Source: Alphaproteobacteria bacterium (GTDB taxonomy: Bacteria > Pseudomonadota > Alphaproteobacteria > Sphingomonadales > Emcibacteraceae). Taken from it: DNA of 64,000 nucleotides. The first letter of the stretch is position 1. Every line of letters begins with the position of its first letter. Below, piece by piece: positions 1 to 64,000 of the stretch. Position numbers and translations under genes: made by a program. Below the pieces are notes generated by a model. That model saw only the letters and a program-made list of their open reading frames with translations, made no database searches and had not been told where the DNA came from. The stretch spans positions 310,001 through 374,000 of the forward strand of contig JAUIDN010000002.1 of the NCBI GenBank assembly GCA_030428615.1, written 5' to 3'.

Positions 1-1066
1 TTAATTCCAGTTCCGCAGGTGGCCCGGCATCCATGATGATCAGGCTTTTACCTTTTTCAATTCGGGCAAACCCACACTGGTCGAGCTTCGCCTGCTCCGC
101 ATCTGCCTGATTTACCTTAAGAAGGGTCGCATAGATATCTTCATGGTTTTGAATTATCACGCCATTGAACAGCGGTAATTTACCGTCCCCCTGCGTAACC
201 GTTTTCAGGTTTGATGCCATTCTTCTGATAGCGTTTTTAAGTTCCAACGGCACATTTTGACTGACATCCGAATACGCCTCTCTGAGTAAAACCAGATTCA
301 TGAAAAGATGGAGCAGTTCCTGCGGGTTTCTGCTTCTTATTCCTCCATCCGCGAGAATTTCCCGGCTGAGAGCAAATTTCAACAGTGATGTTCCCTCTTT
401 AAACCACGCCTCACCATAAGGAATATAAAGACCGGACAGCACAAGACCAATGATAGCTTTCAACCCGTCCGGCCCGTCCGGAAAATTTGAGGACATTTTC
501 ATCAGATGGCGGGCGCTGCGCGCCATGATATCAAGGACGCGCCCTCTGTAAATCACATCATCCGTATCCATAATAAGCGGCGTATATATGAGCCAGTTTG
601 TGACACGTTCACCAACAATATCCGCTCGCCATGATATTTCGCCCCATTGGGTGTGGTGATTAATCCAGCTTTCTATGAGTTCTTCTGCTCTTTTTCGGGC
701 ATTATTCTGGTCTACTGCCTGATTAAGGTCTTTTAGCCAGCTGAATGAATGAATATGTTCAAGCCACCTTTTGTTTAAATCCGGTGCCTGCCAGAGATCG
801 TCTGCAGACCAGCTGTTCTGATCACTTTTCGGGTTTTCAAGGATATACCCACCGCCAACCATTTTGCCGCTGACAATCTGGGTCCCCGCGGTTACTGATC
901 CCGGCCAAATATCCTGTGGCGTGCCGAGAAGCCTGAGCGGATGTTTCCCCCGCAGGCTCAATTCATGATAAAAACTGCTGTGCTTTGCTCTGCCCATTGC
1001 TTTTGCGATGGGATTTTGCATCTTCTTGCCGCTTGAAGCTACCGGATTTCGGCGTAACTGGGCCAT
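1..1066 (-). CDS. Heparinase II/III family protein, C-terminus cut by window edge
   Basis: The reading frame starts with ATG at 1066 and stays open for 355 codons to the left edge without a stop, so only the N-terminal part is present. The translation (MAQLRRNPVASSGKK..., WRADIVGERVTNWLIYTPL, FPDGPDGLKAIIGL) matches the helical alginate-lyase/heparinase-like N-terminal domain of the alphaproteobacterial heparinase II/III family, which are usually about 550-600 residues long. In these bacteria the gene commonly sits beside rsmB, as here. Family members are polysaccharide lyases or related proteins, but the substrate of this chromosomal type is not established. No signal peptide is obvious. Family assignment is fairly firm; function is open. 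Confidence 0.8.
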   Translation of the reverse strand, partial: MAQLRRNPVASSGKKMQNPIAKAMGRAKHSSFYHELSLRGKHPLRLLGTPQDIWPGSVTAGTQIVSGKMVGGGYILENPKSDQNSWSADDLWQAPDLNKRWLEHIHSFSWLKDLNQAVDQNNARKRAEELIESWINHHTQWGEISWRADIVGERVTNWLIYTPLIMDTDDVIYRGRVLDIMARSARHLMKMSSNFPDGPDGLKAIIGLVLSGLYIPYGEAWFKEGTSLLKFALSREILADGGIRSRNPQELLHLFMNLVLLREAYSDVSQNVPLELKNAIRRMASNLKTVTQGDGKLPLFNGVIIQNHEDIYATLLKVNQADAEQAKLDQCGFARIEKGKSLIIMDAGPPAELEL

Positions 1067-1112
1067 CTACAATTCTATCTCCACTGGTACGGGCACTCAA
1101 ACCAACACCCTA

Positions 1113-1158
1113 TCATAATTTTATGAAAAAAATATAATGGTTATTACCATAACTCCCA
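1113..1158 (-). terminator. Possible weak terminator after rpe and AT-rich palindrome
   Basis: Read on the minus strand, a small hairpin (ATGGT, loop AATA, ACCAT) is followed by TATATTTTTTT just after the rpe stop. Next to it lies a 6-2-6 inverted repeat (TCATAA TT TTATGA, 1113-1126). The stem has only five base pairs, so termination may be weak. The palindrome could instead be a regulatory site ahead of the heparinase-like gene. Confidence 0.3.
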
Positions 1159-1164
1159 AGCAAA

Positions 1165-1827
1165 CTATGCGCCACGGAGCGCCTTGATATTGGTGGCATA
1201 CTGGTCGGGTCCTCCGGTAAATGTCGCCGTACCCGCGACCAGCACATCCGCACCGGCATCAATTACGCTTTGCGCTGTTTGCAGGTTTATACCGCCGTCT
1301 ACCTGCAAATCGATTTCACGGCCTTCTTTTGCGATCATGTTTCTTACCTGCCCGATTTTATCAATCGCGGCCGGGATAAATTTCTGCCCGCCGAAACCCG
1401 GGTTTACGCTCATGATCAGAACCAGGTCCACGAGATCCATCACATTTTCAATCATATTCACGGGCGTTCCCGGATTAAGTGAGATACCTGCCTTTTTGCC
1501 CAGTGATTTGATTAATTGCAAAGTACGGTGAAAATGTGGTGTCGCTTCTGCGTGTACGGTTATGATATCAGAACCGGCATCGGCAAATGCCTGAATATAC
1601 GTATCAACCGGTGAGATCATCAAATGAACATCAAAAATTTTATCGCTATAGGGACGGATCGCCTTCACCACGTCAGGCCCAATGGTAATATTGGGAACGA
1701 AATGGCCATCCATAACATCAACATGAATATAATCAGCCCCGGCGGCCGTAATGGCTGAGACCTCCTCCCCCAAACGTGAAAAATCCGCTGAAAGGATTGA
1801 TGGCGCTATTTTAATATGTGATGTCAT
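1165..1827 (-). CDS. rpe: Ribulose-phosphate 3-epimerase
   Basis: Interconverts D-ribulose 5-phosphate and D-xylulose 5-phosphate in the pentose phosphate pathway or Calvin cycle; cytosolic TIM barrel. The 220-residue length is normal for the family. Visible hallmarks are the N-terminal [13 protein letters not shown], the metal/catalytic segment [12 protein letters not shown] with H35, D37 and D40, HLMI, the loop [12 protein letters not shown], the second catalytic aspartate in QVDGGIN, and the phosphate-binding AGTATF. An AAGG Shine-Dalgarno-like element lies about eight bases before the ATG. It lies 24 bases downstream of rsmB on the same strand, so co-transcription with rsmB is likely. Confidence 0.97.
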
Positions 1828-1851
1828 ATATTGACCTTTAAATTTTCAGAT

Positions 1852-3144
1852 CTAAATTTTCACAAGACGGGAGATAAAGAAACCATCCATCCCATCTTCT
1901 ATATAATAAGGCAATGTTTGAACATCGCCCGTCTTTAAAATCGCCTGCTCAATACCCGGCAATTCATTCTTTTTAATCTCTTTTCGTTTTAACGAGCCAT
2001 TCCGTTCCAGTAAAGCTTTAATCTGATCCGGTCCCTCTTCAGGCTGCATTGAACATACACAATAAATTAACGTGCCCCCCTCATTCAACAGTGAGGCGGC
2101 GTGATCAAGCATTTTTTTCTGTAATATAGACAACTCTTTTACATCATTTGAACCGCGTGTATATAGGATTTCCGGATGCCTGCGAATAGTCCCTGTTGAT
2201 GAACATGGGGCATCAAGAAGGATAAAATCATAACGTTTCTGCGGATTATAAAGAAGTACGTCTGACGTCACGACGTCGATCTGCAAATTTAACCGTAACA
2301 TATTTTGTCTAAGTCTTGAAAGACGACTTTCCGAAATATCCACGGCCGTCACTTTTGCCCCCAATGATGCTGACTGCGCAGCTTTACCCCCCGGTGCCGC
2401 ACACAGGTCAAGCACTTCATCACCCTCTTTGGCACCAAGCAGCGTCGCGGGTATGCGAGCCGCAAAATCCTGAACCCACCATTTGCCATCGTCATATCCC
2501 GCAAGCGACGTTATTTTTCCTGCTTTGGCGATCCGCACACCACCATCCGGCATTACATACCCATTTAGTGATTCGGCCCAGTTTTCACTGTCTTCAGTAG
2601 GCTTTAAGCATATATCCAGTGGCGCTTCTTTTAAAATCTGAACCAAGATTTCTTTTACGTTTGCCTGACCAAATCGCGCGTCCCAGCTTTGCAGAATCCA
2701 TTGGGGGAAATTTAATCTGGTGTTACCAAATTTTTTCAGCAGTGCTTCTCTGTCGCGATCAATATGACGTAAGACCGCGTTTACTGTCTTTTTTAAATAC
2801 TGAAGTTTTTTTGAGATCCTTTTTTCAACCAATTGGACCGATGTATCCACCGCCGCATATGCCGGAACCTCCATGAATAATAATTGGCAAATACCCAACC
2901 TTAAAACATGTCTGATAGCCATTTGTGTATTGCCAAGTTTCGTTTTGGTACAATGGTTTATTATTTTATCAAGTTGTCCCAGACGTCTTATTGTTGTGGT
3001 GGTAAGATGCCTTATAAAACCCCTGTCTTCGTCGGAAATGCTACGAGAATATTTTTCAATCGCGCCCTCAAGCGTTGCACCGTCATCAAGTACTTTCTTT
3101 AGTACAAGAAAGCTAATTTCCCTGCTATTCATGTTTTTGTTCAT
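1852..3144 (-). CDS. rsmB: 16S rRNA (cytosine-C5) methyltransferase RsmB-like
   Basis: SAM-dependent RNA m5C methyltransferase of the RsmB/Sun (NOL1/NOP2) family, which modifies C967 of 16S rRNA in E. coli. The N-terminal ~130 residues form a NusB-like RNA-binding domain. The C-terminal part has the SAM motif LDLCAAPGGKAAQ (about residue 245), the proline-cysteine motif DAPCSSTGTIRRHPE (about 310), and the second cysteine motif YCVCSMQPEEG. An in-frame ATG exists at 3156, but the ATG at 3144 has a GGGA element seven bases upstream and is preferred. The gene diverges from the SdhAF4-like gene at 3287. Confidence 0.93.
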   Translation of the reverse strand: MNKNMNSREISFLVLKKVLDDGATLEGAIEKYSRSISDEDRGFIRHLTTTTIRRLGQLDKIINHCTKTKLGNTQMAIRHVLRLGICQLLFMEVPAYAAVDTSVQLVEKRISKKLQYLKKTVNAVLRHIDRDREALLKKFGNTRLNFPQWILQSWDARFGQANVKEILVQILKEAPLDICLKPTEDSENWAESLNGYVMPDGGVRIAKAGKITSLAGYDDGKWWVQDFAARIPATLLGAKEGDEVLDLCAAPGGKAAQSASLGAKVTAVDISESRLSRLRQNMLRLNLQIDVVTSDVLLYNPQKRYDFILLDAPCSSTGTIRRHPEILYTRGSNDVKELSILQKKMLDHAASLLNEGGTLIYCVCSMQPEEGPDQIKALLERNGSLKRKEIKKNELPGIEQAILKTGDVQTLPYYIEDGMDGFFISRLVKI

Positions 3145-3286
3145 GTGAATTCCCATCGCCTAAAAAGGGCAGTAACATAGTGATCATGATTTGCCAAGGA
3201 GTAGATTTCTTTTCTCATTAGAGTATTGTATGTTTACCGTAATTTTATGCCAAAAGTTATTATGTCAATTATAAAGGATTTCACGG

Positions 3287-3454
3287 ATGGGCAATGACAA
3301 AGCTGACAAAAACGTCGCGGATAAAGCCGATCACGAAACCATAACCGAAGAGCAAAAGCCCTTGCAATCGCCCAAGGAAATTGGTGGTCGTGAAGGTCCT
3401 GATCCTATACGGTATGGTGATTGGGAAAATAAAGGGATCGCTTCGGATTTTTAA
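3287..3454 (+). CDS. DUF1674 protein, SdhAF4-like succinate dehydrogenase assembly factor
   Basis: A 55-codon ORF preceded by AAGG at a good spacing. Its C-terminus (PKEIGGREGPDPIRYGDW, then ENKGIASDF and stop) is the conserved DUF1674 signature (kEiGG..GpePtRYGDWe.kG..sDF). The eukaryotic family member SdhAF4 promotes maturation of the flavinated SdhA subunit of succinate dehydrogenase, so the same role is inferred here. The N-terminal half is charged and poorly conserved, as usual. It lies beside rsmB, a frequent alphaproteobacterial arrangement, and 14 bases before the membrane hydroxylase gene, so the two may be co-transcribed. Confidence 0.88.
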   Translation: MGNDKADKNVADKADHETITEEQKPLQSPKEIGGREGPDPIRYGDWENKGIASDF

Positions 3455-3468
3455 GGCATTTTATAAAA

Positions 3469-4296
3469 ATGGATTTTTTAATTAACAACGAACAAACGAT
3501 CAGACTTTCGGTATTTATAGGGTTACTTGTTTTGCTGGCGGTCGCCGAACTTATAGCGCCTCTGGCCAGCCGCCAAATAAGCCGCGCAAAACAATGGGTT
3601 ACCAACATTTCAATCGTCATTGTTGATACCATAACCTTACGAATATTGTTTCCCATACTCGCCGTTGGGGTTGCAAGCTATGCCCGTGAAAATGGCATTG
3701 GTCTTTTTAATCTGATCACAGTCAATTACTGGGTCAGTTTTGTCCTGTCGCTACTGCTCCTTGATGTCCTGATTTATGCTCAGCACGTGATGATGCACAA
3801 GGTACCGATGCTTTGGCGGCTCCACCGCATGCATCATACCGAACTCGGGCTTGATGTTACCTCCGCCATCCGGTTTCATCCGATAGAAATTGTCATTTCA
3901 ATGCTTATCAAGATGCTTTTTGTCCTTATCATGGGCATACCGGTTGCGGCGGTAATTGTTTTTGAAATACTGCTGAATGGGTTGGCTCTTTTTAATCACA
4001 GCAATTTGAAACTTCCCCGCTGGATGGAGACAATATTACGCCGGATTATCATCACTCCTGAGCTTCACTGGATTCACCATTCGGAAATTGTGCGGGAAAC
4101 AAACAGCAATTTCGGCTTCAATCTTTGCATCTGGGATAAAATATTTTCCACTTACCTTGACAAGCCAACTTTCGATTATCCGCAAATGCGACAAGGACTT
4201 CCGGAGTTTGGTTATGAAAAACCGTTAAATTTCATTGAATTAATCATATCCCCTTTCCAAAAATATCCCAAAATAGAGGATAAGAAAAAAACATGA
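3469..4296 (+). CDS. Sterol desaturase / fatty acid hydroxylase family membrane protein
   Basis: A 275-residue integral membrane protein with about four hydrophobic segments (residues ~10-30, 45-70, 85-105, 140-175). It carries the histidine clusters of the di-iron fatty acid hydroxylase superfamily: QHVMMH, then LHRMHH (about residues 105-125) and HWIHHS (about 203-208). Members hydroxylate or desaturate sterols, fatty acids, carotenoids or alkylglycerols; the substrate cannot be read from sequence. Its stop overlaps the start of the patatin-like gene (ATGA at 4293-4296), implying translational coupling and a shared lipid-related role. Confidence 0.9.
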   Translation: MDFLINNEQTIRLSVFIGLLVLLAVAELIAPLASRQISRAKQWVTNISIVIVDTITLRILFPILAVGVASYARENGIGLFNLITVNYWVSFVLSLLLLDVLIYAQHVMMHKVPMLWRLHRMHHTELGLDVTSAIRFHPIEIVISMLIKMLFVLIMGIPVAAVIVFEILLNGLALFNHSNLKLPRWMETILRRIIITPELHWIHHSEIVRETNSNFGFNLCIWDKIFSTYLDKPTFDYPQMRQGLPEFGYEKPLNFIELIISPFQKYPKIEDKKKT

Positions 4297-6794
4297 GAGA
4301 AAAGGAATTAAGATTAGCGCTTGTCTGTTTCGGCGGGGTTTCACTGGCAATATATATTCATGGTGTCAGCAAGGAAATATTGAAACTGGCCCGTGCGTCA
4401 AAAGCAATTCACGCAAGTCCCGACCCCAATGATCCATCGCGGGAGAAATACACTTATCCCAATGAAAATGTAACCGACATACCAGATACCGAACTTGTTT
4501 ATTTCGATATTTTAAAAGACTTTGCGCCTGAACTTGACCTTAGGGTTATTATTGACACCATTGCCGGAGCATCCGCAGGGGGAATGAATAGCGTATTTCT
4601 TGGACGCGCCATTGCCCATGATCTGAACTTTGACCATCTTCGTCATCACTGGCTTATTGAAGCTGACGTCGATAAATTAAAAGGAACGCGCAAAAGAGCC
4701 AGCAAATGGGAAAAACTTCTTACCCGCCCATTGATCAATATATTAAGTGGGAAATTTCTCGGAAAAGGAAATTTAAGCACCAAGGTGAAAGAAAAACTAC
4801 CCGCTCTGCTTAATATATGGGATCTGAAGCCCCCGTTTGACGGAAAACACTTGCTGGAGCTTGTATATAACGGTTTAAAAGCAATGGGTACTGTTACCTA
4901 TCATTCTCTTTTGCCCCGCGGTCACCGGCTGGAGTTGTTCGTGACCCTTACCGATTTTTACGGCTATAAACGTTCCATTCTTCTCAATGATCCCCCGCAG
5001 ATTACCGAACTCGAACATCGTCACAATTTAAAATTCAGTTATTTCAAAAAATCAACGGAGGACGAACAGTCCGTTATTGAAAGCGATTTTGACGATACTG
5101 ATCTGGCCTCTTTAAGTTTTGCTGCACGGGCAACATCATGCTTTCCCGGCGCGTTTCCGCCGGCACAAATTCGGGAAGTGGACCATTTTTTTAAAGAGCG
5201 CGGATCAAGTTGGGTTAAAAAAGAAGAATTTATCAAAAACAACTTCCGGGAGTATCATCTTGCCGGTGTAAACCCTGAACTTACATCTTTTCTTGATGGG
5301 AGTATTTTAAACAATAAACCTTTCGATAAGGCCATAAATGCGATCCATAACCGGCCCGCATTTCGCGAAGTGGACAGAAGAATTATATATATCGACCCCA
5401 ACCCGGAAAAATTAAAGGGTAAAGCAGCAGGTGCGCCACCGGCGATGCTGAATACCCTTAAAGGGGCCATGTCGGATATCCCAATGAACGAGCCTATGCA
5501 TGATGATCTTCAGGAAATTCATGAACATAACCAGAAAGTCAGCACGATAAAGGCGGTCGTCGATTCTGTAAAACCCAGCGTGCAGAAGCTTGTCTATGAA
5601 GTTTCACCGAAAACGCTGGCAAAAAAGACAACCCCCGAACAACTGGCAGAGTGGCGGAACCTTGCAAGCGCACGTGCCGTCAAGGAGGCGGGTTATTCAT
5701 ACGAGGCTTATGCCCGGCTAAAAATACGCAGCACAGTCGCCAGTATGACAAAAACCTTGGCGGATATCTGCGACCTACCCCCGAGCGGTATTGAAAGAAG
5801 ACGACTTTTTTCCCTGTTTCAATGTTGGGTTCTTAAAGATTCCCAGGGAGAAAGCCTGCTCTACGGGGATCAGGACAACCGGAAACAAACAGGCCTTCTC
5901 TATTGGACCAGCGCCTTTATCAAAACCACAACCAGCCTGAGTACATTACCTTATTGGGTCACGTTCATTTTACATTTCGATGTCGATTATCAAAAACGTC
6001 GCATTCAGTTTCTCATTCAGGAGCTCAATAGCCAGTATGCCAAATATCCCGCCCATGTTCATGAACTTGACGACTGTAAAATGGCTCTTTACAAGGTTTT
6101 GGAGGAAATAAAGCATTCGCGTACGCTCGATCTTCTTTCGCCCGAACAGATAACTTTAATTAAAAGGCACGTACTCAGGGTTATCGATTTTCCCCTCACA
6201 GATGACGTGAAGTGCCTTAAAAACATTGCCCATCTGGACGCACACCAGACGCAAATAGTCGAAATTCTTGAAATACTTCATCCGGTTATCGGATTGGATA
6301 AAATTCGCTCGGACAGTGATAGTGTCATCGCCAATCAGTTAAACAATTCATGGAATGATACTTTCAAACAGAATTTAATCACCAGTTATCTGGGGTTCGC
6401 ATTCTGGGACGTTATTACTTTTTCAATTATGGGGGCAAAATCTTCTGGTGAATTTAATGAAATGCTTGTTAACCGGATAAGCCCAAATGACGAACTATGT
6501 CTGAAATCGGACCCTCTTGAAATGCCGTTAAAAGGCACCGCTATGAGAAGCTTTGGGGCATTTTTCAGCCGCCGCGACCGGGAAAATGATTATTTGTGGG
6601 GCCGTTTAAACGGGGCCGAACGCCTGATTGATTTTCTATATCTACAGGCAAAGTCAGAAGATATCGAAGACAGGTTTAATTTAATTGATGTGAAAAAACG
6701 CGCCTTCAACGCGATCCTTGAAGCGGAAAAAGAACATCTTCATACGGTACCTGAGCTCTTTGACAGGATCAGATCCCGCATTGAAAAATTATAA
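4293..6794 (+). CDS. Large patatin-like phospholipase with C-terminal DUF3376-type region
   Basis: An 833-residue protein. The N-terminus (LALVCFGGVSLAIYIHGVSKE) has the glycine-rich oxyanion segment of patatins. The nucleophile elbow is GASAGGMN, with Ser at about residue 93. The dyad aspartate is in FLDGSILNNKPF, near residue 333. The remaining ~480 residues are mostly helical and fit the long bacterial patatin-like subfamily with a DUF3376 tail. The predicted activity is serine acyl-hydrolase on lipids. No signal peptide is visible, so it is probably cytosolic or at the inner membrane face. It is coupled to the upstream membrane hydroxylase and abuts convergent sufT with no spacer. Confidence 0.85.
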   Translation: MREKELRLALVCFGGVSLAIYIHGVSKEILKLARASKAIHASPDPNDPSREKYTYPNENVTDIPDTELVYFDILKDFAPELDLRVIIDTIAGASAGGMNSVFLGRAIAHDLNFDHLRHHWLIEADVDKLKGTRKRASKWEKLLTRPLINILSGKFLGKGNLSTKVKEKLPALLNIWDLKPPFDGKHLLELVYNGLKAMGTVTYHSLLPRGHRLELFVTLTDFYGYKRSILLNDPPQITELEHRHNLKFSYFKKSTEDEQSVIESDFDDTDLASLSFAARATSCFPGAFPPAQIREVDHFFKERGSSWVKKEEFIKNNFREYHLAGVNPELTSFLDGSILNNKPFDKAINAIHNRPAFREVDRRIIYIDPNPEKLKGKAAGAPPAMLNTLKGAMSDIPMNEPMHDDLQEIHEHNQKVSTIKAVVDSVKPSVQKLVYEVSPKTLAKKTTPEQLAEWRNLASARAVKEAGYSYEAYARLKIRSTVASMTKTLADICDLPPSGIERRRLFSLFQCWVLKDSQGESLLYGDQDNRKQTGLLYWTSAFIKTTTSLSTLPYWVTFILHFDVDYQKRRIQFLIQELNSQYAKYPAHVHELDDCKMALYKVLEEIKHSRTLDLLSPEQITLIKRHVLRVIDFPLTDDVKCLKNIAHLDAHQTQIVEILEILHPVIGLDKIRSDSDSVIANQLNNSWNDTFKQNLITSYLGFAFWDVITFSIMGAKSSGEFNEMLVNRISPNDELCLKSDPLEMPLKGTAMRSFGAFFSRRDRENDYLWGRLNGAERLIDFLYLQAKSEDIEDRFNLIDVKKRAFNAILEAEKEHLHTVPELFDRIRSRIEKL

Positions 6795-7208
6795 TTACAT
6801 GAAGCCCATTTCAAGGCGGGCGGCTTCGCTCATCATTGACATGTCCCATGGCGGTTCCCACACAAGAGCAACCTGAACATCGCCAACGCCTTCTATCTCC
6901 CGAACTCTGTATTCCACTTCGCCCGGCATTGATTCGGCGACCGGGCAATGCGGCGACGTGAGCGTCATCGTTACAACAATATCTGCATAATCATTCACAT
7001 CGATATCGTATATCAACCCCAATTCATAGATATTAACGGGTATTTCCGGATCATAAATTTCCCGCAGTTTTTCCGCGGCCAAATGCTGCAAATTTTGCTT
7101 TTGCTCTTCCGAAATCGGTTCGCCGCGCGATTTTGAGGTGGGTTCAGACGATTTCTCGTTTTCCTTGTCTTCCGGTTTCTGATTTAAAAACCCATCTAGA
7201 AAGCTCAT
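6795..7208 (-). CDS. sufT: SUF-system protein SufT (MIP18/DUF59 family)
   Basis: The C-terminal ~100 residues form a MIP18/DUF59 domain (LREIYDPEIPVNIYELGLIYDI; TLTSPHCPVAESMPGEVE with the conserved cysteine; VALVWEPPWD). The N-terminal ~40 residues are charged and variable. SufT proteins act in iron-sulfur cluster maturation or delivery. An upstream in-frame start at 7232 exists, but the ATG at 7208 has AAGGATGA directly upstream and is preferred, giving 137 residues. It is the last gene of the suf operon, 16 bases after sufS. Confidence 0.92.
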   Translation of the reverse strand: MSFLDGFLNQKPEDKENEKSSEPTSKSRGEPISEEQKQNLQHLAAEKLREIYDPEIPVNIYELGLIYDIDVNDYADIVVTMTLTSPHCPVAESMPGEVEYRVREIEGVGDVQVALVWEPPWDMSMMSEAARLEMGFM

Positions 7209-7224
7209 TTTATCATCCTTAATT

Positions 7225-8460
7225 CTACGCAAAAATCCTGTTCACTTTATGAAGCCCTGCCACGAAACGGTCAATGTCTTCTTTGGTGTTATATAATCCA
7301 AATGATGCCCGCGCCGTCGCTGGAATATCCATAAAATCCATAATCGGCTGGGCGCAATGATGCCCTGTTCGGATCGCAATACCGTCCTGATCAAGAATGG
7401 TTCCGATATCATGTGGATGCGCTGCCTTCATGGTGAATGAAATAATACCGGCCATATCATCGGCCTGACCACGAAGCTCGAAACCATCAACCTCCTTTAC
7501 CTTTTCCAAGGCATAATCCAGAAGTTTCTTTTCATGACGATGAATATTATCAAGTCCTATCGCGCACATATACTCAATTGCTGCTGCAAAACCGATACCG
7601 CCCGCGATATGCGGGGTCCCTGCTTCAAATTTATGGGGAAGGTTATTGAAAGTCGTCTTTTCAAATGTGACAGACCTGATCATATCTCCACCGCCCTGAT
7701 ACGGCGGCATGACGTCAAGCAGTTCCTGTTTACCGTAAAGGATGCCCACGCCAGTGGGACCGTACATTTTATGGCCGGAAAAAACATAAAAATCAGCGTC
7801 CAGATCAACCACATTTACGTTGCCGTGCGGCAAAGCCTGACACCCGTCAACCAGTACCCTCGCTCCTGCATTATGGGCCAACTTTATGATTTCCCGGATC
7901 GGCGTAATCGTTCCAAGAGCATTTGATACATGGGTTATCGCAACCAGTTTCGTCTTTTCACTTAAAAGTTTCTCGTATTCATTCAGCAGGAAATTACCCT
8001 TGTCATCAATTGGACTGACGGTAAGGATTATATCTTTTTCTTCCCGCAGTATTTGCCAGGGCACGATATTTGAATGATGCTCCATCTGACTCAGTATAAT
8101 TTCATCGCCGCCCTTCAGAAATTTCCGACCCCAGCTTTGAGCGACCAGATTAATGGCTTCTGTTGCACCGCGGACAAAAATGATTTCCTTGGAAGATTTC
8201 GCGCCAATGTGATCGCGGACAGTTTCACGCGCCGCTTCATATTTTGCGGTTAAAGCCTGAGACAGGAAATAACCGCCACGATGAATATTTGAATATTCAT
8301 TGGCGTAGCAGTCATTGATGGCATCAATCACTTTCTGCGGTTTTTGCGCGGAAGCAGCACTATCCAGAAATGTGAGCGGTTTTCCGTATATTTTTTGCTC
8401 AAATATGGGAAATTCGCTCCGGATTGCCTCGACATTGTAATTATGCGTCACGTTACCCAT
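7225..8460 (-). CDS. sufS: Cysteine desulfurase SufS
   Basis: PLP-dependent group II cysteine desulfurase that removes sulfur from L-cysteine for Fe-S assembly. Visible features are the N-terminal LDSAASAQKPQKVI, the ATEAINLVA and EHHSNIVPWQ segments, the PLP-lysine motif FSGHKMYGPTGVGILYG, and the active-site cysteine loop RTGHHCAQPIM near the C-terminus. Length (411 residues from ATG 8460) is typical. The upstream in-frame start at 8484 would overlap sufD; the ATG at 8460 follows the sufD stop by two bases. No sufE or sufU gene is present in the window. Confidence 0.97.
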   Translation of the reverse strand: MGNVTHNYNVEAIRSEFPIFEQKIYGKPLTFLDSAASAQKPQKVIDAINDCYANEYSNIHRGGYFLSQALTAKYEAARETVRDHIGAKSSKEIIFVRGATEAINLVAQSWGRKFLKGGDEIILSQMEHHSNIVPWQILREEKDIILTVSPIDDKGNFLLNEYEKLLSEKTKLVAITHVSNALGTITPIREIIKLAHNAGARVLVDGCQALPHGNVNVVDLDADFYVFSGHKMYGPTGVGILYGKQELLDVMPPYQGGGDMIRSVTFEKTTFNNLPHKFEAGTPHIAGGIGFAAAIEYMCAIGLDNIHRHEKKLLDYALEKVKEVDGFELRGQADDMAGIISFTMKAAHPHDIGTILDQDGIAIRTGHHCAQPIMDFMDIPATARASFGLYNTKEDIDRFVAGLHKVNRIFA

Positions 8461-8462
8461 GA

Positions 8463-9779
8463 TTACACCGCCGCTTTCAGCCATGCCCTTGCCAGTCCAA
8501 GGTAGTTTTCTTTAACCGGCTCAATCGAAAGCTCTTCAAAAACCTCTGCAATAAACGCCTCAACCAAAAGCGCTTTCGCGTCCCTGTTATCAAGCCCTCT
8601 CGCATTCAAATAGAAAAGAGCTTCCTGATCGAGTTCCCCGACAGTTGCGCCATGCGAACATTTAACGTCATCTGCATAAATGAGCAGTTCCGGTTTGCTG
8701 TTGGCTTCGGCGTTTCGGTCAAGAAGCAAATTTTTATTTGATTGATCTGCGTTGGTCAATTGAGCATCTTTGGCGACATATACCTTACCCTGAAAGGCGG
8801 TCTTTCCCCCCTTATCCAAGACACCGCGATAGACCTGGTCACTTTCGCATTCAGGAACCATATGTTTCATGTGTGTCATGACATCATGTGCGGCCCCGTC
8901 GCGGGCCAAAAACGCACCACGTAGTTCAACATTGCCATGCTTTCCATTCAAAGTTGGCTTGATTTCCGTGCGGCTGATTTTTCCGCCAAGATTAAGTGAA
9001 TAATGCTTCAGGCTGGCATCTGCCGCGAGCCGAATATCTGTTTCACTCATATGGATGGCGCCGTTACCTTCAGTTTGCGTTTGTAAAATATCAAGTGCCG
9101 CACCATCGGCCAATTGAACTCTGGTTACATTCTGACGCCAGTAGTTTACTTCATTTTCACCGTGAAACCTTTCAATGATTTGAGCACCACTATTTTCCGC
9201 AAGTGAAATAAAGTTCCGTGTTCTTAATGAGTTAGATTCAGCCGTATCCGTGGCCACATGAATGATCTGAATTGGCTCAGCCAACTTTGTAACTTCATCA
9301 ACTTCAATAATATAACCCCCGGTCATAAGCGCCAAATTCAGGTTTTGAAGGCTTTCTTTGCTGCGATTATTTTCGAATAATGTCTTTGCATCTTCCGGAT
9401 TACTTTTCACATAGTCATTCAGGCTGGAAATTTTTATCCCCGGACTTTCAATAATATTTGAACGGTTCTGATCAAAGTATCCATTTACAAAAACGACTTT
9501 TGACCCTGATATTTCATTGAGTGTTATTTCATCGATATTCTTTTCATTATCGCCTACCGACGGCTTGGAGGTTCTATAAATTTCAGATTTCAGCGCAGAC
9601 AAATTGGTATATTTCCATTCCTCTACTTTTGGTCCGGGCAATCCGACTGCTTCATACCGCTCAATCGACGTGGCACGAAGGTCATTTAACCATTGGATAT
9701 CGGAATTTGGCAGAGCGGCCTGTTCGGACCTGAACCGGTCCGCATATGGTTTTCCTTCAAAATGATTTTTTTCAGTCAT
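8463..9779 (-). CDS. sufD: Fe-S assembly scaffold subunit SufD
   Basis: A 438-residue SufBD-family protein forming the SufBC2D scaffold with SufB and SufC. The C-terminal beta-helix region contains the family signatures FQGKVYVAKDAQLTNADQSN and DDVKCSHGATVGELDQEALFYL. The histidine in CSHGAT corresponds to the conserved cluster-assembly histidine of the family. The N-terminal half is divergent, as usual for SufD. An AAGG element precedes the start. The gene lies 11 bases after sufC and ends two bases before sufS. Confidence 0.96.
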   Translation of the reverse strand: MTEKNHFEGKPYADRFRSEQAALPNSDIQWLNDLRATSIERYEAVGLPGPKVEEWKYTNLSALKSEIYRTSKPSVGDNEKNIDEITLNEISGSKVVFVNGYFDQNRSNIIESPGIKISSLNDYVKSNPEDAKTLFENNRSKESLQNLNLALMTGGYIIEVDEVTKLAEPIQIIHVATDTAESNSLRTRNFISLAENSGAQIIERFHGENEVNYWRQNVTRVQLADGAALDILQTQTEGNGAIHMSETDIRLAADASLKHYSLNLGGKISRTEIKPTLNGKHGNVELRGAFLARDGAAHDVMTHMKHMVPECESDQVYRGVLDKGGKTAFQGKVYVAKDAQLTNADQSNKNLLLDRNAEANSKPELLIYADDVKCSHGATVGELDQEALFYLNARGLDNRDAKALLVEAFIAEVFEELSIEPVKENYLGLARAWLKAAV

Positions 9780-9790
9780 ATCAATCAGCC

Positions 9791-10546
9791 TTATGCCGCA
9801 CTCTCATCAATACCGAGACCGGCATACCCGTCTTTTTCAAGGACGTGAGCCAGACTTTTATCACCTGACTTCACAATCCTGCCATCTGAAAGCACATGGA
9901 CGAAATCCGGTATCACATAATCCAGCAACCGCTGGTAATGGGTGATCACCAATATCGCCTTTTCAGGGCTGCGCATTCTATTGATACCATCGGCAACAAT
10001 TCGAAGTGCATCAATATCAAGACCGCTGTCCGTTTCATCAAGTACCGCAAAAACCGGATCAAGCATGGCCATTTGCACCATTTCATTTCGTTTCTTTTCC
10101 CCCCCGGAAAAACCGACATTCACAGCACGCTTCAGCATTTCCGGGTCCATTTCAAGTTCGGCCGCTTTGGCGCGAATGAGTTTCAGAAAATCCACCGCCG
10201 CCATCTCCTCTTCACCGCGATACTTCCGGATAGAATTAATAGCGGCCTTCAAGAAGTTCATATTGGATACACCGGGTATTTCTACAGGGTATTGAAAACC
10301 CAGGAAGACGCCTTCCGCCGCGCGTTCATTAGCTTCAAGTTCAAGAAAATTCTTACCCTTGAAAGTTATGGACCCTTCGGTTATTTCATAACCTTCTTTC
10401 CCACAAATAGCATATGATAATGTTGATTTACCGGCACCATTCGGGCCCATGATAGCATGAACCTCCCCGGCATTAATGGTAAGGTTCAAGCCTTTTAGAA
10501 TTTCTTTTCCGCCGACTTCGACATGTAAGTTTTTGATTTCTAACAT
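9791..10546 (-). CDS. sufC: SUF system ATPase SufC
   Basis: ABC-type ATPase of the SufBC2D complex, cytosolic. Walker A is GPNGAGKST (about residues 34-42), the family-specific signature is GFSGGEKKRNEM, and Walker B with the extended D-loop is AVLDETDSGLDIDAL; the switch histidine is in ITHYQRLL. Length of 251 residues is standard. It lies between sufB and sufD on the same strand. Confidence 0.98.
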   Translation of the reverse strand: MLEIKNLHVEVGGKEILKGLNLTINAGEVHAIMGPNGAGKSTLSYAICGKEGYEITEGSITFKGKNFLELEANERAAEGVFLGFQYPVEIPGVSNMNFLKAAINSIRKYRGEEEMAAVDFLKLIRAKAAELEMDPEMLKRAVNVGFSGGEKKRNEMVQMAMLDPVFAVLDETDSGLDIDALRIVADGINRMRSPEKAILVITHYQRLLDYVIPDFVHVLSDGRIVKSGDKSLAHVLEKDGYAGLGIDESAA

Positions 10547-10564
10547 TTTTTCGTTCCCGTTGGC

Positions 10565-12019
10565 TTAGCCAACACTTCCTTCCAAACTAATTCCTAATAA
10601 TTTCTGCGCCTCAACCGCGAATTCCATTGGCAGTTGCTGCATTACTTCCTTGCAAAACCCGTTGACAATAAGTGACACCGATTCCTCAACATCAAGCCCG
10701 CGTTGAAGGCAGTAAAAAAGCTGTTCATCACTGATTTTTGATGTTGTTGCTTCGTGCTCAATCTGGGCCGTTGGATTTTTCACTTCTATATAGGGGACAG
10801 TGTGCGCCCCACATTCGTCGCCGATCAGCAAACTGTCACACTGGGTAAAGTTGCGTGTATTTTCCGCGTTCGGCATAACTTTTACCAGCCCGCGATAAAC
10901 ATTCTGCGCCTTGCCGGCCGATATCCCTTTTGAAATTATCGTGCTGGAAGTGTCTTTACCAATATGGATCATTTTTGTGCCGGTATCGGCTTGCTGGAAA
11001 TTGTTGGTGATTGCCACAGAATAAAATTCACCAACAGATCCATCCCCCTGCAATATGCAGCTTGGGTATTTCCAGGTGATGGCGGACCCCGTCTCCACCT
11101 GTGTCCAGGAAACTTTGGAATTCGTACCGCGACAAGCCGCACGCTTGGTGACAAAATTATAAATTCCGCCTTTTCCGTCCTTGTCCCCCGGATACCAATT
11201 TTGGACCGTCGAATATTTTATTTCCGCCTCTTCAAGTGCTATCAATTCAACCACCGCCGCGTGCAATTGATTTTCATCCCGCATTGGTGCGGTGCATCCT
11301 TCAAGGTAAGAGACATACGATTCATCATCAGCAATGATAAGTGTTCTTTCAAATTGACCGGTGTTTGCTTCATTGATCCTGAAATAGGTACTTAATTCCA
11401 TTGGGCATCGAACCCCTTTTGGAATATAGACAAACGTACCATCCGTAAATACGGCACTGTTGAGCGCGGCGTAGAAATTATCCGCTGCCGGCACCACAGA
11501 GCCAAGATATTTTCTCATAAGGTCCGGATAATCCCTTGCCGCTTCGGAAATTGAGCAAAAAATAACCCCTTTTTCCTTCAGCGTTTCGCGGAAGGTTGTT
11601 GCAACGGATACACTGTCAAAAACAACATCCACCGCCACACCGGCAAGAACTTCCTGTTCCTGCAGGGATATACCAAGTTTTTCATAAGTTCTGAGCAGCT
11701 CCGGATCAACTTCATCAAGACTTTTTGGCCTGTCATCCGAAGATTTTGGTGCCGCATAATAATATATGTCCTGAAAATCCGGTTTTTTATAGTCAAGCAT
11801 TGCCCATTCCGGTTCTTCCATCGTGAGCCAGTGACGATAGGCTTTCAGCCGCCAATCAAGAAGCCATTCCGGTTCCTCTTTTTTCGCAGAGATAAATCGG
11901 ATAACATCTTCATTCAGCCCCTTTGGGGCCTTTACCATTTCAATGTCGGTTATAAATCCGTATTTATAATCACCCGACACTTTTTCAACTGTTTGTCTGG
12001 TCTCCACTGTGCTGACCAT
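10565..12019 (-). CDS. sufB: Fe-S cluster scaffold protein SufB
   Basis: A 484-residue SufB, the main scaffold on which Fe-S clusters form before transfer. Landmarks include [47 protein letters not shown], and the C-terminal [20 protein letters not shown] containing the conserved cysteine. A perfect AAGGAG Shine-Dalgarno lies six bases before the ATG. It is the first structural gene of the operon, ten bases after the Rrf2-type regulator. Confidence 0.98.
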
Positions 12020-12029
12020 TTCGCACTCC

Positions 12030-12488
12030 TTAGCTTTTAGCCCCGGTTATCGTTTCTTCTTCCGATTTGGGAAAAAAGTCATAGGGCTTCGTTACCATTT
12101 CTGAAAGCGACACATTATTAAGTGCTTCATAAACGGCCTGGTTTATTTTATCCCATTTGCTTTTAGTCATGCAGACGGGTTCATAATCACAGCAAGTATC
12201 TTCAACACTCAGACAGTTTGTCAATTGCACTGGCCCGTCCACCGCTTCTACAATATCGGCGATCGAAATATCTTCTTTTTCATTATTCATGGAAAATCCA
12301 CCACCGATTCCGCGATGCGAGGTAAGCAAGTTCGCTTTAGCCATCTTACCAAGGATTTTACTCACCGTTGGTTGCGGCACCCTTGTTTCCGCATTAAGAC
12401 TTGATGCCGTGTGGATATCGTCCGGGCGCGCGGCGATTGTGCTCATCAATACGACGGCATAATCTGCTAGATTTGATAATTTAATCAT
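12030..12488 (-). CDS. Rrf2-family iron-sulfur regulator of the suf operon (IscR/SufR-like)
   Basis: A 152-residue Rrf2-family winged-helix regulator. The N-terminus ([12 protein letters not shown]) and the recognition region ([20 protein letters not shown]) match the DNA-binding domain. Cysteines at 92, 99, 100 and 106 (in [16 protein letters not shown]) sit where IscR binds its [2Fe-2S] cluster. It heads the suf operon, so Fe-S-responsive control of sufBCDST, and of itself through the palindrome at 12562-12578, is inferred. It is called IscR or SufR by context; which name fits best is not certain. Confidence 0.92.
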
Positions 12489-12523
12489 CGAACACCCTCC
12501 GAATAATCGCTCACATTTCGACT

Positions 12524-12554
12524 ATTACATGGTGTCGTTGAACGGATTTGTCAA
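12524..12554 (-). promoter_or_regulatory. Candidate sigma-70 promoter of the suf operon
   Basis: On the minus strand an exact TTGACA (12549-12554) is followed, after 18-19 bases, by ATGTAA/TGTAAT (12524-12530) as a possible -10 element. It lies just upstream of the regulator start and downstream of the 17-bp palindrome. The spacing is a little long. Confidence 0.45.
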
Positions 12555-12561
12555 CATAAAT

Positions 12562-12578
12562 AAGACTAATTTAGTCTT
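12562..12578. promoter_or_regulatory. 17-bp perfect palindrome, candidate operator upstream of suf operon
   Basis: AAGACTAA-T-TTAGTCTT is a perfect 8-1-8 inverted repeat in the parB-to-regulator gap, seven bases upstream of the candidate -35. Rrf2-family and iron-responsive regulators bind dyads of this size, so autoregulation of the suf operon is the natural reading. Its one-base centre makes it a poor RNA hairpin, which argues against a terminator for parB. Confidence 0.6.
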
Positions 12579-12610
12579 TTTTACTAAATTATTGAAAAAC
12601 AACCAACTTA

Positions 12611-13549
12611 TTAAGAATCATTATTAAGTTTTGTGCAAATATCGTCCAGTTGTTCAAGGGTTTTATAGTGAATCTTGAGGACCCCCGCCTCGCCGCCAGA
12701 AGACTCGAGTTCTATCTTTAAACCAACCGCTGCGGAAAGCTCATTTTCAAACGCTTCCATATCCGCATCTTTTTGTGATGCCTTACCGGGACCGCCCGTT
12801 TTGTTTTTATCTCCACCTTCTTTTTTTGACTTTGCGAGTTGCTCCGTCTGACGAACGCTTAAGCCATCGCGCACCACCATCTTTGCCAGAGCCTCCGGAT
12901 CCTCCGCCGTTATTAACGCACGCGCGTGCCCCATACTTAACTGGCCATCACGCATCAATTTTTGAACCCCGCCCGGCAACGACAGAAGCCGCAACATATT
13001 AGCAATATGGCTTCGGCTTTTTCCAACGGCTTTGGCGAGCGCATTTTGTGTGTGCGAAAATTCATCCATCAGTCTTTGAAATCCAAGCGCTTCCTCAATC
13101 GGGTTAAGGTCATGACGCTGAATATTTTCAATAATAGCTATTTCCAGCGCCTCTTCATCGGACATTTTCTTAATAACGACCGGCACATGATAAAGACCAG
13201 CGGCCTGTGCCGCGCGCCATCGGCGCTCACCAGCGACAATCTCATACTCATCGGGTCCTTTGGGGCGTACAAGTAACGGTTGGATAATACCTTTGGTTTT
13301 TACGGACTCAACGAGTTCATTGGCTTTATCATCATCAAAATAAATTCGCGGCTGGTAACTATTGGGCACCAGAAACTCTATCGGCAGTTCTCTGGCAGAT
13401 TTCGGACTTTCACCTTTTTCAGACACTGCCTTCACATCATCATAGGATGCTTCACGGGTATTCATAAGTGATGATAGCCCCCTACCCAAACCCATTTTCG
13501 GGGCGGCGGCTTTCCTTGGAGCTTTATTCTCTGTTTTATTTTGAGCCAT
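12611..13549 (-). CDS. parB: Chromosome partitioning protein ParB
   Basis: CTP-dependent DNA clamp that loads at parS and spreads. The 312-residue protein has a basic N-terminal tail leading to MGLGRGLSSLM (the ParA-interacting region), the CTP-binding segment with the arginine patch AGERRWRAA, the ENIQRHDLNPIEEA box, a helix-turn-helix (ALAKAVGKSRSHIANMLRLL) and a C-terminal dimerisation domain. It lies 37 bases downstream of parA. Two perfect target sites occur nearby, at 15004-15019 and 17061-17076. Confidence 0.97.
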   Translation of the reverse strand: MAQNKTENKAPRKAAAPKMGLGRGLSSLMNTREASYDDVKAVSEKGESPKSARELPIEFLVPNSYQPRIYFDDDKANELVESVKTKGIIQPLLVRPKGPDEYEIVAGERRWRAAQAAGLYHVPVVIKKMSDEEALEIAIIENIQRHDLNPIEEALGFQRLMDEFSHTQNALAKAVGKSRSHIANMLRLLSLPGGVQKLMRDGQLSMGHARALITAEDPEALAKMVVRDGLSVRQTEQLAKSKKEGGDKNKTGGPGKASQKDADMEAFENELSAAVGLKIELESSGGEAGVLKIHYKTLEQLDDICTKLNNDS

Positions 13550-13586
13550 TTACTATTAAGTCCTTGATTTTAAATAACTATTTTAG

Positions 13587-14402
13587 TTAAGCAGCCTTTG
13601 GCCTTCTTCTTCTCTTAAGCAGCTCTGCCGCCAACTCCAGATAAGCCCTGCTGCCGGCGCAGGCCAAATCATAAAGTAGAACAGGTTTACCATGGGATGG
13701 TGCCTCCGATACCCTGACATTCCGCGGGATAACCGTTTTAAAAACCTTGTCACCTAAATAATTTCTTACATCCGTCGCGACCTGCTCGGATAAATTATTG
13801 CGGGCGTCAAACATTGTCAAAATAATCCCACCGATTTCCAGACTGGGATTAAAGTTTGCTTTTACGGTTTCAATCGTTTGCAGCAGAAGGCTTAACCCTT
13901 CAAGCGCAAAAAATTCGCATTGCAGGGGCACAAGTACTGAATGAGCCGCCGCCAGGGTATTTAATGTCAGAAGATTAAGTGACGGCGGACAATCGATCAA
14001 AACATAATCATAATTTTCGAGTACCGGGTCACGGAAAGCACGCCGCAACCTAAATGTACGCTGTTCCGCATCCACAAGTTCGAGTTCCGCTCCCGTAAGA
14101 TCAATGGTCGAGGGGACAAGATCCAGTTTTGGTACAATGGTCTTGACAATTGCCTCCTCCAAAGAAACCTCCCCCATGATTACTTCATAACTGCTGTGGG
14201 CGCGATCATTGCGTTCCCGGCCTAGTCCAGTGCTTGCGTTACCCTGTGGGTCCATATCGATGATCAAAACATTCTTTTTGGTCGCCGCAAGAGCGGTTGC
14301 AAGATTAATTGTGGTGGTGGTTTTCCCAACGCCGCCCTTCTGGTTGGCAACGGCAATAATTTCCGGCTGACGATTTGCCGCAGATGACTCTGTGGATAAC
14401 AT
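13587..14402 (-). CDS. parA: Chromosome partitioning ATPase ParA (Soj)
   Basis: Walker-type ATPase that moves ParB-parS complexes. The deviant Walker A KGGVGKTTT occurs at about residues 20-28, followed by DMDPQGNASTG and the Walker B-like IDCPPSLNLLT. Length (271) is normal. The start codon is notable: read on the minus strand, ATG is immediately preceded by and followed by TTATCCACA, so the second to fourth codons (Leu-Ser-Thr) are themselves a DnaA box. A GGAG element lies ten bases upstream of the ATG, supporting this start. Confidence 0.97.
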   Translation of the reverse strand: MLSTESSAANRQPEIIAVANQKGGVGKTTTTINLATALAATKKNVLIIDMDPQGNASTGLGRERNDRAHSSYEVIMGEVSLEEAIVKTIVPKLDLVPSTIDLTGAELELVDAEQRTFRLRRAFRDPVLENYDYVLIDCPPSLNLLTLNTLAAAHSVLVPLQCEFFALEGLSLLLQTIETVKANFNPSLEIGGIILTMFDARNNLSEQVATDVRNYLGDKVFKTVIPRNVRVSEAPSHGKPVLLYDLACAGSRAYLELAAELLKRRRRPKAA

Positions 14403-14411
14403 TGTGGATAA
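14391..14411 (-). promoter_or_regulatory. Two perfect DnaA boxes flanking the parA start codon
   Basis: TTATCCACA occurs at 14403-14411 and again at 14391-14399 on the minus strand, separated only by the ATG of parA. Both match the consensus DnaA box exactly and are in the same orientation, 12 bases apart. Binding here would cover the translation start and probably the early transcribed region. Regulation of parA by DnaA, or titration of DnaA, is inferred and not shown. Confidence 0.75.
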
Positions 14412-14439
14412 ACTCCATCCTCATTTATTATTTATTTGA

Positions 14440-15063
14440 TTAGTAACCCTTTATTTCACTTAGAGAAAGGATCATACCTGATTCTTCGCTTTTACTTGTG
14501 TATTTTTTTACCTTAAAACCCCATTTTTTTGAAGCATCAAGAATTTCGGCATCTGCCTTTTCGCCCTTAAGAAAAAGACATCTCGTTTTCGGGCCAATAA
14601 ACCTGTGGCTAAAACCGAGTAATTTATCAAGGTCTGCGCATGCCCTTGAAGTAATCAGATCGACAGGAAATGGTGTCAAATTCTCGATCCTTTCATTATG
14701 TACAACCGCATCACAACCGGTATTTTGTATAACCTGCTTCATAAAGGAACATTTTTTGCCGACGCTTTCCACAAGATGCACCTTCCCGGCCCCAAGGACC
14801 GAAAGAACCAATCCCGGAAAACCGGCACCACTTCCAAAATCAAGTATCGAAAGATCGCTATCGCCGGGTTTTATATAGTCCATCAATTGCGCGCTATCAT
14901 AAAAATGCCGCCGCCACATATCTTCTAATGTACTGCTACTGACCAGATTTATTGATTTCTGCCATTTTTTCAGCATTTCTGAATAAATTTTTAGCTTCTC
15001 CAGTGTTTCACGTGAAACATCGGTACTTTTTTTGAATTCATCAGGCGTCATAATACTGGTCAT
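14440..15063 (-). CDS. rsmG: 16S rRNA (guanine-N7) methyltransferase RsmG
   Basis: SAM-dependent methyltransferase that modifies G527 of 16S rRNA in E. coli; formerly GidB. The SAM-binding loop is LDFGSGAGFPGLVLSV, at about residues 72-87. ITSRACADLDKLL and the GEKADAE region also fit the family. Length is 207 residues. The N-terminal peptide DVSRETLEK is encoded by DNA containing a perfect parS site. Its ATG overlaps the mnmG stop by one base. Confidence 0.95.
   Translation of the reverse strand: MTSIMTPDEFKKSTDVSRETLEKLKIYSEMLKKWQKSINLVSSSTLEDMWRRHFYDSAQLMDYIKPGDSDLSILDFGSGAGFPGLVLSVLGAGKVHLVESVGKKCSFMKQVIQNTGCDAVVHNERIENLTPFPVDLITSRACADLDKLLGFSHRFIGPKTRCLFLKGEKADAEILDASKKWGFKVKKYTSKSEESGMILSLSEIKGY
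15004..15019. promoter_or_regulatory. parS centromere site within rsmG
   Basis: TGTTTCACGTGAAACA is an exact match to the 16-bp palindromic parS bound by chromosomal ParB. It lies inside the rsmG coding sequence, where it encodes the Val-Ser-Arg-Glu-Thr stretch. Confidence 0.93.
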
Positions 15064-16946
15064 CAGGCGCTTGCTTTCTTGTCTTTTCTTTTGACATGAC
15101 GAAGAAGCGCGGTGAGAGCCGCTGGTGTCACTCCGGATATCCTCGCTGCCGCCCCAAGGGTTGCTGGCTTGGCGCGATCAAGCTTTTCCCGTACTTCGTT
15201 GGAAAGACCACCGATAGTGTTATAATCAAGATCCGGCGAAAGCAGTAGTTTTTCATCCTTTCGAAACGCGAGAATGTCGGCTTCCTGCCTCTCAAGATAA
15301 CCGCTGTAAGTCGCATCAATCACCAGCTGCTCAATAATATCTTCCGGGATTTCCTTTAAGTCCGGCCAAATATCCGTGATCTGATCAAAGGCGACTGACG
15401 GATAAGACAATAATGTTTTGGCGGACCTCTTAACGCCGTCTTTATTTATTTTCAAACCGTATTTTGCCGCTTCGTTGGGGCTGATGGATAGTTCGTCCAT
15501 CTTTTTCCCATGCGATGACAACAGAGCCATCTTTTTTTCAAATGCCCCTTTACGTTCACTGCCGACCAGCCCGAGCTCAATACCCAGTCCCGTCAATCTT
15601 TGATCCGCATTATCGGCACGCAGTTTTAATCTATACTCCGCACGGGACGTAAACATCCGATACGGTTCTTTTGTACCCTTTGTAACGAGGTCATCGATCA
15701 TCACTCCGATATAGGCGTCCGCCCTATCAAGGAGGAATATATCCTGGCCCCCAGCGGACCGTGCGGCATTGATGCCTGCCATTAAACCCTGTGCCGCCGC
15801 CTCCTCGTATCCGGTGGTGCCATTGATTTGCCCGGCGAGGTAGAGACCCTTTATCTTTTTTGTTTCGAGCGTCGCGAGCAGTTCCTGCGGATTGACGTAG
15901 TCATATTCAATGGCATAACCCGGCTGTAGTATTTCAACATTTTCTAGTCCGGCGATTGACCGTACATAAGCTTCCTGAACATCGACGGGAAGTGATGTTG
16001 AAATCCCGTTAGGATAGACGGTATCCGTATCCAGCCCTTCCGGTTCCAGAAATATCTGATGCGAGCTTTTATCTTTAAACCGCACCACTTTATCTTCAAT
16101 GGACGGACAATATCTTGGTCCCGTCCCCTCTATATGCCCGGAATACATGGCCGACCTATGGAGATTGTCGAGAATTATCTGATGGGTTTTTTCATTTGTA
16201 TAAGTGATATGGCAATCGATCTGCGGAACGTTAATCCCTTTATTCATAAAGGAAAATGGCACCGGCGGTGTGTCACCCGGCTGAACATCACATTGCTGCC
16301 AATTTATGGTTTTCCCGTTAAGCCGCGCCGGGGTGCCCGTTTTCAGCCGCGCTAACGTAAAACCAAATCGTTCCAGCGTATCTGAAAGCCCCAATGCCGG
16401 TGGTTCATTCTCACTGCGGATTGACTTTCTGCCAGCGGGTGTCCTTTGATCACCAATATGGATCATCCCCCGTAAAAATGTTCCCGTGGTCAGGATGACT
16501 TTTGAGCATTTAATTATTTCACCGCTTCCGGTCACCACTCCCGACAGACGATTATCATTTTCTTCGAAAATAAGATCCTCAACGGCGCTTTCCCTGATGG
16601 AAAGATTTGGGTAATCAGACAGTATTTCCTGCATATTTTGACGATATAAGGATCTGTCCGATTGGCACCTGGGGCCGCGTACTGCCGGCCCTTTGCGTCT
16701 ATTGAGCATACGAAACTGAATACCGGACGCATCAGCAACACGCCCCATAACCCCGTCAAGCGCGTCGATTTCTCTGACCAGATGCCCCTTACCCAGACCA
16801 CCAATGGCCGGATTGCATGACATTTCACCGATGGTTTCTTTCTTATGCGTCACCAGGAGCGTATTCGCGCCAAGCCGTGCAGAAGCTGCGGCCGCTTCAC
16901 AGCCCGCATGCCCACCCCCTATTACAATCACATCAAAATACGTCAT
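15063..16946 (-). CDS. mnmG: tRNA uridine-5-carboxymethylaminomethyl enzyme MnmG (GidA)
   Basis: FAD-dependent partner of MnmE that installs (carboxymethyl)aminomethyl groups on U34 of tRNAs. The FAD-binding motif [14 protein letters not shown] is at the N-terminus. Family signatures [15 protein letters not shown] and [21 protein letters not shown] are present, as is the C-terminal helical MnmE/tRNA-binding domain ([26 protein letters not shown]). Length is 627 residues. The codon before ATG 16946 is TTG, so the ATG is taken as start. It lies between mnmE and rsmG. Confidence 0.98.
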
Positions 16947-17060
16947 CAAATTACTTTGCAGGTCCGTTAAAAAGTAAGCCGGACTCTAAGGATTAGCTTT
17001 CGTAATGTCAAAGCGGAATTAGCGCCTATTTTAGAAATTTTCCCAATATCGGCCTATATA

Positions 17061-17076
17061 TGTTTCACGTGAAACA
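17061..17076. promoter_or_regulatory. Second parS centromere site, between mnmE and mnmG
   Basis: A second exact TGTTTCACGTGAAACA sits in the 150-bp mnmE-mnmG spacer, about 2.06 kb from the rsmG site. No further copy was found by eye in the window. Confidence 0.93.
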
Positions 17077-17096
17077 CTTTAAAGCATTTTTCCCTG

Positions 17097-18437
17097 CTAT
17101 TTGCCGATACAAAATTCATTAAATATCTTTTCGAGAACATCTTCAACATCAACGTGGCCGGTAATTTTTCCTATTTCCCTTGCCGCCATGCGAAGATCTT
17201 CGCTGAGAATTTCAAGTTCAAAATGATCCGCCTGAAGGAAACGCTCAAGATGGTCAAGCGCCGAAGACAACCCCGCCCTATGTCGTGTTCTTGTAATGGA
17301 TGGGGTTTCGGTGAGGTCCATGCGCTTTTCAACCTCCGCTTCAAATGCTTTCATAAAATCGCCAAGCCCCTTCCCTGTTTTCGCCGATATCGGCCAACTG
17401 CCGATCGAATTAGAAGGCCTTATTGCATCATCTATCGCGGTAGGCAGGTCACATTTATTAAATAAAATCATCGTATTTTCGTCAATATGATGATCAAGTT
17501 CAGCTAAAATATCTGTATTCTCACTGTTATCGATGATAACAATTTTCAAATCCGCTTCTCGCGCTTTTGCTTCTGCTCTTTTTATTCCTTCACGTTCAAT
17601 TGCATCGCCGCTACTTCTGATACCGGCCGTATCGACAATATTCACAGGAAAACCGGAAAGGTTCAAATGGACTTCAAGCAAATCTCTGGTAGTTCCCGCT
17701 ACGTCAGAAACAATAGCCACATCACGTTTGGACAAATAATTAAGTAGCGTAGATTTACCCGCGTTGGGTGCACCTAAAATCACCACTTGAAGGCCATGCC
17801 GTAAACGTTCTCCCCGATGGTTATCGGCAAGATGTTCATTTATTTCACGACGGAGCTTTGAAATTATAGGATGGATACGGTCGGTCACATCCTCCGGTAT
17901 TTCTTCATCAGAAAAATCAATGTCCGCTTCCAGATAAGCCATGGCACCGATAATTTCGGCGCGCCATCCTTCATAAAGAGCAGCAAGATCACCCCCCATT
18001 TGTCGTAAAGCCTGTCGGCGCTGGCCCTCCGTTTCCGCATTAATCAGATCGGCCAAACCTTCCGCTGCGGTAAGATCCATTTTTCCGTTATCAAACGCCC
18101 GCCGTGTAAATTCACCGGCTTCGGCACTTCGCAGATTTTTGATTTTTGAGAGAGCCTCTAAAAAACCTGCCACAACGGCATACCCCCCATGAATATGGAA
18201 TTCGGCAACATCTTCACCGGTAAAACTATTTGGCGAGGGAAAAAAAATCACCAGCCCTTTATCTATCTTCTCCCCCGACACCGGATCATAAAACCAACTC
18301 AAGGTCGCTTGTCTGGGCTTAGGATAATTCTTATTTTGTGTCAGCAAAAGAACGGCTGATTTCACATCCGGCCCGGACAGACGAATAACGCCAACGCCGG
18401 CTCGTCCTTTTCCACTTGATAACGCAAAAATGGTCAT
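17097..18437 (-). CDS. mnmE: tRNA modification GTPase MnmE (TrmE)
   Basis: Potassium-activated GTPase acting with MnmG on U34. The N-terminal formyl-THF-binding domain spans about residues 1-118 (FALSSGKGRAGVGVIRLSGP). The G domain has GAPNAGKSTLL (about 220), a DTAGIR switch region and NKCDL. The C-terminal CIGK closes the protein and contains the catalytic cysteine of the family. Length is 446 residues. Confidence 0.97.
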   Translation of the reverse strand: MTIFALSSGKGRAGVGVIRLSGPDVKSAVLLLTQNKNYPKPRQATLSWFYDPVSGEKIDKGLVIFFPSPNSFTGEDVAEFHIHGGYAVVAGFLEALSKIKNLRSAEAGEFTRRAFDNGKMDLTAAEGLADLINAETEGQRRQALRQMGGDLAALYEGWRAEIIGAMAYLEADIDFSDEEIPEDVTDRIHPIISKLRREINEHLADNHRGERLRHGLQVVILGAPNAGKSTLLNYLSKRDVAIVSDVAGTTRDLLEVHLNLSGFPVNIVDTAGIRSSGDAIEREGIKRAEAKAREADLKIVIIDNSENTDILAELDHHIDENTMILFNKCDLPTAIDDAIRPSNSIGSWPISAKTGKGLGDFMKAFEAEVEKRMDLTETPSITRTRHRAGLSSALDHLERFLQADHFELEILSEDLRMAAREIGKITGHVDVEDVLEKIFNEFCIGK

Positions 18438-18654
18438 ATGATTTTACCATATTTTTAAAAAGTTAGTCTTCAATATTGCCCTATGCTATAACTCAGTCGG
18501 ATAGATAAAACCAACAAAAAAGAAGGACTCTCAAATCGCGAAGAAGGTCACATTATACGGCAATGATAATATGAAGGCCGCTGTAGCGTTCTTGTTTTTT
18601 GCAATTTATGAAGTTGTCTTTTTATAACCCATTGATTTTAAATATATTATTTAG

Positions 18655-18663
18655 TTATCCACA
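18655..18663 (+). promoter_or_regulatory. Isolated perfect DnaA box upstream of ogt
   Basis: TTATCCACA lies in the 285-bp mnmE-ogt intergenic gap, 60 bases before the ogt start. The rest of this gap is AT-rich. It also contains a short frame reading MKAAVAFLFFAIYEVVFL from 18571, which I do not consider a supported gene. Confidence 0.55.
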
Positions 18664-18722
18664 GGCTAAAAAGACAAATAATTTAACGGTCATTTTTTCT
18701 AATAAAAGGTGTTAAAAATTTA

Positions 18723-19190
18723 ATGTCACAACTATCGGTTCATAGCCCCGTCGGCGATCTTACCATCAGTGAAGAAGAAGGAAAAATCGTTTCACTCGAT
18801 TGGGGGTGGTCACCATTTCAGGAAGAAAATGAATTATTGCTACATGCGAAAAAATTACTTGATCAATATTTCGACGGGGACAATCCCCAATTCGATTTAC
18901 CCCTGAACCCTCATGGCACTAAATTTCAGAAAGACGTCTGGAATATTATGCTCGAAATTCCTTATGGTAATATTTTAACCTATGGTGAAATTTCCGATCG
19001 GTTAAATTCACATGCACGGGCGGTCGGTCTTGCCTGCGGATTAAATCCCATCCCGATTATCATCCCCTGCCACCGTGTCATGGGTAAAGATGGAAAACTT
19101 ACCGGTTTTTCCGGCGGCGAAGGGGTGAAGACAAAACAGTTCCTTTTAGACTTGGAAGAAGCAGGGGGTAATCTAAGATTTCCTTTTTAG
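18723..19190 (+). CDS. ogt: Methylated-DNA--protein-cysteine S-methyltransferase
   Basis: Suicide repair enzyme that removes alkyl groups from O6-alkylguanine. The active-site motif IPCHRVMG has Cys at residue 116. The helix-turn-helix region (YGNILTYGEISDRL) and KLTGFSGGEGVK also match the Ogt/AGT family. At 155 residues it is on the short side, as for Ogt-type proteins without an Ada domain. It stands alone on the plus strand against its leftward neighbours, facing convergent nhaC nine bases away. Confidence 0.95.
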   Translation: MSQLSVHSPVGDLTISEEEGKIVSLDWGWSPFQEENELLLHAKKLLDQYFDGDNPQFDLPLNPHGTKFQKDVWNIMLEIPYGNILTYGEISDRLNSHARAVGLACGLNPIPIIIPCHRVMGKDGKLTGFSGGEGVKTKQFLLDLEEAGGNLRFPF

Positions 19191-19199
19191 GACTTAGCC

Positions 19200-20663
19200 C
19201 TACTCAGCCAGAACCTCTTCTTCGACAATTGGTGCAATTTTAATATTATACATCCCGTATAATACGGAAACCACGGGGCTGATCAAATTGAAGAAACAGT
19301 AAGGGGCATAAGCGAATGTCGCAATACCGAGAGTGCTCGAGAAGAATGCCCCGCATGTGTTCCACGGAACAAGAACCGATGTCACGGTTCCGGTATCTTC
19401 CAACGCACGGGACAGATTTTTTGCCGCCAGATTCCGTCTTTTAAATTCAAGTCTGTACATGCGACCCGGCAACACAATCGCAATATACTGATCCGCGGCC
19501 AGAATATTCACACCAATACACGTTAAAGCTGTAACAAGAATAAGGGACCCGGTCGACTGAGCCATGCCAATCAGCCCGACAACCAATCTTTTAAGAAGGC
19601 CCAGTTTTTCCATTATCGATCCGAAGGTAATCGCACACATGATAAGCCAGATTGTGTTAAGCATTCCCGCCATACCACCCTGTGTTAGCAGCTCATCCAT
19701 CGCCATATCACCGGTATCAGCAGAATACCCGGCAAAAAGGGCAGTCCATATGCCATCAAGAAGCGCGATAATTTCGTTGCTGTCATTTGTCTGTGCCAAT
19801 TTAGTGATCACATCGGGTTGAAAGATCAAAGCCATCACCACACCGGCTAAAGTACCGATGACCAAGGTTGGAAAGGCTGGGTTCTTCTTCACAGCAAGAA
19901 CAAACACAACCACCAATGGAAGCAGTAGATATATGCCGATATCAAAGTTTTCCCGAATCAGATTTAACTGTGCGCTCAAATCGATATTGTCAGAGTTAAT
20001 ATCACTGGTCAGGCCAATAATAAGATAAAGTATAATCGCAATGGAAATAGACGGAATTGTTGTCCAGGTCATATGGCGTATATGCGTGAATAAATCCGTT
20101 CCTGCAACCGCCGGCGCCAGATTTGTTGTATCAGACAGCGGCGACATCTTATCGCCAAAATAAGCCCCTGATATAATTGCCCCCGCTGTCATTTCCAGCG
20201 ATAAACCAAGCCCTGACGCAATACCCATAAGACCAATACCAATTGTACTGGCAACGGTCCAACTGCTTCCAATACTGATGGCGGCAATTGCACTTAAAAT
20301 ACAGGCCGTAAAATAGAAAATATTCGGGTTGATGATTTGAAGTCCATAGTAAATCATCGCCGGAACAGTACCGGCGAGAATCCAGGAACCAATCAGCATC
20401 CCAACAGCCATTAAAATGAGGATTGCCCCAAAGGTATTAGCTATCCCTTGTGATATTGCTTTTTCTATTTCGCGCCAATTATGACCATTTTTGACCCCGA
20501 TGATAAGCGCGATACCCCCGGCCATTATAAGTGCGATCTGGTTCGCACCACTTGATGACCCATCACCATAAAGATATACAGAAAGCCCGAGCATACTGAT
20601 GAGACAAACAACCGGTATTAATGCATCTATAAAACTCGGCTCACGGTGTTCTGTACTGGTCAT
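19200..20663 (-). CDS. nhaC: Na+/H+ antiporter, NhaC family
   Basis: A 487-residue inner-membrane transporter with about twelve hydrophobic segments. The conserved polar motifs GSSWTVASTIGIGL and SGAYFGDKMSPLSDTTNLAP are characteristic of NhaC antiporters; the GDKxSPLSDTTNLAP stretch is diagnostic of the family. It probably exports sodium in exchange for protons, consistent with a marine or halotolerant lifestyle, which is an inference. It lies downstream of rho but is separated from it by a strong terminator. Confidence 0.92.
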   Translation of the reverse strand: MTSTEHREPSFIDALIPVVCLISMLGLSVYLYGDGSSSGANQIALIMAGGIALIIGVKNGHNWREIEKAISQGIANTFGAILILMAVGMLIGSWILAGTVPAMIYYGLQIINPNIFYFTACILSAIAAISIGSSWTVASTIGIGLMGIASGLGLSLEMTAGAIISGAYFGDKMSPLSDTTNLAPAVAGTDLFTHIRHMTWTTIPSISIAIILYLIIGLTSDINSDNIDLSAQLNLIRENFDIGIYLLLPLVVVFVLAVKKNPAFPTLVIGTLAGVVMALIFQPDVITKLAQTNDSNEIIALLDGIWTALFAGYSADTGDMAMDELLTQGGMAGMLNTIWLIMCAITFGSIMEKLGLLKRLVVGLIGMAQSTGSLILVTALTCIGVNILAADQYIAIVLPGRMYRLEFKRRNLAAKNLSRALEDTGTVTSVLVPWNTCGAFFSSTLGIATFAYAPYCFFNLISPVVSVLYGMYNIKIAPIVEEEVLAE

Positions 20664-20731
20664 ATGTAATCGATCCCTCTGTTATTCCTTTTCTTCGATT
20701 AAAGCAGAGAAAATTGAAAAATGCTATCAAT

Positions 20732-20760
20732 AAAAAAAGGGCCCGTTTTGCGGGCCCTTT
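20732..20760 (-). terminator. Strong intrinsic terminator downstream of rho
   Basis: On the minus strand a perfect 10-bp stem (AAAGGGCCCG / CGGGCCCTTT) with a five-base loop runs straight into a run of seven T. It lies 14 bases beyond the rho stop codon. Confidence 0.93.
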
Positions 20761-20774
20761 CGATAAACCATTAA

Positions 20775-22031
20775 TCAATTATTCATGGAGTTATAAAATT
20801 CCTCGTTATCCTTCGAATCTTTAAGCTTGTTAATCAAGAACTCAATCGCATCTACTGACCCCATCGGCATGAGTATACGGCGCAGGACATACATTTTTGC
20901 AAGCGTCCCAGCATCAAGCAGCAATTCTTCCTTGCGGGTACCCGATTTTGTAATATCAATAGCGGGGAAAATGCGTTTATCACTGACTTTACGGTCAAGG
21001 ACAATTTCAGAGTTACCCGTGCCTTTAAATTCTTCAAAGATCACTTCATCCATACGGCTACCCGTATCAATCAATGCGGTCGCGATGATCGTTAATGATC
21101 CCCCTTCCTCGACATTTCGGGCGGCACCAAAAAAACGTTTCGGGCGTTGAAGGGCATTGGCATCCACACCACCGGTAAGTACTTTACCGGAGCTTGGTAT
21201 AACGGTGTTATATGCACGCGCTAGTCGAGTGATACTATCAAGAAGAATGACAACATCATATTTGTTTTCAACAAGTCTTTTCGCTTTTTCTATAACCATT
21301 TCAGCAACTTGAACATGCCGACTGGCCGGTTCATCAAAGGTTGAACTTACAACTTCCCCTTTAACGGACCTTCTCATGTCTGTCACTTCTTCAGGACGTT
21401 CATCAATCAGAAGAACGATCAAAATCACATCAGGATGATTTTCCTTTATGGCATGAGCAATGTTTTGCATCAGAACGGTTTTACCGGTTCGAGGCGGTGC
21501 CACAATCACAGCACGCTGGCCAAAACCGATCGGGGCAACAAGATCAATAACCCGTGTTGACTTATCCTTGAGAGTCGGGTCCACCCGATCCAGTTTAAAT
21601 TTCCTGTCCGGGTGAAGCGGTGTAAGACTATCGAAATGAACCTTATGTTTACCGGCGTCAGGATCCTTATAATTTACCGTTGATACTTTAAGCAAAGCGA
21701 AATACCGTTCACCATCTTTCGGCGCCCGGATTAACCCTTCAACCGTATCCCCGGTACGAAGACCAAAACGTTTTATCTGGCTTGGGCTTACGTATATATC
21801 ATCGGGGCCCGGCAAATAATTTGATTCCGGTGATCTTAAGAAACCAAAACCATCCTGCAATACTTCGACAACACCACCACCGGATATTTCCTCATTTCTC
21901 GCGGCAAGAGCCTTCAATATCGCAAACATCAATTCCTGCTTTCGCATATTGCTTGCGTTTTCGACGTCATTTTCTTCGGCTAGGTCCAAAAGCTCCGCAG
22001 GGGCTTTCTTTTTAAGGTCCAATAAATTCAT
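20775..22031 (-). CDS. rho: Transcription termination factor Rho
   Basis: Hexameric RNA helicase that ends transcription. The N-terminal Rho-N helical domain ([20 protein letters not shown]) is followed by the cold-shock-like RNA-binding domain ([20 protein letters not shown], about residues 63-82), Walker [11 protein letters not shown] (about 178-187) and Walker [17 protein letters not shown]. Length is 418 residues. It is placed beside the haem genes near the origin, as in other alphaproteobacteria. Confidence 0.98.
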
Positions 22032-22183
22032 GGTGTATTTCCAGATGTGTTGTGAAGATTTGATATATTTTTTTATAGAATTTCAAGAAGTTGATTAAAA
22101 AAATGGAAGATAAATCGTATCAGACGATAGATTTGAACAGAATGATACTCGATTTTTTTAAAATAGCAAAGGTCTTTCTTATC

Positions 22184-22645
22184 TTATGAAAAAGGTTTTA
22201 GAAATACCATAAATACGATGACCATCATCAATATTGTCGGGATTTCATTAACCATTCGAAAGAATTTTTCATTATGTTTGTTTTCATTGCGCTCAAACGC
22301 CTTACGCCAACGCGATAAATATCCGTGAAAGCCAGATAATATCAATACCGCAGCAAACTTGATATAAAACCAACCGCCCGCATGCCAGCTATCCTGCCCA
22401 AACGATAATGCCAATCCGAAAATCCATGTTGCTGTCATTGCCGGATTAATAATGATACGCATTAATTTGCGCTCCATTTCCTTGAACATTTCAGAAGCAT
22501 CGGACCCGGCGTCAAGTCGAGTGTGATAAACAAACAATCGTGGCAGATAAAACATACCTGCCATCCAGCTGATCACCGAAATAATATGAAAAGACAACAG
22601 CCAGTAATAATATTCCTGAAAAAAACCGATCAATGCGTCACTCAT
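22184..22645 (-). CDS. hemJ: Protoporphyrinogen IX oxidase HemJ
   Basis: A 153-residue membrane protein of the HemJ (UPF0093) family with about four transmembrane segments. The N-terminal SFHIISVISWMAGMFYLPRL contains the conserved histidine, and VYHTRLD and MRIIINPAMTATWIFGL also match. It catalyses the penultimate step of haem synthesis, replacing HemG/HemY. It overlaps the 3' end of hemH by eight bases, and hemE-hemH-hemJ thus encode late haem pathway enzymes in one unit. Confidence 0.93.
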   Translation of the reverse strand: MSDALIGFFQEYYYWLLSFHIISVISWMAGMFYLPRLFVYHTRLDAGSDASEMFKEMERKLMRIIINPAMTATWIFGLALSFGQDSWHAGGWFYIKFAAVLILSGFHGYLSRWRKAFERNENKHNEKFFRMVNEIPTILMMVIVFMVFLKPFS

Positions 22646-23612
22646 CTTTTATCCTGTGTTCCAATACAAGTTTCGCCAGCCCTTCTATAAACCTGTCCCG
22701 ATCCTGAACCGTATTAACACGAACATAATCCTTGATCCCATTTTCATCCGCAAGTTCTTTATATTCAATATCAAGCTCAACAAGGGTTTCTGAATGTTCG
22801 GAAACAAAAGCGACCGGAACCATAATTATATTTTTACCGTCTTCTGCCGCTCTTTCAATTTCATCTTCCGTAGAAGGGCCGATCCATTCGAGCGGGCCAA
22901 CCCTGCTTTGATAGCAAACGACATGGTCAAGGTGTTCGTCTTTTAATTTATCCATTAGGGCTGCACAGGTTTGTTCAACCTGCATCTGGTATGGATCTCC
23001 AGCTTCAATAGTTTTTTTGGGTAGTCCATGTGCCGAAAGAAGCAGTCTGTATTCCTTTGGATTTTCAATTAAGGCTAATTTTTCACAGATCATATCGGCA
23101 ATGGTACAAACGAAAAAATCATGGTCGGGATAATCTTTCACCACTCGATATGGTGTTGTGAGACCACTTTTTTTAGCACATTTATTCCATTCTATCAGAC
23201 CCGTTCCCGTGGTTGTCACGCTATATTGGGGATAAAGGGGCAGTAATATAATTTCATCAGGATCAAATTTTTTTACGTCACCTACTATTTCATGCGCAAA
23301 CGGGTGCCAATAGCGCATGAACACAAAACACTTAAAATCATCTTGATTCAGATCGTTAAGCGTTTGTTCCAGTTTCTTTTTCTGCTTTTCCGTTTCCTCT
23401 AAAATCGGGGATTTATTGCCGATCTCTCGGTAAATATTACGGGCGATTGGTGCGCGCTGGCGCGAAATGGTTTTGGCAATCATCCATCTTAACGGATTTG
23501 GAACCGTTATGATCGCGGGATCATAAAACAAATTGAATAAAAACGGTTTTACCGCATCCAGATTGTCCGGCCCCCCCAGGTTAAACATGATAACGGCTGT
23601 TTTCTTGCTCAT
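22638..23612 (-). CDS. hemH: Ferrochelatase
   Basis: Inserts ferrous iron into protoporphyrin IX. The 324-residue protein starts MSKKTAVIMFNLGGPDNLDAVKPFLFNL-like, typical of ferrochelatase. The metal-site region LLSAHGLPKKTIEAGDPY carries the conserved histidine. CYQSRVGPLEWIGPSTE and VPVAFVSEHSETLVELDIEY are also family signatures. It begins three bases after hemE ends. Confidence 0.97.
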   Translation of the reverse strand: MSKKTAVIMFNLGGPDNLDAVKPFLFNLFYDPAIITVPNPLRWMIAKTISRQRAPIARNIYREIGNKSPILEETEKQKKKLEQTLNDLNQDDFKCFVFMRYWHPFAHEIVGDVKKFDPDEIILLPLYPQYSVTTTGTGLIEWNKCAKKSGLTTPYRVVKDYPDHDFFVCTIADMICEKLALIENPKEYRLLLSAHGLPKKTIEAGDPYQMQVEQTCAALMDKLKDEHLDHVVCYQSRVGPLEWIGPSTEDEIERAAEDGKNIIMVPVAFVSEHSETLVELDIEYKELADENGIKDYVRVNTVQDRDRFIEGLAKLVLEHRIKDE

Positions 23613-23615
23613 AAT

Positions 23616-24653
23616 CTATCTTCTGTAATTTAAAATAATATCTGAGACCAGTTTCACATTTTCCGGTGGAGTCTGTGGAATGATCCCATGTCCTAGATTA
23701 AATACGTGTGAGCCGTCTTTTAGATGTTCAAGAATGTGATAAACTGCTTTTTCAAGGGGCTTACCACCACTTACCAGCAACAAGGGGTCCAGGTTGCCCT
23801 GTACGGGGCAAAGGGGTTGAATCACATTTTTAACCCATGTGGTTGAAGTGGACGTATCAATGCTAACGGCACTTACGCCTGTCTTCTTGACAAAATTCTT
23901 TATTTTTGCCCCTGCCCCTTTTGGAAAACCGATGATCGGTACGTCGGGGTGGACGGCGCGGATATTTTCAACGATTTTTTTGACCGGCTCGACACACCAT
24001 TTTATAAATTCATCTGCCGGCAGTGTTCCCGACCAACTGTCAAAAATCTGTAGGGCTTCTGCACCATTATCGACCTGTCGAATAAGATATTCGGATGTTG
24101 ATATAACAAGAAGATTAATTATTTTAGTGAATGTTTCCCGGTCCTGATAAGCCATTAATCGGGTCTCAGCCTGATCCTTGGAACCACGACCATTGACCAT
24201 GTAAGTCGCAACGGTCCAGGGCGCTCCCGCAAATCCAATTAATGCGACATTTTCTGGAAGCGCTTTTGATAGATTAGATACTGTTTGGTACACCGGACTT
24301 AAGTGATCATGAAGCTTATCCATTGATAATTTCTGTAGCTTATCCAGATTATTAACCGGTGTTAATACAGGACCTTCTCCTGTTTTGAATGCCAAATCCT
24401 GTCCAAGCGCGTGCGGAATGACAAGAATATCCGAAAAAAGAATGGCAGCGTCCATCTTAAACCGTCTGATCGGTTGTAACGTAACTTCGGTTGCGAAATC
24501 TGGATTATAACAAAGGTCAAGAAATGACCCGGCCTCTTTTCTTAGGGCCATATATTCCGGAAGATAGCGTCCTGCCTGCCGCATGAACCAGAAAGGTACC
24601 CGCTCCGTTTTTTCGCCTTTTAAAGTTTGGATAAAAAGTTTTTTATTGCTCAT
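23616..24653 (-). CDS. hemE: Uroporphyrinogen decarboxylase
   Basis: Cofactor-free enzyme converting uroporphyrinogen III to coproporphyrinogen III. The N-terminal signature PFWFMRQAGRYLPEY and the second signature GFAGAPWTVATYMV are both present, and the C-terminus has VFNLGHGIIPQTPPENV. Length is 345 residues. It is the first gene left of the origin region and is transcribed away from it, exactly as in Caulobacter. Confidence 0.98.
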   Translation of the reverse strand: MSNKKLFIQTLKGEKTERVPFWFMRQAGRYLPEYMALRKEAGSFLDLCYNPDFATEVTLQPIRRFKMDAAILFSDILVIPHALGQDLAFKTGEGPVLTPVNNLDKLQKLSMDKLHDHLSPVYQTVSNLSKALPENVALIGFAGAPWTVATYMVNGRGSKDQAETRLMAYQDRETFTKIINLLVISTSEYLIRQVDNGAEALQIFDSWSGTLPADEFIKWCVEPVKKIVENIRAVHPDVPIIGFPKGAGAKIKNFVKKTGVSAVSIDTSTSTTWVKNVIQPLCPVQGNLDPLLLVSGGKPLEKAVYHILEHLKDGSHVFNLGHGIIPQTPPENVKLVSDIILNYRR

Positions 24654-25049
24654 AATTTTAGGTCTTAAAAGTTATACACCGAAAACATTACTTATATTAT
24701 ATTTATATATAAATATTGTAGTGGTTAGTTGGTCCTGTGAGTATCGTGGATTATTTGTTATGCACAGCTTATCCAAAATTTTATCAACACTTCTTTCGAT
24801 AACCGAGTATAGTTTGAGAAAAACGATAACTTACCAGAAATTAAGCATATACATATAATGAGACAGAAAAAAAGAACAGAATTATTATCAGATACTCTAA
24901 ATTATTAATTCTGTAGAATATTTTTTATACACAATAGAAAAACAAAAGTATTAAAATAGAATGACCTTAACAAATAACAAGCATTTAAGAAAAATAGCTA
25001 CTTATCCCCACTATTCAGGTTATTCGAATGAAGTGACGGAAAAAAGTAT
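24654..25049. other. Probable chromosomal replication origin (oriC)
   Basis: A 396-bp strongly AT-rich gap between divergent hemE and the PPSR gene, with no convincing ORF. DnaA-box matches on the plus strand are TTATGCACA (24758-24766) and TTATACACA (24925-24933), both exact to TTATNCACA. Near matches are TTATACACC (24672-24680), TTATCCAAA (24769-24777), TTATCAACA (24781-24789) and TTATCCCCA (25002-25010). An almost pure A/T stretch at about 24689-24718 could be the unwinding element. Gene orientation switches here from mostly minus to mostly plus. In Caulobacter the origin lies in this same hemE-PPSR interval. Confidence 0.88.
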
Positions 25050-25877
25050 ATGACGAAAGTACATCTTCACCTTGTTTCAGATTCGACCGGTGATACTCTG
25101 GAACAGGTTGCAAAGGCATCCCTTGTTCAGTTTCCCGGTATAGAGCCGATCAAACACTACTGGCCGATGATCAGAACAGCCCGCCATATGGAACGGCTTA
25201 TCGCCGAAATGGAAGAAAACCCAGGTATTGTTATGTTTACGTTGGTGGATCATGAAATTGAAAAGGTGCTGATTGATGCCTGTAAGAATCATAATTGGCC
25301 GTGTATACCGGTTCTTCACGGTATTATTCGCGAACTTGGTAGACATCTTGGTGAAACCCCAACCGAAAGACCAGGGTTACAGCATCAAATGGACGATAAG
25401 TATTTCGAACGTATTGATGCTATCCAATATACGCTTGCACATGACGACGGGCAGATTGCCGATAATCTTCAGGAAGCGGATATAATCCTGGTTGGTGTCT
25501 CACGGACCTCAAAAACGCCGACCTGTATTTATTTGGCAAACCGGGGGTATAAGGCGGCGAATATTCCTATTGTTCCTGGCTGCCCGCTCCCCGCAGAGCT
25601 TGAGCAGTGCAAGGATAAATTTATTGTCGGTCTTGTAAATAGCGTTGATCGGCTTGTGCAGATCCGCCGTAATAGGCTTCTGATGTTAAAGGAAAACAAG
25701 ACAACAGATTATGTTGATGAAGAACTCGTCAAAGAAGAGGTGAAGCAGGCAAGGAGACTTTTCAGTAAAATGGGGTGGCCGACGGTTGATGTAACCCGTC
25801 GTTCTATTGAAGAAACATCGGTAGCGATTATAAATCTGAAAAATAAATATGATGAAGAAAAGTCAGCGTCAGCGTAA
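25050..25877 (+). CDS. PEP synthase / PPDK regulatory kinase-pyrophosphorylase (PPSR, DUF299)
   Basis: Bifunctional enzyme that inactivates pyruvate phosphate dikinase or PEP synthase by ADP-dependent phosphorylation and reactivates it by phosphorolysis. The N-terminus HLVSDSTGDTLEQVAKA and the P-loop-like GVSRTSKTPTCIYLANRGYKAANIPIV are diagnostic of the family. The C-terminal GWPTVDVTRRSIEETSVAII also fits. Length is 275 residues. It is the first gene rightward of the origin. Confidence 0.95.
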   Translation: MTKVHLHLVSDSTGDTLEQVAKASLVQFPGIEPIKHYWPMIRTARHMERLIAEMEENPGIVMFTLVDHEIEKVLIDACKNHNWPCIPVLHGIIRELGRHLGETPTERPGLQHQMDDKYFERIDAIQYTLAHDDGQIADNLQEADIILVGVSRTSKTPTCIYLANRGYKAANIPIVPGCPLPAELEQCKDKFIVGLVNSVDRLVQIRRNRLLMLKENKTTDYVDEELVKEEVKQARRLFSKMGWPTVDVTRRSIEETSVAIINLKNKYDEEKSASA

Positions 25878-25880
25878 ATC

Positions 25881-26474
25881 ATGGGATTGATTCTCGCATC
25901 CAAAAGTAAATCCAGAGAAAACATGTTGAGGGCCGCCAACATTAAGATAAATGCGGTGGGATCGGGTGTTGACGAAGCAGCAATAAAATCAGGCATATCT
26001 GCGACGGGTGCTGACTATACTAAAGTGGCAGAACGGCTGGCATTGGAAAAAGCACTCGCCGTCTCAAAGAAGTATCCGGGTGATCTGGTTATTGGTGCGG
26101 ATCAGGTTTTGGTCTGCGAAAACAAGGCGTTTGACAAAGCGCAATCATTGGCGGAAGCAGAGGAGCATCTTAAGTTTTTTCGTGGAAAAACCCACGTGTT
26201 AGTCACGTCACTTGCCTTGGTTGAAAATGGAAATAGGATCTGGTGTTATACTGAGAAACCAGAGCTGACCATGACAAATTTTTCTGATAGATTTTTGAAA
26301 AATTATATAAAGACAGCGGGTGATGCATTATTACATTCGGTAGGAGCTTATTTTCTGGAAGAAAAGGGGATTACCCTTTTTTCCAAAATTGAAGGTGATT
26401 ATCATGCTATTCTTGGATTGCCGCTTTTGCCACTATTACAAAAATTGAGAGAATTAAAAAAAATTGATGGATAA
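25881..26474 (+). CDS. maf: Maf-like nucleoside triphosphate pyrophosphatase
   Basis: Maf/Ham1-superfamily house-cleaning enzyme that hydrolyses non-canonical or modified NTPs; some members affect septum formation. Motifs are ILASKSKSRENML at the N-terminus, GADQVLVCENKAFDKA in the middle and the C-terminal KIEGDYHAILGLPLLPL. Length is 197 residues. It follows the PPSR gene by three bases and overlaps aroE by eight. Confidence 0.93.
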   Translation: MGLILASKSKSRENMLRAANIKINAVGSGVDEAAIKSGISATGADYTKVAERLALEKALAVSKKYPGDLVIGADQVLVCENKAFDKAQSLAEAEEHLKFFRGKTHVLVTSLALVENGNRIWCYTEKPELTMTNFSDRFLKNYIKTAGDALLHSVGAYFLEEKGITLFSKIEGDYHAILGLPLLPLLQKLRELKKIDG

Positions 26475-27312
26475 GGAACAACAGATAATAGCGGGTGTGG
26501 TTGGCGACCCTGTTTCCCACAGCCTGTCACCACGGCTTCACGGATTTTGGTTGAAAAAATATGCTATCAATGGTGATTACCGCGCTTTTCATGTAAAGCC
26601 CGATGAGTTGGCGATATTTTTTAATTCTATGGATGAAAAAAACATTCGTGGTGTGAACCTTACTGTTCCCCATAAGGAGCGGGCATTGGGCCTTGTCGAC
26701 CATGTTGATAATCTGGCAAGAAGAATTGGTGCAATTAATACGGTTTATTTTGATGAAAGTAAAAAAATGGTTGGCACAAATACGGATGGCCACGGTTTTT
26801 TAACACATCTTAAAAATTCAGCACCAGGATGGAGGGCGCAAAACGGGCCGGTCGTCATTATCGGCGCGGGCGGCGCTGCGCGCGCCGTGATAATCAGTCT
26901 GCTTGATGACGGTGTTCCTGAAATTCGTCTGTGTAACAGAACACTGGAACGCGCAAAGTCGCTTGCCGTTGAACTTGGCGATAAACGCATAAAAATTATT
27001 CCCTGGGGGGAAAAGGAAAAAGAGCTCATCGGGTGTGCGCTTCTCGTTAATGTGACCACACTTGGTATGGCGGGGCAACCCCCTCTTATCATTAATCTGG
27101 ACCGCTTACCCGTTAAAGCAGTAGTTTATGATATCGTTTATACCCCGCTTGAGACAGATTTGCTAAGGCAGGCAAAAGAGAGGGGTAACCCAGTCGTCGA
27201 CGGGCTTGGGATGCTGCTTCATCAGGCGGTACCTGGGTTTAAGGCGTGGTTCGGTATAACCCCCGAAGTTGATGATGAACTGCGGGAATATTTACTTGAG
27301 GTCTTAAAATGA
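26467..27312 (+). CDS. aroE: Shikimate dehydrogenase
   Basis: NADP-dependent reduction of 3-dehydroshikimate to shikimate. The substrate-binding region is DPVSHSLSPRLHGFW, the catalytic lysine is in LTVPHKERAL, and the dinucleotide loop is IGAGGAARAVIISL; VVDGLGMLLHQAVPGFKAW is the C-terminal signature. A TTG codon precedes the ATG at 26467; the ATG is taken as start. Length is 281 residues. Confidence 0.97.
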   Translation: MDKEQQIIAGVVGDPVSHSLSPRLHGFWLKKYAINGDYRAFHVKPDELAIFFNSMDEKNIRGVNLTVPHKERALGLVDHVDNLARRIGAINTVYFDESKKMVGTNTDGHGFLTHLKNSAPGWRAQNGPVVIIGAGGAARAVIISLLDDGVPEIRLCNRTLERAKSLAVELGDKRIKIIPWGEKEKELIGCALLVNVTTLGMAGQPPLIINLDRLPVKAVVYDIVYTPLETDLLRQAKERGNPVVDGLGMLLHQAVPGFKAWFGITPEVDDELREYLLEVLK

Positions 27313-27890
27313 AGACCATTGGGCTCACCGGATCCATTGGCATGGGCAAAACAGAAACTGCAAAAATATTTGAAAAGCTTGGTGTCCCTGTTTTTGATAG
27401 TGATGCAGCCGTTCATAAGCTTCTTGGGCCGGGGGGCAATGCCGTTGAGCAGGTTGAAAATGAATTCCCAGGGGTACGAGCCGGCAATGAAATTGACCGG
27501 CAAAAACTGGGAGCGCGCGTATTTTCAAATAGAGAATCACTAAACAAACTAGAGAAGATATTGCATCCGATGGTGATGAAAATCAGAGCGGAATTTGTCG
27601 AACAACAAAAATCAGACATCGTTTTATTTGATATCCCGCTGCTGTTTGAAAAGGGTTATGAAGACGACGTAGATTATATTGTTGTTGTTTCAGCACCCTA
27701 TGAAATTCAAAAAGAACGGGTGCTCAAACGGCCCGGTATGACAGAACAAAAATTTCTGGATATTCTCGCCAGACAAATGCCGGATCAGGAAAAAAGAGCA
27801 AAAGCCGACTTTATCATTCAAACCGACCAGGGATTGGATTATGCTGAAAAACAGGTGAGTGAAATACTGGAAAAAATTAGGGACTATTGA
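27309..27890 (+). CDS. coaE: Dephospho-CoA kinase
   Basis: Catalyses the last step of coenzyme A synthesis. The P-loop GSIGMGKTE lies at residues 8-16, followed by FDSDAAVHKLL and DIPLLFEKG. Length is 193 residues. Its ATG overlaps the aroE stop in an ATGA junction, indicating translational coupling. Confidence 0.96.
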   Translation: MKTIGLTGSIGMGKTETAKIFEKLGVPVFDSDAAVHKLLGPGGNAVEQVENEFPGVRAGNEIDRQKLGARVFSNRESLNKLEKILHPMVMKIRAEFVEQQKSDIVLFDIPLLFEKGYEDDVDYIVVVSAPYEIQKERVLKRPGMTEQKFLDILARQMPDQEKRAKADFIIQTDQGLDYAEKQVSEILEKIRDY

Positions 27891-27892
27891 TC

Positions 27893-28567
27893 ATGCGTGA
27901 AGTTGTGTTTGATACAGAAACGACTGGGCTTGACCCGTTTAACGGAGACCGCGTTGTCGAAATAGGATGCGTTGTTGTGGACGATTATATCCCCACAGGT
28001 GAAGTTTATCATGTTTATATAAACCCTGAACGGAATGTGCCGACCGCTGCGGTGCAGGTCCATGGCCTGACAGAAGAATTTTTAAAAGACAAACCGACAT
28101 TTGCTGAGATTGTAGGTGAATTCAGAGACTTTTGCGGTGATATGAATCTTGTGGCGCATAACGCCGAGTTTGATATGAAATTTATCAATTGGGAGATGGA
28201 GAACCTTGGGTTTTCACCCTACCCGACCAGCCGGTCCGTTGATACGCTCGCCATTTCAAGAAGAAAGTTTCCCGGCGCCAATAATACTCTCGATGCACTT
28301 TGTAAAAGATTTTCCATTGATAATTCCAACAGGGTGAAACACGGGGCGTTGCTGGACGCAGAATTGCTTGCGGATGTTTATCTTGAACTTATGGGTGGGC
28401 GTCAAACCGGCTTTGGACTTGTATCCGATGATAATAAGGGGGGGGCTATCAAGGAAGCGCAAATTCAGGAAAAAATATATCGTGACCCTCGACCGCATTT
28501 TGCCAGTGAAGAAGAATTGCGTCGCCATGAAGCTTTTATCAAGGATATTGAAAACTCCCTCTGGTGA
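27893..28567 (+). CDS. dnaQ: DNA polymerase III epsilon subunit (3'-5' exonuclease)
   Basis: Proofreading exonuclease of the replicative polymerase. The DEDDh residues are visible: Exo I FDTETTGLD (Asp7, Glu9), Exo II HNAEFDMKFI, and Exo III HGALLDAELLADVY. The 224-residue length fits. The TTG at 27887 overlaps the coaE stop; ATG 27893 is the better start. The C-terminal region (KIYRDPRPHFASEEELRRHE) probably contacts the polymerase subunit. Confidence 0.96.
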   Translation: MREVVFDTETTGLDPFNGDRVVEIGCVVVDDYIPTGEVYHVYINPERNVPTAAVQVHGLTEEFLKDKPTFAEIVGEFRDFCGDMNLVAHNAEFDMKFINWEMENLGFSPYPTSRSVDTLAISRRKFPGANNTLDALCKRFSIDNSNRVKHGALLDAELLADVYLELMGGRQTGFGLVSDDNKGGAIKEAQIQEKIYRDPRPHFASEEELRRHEAFIKDIENSLW

Positions 28568-28581
28568 TTTAATGCTGTAAT

Positions 28582-28609
28582 AAAAAAAGGGCCCTGAAAC
28601 GGACCCTTT
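28582..28609. terminator. Intrinsic terminator between convergent dnaQ and secB
   Basis: A nine-bp stem with one mismatch (AAAGGGCCC / GGACCCTTT) and a six-base loop. On the minus strand it runs into seven T, so it is a clear terminator for secB; on the plus strand it is followed by TTTA and may also help end dnaQ transcripts. Confidence 0.85.
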
Positions 28610-28631
28610 ATTCATCATATTTAATTCAAGA

Positions 28632-29141
28632 TCAATTTACGACGATATCATCGTCTTCCGCCGCTTTTTCGCGTGCTGCGGCAATCTGCTGGTGGTAAAG
28701 ACCAGTAAAATCAATTGGTTCCAGCATTAACGGCGGGAAGCCACCGTCGCGCGTCACGTCAGCGAGAATACGACGTGCAAATGGGAATGTCTGACGCGGC
28801 GCTTCAACCATTAAAAATGGTTGTAATTGATCTTCAGGAAGGTTCTTGATGCCGAACAGACCGGAATAAAGCAGTTCCGCCACGAAAGCAGTTTCATCGC
28901 CGGTTTTGGCGGTGGCAGTAAGTTTCAGGTCAACTTCGTAAACGTCGTCGCCAACCTGTTGTGCGTTCAGATTTACGTTGATGTTCATAGTTGGTTTTTC
29001 GTTGGCCAGCTTCTGTATGGTTTGTGCTGGTGTCGGGTTTTCAAATGAAAGGTCTTTTATATATTGGCCTAGAATGCTGATTTGAACCTCATCTGCATTT
29101 GCTTCGTTTGAAATTTCATTTTGATCTGTATTATCTGACAT
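28632..29141 (-). CDS. secB: Preprotein-translocase export chaperone SecB
   Basis: Cytosolic tetrameric chaperone that holds secretory proteins unfolded and hands them to SecA. Motifs include QISILGQYIKDLSFENP and VEAPRQTFPFARRILADVTR with the conserved GGFPPLMLEPIDF. The ORF can be extended to an ATG at 29150, but AGGA lies at ideal distance from ATG 29141. The acidic C-terminus is typical. It is adjacent to fxsA on the same strand. Confidence 0.96.
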   Translation of the reverse strand: MSDNTDQNEISNEANADEVQISILGQYIKDLSFENPTPAQTIQKLANEKPTMNINVNLNAQQVGDDVYEVDLKLTATAKTGDETAFVAELLYSGLFGIKNLPEDQLQPFLMVEAPRQTFPFARRILADVTRDGGFPPLMLEPIDFTGLYHQQIAAAREKAAEDDDIVVN

Positions 29142-29263
29142 TTCGTCCATTCCTAATATATGTACGTAAAATTACCCCGTCTGCTAACATGGTTTTATGT
29201 TCTGTACAAGTTATTCTATTTTAAAAGTTGGGTTATTTTCTTATTTTTTACTGTTCATGGCGG

Positions 29264-29737
29264 CTAATCTTTGTCTTTTTCAATATCGTCAATTTCTTTT
29301 GGTTTGTCTTCTTCAGTTTCTTTATATTCCCCATCAATAATTATACCACCCGAAAATGAAGACCTTGGCCGGTTTTCATAATTTCGCTTGCCGGCTTTGA
29401 CCATCATATTGCCAAGCATGGCTCTTATCGGCGCAATTGCCAGCAGGATTGCGATGGAATCTGTAATAAACCCCGGTAAAAGAAAGAAAAACCCGGCGAT
29501 CGCAAGAAAGAACCCGTGTATTAGTTCTGAAACAGGGCTTTCGCCCCGATCAACGGTATTTTTCAGATTTGCAAGCACCTGAATACCTTCCTGCCGGATG
29601 ATAAAAATACCAAGAACGGCAGTCAGAATTGTAAGCATCAACGCGGTGAGTCCTCCGATCTCGTCAGCGACTTCAACAAAAACGAGAAATTCAAGATACG
29701 GCACCATAATGATGGTGGCTAAAAATAATAACGGCAT
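29264..29737 (-). CDS. fxsA: FxsA family membrane protein
   Basis: A 157-residue inner-membrane protein with three to four hydrophobic segments. The signatures PYLEFLVFVEVADEIGGLTAL and TILTAVLGIFIIRQEG, and a later FLLPGFITDSIAILLAI, are typical of FxsA. In E. coli its overexpression suppresses phage F exclusion; the normal role is unknown. It is divergent from timA. Confidence 0.9.
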   Translation of the reverse strand: MPLLFLATIIMVPYLEFLVFVEVADEIGGLTALMLTILTAVLGIFIIRQEGIQVLANLKNTVDRGESPVSELIHGFFLAIAGFFFLLPGFITDSIAILLAIAPIRAMLGNMMVKAGKRNYENRPRSSFSGGIIIDGEYKETEEDKPKEIDDIEKDKD

Positions 29738-29855
29738 TAACGGTCCAGAGTATTGAAATATGGGTTCATTTTATATACATCATGTTCTATCTAATATAGT
29801 ATTAAATCTTATGAACGCCAAGGGATGGTGAGTAAGAAAGCTTAACTAGGAAAAA

Positions 29856-30572
29856 ATGATGCAAGATTCTGACAATCTGTTTTTAATCGTGATGGCTTTT
29901 GTCGCCGGTTTTATTATTTTGCAGTTGCGCAGAACGCTAGGCAGAAAAGACGGCTATGACGGCAAAGACGAGGATCGAAGCGATAGCCGGTTTGATGATA
30001 ATAAATCGGATCATGGCCCTGCTGCGGATAATGTCATTCCAATTAAGGGTGGCAAACCGGAAAAAAGTGAGTTTCAGTCGCGTGTTGATGAAAGCAAGGA
30101 AATTGGTGTTCCAAAATCCTCCCCTTTTTATGACACGCTTGAGAAAATCAGAAGCTTTGATCGAAGTTTTACGCTTCCGGATTTTATTGATGGTGCCGAA
30201 TATGCTTATGGTATGATTCTAAACGCTTTTTGGGAAGGCGATCTGAAAACGCTGCGTACTTTTTTAAGCCGGGATGTTTATAGCGAGTTTGAAGAAGCGA
30301 TCAATGATATGAAGGAACAGGGGCATCAATTCCACAATAGAATAGATGATATTGAAAAAATAGAACTTGAAGATGCCAGCATTGATGGCTCCATGGCGGA
30401 GCTCACATTGCGTTACCGCGGACACATGACAATTGCCATCAAGGATAAGGATGGAAACCTTGTTCAGGGGGATGAGGAAAATGTAACGCCCGTGGTGGAT
30501 GTCTGGACATTTTGCCGGGATGTCCGTCGCGGTGATCCGAACTGGACGCTTGTTTCTACCGGTAGCGAGTAA
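29856..30572 (+). CDS. Tim44/TimA-domain protein
   Basis: A 238-residue protein with a single N-terminal membrane anchor (about residues 7-24), a charged low-complexity linker (about 30-90) and a C-terminal Tim44-like domain (FLSRDVYSEFEEAIND; VVDVWTFCRDVRRGDPNW). Mitochondrial Tim44 tethers the import motor to the translocon. The bacterial homologue TimA is a lipoprotein or membrane-anchored protein of uncertain function. Neighbours secB, fxsA, mltA and smr form a common alphaproteobacterial cluster. Confidence 0.88.
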   Translation: MMQDSDNLFLIVMAFVAGFIILQLRRTLGRKDGYDGKDEDRSDSRFDDNKSDHGPAADNVIPIKGGKPEKSEFQSRVDESKEIGVPKSSPFYDTLEKIRSFDRSFTLPDFIDGAEYAYGMILNAFWEGDLKTLRTFLSRDVYSEFEEAINDMKEQGHQFHNRIDDIEKIELEDASIDGSMAELTLRYRGHMTIAIKDKDGNLVQGDEENVTPVVDVWTFCRDVRRGDPNWTLVSTGSE

Positions 30573-30600
30573 ATTTTACCAGTCTAGGAATTTATGAAAT

Positions 30601-31797
30601 ATGACAAGATATTCAGCGGTTGCCTTATTATTAGGAATTTTTATTACCGCTGTATATCTGCTTCTCAAACCTGTGCCGGAACAGGTCCCGCTAAAATATA
30701 CTCAGATGAATTTCGATGATTTTGAAAATTGGCAGGGTGATAACCACGCGGCGGCGCTAGAAGCGTTTCAGATTTCCTGTGAGCGGCTTTTAAATTATCC
30801 GGATGACAGAAAACTCAACGATTTCGGGACCGCCGCTTTCTGGAAACCGACATGTCGGGCGGCACTGGAAATAGATCCGATTGCCGCCAGAAAATTTTTT
30901 GAAATCAACTTTACTCCGTTGAGTTTCACCCGTGAAGAGCCGGGTTTATTCACCGGCTATTATGCTCCCCTTTACAAAGGGTCACGGGAGCGAAGCGAAG
31001 AATATAATGCTCCCCTTTATATGGTGCCAAGCGACCTGCAAACAATAAATCTGGGTGATTTTGATCAAAGCCTGGTCGGGCGTTCAATTGTTGGTGAAAT
31101 TAAAGACAATAAATTTATTCCTTACAAAGACCGAAAGCAGATCGACCAAGGGGCGTTGGAAGATAAGGATCTGGAGCTGGTCTGGCTGAGAAAACGTGAG
31201 GAAACGTTCTTTCTTCAAATACAGGGTTCGGGATTTATTGAACTTGAAAATGGTGACGTGGTGCATCTTGGTTATGCGCAAAGAAATGGTCGGCCCTACA
31301 GGGCAATTGGACAATATCTTATACAAAGTGGTGATGTTGATCCTGAAGATATGTCATTGCAGGCGATATTGGACTGGATGGCTGAAAACCCAGAGCAATC
31401 AGATGATCTGATGTGGAAAAACCCGTCTTATGTTTTTTTTCAGGAAAGGGAAAATGATAAGCCGATTGGCAGTCTGGGGGTTGGATTAACACCCGGGCGC
31501 TCACTCGCGGTAGACAGGTCATTCATTCCGCTTGGCGTGCCGCTCTGGCTGGAGACATATAAAGAAATTGGAACACCAAGTGGCGAGGTCGCTCTCCTGC
31601 CAAGTTTGGACAGGTTGGTAATTGCACAGGATACGGGCGGTGCGATCAAGGGCGAAATTCGTGGAGATGTTTATTGGGGCATTGGTGATGCAGCTGAACT
31701 GAAAGCGGGGCCAATGAAAGATGTTGGGACATATTATATTTTGGTGCCAAACGCCGTTATAGCTGAAATTTTCCCCATTTCCGAAAGTGAAACCTGA
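30601..31797 (+). CDS. mltA: Membrane-bound lytic murein transglycosylase A
   Basis: Cleaves peptidoglycan glycan strands with 1,6-anhydro product formation. A hydrophobic N-terminal segment (residues 5-22) probably serves as signal or anchor. The MltA domain covers about residues 95-270 (FTGYYAPLYKGS; LQIQGSGFIELENGDVVHLGYA), and the C-terminal 3D domain contains AQDTGGAIKGEIRGDVYWG with its conserved aspartates. No lipobox cysteine is obvious. Length is 398 residues. Its stop overlaps the smr start by one base. Confidence 0.94.
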   Translation: MTRYSAVALLLGIFITAVYLLLKPVPEQVPLKYTQMNFDDFENWQGDNHAAALEAFQISCERLLNYPDDRKLNDFGTAAFWKPTCRAALEIDPIAARKFFEINFTPLSFTREEPGLFTGYYAPLYKGSRERSEEYNAPLYMVPSDLQTINLGDFDQSLVGRSIVGEIKDNKFIPYKDRKQIDQGALEDKDLELVWLRKREETFFLQIQGSGFIELENGDVVHLGYAQRNGRPYRAIGQYLIQSGDVDPEDMSLQAILDWMAENPEQSDDLMWKNPSYVFFQERENDKPIGSLGVGLTPGRSLAVDRSFIPLGVPLWLETYKEIGTPSGEVALLPSLDRLVIAQDTGGAIKGEIRGDVYWGIGDAAELKAGPMKDVGTYYILVPNAVIAEIFPISESET

Positions 31798-32351
31798 TGG
31801 CAAAAAGGATACTCAGTGATCAGGAAAAGAGGTTATGGAAACTTTATACCCGTGACGTTGAGGCGATAAATGCTGACGGTGAGCCATCGAAAATAAAAGA
31901 GAGCGCCGGTTCCTATGAGATTAAGATACCTAAAAAGGAAGGTTTTAAAAAAACGATACAACCAAACCTCACCAATCAGGAGAGTTTGAAGGACAGGGAT
32001 AGTAACTGGGGTAGAAAGCTCCGGCAGGGGAAGGTGAAAATTGACGGAAAAATAGATCTTCATGGCATGACCTGTGTGCAAGCCCACCAGAAGCTTCACC
32101 GTTATCTGGAGCGCGCACAACAAAGCGGTAAAAGGGTTATTCTGGTGGTGACGGGAAAAGGCGGGCCGAAAACGGATTTTGATCATTACAGGTTTTCGGA
32201 ATTTGAAAATAATCGCGGTGTATTAAGGCGTGAAGTGCCGATGTGGCTTTCAGGTTCTGCGATGCGCCATTTAATCGTTTCGTTTCAGGAAGCCCGCAGT
32301 CAGGATGGCGGTGCGGGTGCACTATATGTGGTTTTAAAGAGGTCTTCATGA
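31797..32351 (+). CDS. Smr domain protein
   Basis: A 184-residue protein with a C-terminal Smr (small MutS-related) domain: KIDLHGMTCVQAHQKLH and VILVVTGKGG, followed by LRREVPMWL. The DLHG and GKG motifs are typical of Smr nucleases. Family members have nicking or RNA-cleaving activity linked to ribosome rescue or repair; the substrate here is unknown. The N-terminal ~80 residues are charged and unstructured in appearance. It overlaps mltA and the downstream regulator gene. Confidence 0.9.
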   Translation: MAKRILSDQEKRLWKLYTRDVEAINADGEPSKIKESAGSYEIKIPKKEGFKKTIQPNLTNQESLKDRDSNWGRKLRQGKVKIDGKIDLHGMTCVQAHQKLHRYLERAQQSGKRVILVVTGKGGPKTDFDHYRFSEFENNRGVLRREVPMWLSGSAMRHLIVSFQEARSQDGGAGALYVVLKRSS

Positions 32352-32710
32352 CACCATTTGGCGAAAAAGTACGGGAACTTAGAAAAGCTAGAGGGATTAG
32401 CCAGAAACAGATGGCAAAAAAACTCGCGATCAGTCCGGCATATCTTTCTGCGCTGGAACATGGCCATCGCGGACGACCGTCCTGGGCACTGATCCAGCAA
32501 ATAATCAGTTTTTTTAATATCATTTGGGATGAAGCGGAAGAACTTGAAAACCTTGCCCGGTTATCTCACCCGCGCATGGTCGTTGATACATCGGGACTAA
32601 GCGCAGAAGCGACGGAACTTGTCAATTTGCTCAATCGTGACATCCGCGATATGGATGATAAAAAAATCAGGAAAATGCTTGAAATTATTAAGAAAAAGGA
32701 TCAGTCCTGA
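32348..32710 (+). CDS. XRE-family helix-turn-helix regulator
   Basis: A 120-residue protein with an N-terminal HTH (VRELRKARGISQKQMAKKL, then ISPAYLSALEHGHRG) at about residues 5-50. The remainder is helical and lacks a recognised ligand domain. ATG 32348 overlaps the smr stop (ATGA); a longer frame from 32243 would lie mostly inside smr and is rejected. Its 3' end overlaps convergent corC by ten bases. The target genes are unknown. Confidence 0.88.
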   Translation: MTPFGEKVRELRKARGISQKQMAKKLAISPAYLSALEHGHRGRPSWALIQQIISFFNIIWDEAEELENLARLSHPRMVVDTSGLSAEATELVNLLNRDIRDMDDKKIRKMLEIIKKKDQS

Positions 32711-33993
32711 TCATCAAATGGCGGGAATATTTTTACCAGTGTTATCTGGTTTCTTTTTCGTTTCAAAATTTCAAGTTTAAAGCCGTTAATATCAAATATT
32801 TGGCCAGGTAATGGGATTATTTCTGCCTGATCAATGACATAACCAGCGATGGTTATGGCTTCATCGTCGTTCAAATTCCAATTAAACTGCCGGTTTAAAT
32901 CTCGTATTGGTGTTCCCCCATCTGCGATGACGGCGCCGGATTTTAAAAGGGTGACACCGTTATTATGCGTGTCATGTTCATCGGTGATATCACCGACAAT
33001 TTCTTCGAGGATATCTTCAAGCGTGATAACCCCCATTAATGCGCCATATTCGTCAACCACCAGTGCGAAGTGAGCCTTTTTCGCAAGAAACATTTTGAGC
33101 TGCTCACGCAAACTGGTGGTTTCCGGCACAAACCACGGTGGTATTGCGATTTCCCTTAAAATCTTGTGGTCAAGATCGCCGTAACTTTTCCGGGTCACTC
33201 TTAAAACATCCTTGGCATGAACAACACCGATGATGTTGTCCTGGTTTTCTTCCCACATCGGAAGGCGCGTATAGGGGCTGGCTACGATCTGCTGGAATAT
33301 ATCATCGATATTATCCTGCGCATTTATGGTTTCGACATTTTTGCGGTGGACCATGACATCTTCAAGGCTGATTTCATCAAGATCAAGTATACCGGCGAGC
33401 ATGTCTTTATGCTCTTTTACAATACCGCCTTCGTGCGCCTGCAGATCTATAGCGCCGCGAATTTCATCATGAGGGCTTAATACACGTTGATTGTCCGCCG
33501 CTTTAATACCAAGAAGCCTTAGTGTATGACGGGCAACAATTTGAATAAGCCTAACAACAGGCGAAAATAAAATCACACATATATTTATCAGCGGCGCTAC
33601 CTTCAACGCCATTCTTTCCGGGTTTGAAATGGCATATGTTTTGGGCATCACTTCTGCGAAAATTAATACAATTGCTGTCATCACAAATGTTGCATAAACA
33701 ACACCAATTTCGCCAAATAGGGATAAAAATATATAAGTTGCCAACGAAGACGCCAGAATATTAACCAGGTTATTGCCAAGCAGAATAGCACCAATCAGGC
33801 TTTCCGGGTCAGAGATTAATTTTTCAACCAGGCTGGCCCGCTTATCCCCTTCTTTGGACATTTTATGCATGTTTGATGCAGAAGTTGCCGTCAAACTTGT
33901 TTCCGAGCCGGAAAAAAAGCCCGAAAACACGATCAGAAAAATAATGACGACAATTGCCGCTACCAGTTCAGCTTCCATAAGCGTATAATTCAT
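32701..33993 (-). CDS. HlyC/CorC (CNNM) family transporter
   Basis: A 430-residue inner-membrane protein. The N-terminal CNNM/DUF21 domain has about four transmembrane helices with FSGFFSGSETSLTA and LLGNNLVNILASSLAT. A pair of CBS domains lies at about residues 210-335 (DVMVHRKNVETI; FALVVDEYGALMGVITLEDILEEIVGDI). The C-terminal CorC/HlyC domain ends the protein. Homologues export Mg2+ (or Na+/Co2+-linked divalent cations). It follows aroB with an ATGA overlap. Confidence 0.93.
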   Translation of the reverse strand: MNYTLMEAELVAAIVVIIFLIVFSGFFSGSETSLTATSASNMHKMSKEGDKRASLVEKLISDPESLIGAILLGNNLVNILASSLATYIFLSLFGEIGVVYATFVMTAIVLIFAEVMPKTYAISNPERMALKVAPLINICVILFSPVVRLIQIVARHTLRLLGIKAADNQRVLSPHDEIRGAIDLQAHEGGIVKEHKDMLAGILDLDEISLEDVMVHRKNVETINAQDNIDDIFQQIVASPYTRLPMWEENQDNIIGVVHAKDVLRVTRKSYGDLDHKILREIAIPPWFVPETTSLREQLKMFLAKKAHFALVVDEYGALMGVITLEDILEEIVGDITDEHDTHNNGVTLLKSGAVIADGGTPIRDLNRQFNWNLNDDEAITIAGYVIDQAEIIPLPGQIFDINGFKLEILKRKRNQITLVKIFPPFDDQD

Positions 33994-35087
33994 TCCTTAA
34001 GTGCGCCTTCGAGCACGGACCTTACATCATCCATGTTAACATTCTTTGAAAGAAAAGATTTTCCGATGCCGGAAGCAACAACAAAAGTTAACTTTCCGCC
34101 AGACATTTTTTTATCACCCTTCATGTGATTTAGCAGATTTTCGACATTAAAATTGAATGACGAGATTTGCTTTGCTGAAGTTTTTTGAAAATGTTTGACC
34201 ACGCGGTCAACGTCATCATGCGGGCATAGGCCGGTTTTTGCTGAAAGCTTAAAGGCGAGAATAATTCCCATGGCGACGGCTTCACCGTGAAAAAGAGTGT
34301 CGTTGTAACCATTTTCTGCTTCAAGAGCATGGCCAAAAGTATGTCCAAGGTTCAATAGGGCTCTCGCACCGGTTTCTCGTTCGTCATCTGCGACAACGGT
34401 GGCTTTTGCCGCGCAGCTTTTCCTGATGGCCTGTGATCTTAAATTTCTGTCACCCTCTATCAGGGCTTCGCCGTTTTGTTCAAGCCAAGCGAAAAAAGCG
34501 TCGTCATTTATCAGCCCATATTTTACAATCTCCGCATACCCGGCAATAATATGCCGTGGGTCCAGAGTTTCAAGGGTGGTAACATCAATCAATACAAGGC
34601 GCGGCTGATGAAAAGCCCCGATCAGGTTTTTACCGTGTCTGCTGTTAATGCCCGTTTTGCCGCCGACGGAACTGTCGACCTGAGCAAGCAACGTGGTCGG
34701 AATCTGTATAAAATCAATACCGCGCAAATAGATACTCGCGGCAAAACCGACCAGATCGCCGATCACGCCACCGCCAAAGGCGATGATCATGTCAGTGCGT
34801 TCAAGCCTTAAGGAAAGCAGTTTATCAAGCAGTTCTTCCAGCTGTTCAAAGGACTTGGTTGCCTCCCCGGCAGGGAGAATAATGGTGTCATACTCAAGGT
34901 TATTTTCACTGAAATTGTGTTCCAGTCGCGAAAGCTGATGCCGAGCAACATTTTCATCTGTGATGATCACAGTTTTTGCTCTTTTCAGTAAAGGAACAAT
35001 GTAATCGGCCGCATTATCAATGATATTCTCATCAATAAGAATATCATAGCTCCGGTTTCCAAGATCAACTGTCGTTTTCTGCATCAT
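33990..35087 (-). CDS. aroB: 3-dehydroquinate synthase
   Basis: NAD- and Zn-dependent cyclisation of DAHP in the shikimate pathway. Features are FGGGVIGDLVGFAASIYLRG (NAD loop), QIPTTLLAQVDSSVGGKTGIN, the Zn-ligand regions GYAEIVKYGLI and LLNLGHTFGHALE, and HGEAVAMGI. Length is 365 residues. It overlaps the 3' end of aroK by 23 bases, so both shikimate genes are translated from one message. Confidence 0.97.
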   Translation of the reverse strand: MMQKTTVDLGNRSYDILIDENIIDNAADYIVPLLKRAKTVIITDENVARHQLSRLEHNFSENNLEYDTIILPAGEATKSFEQLEELLDKLLSLRLERTDMIIAFGGGVIGDLVGFAASIYLRGIDFIQIPTTLLAQVDSSVGGKTGINSRHGKNLIGAFHQPRLVLIDVTTLETLDPRHIIAGYAEIVKYGLINDDAFFAWLEQNGEALIEGDRNLRSQAIRKSCAAKATVVADDERETGARALLNLGHTFGHALEAENGYNDTLFHGEAVAMGIILAFKLSAKTGLCPHDDVDRVVKHFQKTSAKQISSFNFNVENLLNHMKGDKKMSGGKLTFVVASGIGKSFLSKNVNMDDVRSVLEGALKE

Positions 35088-35742
35088 TTTCTTCGCCCGC
35101 GCTTTTGCTTTCTTTGGTCAGGCGCGCTTTTTTCCGCGCCATGCGCTTTTGGTACTTTTTCTTTTCAATAGCAAGATATTTGTTCAGTTTCCATATAATA
35201 TCATTCACAACCTTGTCGTGGGGACCCTGCCCGCTTTCGACTGTTATATGGGCTTCTTCATATATGGGGTATCTTTCTTCGGTCAGTTTTTGAAGAATCT
35301 TTTTTGGGTTTCCTTTTTTCAACAGTGGGCGAGTATCCCTTTTTGATGTCCGCTCAACAAGAAGATCGACATCAACCTTAAGCCAGATGACGATCGTCTG
35401 CCGTTTCAGCCGACCACGGGTTTTTGGATCCATAAAAGCGCCCCCACCGGTTCCAAGAACAATTTTGTTTTTATCGCTGATAAGCCTGTTGATAACCCGG
35501 CGTTCGCCTTTTCGGAAATCCTCTTCGCCGAATTTTTCAAATATTTCCGTTACTGTATGGCCGGCTGCAACCTCTATTTCATGGTCGCTATCAACAAAAT
35601 TTAAATGTAATCGGCGGGCCAGCCGAATGCCGATGGTCGATTTGCCACTGCCCATTAACCCAACAAGAGAAATGCTTTTTCTTAACGGGTATCTTAGGCG
35701 CGGCGAAAGGCTTTTTTTTCTTTTTCTTTTCAGATTATTCAT
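35065..35742 (-). CDS. aroK: Shikimate kinase with charged terminal extensions
   Basis: Phosphorylates shikimate with ATP. The P-loop GLMGSGKST is at residues 28-36, the shikimate site includes FVDSDHEIE and FRKGERRVI, and the GTGGGAF loop and DTRPLL lid are present. At 225 residues it is longer than the usual ~170-180. A basic 22-residue N-terminal tail and a Lys/Arg-rich then acidic C-terminal tail (from about 192) account for the excess. The C-terminal tail is partly encoded in overlap with aroB. Confidence 0.95.
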   Translation of the reverse strand: MNNLKRKRKKSLSPRLRYPLRKSISLVGLMGSGKSTIGIRLARRLHLNFVDSDHEIEVAAGHTVTEIFEKFGEEDFRKGERRVINRLISDKNKIVLGTGGGAFMDPKTRGRLKRQTIVIWLKVDVDLLVERTSKRDTRPLLKKGNPKKILQKLTEERYPIYEEAHITVESGQGPHDKVVNDIIWKLNKYLAIEKKKYQKRMARKKARLTKESKSAGEENDAENDS

Positions 35743-35888
35743 TATATCTTCTATTTACATATCTTTACGCTGTTTAGCCATGAAATAAACATATTTTTTC
35801 GCAAGCTTTACGTCGCTTGAAAACACCGTTAATATGACGCGTTATTCTATAAAGTTCTTTTTATAATATTACTGAGGTAAATATACCA

Positions 35889-36029
35889 ATGGCAAAATTA
35901 TGGCTAATCCTGATTATTTTAATCCTGCTCTCTGTTGTTGGTGCGGGAATCTACCTTATGACAGCAGATATCCCGGCGCCCTCCCAGCGTGTGGAAAAAA
36001 CGCTTCCTGATGATGCGTTCCCGAATTGA
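35889..36029 (+). CDS. 46-residue single-pass membrane protein of unknown function
   Basis: The ORF begins MAKLWLILIILILLSVVG and ends with DDAFPN. Residues 4-25 form one transmembrane helix. The tail MTADIPAPSQRVEKTLPDDA is proline-rich and probably periplasmic. A GAGG-like element lies shortly upstream. I recall similar small proteins (helix followed by IPAP...VEK.lP...F) in other alphaproteobacteria near xerD/aroK, but cannot verify that here. It sits between divergent aroK and the large exported protein, 17 bases before the latter's start. Confidence 0.65.
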   Translation: MAKLWLILIILILLSVVGAGIYLMTADIPAPSQRVEKTLPDDAFPN

Positions 36030-36046
36030 TTTCGGCCTTTAATGGA

Positions 36047-38098
36047 ATGACCATGACCATATTATTGTCCAGCGGTGTTGATCGGAAGTTCCTTGGAAGG
36101 ACAGCGTTAAGTTTTGTACTGGGCGCCTGCCTTTTAAATACTATGGTGCCGCACGCTTTGGCACAAACAAGGGTAATGCCTGAAATGACGGAAGCAGAGG
36201 ATCAACCAAAATCCATTTTGTTTCCTGCGGGAGTACCGGGCCCCTATTTTCCAAGCGATGAAGAAATAGCGCAGGCCGCCGAAGAGCGTCTAAGTCAAAA
36301 TCCGCAAAATTCAGATGTTCAGACTGGTGAGGTTCTTGTACCAGAGGATGAATTGGTTGTTGTTTCTGAATTAGATAACGGTGATGGCTCGGCCTATGGG
36401 ACAATCGGTCAACGTGAAAGCGGTCTGGCAAAAACCATATGGCAACCATCAGAATTTGAAAAAATTGAAAAGCTGCTTGGAGCGCTTAATTTACCGTCGA
36501 CCTCTCCCGTGATGGATGATATTGCACGAAAATTATTATTGGCGGTGGCAACCGCTCCGACGGGTGAACCGTTGCTCGAAGAACAGCAATCTTCTTTATT
36601 TTCGGGGGAAGAAGATGAAAATGTGCGGCGTGATCAGCCGGCGGCGTTTGATGAAAAACTGTTAAAGGCGTTTATAAATTTGCGTTTAAAGAAGCTTATA
36701 GAGCGGGGCAACCTCGTGGATTTAGTAAGCTATATCCAGAACTTGCCTGAAGGCACGATGGAACCGGAACAGCAGAACGCCGAAATTCTTATGTTGGGCG
36801 GGGACTTGATCGGGGCCTGCCAAATGACACAGGATGCGCGACGAGCGTCGACCGAGCGAGAGACACAAATTAACCGCTTCAGCGCGCAGACTGAAACTGA
36901 ACCGGATACTGAAAATATATTCTGGCTTAAAATGGTGGCATTCTGCCGTATCCTTGAAGGAAATAACCAAGGCGCACAGATTGCAATTGATATGCTGAAT
37001 GAGCAAGGAAATATCGATTTTGTTTTTTCAGACCTTCTTGGCAGATTAATGGAAAACCCTGAAACGCGCGGTTCGTTTCTTAGCAGGGGCCTTACATCCT
37101 TAGAGCCACTGAACTACACCATACTTTCTCTTCTGGATCAGACGATTGACGCTGACCTGATTGAAAACAGCTCGCCGCTCATTACCAGTGCACTGGTTAT
37201 CAATCCGAACATGCCACCGGAAAATAGATTTCAGGCTGCGGTAAAAAGTTATGAATCCGGTGGGGTTTCGGCGGAACTTTTAAGAAACATATACGGCCTG
37301 CGGGAATTTACCGATACGGAATATAATAATGCGGTAAGGATGGCGGAATATGACGCTCGTCCGGTTGCGGATGCGCTTCTTTATCAGGCAGCGTCAAAAC
37401 AAACGAATGATTTTGAGAAAGCACAGGTACTTGAAGCGATTTGGAAACGGGCGCTGGAAAATAATGACCTTCCTAGAAAAGCAGCATTGAACGTTGATAC
37501 GCTTAAGTCACTCACTCCAGCCTCAAGATTATTTAATCATGCGCATCATATTGCCAGAGGGCTCATTCTGGCGGGCGAAACTGATCGCGCCGTTGAGTGG
37601 TATAATTTTGTCCGAAGAAACGCCGCCAGTGGGGATGCTGAAGCAACACGCGCGCTAATAAATGTCTGGCCACTCATTATCCTGGCGACAGACAGGGGCG
37701 AAATACCGTGGTCAGAAAATATTCTTGATCTGTGGTGGAATGGACAGATGGTTCTGGCGCCTGAAAACAGGGACAGTAAAGCGGCTCTGTTTTACGCGGC
37801 GGCGGAAGCATTTGACTATCCGGTTTCCGATATCAAATGGGAAGAGCTCATAACTGAGAACCGTTCGAATAAGGTTCGCTCAATACCACTTGCCGTTTGG
37901 CGTGAGATGATAAAATCAGTTGGGGAAAATAAGCAGGCGCAATCAATTATCCTCGGCCTGATCGCCATGGGGAAAGACGGGCCGGGAAGTCTTGATCCAT
38001 CGGGGATCAGCACGATCATACGCATGTTAAGAAGCTTCGGTATGGAAAAAGAGGCGCGTAAAGTGGCTATTGAAGCTCTTGTTACAAATGATTTCTGA
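36047..38098 (+). CDS. Large exported protein of unknown function
   Basis: About 683 residues from ATG 36047; ATG 36053 is equally possible, while the further in-frame TTG at 36026 overlaps the upstream ORF. The N-terminus has a basic stretch, a hydrophobic core (LSFVLGACLLNTMVPHAL) and ALAQ, a classical signal peptidase I site, so export to the periplasm is likely. An acidic, low-complexity region follows to about residue 130. The rest looks alpha-helical and repeat-like, with many amphipathic helices and Ala/Leu/Glu-rich blocks reminiscent of TPR or HEAT-type solenoids. I recognise no catalytic motif. It is directly coupled to xerD. Confidence 0.8.
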   Translation: MTMTILLSSGVDRKFLGRTALSFVLGACLLNTMVPHALAQTRVMPEMTEAEDQPKSILFPAGVPGPYFPSDEEIAQAAEERLSQNPQNSDVQTGEVLVPEDELVVVSELDNGDGSAYGTIGQRESGLAKTIWQPSEFEKIEKLLGALNLPSTSPVMDDIARKLLLAVATAPTGEPLLEEQQSSLFSGEEDENVRRDQPAAFDEKLLKAFINLRLKKLIERGNLVDLVSYIQNLPEGTMEPEQQNAEILMLGGDLIGACQMTQDARRASTERETQINRFSAQTETEPDTENIFWLKMVAFCRILEGNNQGAQIAIDMLNEQGNIDFVFSDLLGRLMENPETRGSFLSRGLTSLEPLNYTILSLLDQTIDADLIENSSPLITSALVINPNMPPENRFQAAVKSYESGGVSAELLRNIYGLREFTDTEYNNAVRMAEYDARPVADALLYQAASKQTNDFEKAQVLEAIWKRALENNDLPRKAALNVDTLKSLTPASRLFNHAHHIARGLILAGETDRAVEWYNFVRRNAASGDAEATRALINVWPLIILATDRGEIPWSENILDLWWNGQMVLAPENRDSKAALFYAAAEAFDYPVSDIKWEELITENRSNKVRSIPLAVWREMIKSVGENKQAQSIILGLIAMGKDGPGSLDPSGISTIIRMLRSFGMEKEARKVAIEALVTNDF

Positions 38099-39033
38099 TG
38101 AAAGATCAACACCTTATAGAATTATTTCTTGAAATGATTCTCACCGAAAGAGCGGCGTCGATAAACACCATCGAATCCTATCGTCGCGATCTTGAACAGT
38201 TTATCTCATCTGTTCCCAAAGTGTCAGGTGACATCCTGTGTGTGGCAAGTCGGGACGATTTGAGGCGATACCTTGGGCTGCTTGAAAAAAATAAATTTGC
38301 GGCAACGACGGCGGCAAGAAAGCTTTCCTGTCTAAGGCAGTTTTTCAAGTTTCTTTTTGCTGAAGGTATAAGAGAAGACAATCCGGCACTTGACCTGGAC
38401 AGCCCGAATATTGGCCGCTCATTACCCAAACTTCTGAGTGAGGAAGATGTTTCAAAGCTTCTGAGTGCGGCGAAACAAAAAGCGGAACGAAATGAAAAAT
38501 TACCAGATATAAGGCTTTGGGCGTTGCTTGAGCTGTTATACGCGACGGGTCTGCGTGTTTCGGAGCTGGTGAGCTTGCCGGCTTCCGTATTTCGAAGTGG
38601 TGAGCCCTATATTTATGTTCGCGGCAAAGGCGACAAAGAAAGGCTGGTTCCCTTAAGCGAAAGAGCGCTTGCGGCGGTTGACCGGTACATAGAATGCATG
38701 AATACGGACCGGGATAACAAGGGAAGATTGAAATACAAGCCGCCTCAAAAATGGCTGTTTCCGTCGCGTGGAAAACTGGGACATTTAACGCGCCACCGTT
38801 TTGCACAGCTTCTGAAAGAGATGGGGAACGAAGTCGGTATTTCCCCCAAGACATTATCCCCACATGTAGTAAGGCATGCATTTGCCACACATCTGCTTTC
38901 CAACGGTGCCGATTTAAGGGCGGTTCAAAAAATGCTGGGACATGCCGATATAAGCACAACACAGATATATACTCATGTACTGGAGGAAAGGCTGAAATCG
39001 CTGGTACAGAGCAAACACCCGCTTGTAAAATAG
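38098..39033 (+). CDS. xerD: Tyrosine recombinase XerD
   Basis: Site-specific recombinase that, with XerC, resolves chromosome dimers at dif under FtsK control. The N-terminal SAM-like core-binding domain covers about residues 1-90 (TINTIESYRRDLEQF). The catalytic domain shows the conserved Arg in LLYATGLRVSELVSL, Lys in VRGKGDKERLVP, HVVRHAFATHLL (HxxR), LGHADISTTQIYTHV with His and the nucleophile Tyr. Length is 311 residues. It is assigned XerD rather than XerC from its usual neighbourhood with accA and aroK; the distinction is less certain than the family. Confidence 0.9.
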   Translation: MKDQHLIELFLEMILTERAASINTIESYRRDLEQFISSVPKVSGDILCVASRDDLRRYLGLLEKNKFAATTAARKLSCLRQFFKFLFAEGIREDNPALDLDSPNIGRSLPKLLSEEDVSKLLSAAKQKAERNEKLPDIRLWALLELLYATGLRVSELVSLPASVFRSGEPYIYVRGKGDKERLVPLSERALAAVDRYIECMNTDRDNKGRLKYKPPQKWLFPSRGKLGHLTRHRFAQLLKEMGNEVGISPKTLSPHVVRHAFATHLLSNGADLRAVQKMLGHADISTTQIYTHVLEERLKSLVQSKHPLVK

Positions 39034-39130
39034 ACCAATTATAGGGATGGCCGGGTTTTTTTAGTCGCCTTTTATGCCGGCAGGGGGTATAAGGGCTTTT
39101 TTGCAAACAATAATAGTGAAGTTATATTAG

Positions 39131-40084
39131 ATGCAAACATATTTAGATTTTGAAAAATCTATTGCCGAGCTTGAAAGCAGAATTCGCGATATGAAGAGCT
39201 TGGAAAGCGGTGATGAAATCAATATCGCTGAAGAAGTGGACCGGCTTGAGAATAAGCTCGATAAATTGTTACGGTCGACTTATGCCAAGCTGACATCGTG
39301 GGAAAAAATCAAGGTGGCTCGTCATCCGGACAGGCCTCATCTTTCTGACTATATAAGCAATTTATTCACAGACTTTATGGAGCTCTCCGGAGATCGTAAT
39401 TTTTCTGATGATCAGGCTATTATTGGTGGGATCGGAAGATTTAACGGCCAGTCTGTTATGGTGGTTGGCCATGAAAAAGGCAATGATACGGAAAGCCGTA
39501 TTAAGCATAATTTCGGTATGGCGAGGCCGGAAGGATTTCGCAAAGCGGTGAGGTTGTTTCATCTTGCGGACCAGTTTAAAATTCCTATTGTCACTTTCGT
39601 TGATACGGCAGGGGCCTACCCCGGTATTGGTGCAGAGGAACGCGGTCAGGCGGAAGCCATTGCGCGATCCACAGAAGCCTGCCTTGACGTAAAAGTACCC
39701 TTAATCAGTGTAATTGTTGGTGAGGGTGGATCCGGTGGTGCGGTGGCGCTTGCGGTAGGGAATAAAGTGTTGATGATGGAACACGCGGTTTATAGTGTTA
39801 TTTCCCCCGAAGGCTGTGCTTCTATTTTATGGCGCACCAGTGAAAAAGCTGAGGACGCGGCAAACGCTCTGAAAATAACGGCACAGGACCTTTTAAAACT
39901 TGAAGTGATTGATGAAGTGATACCGGAGCCGATCGGCGGTGCGCACCGCGATCACGAAAAAACGATGAAGTCCGTTCGAAAAGCGATCGATAATGCCCTT
40001 CTTGAATTTTCTGCTATCAGCTCGGATAAAATTATGGAGCTCAGACGGGAAAAATTCCTGAATATGGGTAATGTGGGTCTTTAA
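39131..40084 (+). CDS. accA: Acetyl-CoA carboxylase carboxyltransferase subunit alpha
   Basis: Alpha subunit of the carboxyltransferase that makes malonyl-CoA for fatty acid synthesis. The N-terminal coiled region (LDFEKSIAELESRI) is followed by the conserved RHPDRPHLSDYI, GDRNFSDDQAIIGG, TFVDTAGAYPGIGAEERGQ and VIGEGGSGGA-type oxyanion loop (VGEGGSGGAVAL). Length is 317 residues. It faces convergent secA across 33 bases containing an imperfect hairpin (40086-40105). Confidence 0.97.
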   Translation: MQTYLDFEKSIAELESRIRDMKSLESGDEINIAEEVDRLENKLDKLLRSTYAKLTSWEKIKVARHPDRPHLSDYISNLFTDFMELSGDRNFSDDQAIIGGIGRFNGQSVMVVGHEKGNDTESRIKHNFGMARPEGFRKAVRLFHLADQFKIPIVTFVDTAGAYPGIGAEERGQAEAIARSTEACLDVKVPLISVIVGEGGSGGAVALAVGNKVLMMEHAVYSVISPEGCASILWRTSEKAEDAANALKITAQDLLKLEVIDEVIPEPIGGAHRDHEKTMKSVRKAIDNALLEFSAISSDKIMELRREKFLNMGNVGL

Positions 40085-40117
40085 GCCGACTTAATTTAAG
40101 CTCGGAATATCTTTCAC

Positions 40118-42853
40118 CTAAATAGCACCGTGGCAATGCTTGTATTTTTTGCCGCTACCGCAAGGACACGGGTCGTTTCGACCTACTTTCGGCATAACCA
40201 GACCGTGGCAGTGTTTATATTTCTTGCCGCTTCCGCACGGACATTCGGCATTGCGGGGGGTGTTCTTCCACTCTGCGGGGTTTCCGGTGGCGGCCGGTCT
40301 TGGTCCGGATGTGCCGGGATGGCTCTCTCTCATTTGGCCGCGATCCGGTTCGTCAAGGTCGGGGAGCTCTTCTTCGCGTCTTATTTGCACATGCGCTAAT
40401 AGAAGCGCCACATTTTCACGTGTATTTGTAAGCATATTTTCAAACATTGAAAATGCTTCCGTTTTATATTCGTCAAGCGGGTTTCGCTGCCCATAGGATC
40501 TTAGTTGAATAACCTGACGAAGGTGATCAAGTTGCGCCAAATGTTCTTTCCAGTGACTGTCAATGGATTGGAGCAGAATTGTCCGCTCAAGTTGTCTCAT
40601 GACTTCGGGGCCGATTTCTGCACTTCGTTTTGCCATGAAATGGTCGGCGGCCTCAACGAGACGGTCTTCGAAAGTATCGCGGTCAATGCCTTCTTCCTGC
40701 GCCCACTCTTCTAGTCCGAAATCCTGTGTGAAGATGCGCTTCGCTTCAATAGAAAGGCCGTTTACATCCCAATCTTCCGGGTAGCTCCGTGCGGGGATAT
40801 GGCGGGCGACAAGGTCTTCTACCAGATGCTCCCGCATATCGGCGATTGTTTCTTCCAGATTATCTTCGGTCATGACTTCACGGCGCTGCTCGTAAATTGC
40901 TTTACGCTGATCGTTCATGACGTTGTCAAACTTAAGCAGGTTTTTACGGATATCGTAGTTTCGGGTTTCAACTTTTTCCTGCGATTTTTCGACGGCCCGG
41001 TTAAGCCATGGATGTGTAAGTGATTCACCCTCTTCGAAGCCAAGCTTTTGCATCCAGCTGTCCATTCGTTCGCCGCCGAATATTCGCATCAGGTCATCTT
41101 CCATGCTTAAGTAGAATTTCGAATAGCCCGGATCACCCTGTCGACCGGACCGTCCGCGAAGCTGATTATCAATGCGGCGACTTTCGTGGCGCTCTGTTCC
41201 CAGAACAAACAGCCCACCCAGTTCGATGACTTTTCTTTTCTCTTCTGCGACTTCTTCGATGATTTTTTCAATATGCTTTTGGCGCGCGGCTTCATCTTCT
41301 TCAGTAATTTCACGTTCGATGCGCATGTCAATATTCCCGCCGAGCTGAATATCAGTTCCGCGGCCGGCCATGTTGGTTGCGATGGTAACGGCGCCTTCCC
41401 GCCCGGCCTGACTGACGATATAGGCTTCTTCCTCGTGAAATTTTGCGTTCAGCACATTATGGGGGATTTTGCGTTTTTTAAGCAAAGCAGCAAGATATTC
41501 TGATTTCTCAATACTGACGGTACCGACAAGGATCGGCTGTCGGGTTTTATAACATTCTTCGATTCTGTCGACGATTGCGGCAAATTTTTCTTCTGCAGTT
41601 CGGTATATTTCGTCATGGTCATCAATACGGGCAACATCAATATTGGTGGGAATTTCAATCACTTCCAGGCCGTAAATGTCCGCAAATTCCGAGGCTTCTG
41701 TTGCCGCCGTACCGGTCATTCCGGCCAACTTTTCATAAAGCCGGAAATAATTCTGAAACGTTACGGACGCAAGCGTCTGATTTTCGGAACGGATGTCTAC
41801 GCCTTCCTTCGCTTCAATTGCCTGATGAAGACCATCAGAAAGTCGTCTTCCATCCATCATCCGACCGGTAAATTCGTCGATCAGGATGATGTCACCACCT
41901 TTGACGATATAATCTTTTTCTGCCTGAAAAAGCTTATGTGCTCTTAAAGCCTGATTGACATGATGAACGACAGCTACATTTCCATAATCATATAAATTAT
42001 CTGTTTCTATCAGACCGGCTTTCTTTAACACCTGCTCCAGATGCTCCATGCCGTCTTCGGTCAGTGAAATGCTTCTTGTTTTTTCATCCACGTCATAATC
42101 TTCGGGGACAAGTTCCGGAATGATTTTATTGATGGAGACATAAAGCTCCGATTTGTCTTCGGTTGGGCCAGATATGATAAGCGGTGTTCTCGCCTCATCA
42201 ATTAAAATGCTGTCCACCTCATCGACGATGGCAAAAACGGGGTCTCTTTGGGCCATCGCATCGGGGTGAAATTTCATGTTATCGCGAAGATAATCAAAAC
42301 CAAGTTCATTGTTTGTGGCGTATGTAACATCACAGGCATAGGCCTGTTTTCTGTTTTCATCGGGCAAATTCGGGATGACGCATCCCACGGTCATGCCAAG
42401 AAACCGATATATCTGTCCCATCCATTCTGAATCTCGGGTGGCCAGATAATCATTGACGGTAACAATATGAACCCCTCTTCCCGGCAAGGCGTTCAGATAA
42501 CCTGCAAGGGTGGAAACAAGCGTCTTACCTTCACCTGTTTTCATTTCAGAAATTTTACCTTCGTGAAGAACAATACCACCGATCAGCTGAACATCATAAT
42601 GACGCTGCCCAAGGGTTCTGACGGCGGCTTCACGGACAACGGCAAAGGCTTCAACCAAAAGATTGTCGAGTGCTTCACCGTTTTTCAGCCGTTCCCTGAA
42701 TTCTACGGTCTTGTTTGCTAATTCTTCATCGGATAACGCCTGAATTTCGGGCTCTAATGCGTTTATGGCTTTTATGCGCGGTTCCAGATTTTTTAGATAA
42801 CGGTCATTCGCTGTACCAAAGAGCTTTCTGGCAAGTTTACCCATTCCCAGCAT
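40118..42853 (-). CDS. secA: Preprotein translocase ATPase SecA with tandem SEC-C zinc motifs
   Basis: Motor ATPase driving secretion through SecYEG. Walker A is [10 protein letters not shown] (about 103-112), the DEAD-type motif is [18 protein letters not shown], and motif VI is [13 protein letters not shown]. The C-terminal linker ends in two consecutive zinc-binding SEC-C modules, each containing [14 protein letters not shown], about 25 residues apart. Most SecA proteins have one. These contact SecB and lipids in E. coli. Length is 911 residues. An AGGA element eight bases before ATG 42853 supports this start. Confidence 0.98.
40126..40252. repeat. Tandem duplication encoding the two SecA SEC-C modules
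   Basis: Segments 40126-40177 and 40201-40252 align without gaps, 41 of 52 bases identical by my count, with a 75-base period. Both encode [14 protein letters not shown] on the minus strand. Most differences are silent, which indicates an old in-frame duplication kept by selection. Confidence 0.85.
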
Positions 42854-43104
42854 TATTTTTTCCTATCGCGGCGGCAAATTGTTTCTGCGCCTTTTTTGTG
42901 AAGTCCGTCCTGTTTACAGTTAAAGGCCGGAATTCAAAAATTAATTACATATATAGAGTAGCACAAATAAGAGCGTAGACGCCCTCTGTCAATGATAGAT
43001 GGCTATATAATTGATATTTTTAAGAGAAAATGTGGACAATTCTTCCAAACGCGGCTTATAACGTGGACTGTCATTAAAAACGTTGAAGTAAAGCGACCAG
43101 ATAG

Positions 43105-44331
43105 ATGAATAAGCGTTCCCCATTGGCACCGGATCATTTTCCCAAGCTCCCCATAATTAAAGGCATACGTCTTGGTACTGCGGCGACGGCTATGAAATAT
43201 AAAGACCGGGATGATTTATTACTGGTGTCTTTCCCGGAAGGGGCAACGGTTGGCGGCGTATTTACGAAGTCAAAATGTTTTTCCGCGCCCGTTGGGTGGT
43301 GCCGGGACATAATGTCCACCAAGAAGCCAGCCAAAGCGCTATTGGTAAATGCGGGAAATGCAAATGCCTTTACAGGTAAGGCGGGCGATGATGCAATGGC
43401 GTCAACTATTGCATCTGTTTCGGAAAATCTGTCCTGCGAAAATGACCAGATATATGTGGCGTCAACGGGGGTGATCGGACAGGTGCTGGACGCCAATTTG
43501 ATTAACCAGCATGTTGCACGTGTGGCGGGTGCTTTGGCCCCGAATCTTTGGCAGGCGGCGGCGAAAGCCATTCTGACAACCGATACATTTCCGAAGATTG
43601 CAACGCGGTCAGCGAAAATAGGGGGGCAGGAAGTCACCATTAACGGCATTACCAAAGGATCCGGGATGATTGCGCCCGACATGGCGACGATGCTGGGGTT
43701 TATATTTACCGATGCCGCGATTGAGCAAAATGTACTGCAGGACATTCTCAGCGATACAACGGATAAATCGTTCAATTCCATTACCGTGGATAGTGACACA
43801 TCGACGTCAGATACGGTTCTTCTGTTTGCAACCGGTGCCAAAAACAGGATAAGCGATGTAAATGATCCGGAATTGGACGACTTTAAGGAAAAGTTGGCTG
43901 ACCTGATGCTTGAGTTGGCACACCAGATCGTCAGGGACGGTGAAGGGGCAACAAAATTTATCACCATTAACGTTTCGGGTGCGGAACATAATGCAGCGGC
44001 AAAAAAAATTGCCATGAGTATCGCCAATTCACCGCTGGTGAAAACAGCAATCGCTGGTGAAGATGCCAACTGGGGGCGAATTGTTATGGCAGTGGGTAAA
44101 GCCGGAGAAGAAGCAGACCGGGACAATCTTCAAATTTATATTGGGGGCCAGAAAGTAACTGAGCATGGGATGGGTGTGGAAGGGTATGATGAGGAGCTTT
44201 GTACGACTCACTTGAAAGGTCAGGAAATTGATATCGACGTTGATGTGGCAATCGGTACCGGAAAAGCGACGGTGTGGACATGTGATCTGACCCACGATTA
44301 TATAAGCATAAATGCGGATTATAGAAGTTAG
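43105..44331 (+). CDS. argJ: Bifunctional glutamate N-acetyltransferase / N-acetylglutamate synthase ArgJ
   Basis: Transfers acetyl from N-acetylornithine to glutamate in arginine synthesis, and may also acetylate with acetyl-CoA. The autocleavage region is KGSGMIAPDMATMLGF, with the nucleophile Thr in MATML. LLVNAGNANAFTG, STGVIG and GEDANWGRIVMAVGKAG are further signatures. Length is 408 residues. It diverges from secA over a 251-bp gap in which I see no ORF. Confidence 0.97.
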   Translation: MNKRSPLAPDHFPKLPIIKGIRLGTAATAMKYKDRDDLLLVSFPEGATVGGVFTKSKCFSAPVGWCRDIMSTKKPAKALLVNAGNANAFTGKAGDDAMASTIASVSENLSCENDQIYVASTGVIGQVLDANLINQHVARVAGALAPNLWQAAAKAILTTDTFPKIATRSAKIGGQEVTINGITKGSGMIAPDMATMLGFIFTDAAIEQNVLQDILSDTTDKSFNSITVDSDTSTSDTVLLFATGAKNRISDVNDPELDDFKEKLADLMLELAHQIVRDGEGATKFITINVSGAEHNAAAKKIAMSIANSPLVKTAIAGEDANWGRIVMAVGKAGEEADRDNLQIYIGGQKVTEHGMGVEGYDEELCTTHLKGQEIDIDVDVAIGTGKATVWTCDLTHDYISINADYRS

Positions 44332-44333
44332 TG

Positions 44334-44885
44334 ATGAAACCGGACTTGCGAATAGAAACGGATCGATTAATCCTGAGAGCTTATAATGAAACTGACCTTG
44401 ACGACCATGTTGAAATTTTAGGCGACTGGGATGTGACCCGTTGGCTTTCAACCAATATTCCCTTTCCCTATAGCCGTCCGGCGGGAGAAGCGTTTATTAA
44501 TGAGGCCAAAGCCAACTTTCAGGAGGGCGATCAAATCTGTTTTTCAATAATTGACAAAATAACAGAGCGGCATATGGGCGGCTTAAAAATATTTTCCGCC
44601 AAAAGTGAGGAATGTGAGATTGGGTATTGGCTCGGGCGGGGTTTCTGGGCGAAAGGGTTTGCGACGGAATTTCTGACGGCGGTGATTAACTGGCTGAAAC
44701 AGGAAGGGACCATCAAAAAACTGGTGGCGCAGACGGCCAATCAGAATGTTGGCTCGCGAAAAGTGCTTGAAAAAGTTGGTTTTCGTCATAAAGGGTTACC
44801 CCCGGCTAACTATGCCCGCCGCGGCCACGGTGCCGGGTGCAGTGAATATTATGTTTTAAACATTGATGGCAGAGATACGGGATGA
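44334..44885 (+). CDS. GNAT N-acetyltransferase, RimJ/RimL type
   Basis: A 183-residue acetyltransferase. ETDRLILRAYNETDLDDHVE at the N-terminus and EIGYWLGRGFWAKGFATEFL (acetyl-CoA-binding motif A), then NVGSRKVLEKVGFRHKG (motif B), are typical of ribosomal-protein or small-molecule N-acetyltransferases. The substrate is not predictable. It starts two bases after the argJ stop and its end overlaps the mutT start. Confidence 0.9.
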   Translation: MKPDLRIETDRLILRAYNETDLDDHVEILGDWDVTRWLSTNIPFPYSRPAGEAFINEAKANFQEGDQICFSIIDKITERHMGGLKIFSAKSEECEIGYWLGRGFWAKGFATEFLTAVINWLKQEGTIKKLVAQTANQNVGSRKVLEKVGFRHKGLPPANYARRGHGAGCSEYYVLNIDGRDTG

Positions 44886-45328
44886 GTGAATTTTGCGCTG
44901 ATCCGCCCGGCGGGCGACCCTCCGGCCCCGTAAAGCTTGTGACCGTTTCGGCAGTGGTAATGGTCGATATAGATGGGCGAATATTAATTGCCCAGCGTCC
45001 GGAAGGAAAAAGCATGGCAGGGCTTTGGGAATTTCCGGGTGGCAAGGTTGAAGAAGGTGAAACGCCCGAGCGCGCCTTAATTCGCGAACTCAAGGAAGAA
45101 TTGGGGATTGATACAACAGAAGCATGTCTGGCAGCATTTACATTTGCATCTCACACCTATGATGATTTTCATTTGCTGATGCCTGTTTTTCTCTGTCGCA
45201 AATGGGACGGCTTTGTTCAGGCAAAAGAAGGTCAAAATTTAAAGTGGGTGAAAATAGAAGACCTCAAAAAATATTCTATGCCGCCCGCGGACGAACCGTT
45301 AATTGCCATGATCCGTGATTTTTTATGA
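44882..45328 (+). CDS. mutT: 8-oxo-dGTP diphosphatase (MutT, Nudix hydrolase)
   Basis: Removes oxidised dGTP from the nucleotide pool. The Nudix box GGKVEEGETPERALIRELKE followed by ELGI is complete. AQRPEGKSMAGLWEFPGGK precedes it as in MutT. Length is 148 residues. Its start overlaps the acetyltransferase stop (ATGA), and its 3' end overlaps the convergent methyltransferase gene by six bases. Confidence 0.94.
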   Translation: MSEFCADPPGGRPSGPVKLVTVSAVVMVDIDGRILIAQRPEGKSMAGLWEFPGGKVEEGETPERALIRELKEELGIDTTEACLAAFTFASHTYDDFHLLMPVFLCRKWDGFVQAKEGQNLKWVKIEDLKKYSMPPADEPLIAMIRDFL

Positions 45329-46246
45329 TTTTGGCGGCATTGCGCCCAGCGCATCTTTAAGGGACATTCCGGCGCTTCCGGGTTTTAAAGGTTTTTGCTG
45401 GTTTTCATGTGGTGCCCATCCCTGGAGATAAAGTATATCGAAGGTTGCGGGTATTCGCCCACCCTCATCACCATAAATATCGTGATAATATTCCGCTGCT
45501 TTCATCATAAGGCGTTTTGACGAAAGGCCCTTATCACGTTTTAAAAGACCATTATTTTCCCCCATTGCCTTTAACTCCTTCATCAGGGCGAAGGCATCCG
45601 GATATGTCACGATAATGCGTTCGGTGCTAACCACCGGAAGGGCAAAACCTGCCCGCTGCATTAAAGTTCCGGCGTCACGGACATCGACAAAAGGTGAAAC
45701 ATGGGGACTGATCCCGCCTCTGATGTCTATGTCCGCTTTCATTAACGCATTGCGCAGTTCGCGTAATGTTTCTCCACCGATTAAAGCAGCCAGAAAAAGC
45801 CCGTCTGGTTTTAAGCTGTGTAGAATTTGGCTTAAGCTGCCGGGTAAATCGTTAATCCAATGTAGTGTAAGACAACTTAAAATAAGATCGAAGCTTTTGT
45901 TCTTAAAGGGAAAATATTCCTCATCCGCCTGCACGGAAAGGCCTTTTTTGCGGGTGAGCATCCGGGAAGACAGGTCCTGATTTATAACCAGTCCGTTATT
46001 AAACATACTTTTGATCTGTGTGTCGGACAGGTTTATGTCTAAAACAGTGTTAAAAGTACGCTTAATGTCTTTAAGGTTATCGACGAGACGCTTGCTTATT
46101 TCGGTTACAAGGAAATCGTGGTGGTCGAAACGGCTTGCAATCAGGTCGCGTCTTAACCGGATGGTGCGCCGGTTAAAAATATCCGCTTCTTGTGGTGCCG
46201 ATCGGAATTGAGGCTTTTTCTCATTCTCTTTTTGCGTCATAATCAC
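45323..46246 (-). CDS. SAM-dependent methyltransferase, BioC/NDUFAF5-like
   Basis: A 307-residue class I methyltransferase. The N-terminus (IFNRRTIRLRRDLIASRF) and LILSCLTLHWINDLPGSLSQI resemble the alphaproteobacterial relatives of mitochondrial NDUFAF5, which hydroxylates an arginine in a complex I subunit, and also BioC. The glycine-rich SAM loop is poorly conserved here: the segment FNTVLDINLSDTQIKSMFNN lacks the usual GxGxG, which is unusual and also seen in some divergent members. Function is therefore uncertain. It may use ATG 46240 rather than 46246. Confidence 0.8.
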   Translation of the reverse strand: MIMTQKENEKKPQFRSAPQEADIFNRRTIRLRRDLIASRFDHHDFLVTEISKRLVDNLKDIKRTFNTVLDINLSDTQIKSMFNNGLVINQDLSSRMLTRKKGLSVQADEEYFPFKNKSFDLILSCLTLHWINDLPGSLSQILHSLKPDGLFLAALIGGETLRELRNALMKADIDIRGGISPHVSPFVDVRDAGTLMQRAGFALPVVSTERIIVTYPDAFALMKELKAMGENNGLLKRDKGLSSKRLMMKAAEYYHDIYGDEGGRIPATFDILYLQGWAPHENQQKPLKPGSAGMSLKDALGAMPPKS

Positions 46247-46282
46247 TATATGGCATTTTTAGAGTAACGGGAAAAGCGGCAA

Positions 46283-47068
46283 ATGAAAAAATGGGGGGCT
46301 AATCAATTAAAATTCGGATTCTATTCCCTTGGCCAAGTTATTCTGGACCTTATTCTGCCGCCCAAATGTCTTAATTGCGATTGCCGTGTTGATCAGGCTC
46401 ACAATATATGCCCGGATTGCTGGAAAAAGCTGCATTTCATTTCGGATCCGAAATGTAGATGCTGCGGATATCCGTTTGAACCCGATTTATCATTGAACTA
46501 TCATGCCCTTGGCGAAAGCCTCTGCGGGCAATGTCAGGTTTTATCACGCTCATTTGAAAGAGCCGCCTCCGCGCTTCGTTATGATGATGAAAGCCGCAAA
46601 ATGATTATCGGGTTCAAACATAATGACCGGCTTGAATATCTTGATTATTTTGTCAAACTGTTACGCCAGGCCGGGGCCGATATTTTCCCGGGCGTCGATT
46701 ATATCGTTCCGGTTCCGTTACATAAAAAACGACTTCTTCACCGACGGTATAATCAGTCGGCGTTGCTTTCGCGCGCCCTGTCAAAAAAACTTGATGTGGA
46801 CCATGCACCGGAGTTTCTGGTCCGCACAAAGAATACACCGCCGCAGGAAGGAAATCTAAACAAACGCGCTGTGAATGTAAGGGGCGCGTTTAAAGTTGGC
46901 CCGCATTATCAAAAGTTAGCCCGGGGCAAAAAAATCCTTTTAATTGATGATGTTTACACAACCGGCGCCACGGTTGAAAATTGCGCTAAGGCCATAAAAA
47001 AGGCGGGCGCGGCAGAAGTATACGTGCTCACCGTATTTCGGGTAATCTCACCGCAAAATCCAAATTAA
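46283..47068 (+). CDS. ComF family phosphoribosyltransferase-like protein
   Basis: A 261-residue protein with an N-terminal four-cysteine zinc-binding region (PPKCLNCDCRVDQAHNICPD, plus CRCCGYPF and CGQC) and a C-terminal PRTase domain. VPVPLHKKRLLHRRYNQS and the PRPP loop ILLIDDVYTTGATVENC are intact. ComF takes part in DNA uptake in naturally competent species, but this family is widespread in non-competent bacteria. Confidence 0.92.
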   Translation: MKKWGANQLKFGFYSLGQVILDLILPPKCLNCDCRVDQAHNICPDCWKKLHFISDPKCRCCGYPFEPDLSLNYHALGESLCGQCQVLSRSFERAASALRYDDESRKMIIGFKHNDRLEYLDYFVKLLRQAGADIFPGVDYIVPVPLHKKRLLHRRYNQSALLSRALSKKLDVDHAPEFLVRTKNTPPQEGNLNKRAVNVRGAFKVGPHYQKLARGKKILLIDDVYTTGATVENCAKAIKKAGAAEVYVLTVFRVISPQNPN

Positions 47069-47141
47069 GTATTTAAGCATTGAAAAGGGATTTCTAAAAA
47101 CTATATATCAGTGAATGTGAAAACCCGATTGGAAGTTTGAT

Positions 47142-47408
47142 ATGGCTGAAGTTGTTATTTATACCCGCCCCGGATGTGGATATTGTACCCGTGCAAAGCA
47201 ATTGCTTACCTCAAAGGGAAGTGAGTTTACCGAATATAATATCTGGTCGAAAGACGAATATATGTCTGATATGAGAAAACGTACCGGTGGCGCAAACACG
47301 GTGCCGCAGATTTTTATCAATGGTGACCACATCGGCGGAAGTGACGATTTATCCATGCTTGATCGCGCGGGCCATCTTGATGCGCTGTTAAATCAAAATC
47401 CGTCCTGA
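47142..47408 (+). CDS. grxC: Glutaredoxin 3
   Basis: An 88-residue class I glutaredoxin. The redox motif CGYC is at residues 12-15, and TVPQIFING with its cis-proline and GGSDDL form the glutathione-binding site. It reduces disulfides and glutathione mixed disulfides in the cytosol. It lies between comF and a nitrilase-family gene on the same strand, a common order in alphaproteobacteria. Confidence 0.96.
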   Translation: MAEVVIYTRPGCGYCTRAKQLLTSKGSEFTEYNIWSKDEYMSDMRKRTGGANTVPQIFINGDHIGGSDDLSMLDRAGHLDALLNQNPS

Positions 47409-47442
47409 TGACATTTCGATGTTATTCGTGGTAACCTGAAGA

Positions 47443-48282
47443 ATGGTAAAATCAAAAGACACATTTAAAGTTGGCCTCGTTCAGATGACCTCAAACGATG
47501 TTATTGAGGACAATATCGCACAGGCAGAAGCGCTAATCCGCGATGCGGCGTCAAAAGGCGCTGATTTTGTCCTGACGCCGGAAATGACAACGTTGCTCGA
47601 TTTTGGTACCAGACAGGTAATGAAAAAAATTACTGTCGAGCGTGAGGATACTTCGTGGCCATATTTTGCAAAGTTGGCTAAGGAGCTTGAGATCTGGTTG
47701 TTAATTGGTTCAATCGCCATAAAAAAGGGACGAAAGGCCGCAAACAGAAGTTTTCTTTTTTCTCCAACCGGAAAGAAAATAGCAACCTATGATAAGATAC
47801 ATATGTTTGATGTGGATATTCCAGGAGACAAGGCGTATAGGGAATCCAATGCGTATCAGGCAGGAGAAGAAGCGGTAATAGCATCACTTCCGTGGGGGAA
47901 AGTTGGCTTAAGCATCTGCTATGATCTTCGTTTTCCCTATCTATACAGAATGCTTGCCCAGGCGGGCGCGACTATGATTACCGTACCATCGGCCTTTACC
48001 TATACCACCGGTATGGCCCATTGGCATACTTTGCTGAAGGCGAGAGCCATCGAAAATGGTGCCTTTATATTTGCCCCGGCGCAGGTGGGCGATCATACAA
48101 ATGGCAGGAAGACATATGGCCATTCACTTGTGGTTGATCCGTGGGGCAACATACTTGGGGACGGCGGAGAAGAAACGGGAACCACCGTTGTTGAGATAGA
48201 CATGAATAAAGTGACCGACACAAGAAAACAAATTGCGTCTTTGACCCACGACAAAAATATTGCTATACAAGCGTTTAAGTAA
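47443..48282 (+). CDS. Carbon-nitrogen hydrolase (Nit1/Nit2-like amidase)
   Basis: Nitrilase-superfamily enzyme of 279 residues. The catalytic triad is seen as Glu in LTPEMTT, Lys in YDKIHMFDVDIPG and Cys in SICYDLRFPYLYRM. The pattern matches Nit1/Nit2-type amidases, which hydrolyse deaminated glutathione or alpha-ketoglutaramate-like omega-amides. Placement right after glutaredoxin fits a glutathione-repair role; that is an inference. Confidence 0.92.
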   Translation: MVKSKDTFKVGLVQMTSNDVIEDNIAQAEALIRDAASKGADFVLTPEMTTLLDFGTRQVMKKITVEREDTSWPYFAKLAKELEIWLLIGSIAIKKGRKAANRSFLFSPTGKKIATYDKIHMFDVDIPGDKAYRESNAYQAGEEAVIASLPWGKVGLSICYDLRFPYLYRMLAQAGATMITVPSAFTYTTGMAHWHTLLKARAIENGAFIFAPAQVGDHTNGRKTYGHSLVVDPWGNILGDGGEETGTTVVEIDMNKVTDTRKQIASLTHDKNIAIQAFK

Positions 48283-48348
48283 TTAGTTGTCCCAAGGTAA
48301 AAAGTTGGCCTTATGGTTAACAAATTTGGTAAATAGATTGATAATATT

Positions 48349-48861
48349 ATGATTTTATTTGATATTAAATGCAGTGATGGTCACGTTTTTGAAGCATGGT
48401 TTCAAAATAATGAGGCTTATGAAAAACAGGTAAGCGGTGATCTTGTGGAATGTCCGCTGTGTGGATGTACGAAAATTTCAAAGTCGCTGATGGCGCCCAA
48501 TATCGCTACCAAAGGGAAAAGTAACGGGGACGACTTTTCGACCGCTCATTCCTCCGATGATCATCCCGACCACAGGGTTATGGTCAGCGCACATTCAGAA
48601 TCTACAAATGATGTCAGTTCGGAAGATGTAAAACGCGCCCTGGAACATATGCACAATGTAATGGCGAAGTTCCGCCGCCAGGTTGAAAAGTCCTGCGAAT
48701 ATGTGGGCAAAAATTTCGCCGATGAAGCGCGAAAAATTCATTACGGCGAAGGCGAGAAACGTGGTATTTACGGCGAAACCACAATTCGTGAAACTGAAGA
48801 GCTTATCGAAGAAGGTATTGAAATTTTGCCGGTGCCGGGGCCGGATAAGTTAGACAGTTAA
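48349..48861 (+). CDS. DUF1178 family protein
   Basis: A 170-residue conserved proteobacterial protein. The N-terminus MILFDIKCSDGHVFEAWFQN with a CPLCGC motif at about residues 36-41 suggests a small zinc-binding domain, and VGKNFADEARKIHYGEGEKR and IYGETTIRETEELIEEGIEI are the usual C-terminal signatures. The function is unknown. It is typically next to the Nit-type amidase, as here. Confidence 0.9.
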   Translation: MILFDIKCSDGHVFEAWFQNNEAYEKQVSGDLVECPLCGCTKISKSLMAPNIATKGKSNGDDFSTAHSSDDHPDHRVMVSAHSESTNDVSSEDVKRALEHMHNVMAKFRRQVEKSCEYVGKNFADEARKIHYGEGEKRGIYGETTIRETEELIEEGIEILPVPGPDKLDS

Positions 48862-48868
48862 TTTTTCG

Positions 48869-49486
48869 ATGGTGTCAGAGGATCGGAATAATACCTCAAT
48901 TCTTGGTGTTATACTGGCGGGGGGCCGCGCCCGCCGAATGGGGGGGCAGGATAAGGTTCTTTTAAAAGTAGGCTCCAAAAGAATACTCGATCATATTGTG
49001 GAGCGTCTTAGCCCGCAGGTCGGTCAGCTGGTTCTGAATACCAATAATACTTCCTTTTCGGATCAAACGGACCTTCAGATTATAGAAGACGACATTTTTG
49101 CTGATAGTGGCCCCATTGGCCCCATGGGCGGTTTATTCACTGCGCTTCTTTATGCGAAGACACATGGGTTCGATAAGGTCTTAACTGTTGCGGGGGATGC
49201 ACCGTTTATCCCGACTGATTTTGTCGCCAAGCTTACTGTTCAAAGTGAAAACCCGATATCCATCGCCCAGTCGGGTGGCCGTAAGCATCCTGTCCTTGGG
49301 TTATGGGATCTCTCGGTATTGGCCGATTTAAGGGACCGGATCGACAGGCGTAACTATAAAATGATGGATTGGGTAGAAAGTCAATCCGTCACCTTTGTCA
49401 GCTGGGACCATGATCCAGACCCTTTTTTCAATATTAATACGGATGATGATCTCGCCGTTGCAGAGAAGATACTTCGGACAGAATAA
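48869..49486 (+). CDS. mobA: Molybdenum cofactor guanylyltransferase MobA
   Basis: Attaches GMP to molybdopterin to form the guanine dinucleotide cofactor. The nucleotide-binding N-terminus VILAGGRARRMGGQDKVLL and the aspartate motif VAGDAPFIP are clear, and FFNINTDDDLAVAE closes the domain. Length is 205 residues. It stops five bases before convergent fdhD, another molybdoenzyme gene. Confidence 0.95.
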   Translation: MVSEDRNNTSILGVILAGGRARRMGGQDKVLLKVGSKRILDHIVERLSPQVGQLVLNTNNTSFSDQTDLQIIEDDIFADSGPIGPMGGLFTALLYAKTHGFDKVLTVAGDAPFIPTDFVAKLTVQSENPISIAQSGGRKHPVLGLWDLSVLADLRDRIDRRNYKMMDWVESQSVTFVSWDHDPDPFFNINTDDDLAVAEKILRTE

Positions 49487-49491
49487 TTGAT

Positions 49492-50289
49492 CTATAAAAT
49501 GCGTTTTTCAGTATCCGTTACGATATTGATCCCATCTTTACGCGCAAAGGCAATAACGCTGATACCGGCCTGTTCGGCAAGCTCTACTGCAAGCCCGGTG
49601 GTGGCCGATACTGCGGCTATGATGGGTATGCCGGCGAGCGCACATTTTTGTACCATTTCAAAACTGCATCTGCTGGTGATAAGGGCGGCACCTTTGGACG
49701 GATCAATTTCATTTTGTATCAAATGACCGATCAGCTTATCAAGGGCATTGTGCCGCCCGACATCTTCGCGGATGGCGATCATTTCCCCATTTTGGTCGAT
49801 AAAGGCGGCGGCATGTAATGCGCCGGTTTCCTTGTTAAGATGCTGATATTTTTTAATATTCATCATCGCCTCATGGACGGCCGCCGCTTTTATTGTAAGA
49901 TCTGAGACAACTTTGCTTAGCGGTTTTATCGCCTGTTCCAGCTTATCAACCCCGCAAAGTCCGCATCCGGTTCTGCCCGATAGGGTACGATTATATTTCT
50001 CAAGTTTATGGAAGGCGTGTGCGTTAATTTCAATGGCCGCGACTTTACCTTTGGGCGCATCTTTTATCTGCGCATAAATAATGTCGTCGGGTTTTTCAAT
50101 AATCTGTTCCGTAAGGCTAAACCCATAGGCAAAATCAATCAGATCAGTTTCCGATGCCATCATAACGGCAAAGGTTACACAATTATATTCCAAAACGATC
50201 GGCACTTCACTGGCAAGTGGTCTAACTTCGGTTTTTTCCCCGCCCGGCCCCCAAATGCGCATGGCCTGTTTTTCGCGGGCCCTATCCAT
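49492..50289 (-). CDS. fdhD: Formate dehydrogenase accessory sulfurtransferase FdhD
   Basis: Transfers sulfur from a cysteine desulfurase to the molybdenum bis-MGD cofactor of formate dehydrogenase. The redox pair of cysteines is in GRTGCGLCGVDKL, and GALHAAAFID, REDVGRHNALDKLIG and SRCSFEMVQK are family signatures. Length is 265 residues. It overlaps the 3' end of ubiG by eight bases. No formate dehydrogenase genes lie in the window. Confidence 0.94.
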   Translation of the reverse strand: MDRAREKQAMRIWGPGGEKTEVRPLASEVPIVLEYNCVTFAVMMASETDLIDFAYGFSLTEQIIEKPDDIIYAQIKDAPKGKVAAIEINAHAFHKLEKYNRTLSGRTGCGLCGVDKLEQAIKPLSKVVSDLTIKAAAVHEAMMNIKKYQHLNKETGALHAAAFIDQNGEMIAIREDVGRHNALDKLIGHLIQNEIDPSKGAALITSRCSFEMVQKCALAGIPIIAAVSATTGLAVELAEQAGISVIAFARKDGINIVTDTEKRIL

Positions 50290-51049
50290 TATTTGATTTG
50301 GTGGCTAGGGCCACGTAATTTACCGAAAAGTCATGTTCATCAAGGGACCACGTGGAAGAGAGCGGATTAAATACCATGCCGTTTACGCATGTGATTGAAA
50401 AGCCGCTATGCAGAGCATGTGCGGCAAGTTCCGATGGTTTTAGGAATTTGTTCCAATCGTGTGTTCCGACAGGCAGCCACCTTAATATATATTCAGCGCC
50501 GGCGATTGCCATCGCCCAGGATTTTAGATTTCTGTTTATGGTGGAAAGCGTCGTGCACCCATCATCCTTTAATAACTGGTGGCATGCGTCAAGAAATGAA
50601 CCAATATCAGCGACGTGCTCAATCACCTCCATATTGAGGATCACGTCAAATTTCTCTCCTGCGTCTGCGAGTTCCTCTGCGGTAATATGCCGGTAATCAA
50701 TATCCAGGTCCATTTGCTCCGCATGAATGCGGGCGGTTTTTATATTTTTTTCTGAGGCGTCCGCCCCGACCACATCGGCTCCTAATCGGGCCATTGGTTC
50801 TGAAAGCAGACCGCCCCCGCAGCCAATATCCAGGATTCTTAATCCGGACAAAGGTCTTTCTGCATTTTTATCCAAATCAAAATGCGTGCATATCTGTGTT
50901 TTGATAAAATCGATTCGCGTAGGATTGAGCTGATGAAGGGGCTTAAACGGCCCTTTCGGGTCCCACCACGTCTCCGCCATTGATGAAAAATGTGATATTT
51001 CATCGGGGTTAACGGATTTGGCGTGTGCTGTAGTGTTTTCGGAGTTCAT
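50282..51049 (-). CDS. ubiG: Ubiquinone biosynthesis O-methyltransferase UbiG
   Basis: SAM-dependent enzyme that performs both O-methylations of ubiquinone synthesis. The N-terminal FSSMAETWWDPKGPFKPLHQ and LNPTRIDFI, and SAM motif ILDIGCGGGLLSEPMARLGA, are diagnostic. An earlier ATG exists at 51085, but GAGAAG directly precedes ATG 51049, which gives the normal start NSENTTAHAK. Length is 255 residues. Confidence 0.95.
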   Translation of the reverse strand: MNSENTTAHAKSVNPDEISHFSSMAETWWDPKGPFKPLHQLNPTRIDFIKTQICTHFDLDKNAERPLSGLRILDIGCGGGLLSEPMARLGADVVGADASEKNIKTARIHAEQMDLDIDYRHITAEELADAGEKFDVILNMEVIEHVADIGSFLDACHQLLKDDGCTTLSTINRNLKSWAMAIAGAEYILRWLPVGTHDWNKFLKPSELAAHALHSGFSITCVNGMVFNPLSSTWSLDEHDFSVNYVALATKSNNG

Positions 51050-51184
51050 CTGCTTCTCAATGTCGAAAAAAAACTGTAAATCCATAATATATACAAGTCG
51101 AGACTTGCTTCAAGCACCGATAAGCATATATGTATTGCGCAGTTTAAATTATTAATTTTGCATTAGCACAATACGAGAAGTTTA

Positions 51185-52402
51185 ATGTCGCGAATAGTTA
51201 TGAAATTTGGCGGAACCTCTGTTGCTGACATTGGTCGCATCCGTAATGTGGCGGAGCGCGTTAAAAAAGAAGTTGAAAATGGAAACCAGGTTTCCGTTTT
51301 TGTTTCAGCGATGGCCGGAACCACGGACCAGCTTATTGGCTGGGTTGAGGAAATGTCGCCGTTTCATGACGCCCGCGAATATGATACTGTCGTTTCGGCG
51401 GGAGAACAAATTACTTCCGGCCTGCTGGCCATTGCGCTTCAGGATATTGGTGTTCCTGCCCGTTCCTGGCTCGGGTGGCAAATTCCCTTTAAGACTAATC
51501 AGGTACACAGTGCGGCCAGAATAGAGGAGATTGGAACCGATGGCATCATTGAGCGTATGGAAGATGGTGTTGTTTGCGTGATGGCGGGTTTTCAGGGGAT
51601 TTCTGAAGATAATAGAATTACGACATTGGGCCGCGGAGGGTCTGATACATCTGCCGTGGCATTGGCTGCGGCAATAAAAGCGGACAGGTGTGATATTTAT
51701 ACTGATGTTGAAGGGGTTTATACAACCGATCCCCGTATAGTCCCGAAGGCGAGAAAACTGGATAAAATCACCTATGAGGAAATGCTGGAGATGGCATCGC
51801 TGGGAGCGAAGGTTTTACAGACCCGCTCCGTCGCTATGGCCATGAACCATAAAGTTCGTGTGCAAGTATTATCAAGTTTTACGGACAAACCCGGAACGAT
51901 GGTTGTTGATGAGGATGAGATTGTGGAAAATCAAGTTGTAAGCGGCATAGCCTATGCCAAAAATGAAGCACAGGTAACATTGGTCGGTGTAAAAAACAAG
52001 CCGGGTATTGCAAGCGATATATTCACATTGCTTGCGGATGCAAACATCAATGTGGATATGATTATTCAGAACGAAACCGAAGATGGCAGAAAAACCGATC
52101 TGACCTTTACGGTGACCGAAACGGACCTTGAAAAGACCGAAAAAACGCTCAATGAGGCGGGCAATATAGAATTTGAAAATCTTATAACCGACAGCAATGT
52201 CGTGAAAATTTCTGTTATTGGTGTTGGAATGCGTTCTCACGCGGGGGTGGCAGCAACAATGTTTAAGACGTTGGCGGATAAAGGAATTAACATTCAGGTC
52301 ATATCAACATCTGAAATTAAAATTAGCGTTTTGATAGAAGCGGAATATACGGAACTCGCGGTAAGGGCCCTGCATACTGCATATGGTCTGGACGGCGAAT
52401 AA
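51185..52402 (+). CDS. lysC: Aspartokinase
   Basis: Phosphorylates aspartate at the entry to lysine, threonine and methionine synthesis. The kinase domain starts VMKFGGTSVADIGRIR and contains TTLGRGGSDTSAVALAAA. Two C-terminal ACT domains (VTLVGVKNKPGIASDIFTLL and VKISVIGVGMRSHAGVAATM) indicate allosteric feedback by amino acids. Length is 405 residues, as for single-chain bacterial aspartokinases with no internal start assumed. Confidence 0.97.
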   Translation: MSRIVMKFGGTSVADIGRIRNVAERVKKEVENGNQVSVFVSAMAGTTDQLIGWVEEMSPFHDAREYDTVVSAGEQITSGLLAIALQDIGVPARSWLGWQIPFKTNQVHSAARIEEIGTDGIIERMEDGVVCVMAGFQGISEDNRITTLGRGGSDTSAVALAAAIKADRCDIYTDVEGVYTTDPRIVPKARKLDKITYEEMLEMASLGAKVLQTRSVAMAMNHKVRVQVLSSFTDKPGTMVVDEDEIVENQVVSGIAYAKNEAQVTLVGVKNKPGIASDIFTLLADANINVDMIIQNETEDGRKTDLTFTVTETDLEKTEKTLNEAGNIEFENLITDSNVVKISVIGVGMRSHAGVAATMFKTLADKGINIQVISTSEIKISVLIEAEYTELAVRALHTAYGLDGE

Positions 52403-52420
52403 CAAAAAAGGCGAAATAAA

Positions 52421-53428
52421 ATGAACGCAATGGGGCGAAAGAAACTGGACCAGCTTTGGAAAAAGGGCACAGATTTTCTGGGCACGGATTATGCTATTCT
52501 CGGCGGCGCAATGAGCTGGCTTTCAGAAAGTAATCTGGTCAGCGCCCTCTCAAACGCTGGCGGGTTTGGTGTAATAGCCTGCGGGAGCATGACGCCGGAT
52601 CTTCTGTCAGGGGTTATTGCGGAGACCCATGCGAAAACAAAGAAACCTTTTGGCGTGAATTTAATTACAATGCATCCGGATATCGAGAAATTGATAGACG
52701 CCACGTTAGAGCAGAATGTTAAATTTATTGTTCTGGCAGGCGGTATTCCCTCTGGGGAGTCGATCAAGCGAATTAAAGAGGGCGGTGCGAAGGTTATTTG
52801 CTTCTCGCCGGCGTTAATTCTGGCCAAAAAACTGATCCGAAGCGGGGTTGACGCTCTGGTGGTTGAAGGGTCCGAAGCAGGCGGACATATTGGCCCGGTT
52901 TCCACATCCGTACTGGCACAGGAAATATTACCGCATATCAAGGAAGTGCCTGTTTTTGTTGCAGGGGGTATCGGCCGTGGTGAGGTTATGGCATCCTATC
53001 TGCAGATGGGGGCGTCCGGATGTCAGTTGGGGACAATGTTCGTTTGTGCGGAAGAATCAATTGCACATGAGAATTTCAAAAAACTATTTCTACGCAGCAA
53101 TGCCCGTGATGCCGTTACGTCCGTTCAAATCGATAAGCGTTTTCCTGTTATTCCGGTGCGCGCACTTAAAAACGCGGCATCGGTTGAATTTATGGATGTT
53201 CAGCGCGAAGTTATCGAAAAATATCAGGCGGGGGAGCTTGAAATGGAAGCGGCGCAGCTTGAAATCGAGCATTATTGGGCGGGTGCCCTACGTCGGGCTG
53301 TTATTGAAGGTGATGTTGAAAATGGTTCCGTCATGGCGGGCCAGAGTGTCGGAATGGTTAAATCCATTCAGCCGGTTTCAGAAATTATCGCGAATCTGAT
53401 AGAACAGGCAGCGGATCAATTAGCTTAA
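52421..53428 (+). CDS. Nitronate monooxygenase-family flavoprotein
   Basis: FMN-dependent TIM-barrel enzyme of the NMO/2-nitropropane dioxygenase family. AILGGAMSWLSESNLVSALS at the N-terminus, PFGVNLI, VEGSEAGGHIGPV and the phosphate loop FVAGGIGRGEVMASYLQMGA fit the family. Its place between lysC and ptsP is frequent in alphaproteobacteria, but the physiological substrate is unclear; some relatives act as FabK-like enoyl reductases. Length is 335 residues. Confidence 0.88.
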   Translation: MNAMGRKKLDQLWKKGTDFLGTDYAILGGAMSWLSESNLVSALSNAGGFGVIACGSMTPDLLSGVIAETHAKTKKPFGVNLITMHPDIEKLIDATLEQNVKFIVLAGGIPSGESIKRIKEGGAKVICFSPALILAKKLIRSGVDALVVEGSEAGGHIGPVSTSVLAQEILPHIKEVPVFVAGGIGRGEVMASYLQMGASGCQLGTMFVCAEESIAHENFKKLFLRSNARDAVTSVQIDKRFPVIPVRALKNAASVEFMDVQREVIEKYQAGELEMEAAQLEIEHYWAGALRRAVIEGDVENGSVMAGQSVGMVKSIQPVSEIIANLIEQAADQLA

Positions 53429-53465
53429 ACCTTTTACGGGGATTAAGTGTATTAGGGAGGATATT

Positions 53466-55730
53466 GTGACCCCCATTAAGAATGCACCTCGCATTATGAT
53501 GAGGCAGCTACATGAAATTATGGCCAGCGCGGACGATGCGGAAGAACGCCTCAATCGTGTTGTGCAACTTGTTGCCAGTAATATGGTAGCGGAGGTGTGC
53601 TCTGCCTATTTTATTCGTGGTGATGACATTCTGGAACTTTTTGCGACTGAAGGGCTTAAATCAGAAGCGGTTCACCAAACGCGGCTTCATGTTGGTGAAG
53701 GACTGGTTGGTCTTGTCGCGGCAACGGGGTCTTCCCTGAACCTGAGCAATGCACAGGACCACCCTAAATTTGCCTACCGCCCGGAAACAGGGGAAGAAAT
53801 CTATAAATCAATGATGGCGGTTCCCATTCTCAGGATGGGAAAAGTTGTTGGCGTACTGGTTGTACAAAATCAGGCGAGCCGACATTATTCCGAAGAAGAG
53901 GAAGAAGCGCTTCAGACGATTGCAATGGTCCTTGCAGAACTCGTAGTCAGTGGTGACCTGATCACCGCGCACGATCAAAATGATGAAGATTCTGAACATG
54001 GGGTCATATCACGATATGAGGGGATGGTTTTTGCAGAGGGCCTCGCCGAAGGCGTGGTGGTTATGCATGAACCCAAGGTCGAAGTAACCCAGCATTTGTC
54101 CGAAGATTATGAGCGTCAGTTAAAGCGTCTTGATAAGGGGTTCAGAAATCTTCTCAGGCAAATAGATGAAATTATGTCCGCGGAGGATATTCTTCACCAT
54201 GGTGAGCACCGTGAGATACTCGATGTCTATAAACTTTTTGCTCAGGATAAAGGCTGGCGGTTAAAAATAGAAACGGCGATTGAAAGCGGCCTTACTGCAG
54301 AAGCTGCCGTGGAAAAAATCCAGATCGAAAACCGTTCTAAAATGATGAAGACAGAAGACCCTTATTTGCGGGAGCGGCTCAGCGATCTTGATGATCTGGC
54401 AAACCGGCTTATCCGTCATCTTATGGGCAAGGTCGGTACAGCGGCGACGAAAACACTGCCGGAAAATGCCGTTGTTGTGTCAAATAATATGGGGCCAGCC
54501 GAGCTTCTTGAATATGACAGGGATAAATTAAAGGCGGTTGTGTTGCAGGAAGGGTCGCCGACGTCGCACGTTGCTATTGTTGCACGCGCACTCGGCATAC
54601 CAATGATTGGCCAGCTAAAGGGAAACCTTCTCGAAGTGGATGAAGGCGTGTCGATCATTGTACAGGGGCTTGAAGGAGAAATCTTTATTGATCCGCCCCC
54701 GGAAATTATTGAAACATATCGTGATACAATTTCGGCGCGGGCCAAGCTTCTCGCGCGATATGACAATATGCGGGACAAACCTGTCGTTACCAAAGATGGT
54801 GTTGAAATTGAGTTGGTCGTCAATGGTGGTCTTGAGATGGATATTGAAGGAATGCACCGCACGGGTGCGAAGGGTGTTGGCCTATTCCGTACCGAATTTC
54901 AATTCATGATCAGCAAGACATTGCCGAGAATTCATCCACAGGCGGAATTTTATAAGTCTATAATTGATGCGGCAGATGGCAAGCCGGTAACCTTCAGAAC
55001 ACTGGATATTGGTGGAGACAAGGAAGTTTCATTTCTCAAACGAGATAATGAGGAAAACCCCGCATTGGGATGGCGGGCCATCAGGATTGCGCTGGACCGG
55101 CCCGCGCTTCTTCGTTATCAGCTGCGTGCTCTGATCACGGCGGCGGCGGGAACGACATTAAACGTTATGTTTCCCATGATCACGAATGTCAGTGAATTCA
55201 AGCTGGCCAGATCAATATTGGACAAAGAACTTGAACGTCATAAAAAAAATAATAGACCCCTGCCCAAGGATATCAAAGTGGGGACTATGCTGGAAGTGCC
55301 GAGCTTGGTCTGGCAATTGGATGATTTGCTGCCGCTTGTTGATTTTATCTCGATCGGCAGTAATGACCTGATGCAGTTCTTTTATGCCAGTGATCGGGAA
55401 AACCCCAAACTGAGTAATCGGTATGATATTCTGTCACCGCCGTCACTTAATATGCTTCGTTTCATTGTTGATAAATGTGCCGCCGCAAATGTGCCATTGA
55501 CCCTATGTGGTGAAATTGGTGGACGAACCATTGGCGCGCTGGCGTTAATCGCGATCGGCTTTCGCAGGTTATCAATTGCGCCGTCGGCTGTTGGCCCCGT
55601 AAAAATGATGATCAGGAGCTTAAATTTATCGGAACTTGTCCCTTATGTTGATCAGCTTCTGAGTCGTTCTGACCATAGCATAAGGTCTGACTTAAAGGCT
55701 TTCGCACATGACCACGGCGTCAAAATATAG
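53466..55730 (+). CDS. ptsP: Nitrogen-PTS phosphoenolpyruvate--protein phosphotransferase (EI-Ntr)
   Basis: First enzyme of the regulatory nitrogen PTS, which phosphorylates NPr from PEP. The N-terminal GAF domain covers about residues 20-165 (LHVGEGLVGLVAATGSSLNL). The HPr-binding and phosphohistidine domain has GSPTSHVAIVARALGIP with the active His at about residue 368. The PEP-binding barrel has GLFRTEFQFM and the catalytic LTLCGEIGGR. Length is 754 residues. The start is GTG, preceded by AGGAGGATATT-like sequence. Confidence 0.96.
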   Translation: MTPIKNAPRIMMRQLHEIMASADDAEERLNRVVQLVASNMVAEVCSAYFIRGDDILELFATEGLKSEAVHQTRLHVGEGLVGLVAATGSSLNLSNAQDHPKFAYRPETGEEIYKSMMAVPILRMGKVVGVLVVQNQASRHYSEEEEEALQTIAMVLAELVVSGDLITAHDQNDEDSEHGVISRYEGMVFAEGLAEGVVVMHEPKVEVTQHLSEDYERQLKRLDKGFRNLLRQIDEIMSAEDILHHGEHREILDVYKLFAQDKGWRLKIETAIESGLTAEAAVEKIQIENRSKMMKTEDPYLRERLSDLDDLANRLIRHLMGKVGTAATKTLPENAVVVSNNMGPAELLEYDRDKLKAVVLQEGSPTSHVAIVARALGIPMIGQLKGNLLEVDEGVSIIVQGLEGEIFIDPPPEIIETYRDTISARAKLLARYDNMRDKPVVTKDGVEIELVVNGGLEMDIEGMHRTGAKGVGLFRTEFQFMISKTLPRIHPQAEFYKSIIDAADGKPVTFRTLDIGGDKEVSFLKRDNEENPALGWRAIRIALDRPALLRYQLRALITAAAGTTLNVMFPMITNVSEFKLARSILDKELERHKKNNRPLPKDIKVGTMLEVPSLVWQLDDLLPLVDFISIGSNDLMQFFYASDRENPKLSNRYDILSPPSLNMLRFIVDKCAAANVPLTLCGEIGGRTIGALALIAIGFRRLSIAPSAVGPVKMMIRSLNLSELVPYVDQLLSRSDHSIRSDLKAFAHDHGVKI

Positions 55731-55869
55731 CGATTCAAGCCGAAAACCCCCATATTTACCGCAAGTTGCGCTTTTTTGTTGACTCTTTGCATTAATATAA
55801 TGTTGACTTCCAAGACCTAGGGGAAATTGTTAATTTTGTTCGTTTAACAGGTTGAAAATAAAAAGTTAG

Positions 55870-55883
55870 TTTCGTTTACGAAA
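55870..55883. promoter_or_regulatory. 6-2-6 palindrome upstream of rodZ-like gene
   Basis: TTTCGT-TT-ACGAAA is a perfect dyad directly next to a TATAAT at 55885-55890, in the 280-bp ptsP-rodZ gap. It is placed like an operator overlapping a promoter. Confidence 0.4.
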
Positions 55884-55927
55884 TTATAATCTTATTGGGC
55901 AATAATGATGGCTTAACAGGAAAATTG

Positions 55928-55935
55928 TTAACCAT
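55928..55935 (+). promoter_or_regulatory. CtrA-like TTAACCAT element
   Basis: TTAACCAT matches the eight-base CtrA recognition sequence described for alphaproteobacteria. Three other TTAAC copies lie at 55844, 55913 and 55941. None shows the full TTAA-N7-TTAAC spacing, so binding is only a possibility. Confidence 0.35.
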
Positions 55936-56010
55936 ATTTTTTAACGATAACTGATTATTTGATAAATGAAAAAACGGGCAAACGTCTGCAAATAAAAATA
56001 ATTTATAAAT

Positions 56011-56826
56011 GTGGATGTCAAAAAGCTGGGAATTATTAAAGTGAACTCGATTAGTACAGATATTAAATCTAATGCGACCGAAGTAAGTGTCGGAAAGATG
56101 TTAAAGCAGGCGCGACAAGCGCATAAAGTAAGAGACCTGAATATTATCGCCGAAGAACTGTGTATCAAGCCATATTTACTTGAAGCGCTTGAGCAGGGTG
56201 ATTTCGCGTCTTTTCCCTCTTCCTGTTATGCAACAGGTTTTCTGAAGAATTACGCGTCATACCTGGGAATGGATACCAAAGAAGTGGTGTCCAGATATGA
56301 GATGGAATATGCGGGATCAAAGGAATGTGTGGTTCTCGCATTTCCGGAAGCGGAAAACTATAATAAATTACCGCTGAAAAGTATGGCGGGCGTCGCAACA
56401 TTATGCGTTGTTATTCTGGCGGGTGTTTGGACCGGTTTCCATAATTTTAAGGCGGAAGAAGCCGGTGATGTGGCGCCATCAACAAATAATCGCTCCATGG
56501 AAACAAACATAAATGCACCTGCCCCTCCTGAAGCGCAGGAAGCGGTGGCCATTTCTTCGGACGAAGTCCGGCTCAAAGCGACACAGGATGTCTGGGTGCG
56601 CCTTTCTGATCAGGAAGGCTCCATCCGGGTTGAGAAAATCCTTGCAAAGGGTGAGGATCTGATTGCGCCGGCTGATGAAGGCTTAAGTCTGATGACAAAT
56701 AATGCAGCGGGATTGTCCGTTTATGTTGATGGTACGTCGTCTGTTGCTCTTGGCCGCGAAGGTGAAATCATCGAAAGTATAAAATTAGAGCAGGAAGAAC
56801 TGCTTGAGCTTTCGATGCTTCATTAA
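56011..56826 (+). CDS. RodZ-like protein (HTH plus DUF4115 domain)
   Basis: A 271-residue membrane protein with the RodZ layout. The N-terminal HTH of the RodZ/Xre type (VGKMLKQARQAHKVRDLNII; PYLLEALEQGDFASFP; GFLKNYASYLGMD) is cytosolic. One transmembrane segment follows at about residues 125-143 (GVATLCVVILAGVWTGF). The C-terminal DUF4115 domain is periplasmic (VWVRLSDQEGSIRVEKILAK). RodZ links MreB to the envelope in cell shape. The start is GTG; 56041 is another GTG with slightly better spacing to a GGGA. It is followed by ispG, as is typical. Confidence 0.85.
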   Translation: MDVKKLGIIKVNSISTDIKSNATEVSVGKMLKQARQAHKVRDLNIIAEELCIKPYLLEALEQGDFASFPSSCYATGFLKNYASYLGMDTKEVVSRYEMEYAGSKECVVLAFPEAENYNKLPLKSMAGVATLCVVILAGVWTGFHNFKAEEAGDVAPSTNNRSMETNINAPAPPEAQEAVAISSDEVRLKATQDVWVRLSDQEGSIRVEKILAKGEDLIAPADEGLSLMTNNAAGLSVYVDGTSSVALGREGEIIESIKLEQEELLELSMLH

Positions 56827-56926
56827 TAATTTTCACGTTTTCATAAAAACTGTTCCAAAATGCAGCCCTCCTTGGTATTAAGGGGGGAAATTAATCTACT
56901 CTGTGTTTTGATGTCTGGATTTTAAA

Positions 56927-58045
56927 ATGAGTCTCCGACCTTACCGCGATATTATTCGCCGCGATTGCCGACAGATAATGGTGGGCGATATCCCTGTTGG
57001 TGGTGATGCTCCGATCACGGTGCAGTCTATGACCAATACGTTGACGACAGATGTCAAGGCAACTATTGAACAGATACATGCCCTTGAAAATGCGGGCGCA
57101 GACATTGTCCGTGTTTCCTGCCCTGATGAAGGGTCCACGAAAGCGCTGAGAGAAATTATTGACAATGTGTCCGTGCCGATTGTGGCCGATATCCATTTTC
57201 ATTACAAACGCGGGATTGAAGCCGCTCAGGCGGGCGCGGCATGCCTGCGGATAAATCCCGGCAATATAGGAAGTGCAGAACGCGTCAGGGAAGTGGTACA
57301 GGCGGCTAAAGACCACAATTGTTCCATGAGGATCGGTGTGAATGCGGGATCGCTTGAAAAACACCTTCTTGAAAAATATGGCGAGCCCTGCCCCGACGCG
57401 ATGGTGGAAAGTGCGTTGGAACATGCCAGAATTTTGGAAGATAACGATTTCTTTGAATTTAAAATAAGTGTCAAAGCATCGGACGTGTTTTTGGCTGTTG
57501 CAGCTTATCAGGGACTGGCGGATGCCTGTGATTATCCATTGCATATTGGTGTGACGGAAGCAGGCGGTCTGCGTGCGGGCACGGTGAAATCCTCCATTGG
57601 GATGGGCATGCTTCTCTGGTCGGGGATTGGTGATACAATCAGGGTATCGCTTTCCGCCGACCCGGTTGAAGAAATTAAAGTGGGTTTTGATATGTTGAAA
57701 AGTCTTGACCTGCGCCACCGCGGCGTCAGGATTGTTTCCTGTCCTTCCTGTGCGCGTCAGGCCTACCCGGTGATTAAAACAGTGGAGACGCTTGAAAAAA
57801 GGCTTGAGCATATTTCAACACCACTTAGCCTTAGTATTATCGGCTGTGTGGTAAACGGGCCCGGCGAAGCGAAAGAAACGGATATTGGCCTTACGGGCGG
57901 CGGGAACGGCAACCATATGGTATATTTGAATGGTATAACCGATCATAAGATTGACGATGACGGAATTGTTGACCATATTGTGGAGCTTGTTGAGGCAAAA
58001 GCGGCCGAACTTGAAGCAAATAAACAAAATCAAAAAGCATCATAG
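56927..58045 (+). CDS. ispG: 4-hydroxy-3-methylbut-2-enyl-diphosphate synthase
   Basis: [4Fe-4S] enzyme of the MEP isoprenoid pathway. The N-terminal [20 protein letters not shown] and [13 protein letters not shown] fit the barrel domain. The cluster ligands are Cys in SCPSCARQ and [18 protein letters not shown], with the conserved Glu. Length is 372 residues. It relies on the suf machinery of this region for its cluster, by inference. Confidence 0.97.
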
Positions 58046-58065
58046 CGAAATTTGGGAGAGATAGA

Positions 58066-59319
58066 GTGGCGCGGCTCCAACCGGTACGTGGAACGCACGA
58101 TATTTTAGGCGATAAAGCTATTCGTTTTCGTACAATTTACGAAATATTCAAACAGGTGGCAGAAAGATACTGCCATGAGGAAATAGACACGCCGATTTTC
58201 GAGTTTACAGAAACCTTTAAAAGAACGCTTGGTGATACGTCAGATGTCGTGACCAAAGAAATGTATACCTTTGAAGATCGCGGTGGTGAGCAGGTTACAC
58301 TGCGCCCGGAATATACAGCCGGTATCGCCCGTGCATTTATGTCAAATGGATTGCAGCAGTCAAGCCCCTGTAAATTTTACAGCTACGGCCCAATTTTTCG
58401 TTATGAAAGACCGCAAAAAGGCAGAATGCGCCAATTTCACCAAATGGATGTTGAAATAATTGGGGTGCCCGAACCGCAAGCTGATATTGAGGTATTGGCA
58501 CTCGCATCCGATCTGCTAAACGCGCTTGGGATCGGGGCGCACATAACGCTTGAGCTTAATAGTCTGGGGGATCCGGAAAGCCGCGTTGCTTACCGAGACG
58601 CACTTGTTAACTATTTTGCGGGCCATAAATCGAAGCTCAGTGAAGACAGTCTGAAGCGGCTTGAAAAAAACCCCTTGCGTATCCTGGATAGTAAAGACGA
58701 AGGGGACCGCCTTCTTGTCGAAAATGCACCACGTATCGGCGATTATTATAATGATAGTACAAAAAAGTTCTTTGCTGATGTCATTGGCGGTATTGAAGAT
58801 ATTGGGATTAAATATAAAATTAACGACCGACTTGTGAGGGGGCTGGATTATTACTGTCATACCGCGTTTGAGTTTACGACCGACCAGCTTGGTGCGCAGG
58901 GTACGGTTCTTGCCGGTGGTCGTTATGACGGTCTTATGGAAATGATGGGGGGGCCGCAAACTGCGGGCATCGGATGGGCAGCGGGCATGGAACGGCTCGC
59001 GGAGCTGATCTCGGAAGATATTTTAAAAAATCCGCAGCGGCCCGTTGTGATTACACCTGTAGGAGAAGCGGCGCAGGCTCCGGCAATGAAAATGGCCCAT
59101 GACTTGCGGGCGGACGGCATTATTGTCGACATGGCATATCGCGGTAATGTTGGCAAACGTATGAAGCGGGCGAACAAACAAAATGCGGTTTACGCCGTTC
59201 TTCTTGGTGATGAAGAACTCTCCCGCGGTGTGGCTATGGTTAAAAATCTGGATCAGGGGACACAGAAAGAAATCGAACTGGCTGAATTAAGCGCTTATCT
59301 TAAGGGGACAAATCAATGA
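58066..59319 (+). CDS. hisS: Histidyl-tRNA synthetase
   Basis: Class II synthetase, 417 residues. [11 protein letters not shown] is the N-terminal signature, motif 2 is [20 protein letters not shown], the histidine-specific loop is [13 protein letters not shown], and motif 3 is [11 protein letters not shown]. The start is GTG at 58066, preceded by a GGGAGAG Shine-Dalgarno. Its stop overlaps the prfA start (ATGA). Confidence 0.97.
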
Positions 59320-60395
59320 TTCCGCGCGAAAGGTTAGAGCAGTTCATCACACGCCATCAGGAACTTGAACATTTAATGTCAGGTGGGGAAGATTTATCGT
59401 CCGATGATTTTGTAAAAATTTCACGTGAATATAGTGATCTTACCCCGGTTGTGGGAAAAGCCAAAGAATATATGGATGCCATATCCGAAATGCAGGACCT
59501 TGATGAAATGATTGCTTCAGGCGATACGGATGCCGAAATGAAAGAGCTTGCAGAATCTGAACTGCTGGCTCTTAAGGAAAAAATTCCGGAAATGGAGCAT
59601 CAGGTTCAGTTGATGTTGCTGCCCAAGGATGTTGATGACGAAAAAAATGCGATGCTTGAAATTCGTGCGGGCACGGGTGGCGACGAAGCAGCGTTATTTG
59701 TCGGAGACCTTTACCGAATGTACCAGAAATATGCCGCCACACAGGGATGGCGGTTCGAAACAGTGAGTTCCTCAACAAGTGATGCGGGTGGATTTAAAGA
59801 AGTCATAATTTCGGTAAGTGGACCCGGTGCATTCGCCAAGCTTAAATACGAAGCAGGCGGTCATCGTGTGCAGAGGGTGCCCGAGACGGAAACGCAAGGC
59901 CGCATCCATACATCGGCGGCAACAGTTGCGGTTATGCCGGAAGTTGAAGAAATTGATATAAAACTTGATGAAAAAGACCTTCGGATAGATATCTTCCGCG
60001 CCAGCGGTCCCGGCGGACAATCTGTGAATACAACGGACAGTGCTGTGCGCATTGTTCATATCCCGACAGGTATAACTGTGCAGCAGCAGGATGAAAAATC
60101 CCAACATAAAAATAAAGCAAAGGCAATGAAGGTTCTTATGTCTCGTGTGTACGCCGCTGAAAAAGAAGCCCGCGACGCCGAGCGATCAGCAGACCGCAAA
60201 GATCAAATCGGATCGGGGGATCGCTCCGCACGTATCAGAACCTATAATTTCCCGCAGGGGCGTATGACCGACCACCGGATTAATTTAACGCTCTATAAGC
60301 TTGATCAGATACTTGCAGGGGAAGGGCTGGAAGAAGTGATTACCGCCCTGATTACCGAAGACCAGGCCGCGAAGTTGGCGGCCATGGAAGATTAA
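59316..60395 (+). CDS. prfA: Peptide chain release factor 1
   Basis: Recognises UAA and UAG. The catalytic GGQ loop ([12 protein letters not shown]) lies at about residues 230-241. [14 protein letters not shown] begins the core domain and [19 protein letters not shown] follows; the latter includes the region with the codon-recognition tripeptide equivalent. Length is 359 residues. It is coupled to hisS and immediately followed by prmC, whose product methylates the GGQ glutamine. Confidence 0.97.
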
Positions 60396-61247
60396 GTGAG
60401 AACGCTTCAAACAATAAAAGAAGAAGTAGAGGAGAGGCTGAAAAAAGCAGCGGTAACGGAAGCGAAGCTGGATGCGCGCCTTCTTATGATGCAGGCTCTT
60501 GATATTTCTCCGGTGGACTATGCCCTGGAAAAAGATAAAGTCATAAGTGATGATCAGACGCTGGCGCTCATGCATATGGTCGAACAGCGATGCGCCAGGG
60601 TGCCGATCTCACAGATATTCGGGAAAAAAGAATTCTGGAGTCTTACGTTTAAAGTGACTTCAGATGTATTAACTCCCCGCCCGGATAGCGAAACTCTGAT
60701 AGAGGCCGCGTTAAAAAATATCAGTAATGAGCAAAGCGCTATAAAAATTCTTGACCTGGGGACGGGTTCGGGGTGTTTGTTGCTTACATTGCTTAATGAG
60801 CTTCCCAATGCGATCGGTGTGGGCATAGATATATCGCCGGATGCCTTAAAGGTCGCTGAAACAAATGCTGAAAATTTAAATCTTGCAGACAGAGCCGAAC
60901 TTAGGCAGGGAAACTGGACATCAAGTTTGAGTTTAAATGATAGGTTTGATATTATCATATCAAACCCCCCCTATATAGGAACGCGGGAGATAGAAGATCT
61001 TTCCCCGGAAGTGAAAGATCATGAACCGGGTATCGCGTTATTTGCAGGGGAGGACGGCCTTAATGATTACAGGAAGATTTCAGCAACAATTGGCCCGTTT
61101 TTAAAGACAGGAGGGAAAATCATTGTTGAAATTGGTTATAAACAAGCGGAAGATGTTAAGGAAATATTCACTTCTGCCGGGTTTAATAATAGTTCACTTT
61201 ATCAGGATCTGGGACACCGGGACAGGTGTTTGATATTTGAAAAATAA
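60396..61247 (+). CDS. prmC: Release factor glutamine methyltransferase PrmC
   Basis: N5-methylates the GGQ glutamine of RF1 and RF2. The SAM motif is ILDLGTGSGCLLLTLL and the catalytic glutamine-methyltransferase motif is IISNPPYIGTREI. VTSDVLTPRPDSETLIE also matches. Length is 283 residues. It starts with GTG right after the prfA stop codon. A terminator lies 20 bases downstream. Confidence 0.96.
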   Translation: MRTLQTIKEEVEERLKKAAVTEAKLDARLLMMQALDISPVDYALEKDKVISDDQTLALMHMVEQRCARVPISQIFGKKEFWSLTFKVTSDVLTPRPDSETLIEAALKNISNEQSAIKILDLGTGSGCLLLTLLNELPNAIGVGIDISPDALKVAETNAENLNLADRAELRQGNWTSSLSLNDRFDIIISNPPYIGTREIEDLSPEVKDHEPGIALFAGEDGLNDYRKISATIGPFLKTGGKIIVEIGYKQAEDVKEIFTSAGFNNSSLYQDLGHRDRCLIFEK

Positions 61248-61266
61248 TAATATAGAGAGAAAAAAT

Positions 61267-61286
61267 AAAAAGCCTCTTGGCTTTTT
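61267..61286 (+). terminator. Intrinsic terminator after prmC
   Basis: A perfect 8-bp stem (AAAAAGCC / GGCTTTTT) with the tetraloop TCTT; the T-run is formed by the stem's 3' arm. It closes the ispG-hisS-prfA-prmC transcript. Confidence 0.75.
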
Positions 61287-61451
61287 GGAGTTTGCACGTT
61301 AAAGTCAAGGCACGCAAAAAATAGCGTGGGTGCTGAAAGATAAAATCAGCGATATAACTCCGAAATTCTTAAATTTAACCGTGCTTGAGACAGAATTGAT
61401 CTCTGAGGTCGTTTTCTCAATATAAGCCCTACTAATGTAATAAGATATTTT
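61287..61451 (+). promoter_or_regulatory. Leader of the DUF4167 gene with potential RNA structure
   Basis: This gap contains several complementary arms. GGAGTT (61287) can pair with AACTCC (61356), enclosing two small hairpins (CACGC/GCGTG and GCTGA/TCAGC). Further on, TTGAGA (61385) can pair with TCTCAA (61415). It may be promoter DNA, a structured leader, or chance. No ORF is seen. Confidence 0.3.
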
Positions 61452-62084
61452 ATGAGCTCAAATCAAAAGCCCCGGCAAAATAATAAACCGGGACGACAAA
61501 ACAATAAAATGAACCGAGGCAGAAACCAGGGGGGTCGAAATGGTCGCCGCGGATCGTCGGGTAAACAGGTTCAGCAACAGCCGCTTACAGCGACCAAGCA
61601 AGTGGACAGTAATGGTCCAGCTGGGAAAATTCGTGGAAATGTGAAACAGCTTTACGATAAATATAAGGCGTTGGCGCATGATCATCGAACCAAAGACCGC
61701 ACCTCTTCAGAAGCGTATGGGCAATATGCCCATCATTATTATACACTTTATTCCGAATTTGCGGCGGCGGAAGCCGCGAAAGAAATTGAGCGGGAACAGG
61801 AAAAAGAACGCAAGCGTCAGGAAGCAGCGGAGAACCAATCAAATATTGTTCCTATTCTGGATGGCGAGGACAGCGTTAGCGAAATTCTTCATACTGTTGA
61901 AGGAAATGATGATACGCAAATAAAGCCCGAAAAGCATAAGAAGAGTAAAAAGAGCAATCCGAAAAAGAAACGTGTTGAGAATGCGCCGGAGCTGCCCCTT
62001 GATGTAGTCGTGGACGTAGCGGATGCGGAAAAACCAAAAAGAACCAGAAAACCAAGAAAAGTAAAAGAAGACGTCGTGCAATAG
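61452..62084 (+). CDS. DUF4167 domain protein
   Basis: A 210-residue alphaproteobacterial protein. The first ~45 residues are very rich in Arg, Asn, Gly and Gln (NKMNRGRNQGGRNGRRG), resembling an RNA-binding tail. The DUF4167 core spans about residues 50-105 (VDSNGPAGKIRGNVKQLYDK; QYAHHYYTLYSEF). The C-terminal half is charged and ends in a Lys/Arg-rich segment. The function is unknown. The prmC-DUF4167-clpB order is widespread in alphaproteobacteria, as far as I recall. Confidence 0.88.
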   Translation: MSSNQKPRQNNKPGRQNNKMNRGRNQGGRNGRRGSSGKQVQQQPLTATKQVDSNGPAGKIRGNVKQLYDKYKALAHDHRTKDRTSSEAYGQYAHHYYTLYSEFAAAEAAKEIEREQEKERKRQEAAENQSNIVPILDGEDSVSEILHTVEGNDDTQIKPEKHKKSKKSNPKKKRVENAPELPLDVVVDVADAEKPKRTRKPRKVKEDVVQ

Positions 62085-62144
62085 AATCAACGGGCTTTTA
62101 ATTCACCACAATATTTCCAGTAAACAGAATTGTGCAGGCACCCC

Positions 62145-62194
62145 CTTGTGTTGCTCAAATGCAACATTATATGTTGTTTATAATTAAATTATAA
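62145..62194 (+). promoter_or_regulatory. Candidate heat-shock promoter and palindromes upstream of clpB
   Basis: CTTG (62145-62148) is followed after 16 bases by CATTAT (62165-62170), loosely resembling alphaproteobacterial RpoH promoters (CTTG, then a C/AT-rich -10). Between and after them are two dyads: TGTTGC-TCAAAT-GCAACA (62149-62166) and an 8-1-8 AT palindrome (TTATAATT A AATTATAA, 62178-62194). The -10 match is imperfect. Confidence 0.35.
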
Positions 62195-62217
62195 CATCAG
62201 TGTTTCTGGAGTTTTAA

Positions 62218-64000
62218 ATGGATTTTGAAAAATTTACAGACCGAACCAAAGGGTTCATTCAATCCGCTCAGAGCCTCGCCCTGCGAGAGGGCCATCAGCG
62301 ATTTGCGCCTGAGCATATTTTAAAGATACTGCTAGAAGATAACGAAGGCCTTTGTTCAAATTTGATGGCCGCTGCCGGTGCGGATGCGAAAACGGCGTTG
62401 GTTAATATCGAAAAGGAACTTGACAGTTATCCCAAAGTTGAAGGTAGTGGTGCGGGCCAGCTTTATATGGATCCGCAGACAGCAAAGCTTTTTGAAAGTG
62501 TACAGGATCTTGCAAAAAAAGCGGGAGATGAATATGTAACCGCTGAAAGAATGCTCCTTGGACTCACACTTCTTTCCGGGAGCAAGTCGGCCGATATTTT
62601 AAAGAAAGCGGGCCTGACGGCGCAAAATTTAAATAATGCGATTAACGAAATCAGGAAAGGGCGTGCGGCTAATTCACCGAATGCTGAAGAAGGCTATGAT
62701 GCATTGAATAAATATGCCCGCGACCTTACGGAAGCGGCGAAAGAAGGAAAACTCGATCCTGTTATTGGGCGCGACGAAGAAATTCGCCGCACTATTCAGG
62801 TGCTTTCCCGCAGAACCAAAAACAACCCGGTCCTTATCGGGGAGCCGGGTGTGGGCAAAACGGCCATCGCCGAAGGTCTGGCTCTGCGCATAACGAACGG
62901 TGATGTGCCTAACAGTTTAAGTCAGAAACGTATTATGTCCCTTGATATGGGCGCCTTGGTGGCTGGTGCAAAATATCGAGGTGAGTTTGAAGAAAGGCTG
63001 AAAGCCGTATTGCAGGAAGTATCTGCGGCAAATGGTCAAATTATTCTTTTCATAGATGAATTGCATACGATTGTCGGCGCGGGCGCATCAGAAGGATCAA
63101 TGGATGCTTCTAATCTGTTGAAGCCAGCGCTTGCGCGCGGAGAGCTCCATTGTATCGGCGCAACGACCCTTAATGAATACCGCAAATATGTTGAGAAAGA
63201 TGCTGCGCTTGAAAGGCGTTTTCAACCTGTTCTGATCGGAGAGCCAACCGTTGAAGACACAATCTCAATTTTGCGGGGTCTAAAGGAAAAATACGAACTT
63301 CACCACGGTATTCGCATTAAGGACAGTGCGCTTGTTGCCGCCGCAACACTTTCAAACAGATATATTAATGACCGTTTTCTGCCGGACAAGGCCATTGACC
63401 TCATGGATGAAGCAGCGTCAAAAATCAAAATGGAAGTGGACAGTAAACCCAGTGAGCTGGACGAACTGGACCGGCGGATCATTCAACTTAAAATCGAGCG
63501 GGAAGCCCTTAAAAAAGAAAAAGACGAAGGCTCTAAAGACCGCTTAAAAGTACTTGATAAAGAGCTTAGCGAGCTGGAAGAAAAATCTGCCTCCCTCACC
63601 GCGCAGTGGCAGGCGGAAAAGGACCGTATTCAGGGTGATCAGAAAATCAAGGAACGCCTTGATGCCGCACGGGTTGAGCTTGAACAGGCGCAGCGGCAGG
63701 GTAACCTGGCGCGCGCAGGCGAACTAACTTACGGCGAAATTCCGGAACTGGAAGAAAAACTAAAAACAGTTACGGACAAGGATGTTTCCGAAAACCATTT
63801 GCTTAAGGAAGAAGTGAGCGAAGCGGATATTGCCGCTGTTATCAGCCGATGGACAGGAATTCCGATTTCAAAAATGCTTGAAGGGGAACGTGAAAAACTT
63901 TTGAGCATGGAAGAAAATATTGGACGCCGAGTGATCGGGCAGGATGAAGCCGTTAAGGCGGTTTCGGCGGCCGTAAGGCGCGCCCGCGCGGGCCTTCAGG
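62218..64000 (+). CDS. clpB: ClpB disaggregase, C-terminus cut by window edge
   Basis: Hsp100 ATPase that works with DnaK to dissolve aggregates. The N domain ([20 protein letters not shown]) covers about residues 1-145. NBD1 has Walker [12 protein letters not shown] and Walker [11 protein letters not shown]. The coiled-coil middle domain runs from about residue 405 to 530, which separates ClpB from ClpA and ClpC. The frame is still open at base 64000, after 594 codons; the full protein is normally about 860 residues. Confidence 0.97.

Follow-up and report, generated by a model that had tools for sequence, protein, structure and literature searches.

Where does replication of the chromosome begin in an Emcibacteraceae-like alphaproteobacterium, and how would its DnaA open the DNA there? 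We addressed this question in a gap between hemE and PPSR, which we take to be the COG1806 kinase-phosphorylase. The window, that is, the whole stretch of 64,000 nucleotides that was analysed, covers bases 310001-374000 of a 377-kb contig (C32); the draft genome amounts to 3.39 Mb in 41 contigs. Its PPSR has its nearest named relative, at 94% identity, in a MAG labelled Emcibacteraceae, and 13 other PPSR matches are labelled Emcibacteraceae, Emcibacter, Kordiimonadaceae, Kordiimonas or just Alphaproteobacteria. The dnaA gene is located about 82 kb from the gap. The gap and its flanks are as follows:

23616-24653, minus strand: hemE, uroporphyrinogen decarboxylase, left flank of the gap
24654-25049 (396 bp, 26% GC), strand not applicable: chromosomal oriC in the hemE-PPSR gap, marked by the skew minimum, DnaA boxes and a conserved setting
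25050-25877, plus strand: PPSR kinase-phosphorylase, right flank of the gap

Location of the origin

Within the window, cumulative GC skew reaches its minimum at 25016-25017, tied with several places up to 25205, a span that takes in the right-hand edge of the gap and the first part of PPSR. For this 41-contig draft the skew was read from the window, from samples of the contig and from two relatives assembled as one contig each. Sixteen stretches of the contig to the left of the window (142 kb in total) gave a negative skew in 14, a positive one in 1 (0.066) and a value of 0.001 in 1, and the 3.5 kb to the right of the window gave -0.001. In G020, a member of the same genus with a single 3.37-Mb contig, 20 samples of 8 kb were positive in 9/10 between 0 and 1.53 Mb and negative in 9/10 between 1.70 and 3.23 Mb, with the exceptions at 0.17 and 2.89 Mb; the local minimum of an 80-kb stretch, at 3288717, lies 141 bp from the start of the orthologous gap (3288858). 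In G003, another one-contig genome of the family, the gap straddles the record ends, and the skew is positive in 6/6 samples from 0.15 to 1.5 Mb and negative in 6/6 from 1.65 to 3.0 Mb.

The setting is conserved. The family set comprises 28 gaps from 32 genomes; G009 and G019 (PPSR unmatched), G007 (partial PPSR) and G010 (cut gap) were left out, and G031 (gap cut by a contig end) and G013 (some N) were kept. hemE is divergent from PPSR in 27 of these 28 gaps, the other being the cut gap of G031. For the rest of the class we used a non-random set of 89 loci, made of the 29 best-scoring PPSR matches (the window itself, a thirtieth, set aside) and 60 hand-picked regions, mostly one per family; 78 of these have a gap of this kind with hemE and PPSR on its two sides (29/29 and 49/60), and the 11 further regions in which hemE was unrecognised within the fetched ~1 kb or less were left out. 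The class set used below is made up of 106 gaps from 63 families (28 from the window's own family and 78 others).

An earlier note, made from the letters of this DNA, had read the gap as the chromosomal origin in a Caulobacter-like hemE/PPSR setting with a switch of gene orientation, and had proposed the cumulative skew as a check. Our results bear this out: hemE lies on the minus and PPSR on the plus strand, the skew minimum falls at the right end of the gap with none elsewhere in the window, the contig samples or the two one-contig relatives, DnaA boxes are in excess (see below), and hemE and COG1806 also flank Cori of Caulobacter, as well as the origin of Rickettsia (PMC1914354). The gap has the features by which we recognise an origin of the hemE-COG1806 type, namely divergent flanks, a skew switch, a box cluster above chance and an AT-rich tract, and we have very little doubt that it is the chromosomal replication origin.

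Partition genes and further DnaA boxes in the window

Origin-linked partition genes and sites lie 8-12 kb from the gap:

12611-13549, minus strand: parB, origin-linked partition gene
13587-14402, minus strand: parA, origin-linked partition gene
15004-15019 and 17061-17076, strand not applicable: exact parS palindromes TGTTTCACGTGAAACA, 16 bp

The palindromes at 15004 and 17061 are identified by what we take to be the parS consensus; with genes named by eye, one is inside rsmG and the other in the mnmG-mnmE interval. The start of parA is overlapped by a pair of exact TTATCCACA boxes at 14391-14411, spaced 12 bp apart. One exact box is found just inside the parA start in G004, and none in the 210 bp read in G020. 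To judge from these boxes, DnaA control of parA is possible. A lone exact TTATCCACA box is located at 18655-18663, between mnmE and a methylated-DNA--cysteine methyltransferase-like gene (also named by eye). To the right of the origin the local GC skew reverses at 33000-36000 and 40000-42000, perhaps as a result of inversions or inserted segments.

DnaA boxes on the two strands

The gap has two exact and four one-mismatch TTATNCACA boxes, all six on the plus strand, against 0.72 expected with at most one mismatch; six were reached in 0/300 dinucleotide shuffles. The 28 family gaps together hold 177 boxes with at most one mismatch, where 20.1 are expected, and 33 exact boxes, where 0.68 are expected. 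The plus-strand boxes and the tract beside them are:

24672-24680, plus strand: left DnaA box TTATACACC, one mismatch, pointing into the A/T tract
24692-24717, strand not applicable: A/T-only tract, read from the sequence and AT-rich in the alignments
24758-24766, plus strand: exact DnaA box TTATGCACA, box-like at the aligned position in the genus
24769-24777, plus strand: one-mismatch DnaA box TTATCCAAA
24781-24789, plus strand: one-mismatch DnaA box TTATCAACA, box-like at the aligned position in the genus
24925-24933, plus strand: exact DnaA box TTATACACA, aligned with box-like family sequences
25002-25010, plus strand: one-mismatch DnaA box TTATCCCCA, TTATCC invariant in the genus and family alignments

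The last of these boxes is followed on its 3' side by TATTCA (25012-25017). The A/T-only tract is probably the DNA unwinding element.

The box counts of the earlier note (two exact and at least four with one mismatch, in the same orientation) and its A/T tract are present as it described them. Its statement that all boxes read on the plus strand stands for the six boxes with at most one mismatch; it overlooked a conserved degenerate pair on the minus strand (24736-24753), because a strict consensus was used. This pair belongs to an element that we found across the class:

24736-24744, minus strand: degenerate DnaA box ATACTCACA, 3 mismatches to TTATCCACA, adjoining the A/T tract
24745-24753, minus strand: second degenerate DnaA box TAATCCACG, 2 mismatches to TTATCCACA
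24696-24755, plus strand: class-wide origin element (A/T tract, TNG tract and minus-strand pair), 60-bp profile

The minus-strand pair falls within a stretch that is strongly conserved in both the genus and the family alignments, and faces the A/T tract at 24692-24717. CCTGTG and GGATTA are each conserved in 23 of 27 family gaps, and GGATTA in 13/13 genus gaps. With two and three mismatches, the pair is within what we took as a box pair of the type found in the B. subtilis basal unwinding system (BUS), that is, one box with at most two and the other with at most four mismatches, facing an A/T tract. In 70 loci of other families the position equivalent to 24736-24744 holds an exact TTATCCACA in 9, and in 29 neither box of the pair is within two mismatches of TTATCCACA; in the good cases (L142, L143) the place of the pair is taken by CCTGTGGATAACGGGGATGA, preceded by a G/T-rich tract and an AT-rich run.

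When each family was left out in turn, the 60-bp profile scored above all 50 shuffles in 97 of the 106 gaps. The test failed in the other nine, one of which is the gap of G031, cut by a contig end. A version built without the window's own family gives 39.2 at 24696-24755, compared with at most 13.1 elsewhere in the 64 kb and at most 17.7 at non-origin places of the stretches sampled from G020, G003 and C32.

The left plus-strand box, on the far side of the A/T tract, is kept as GTTATNCAC in 12/12 readable genus gaps and in 10/15 other family gaps (22/27). Across the class, a plus-strand TTATNC is found left of the element in 41/83 gaps (10.5 expected) and the opposite orientation in 3; beyond the own family the left box is present in 16/56 gaps (5.2 expected). 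On these last counts, a mirror-image opening system on both strands is only partly supported as a class-wide rule.

A strand-specific run of TNG triplets

Within the class-wide element we identified a short run of triplets:

24716-24724, plus strand: TTG-TAG-TGG, three 5'-TNG-3' triplets, proposed DnaA-trio variant, the sole run of three in the gap with both strands checked

Unanchored runs of at least three TNG triplets are found on the plus strand of 59/106 gaps and on the minus strand of 1/106, with 7.5 expected per strand, and are absent from the plus strand of the remaining 47. Weighted by family, this corresponds to 30.7/63 against 5.0 expected. Runs of at least five are present in 19 gaps on the plus strand and in none on the minus strand (0.0 expected). 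The plus-strand runs of at least three are divided between 25/28 gaps of the own family and 34/78 of the others. For runs of at least four triplets, a minus-strand box lies within 35 nt on the 3' side in 22/26, where 6.6 are expected. The profile that anchors some of these counts was trained on the same loci, which the unanchored run test answers for the periodicity alone.

The two outer positions of the triplets are kept and the middle one varies. With positions numbered back from CCTGTG, 25-27 of the 27 family gaps share the outer G/T columns between -16 and -9, and 22 share the T at -18. Conservation drops to 15-19 gaps for the middle columns (-17, -14, -11, -8), and to 15 for the G at -7, because the window's genus breaks register after the third triplet. 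The run of the window has three triplets only, 9 nt from CCTGTG, and its neighbouring box has 3 mismatches. In runs of at least four, the family-weighted middle base is T in 4.6, A in 4.5, G in 3.3 and C in 0. This exclusion of C is not specific to the middle base, because the whole tract is nearly C-free on the TNG strand, whatever the phase.

Published DnaA-trios require a middle A (PMC10721633), and the published detector looks for at least three triplets with a middle A (PMC8287927). As a trio detector this rule is uninformative in these AT-rich gaps: middle-A runs near the box are at chance (36/97 against 40.2 expected), and they are at chance over complete gaps as well, whichever strand is read. 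At the minus-strand pair, no stretch of at least three consecutive middle-A triplets lies within 16 nt of a box; the boxes at gap positions 19 and 141 do have one, with such runs at chance level. A survey of 2021 found 15% of origins without trios and suspected deviant trios lacking the middle adenine (PMC8287927). The class-wide TNG tract may be such a looser form of the DnaA-trio signal. We found neither a TNG trio variant nor work on alphaproteobacterial DnaA-trios in the literature searched, which mostly stopped short of subscription papers.

The initiator protein

In B. subtilis DnaA, Asn187 reads the middle A of the trio through the amino group of the base, with cytosine able to substitute and guanine and thymine working less well, and Arg202 contacts the first base (PMC10721633). 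We compared these positions in 13 alphaproteobacterial DnaAs, of which three come from the window's own family and five from entries classed as plasmids; dnaA was present in 6/20 record starts, and 8 of the 52 plasmid-collection records with a DnaA match were read. In an alignment with chain 8btg_A, the DnaA of the window's genome has Tyr212 opposite Asn187, and so lacks the asparagine of the BUS type. The residue at this position is aromatic in all 13 proteins (Tyr in 7, Phe in 3, Trp in 3). Elsewhere it is Gln in E. coli and A. aeolicus, and Asn in Priestia, Paenibacillus and T. maritima. The position of Arg202 is Lys in 13/13, as in E. coli. Because none of these residues is universally conserved (PMC10721633), Asn187 is a weak criterion for a BUS-type system.

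Alphaproteobacteria might open their origins by a relaxed trio code, in which a DnaA with an aromatic residue would read the outer T and G of 5'-TNG-3' and not the middle A, initiator and origin having changed the rule together. We put this forward tentatively and with less than even confidence: that relaxed triplets and an aromatic residue occur together in one class, set against a few outgroups, amounts to a correlation and not to a demonstration.

CtrA and other regulators

Exact TTAA-N7-TTAA sites are absent from the gap, which has one loose match (24974) where 1.37 are expected. The 28 family gaps hold 22 loose CtrA-like sites against 38 expected, and are therefore below chance, and 29 class loci hold 10 against 5.6 expected. 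The scan is capable of detecting such sites, as it gave exact ones in five other class loci (L138-L140, from one family; L144; L148). We also found no match to the IHF consensus WATCAN5WTR in the gap, and no GANTC above chance.

The window's genome has ctrA (414 bits in the NCBIfam CtrA equivalog model, with a cut-off of 350), chpT, sciP and gcrA. Six members of its genus (G021, G023, G024, G025, G030 and G031) lack matches to ctrA, sciP and flhA together; their completeness is at least 92%, except for G030 (53%). The same blocks of the origin gap persist in all six, with more divergence in G024 and G030 and with the gap cut short in G031. We counted 12 loose CtrA-like matches in these six gaps and 3 in the gaps of six genus members that have ctrA, G026 being in neither set.

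In G021 some 29 kb have been cleanly deleted between chpT and a flagellin-like gene beside mnmA (L193, G021:C32:1-8000, compared with L190/L194), and the lost genes include chemotaxis genes, named by eye. An assembly gap was rejected for G021, as chpT, the flagellin-like ORF and mnmA are on one contig and the intervening 29 kb of G000 are missing. This check of the junction covered G021; in G031 the contig breaks off within the following gene. The joint absence of ctrA, sciP and flhA is an imperfect pattern, because there are two exceptions. G026 has sciP and flhA but no ctrA match, probably owing to an assembly gap, and G020 keeps ctrA and flhA with no sciP match. In this region of G020 (G020:C1:340818-349827) the flhA match starts from model position 76, a possible intermediate of flagellar loss. 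This distribution suggests that ctrA goes with the flagellum in the genus, and not with the origin.

The earlier note had reported no clear CtrA sites and took this to mean that initiation may be controlled differently from Caulobacter. The absence is real, and its unusual character is not upheld: most alphaproteobacterial origins are without CtrA sites, and outside Caulobacter such absence is usual (PMC4468827); the origin also persists in sister genomes from which ctrA is missing. The CtrA half of the finding is right but ordinary, because two alphaproteobacteria without a ctrA orthologue (PMC2877005), motility as the primordial role of CtrA (PMC8116508) and the absence of sites are already in print; to the contrary, counts of CtrA motifs have been reported for Wolbachia and its relatives (PMC1914354).

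Proposed mechanism and alternatives

From these observations we infer a mechanism in which DnaA would load on the plus-strand boxes at 24758, 24769, 24781, 24925 and 25002 and on the weak minus-strand pair at 24736-24753. From this pair a DnaA filament would extend leftwards onto the plus strand, toward the A/T tract, and hold the 5'-TNG-3' triplets at 24716-24724 as a relaxed DnaA-trio, so that 24692-24717 opens; the aromatic residue may explain the relaxed middle base. CtrA would play no part at the gap. Taken as a whole (oriC of an Emcibacteraceae-like alphaproteobacterium, filament from the minus-strand pair, grip on TNG, opening of the tract, no CtrA), we consider this model fairly likely.

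The gap could in principle be a mere DnaA-regulated divergent promoter, with the origin elsewhere, for example at the start of parA, where the two exact boxes at 14391 and 14403 lie 12 bp apart. The skew, still falling past 14 kb and turning only at 24-25 kb, rules out an origin at these tandem boxes; the parA start of G020 is without an exact box in what was read, and the class element stays at or below 13.1 in the window outside the gap, so that we give this reading practically no weight. An origin of the Caulobacter type, with CtrA acting as repressor at degenerate sites, would agree with the setting shared with Cori (PMC1914354), with the presence of ctrA, chpT, sciP and gcrA in the genome and with the loose match at 24974. 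It is very improbable given that such sites are below chance in the family gaps, are fewer in the six genus members with ctrA than in the six without it, and were detected by the same scan in other class loci.

The filament might instead start at the left plus-strand box (24672) and run rightwards, the real trios being TTACTTATATTA on the other strand, or opening might proceed from both sides, one per strand. The box there, unlike the minus-strand pair, lies within 16 nt of at least three middle-A triplets, as the published rule asks, and TTATNC left of the element (41/83) exceeds the expected number. Against it, middle-A runs are at chance both over whole gaps and near the minus-strand box, and the left box is present in just 16/56 gaps beyond the own family, which makes this course unlikely. 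We also find it rather unlikely, with somewhat more weight, that conservation of the TNG tract has a different cause, the tract being a strand-biased C-free melting element or a site for helicase loading or another protein, its triplets unread by DnaA. The near absence of C on one strand in any phase and the lack of alphaproteobacterial DnaA-trio work in the literature searched speak for it, but the three-base periodicity is strand-specific and survives dinucleotide shuffling, the outer T and G columns are kept while those between vary, and the position and direction match the B. subtilis trio (PMC8287927, PMC10316083). We retain the filament from the minus-strand pair as the preferred reading.

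Comparison with known systems

The gap resembles Cori of Caulobacter crescentus in its flanking genes, AT-rich region and weak DnaA boxes (PMC1914354, PMC4468827). In contrast to Cori, with five CtrA sites and one IHF site, its CtrA sites are at or below chance and the IHF consensus is unmatched. It is also similar to the BUS of B. subtilis, as boxes, a short spacer and a triplet run are found in the same relative orientation beside an A/T tract (PMC8287927), whereas here the outer T and G are kept, the middle base varies, and an aromatic residue instead of Asn is opposite Asn187. A further comparable system is the Thermotoga maritima eTrio, a TAG-type run of three TAG repeats needed for single-strand binding and unwinding (PMC10316083); the repeats are strictly TAG there and TDG (D = A, G or T) here, and in the alignment the T. 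maritima protein carries Asn where the alphaproteobacterial DnaAs have the aromatic residue.

Sister genomes that are without ctrA and keep the same origin constitute a natural experiment, which fits motility as the older role of CtrA (PMC8116508). The TNG tract, common to many alphaproteobacterial families, provides a concrete, strand-specific candidate for the deviant trios, and together with the aromatic residue of DnaA it makes the question of such trios directly testable.
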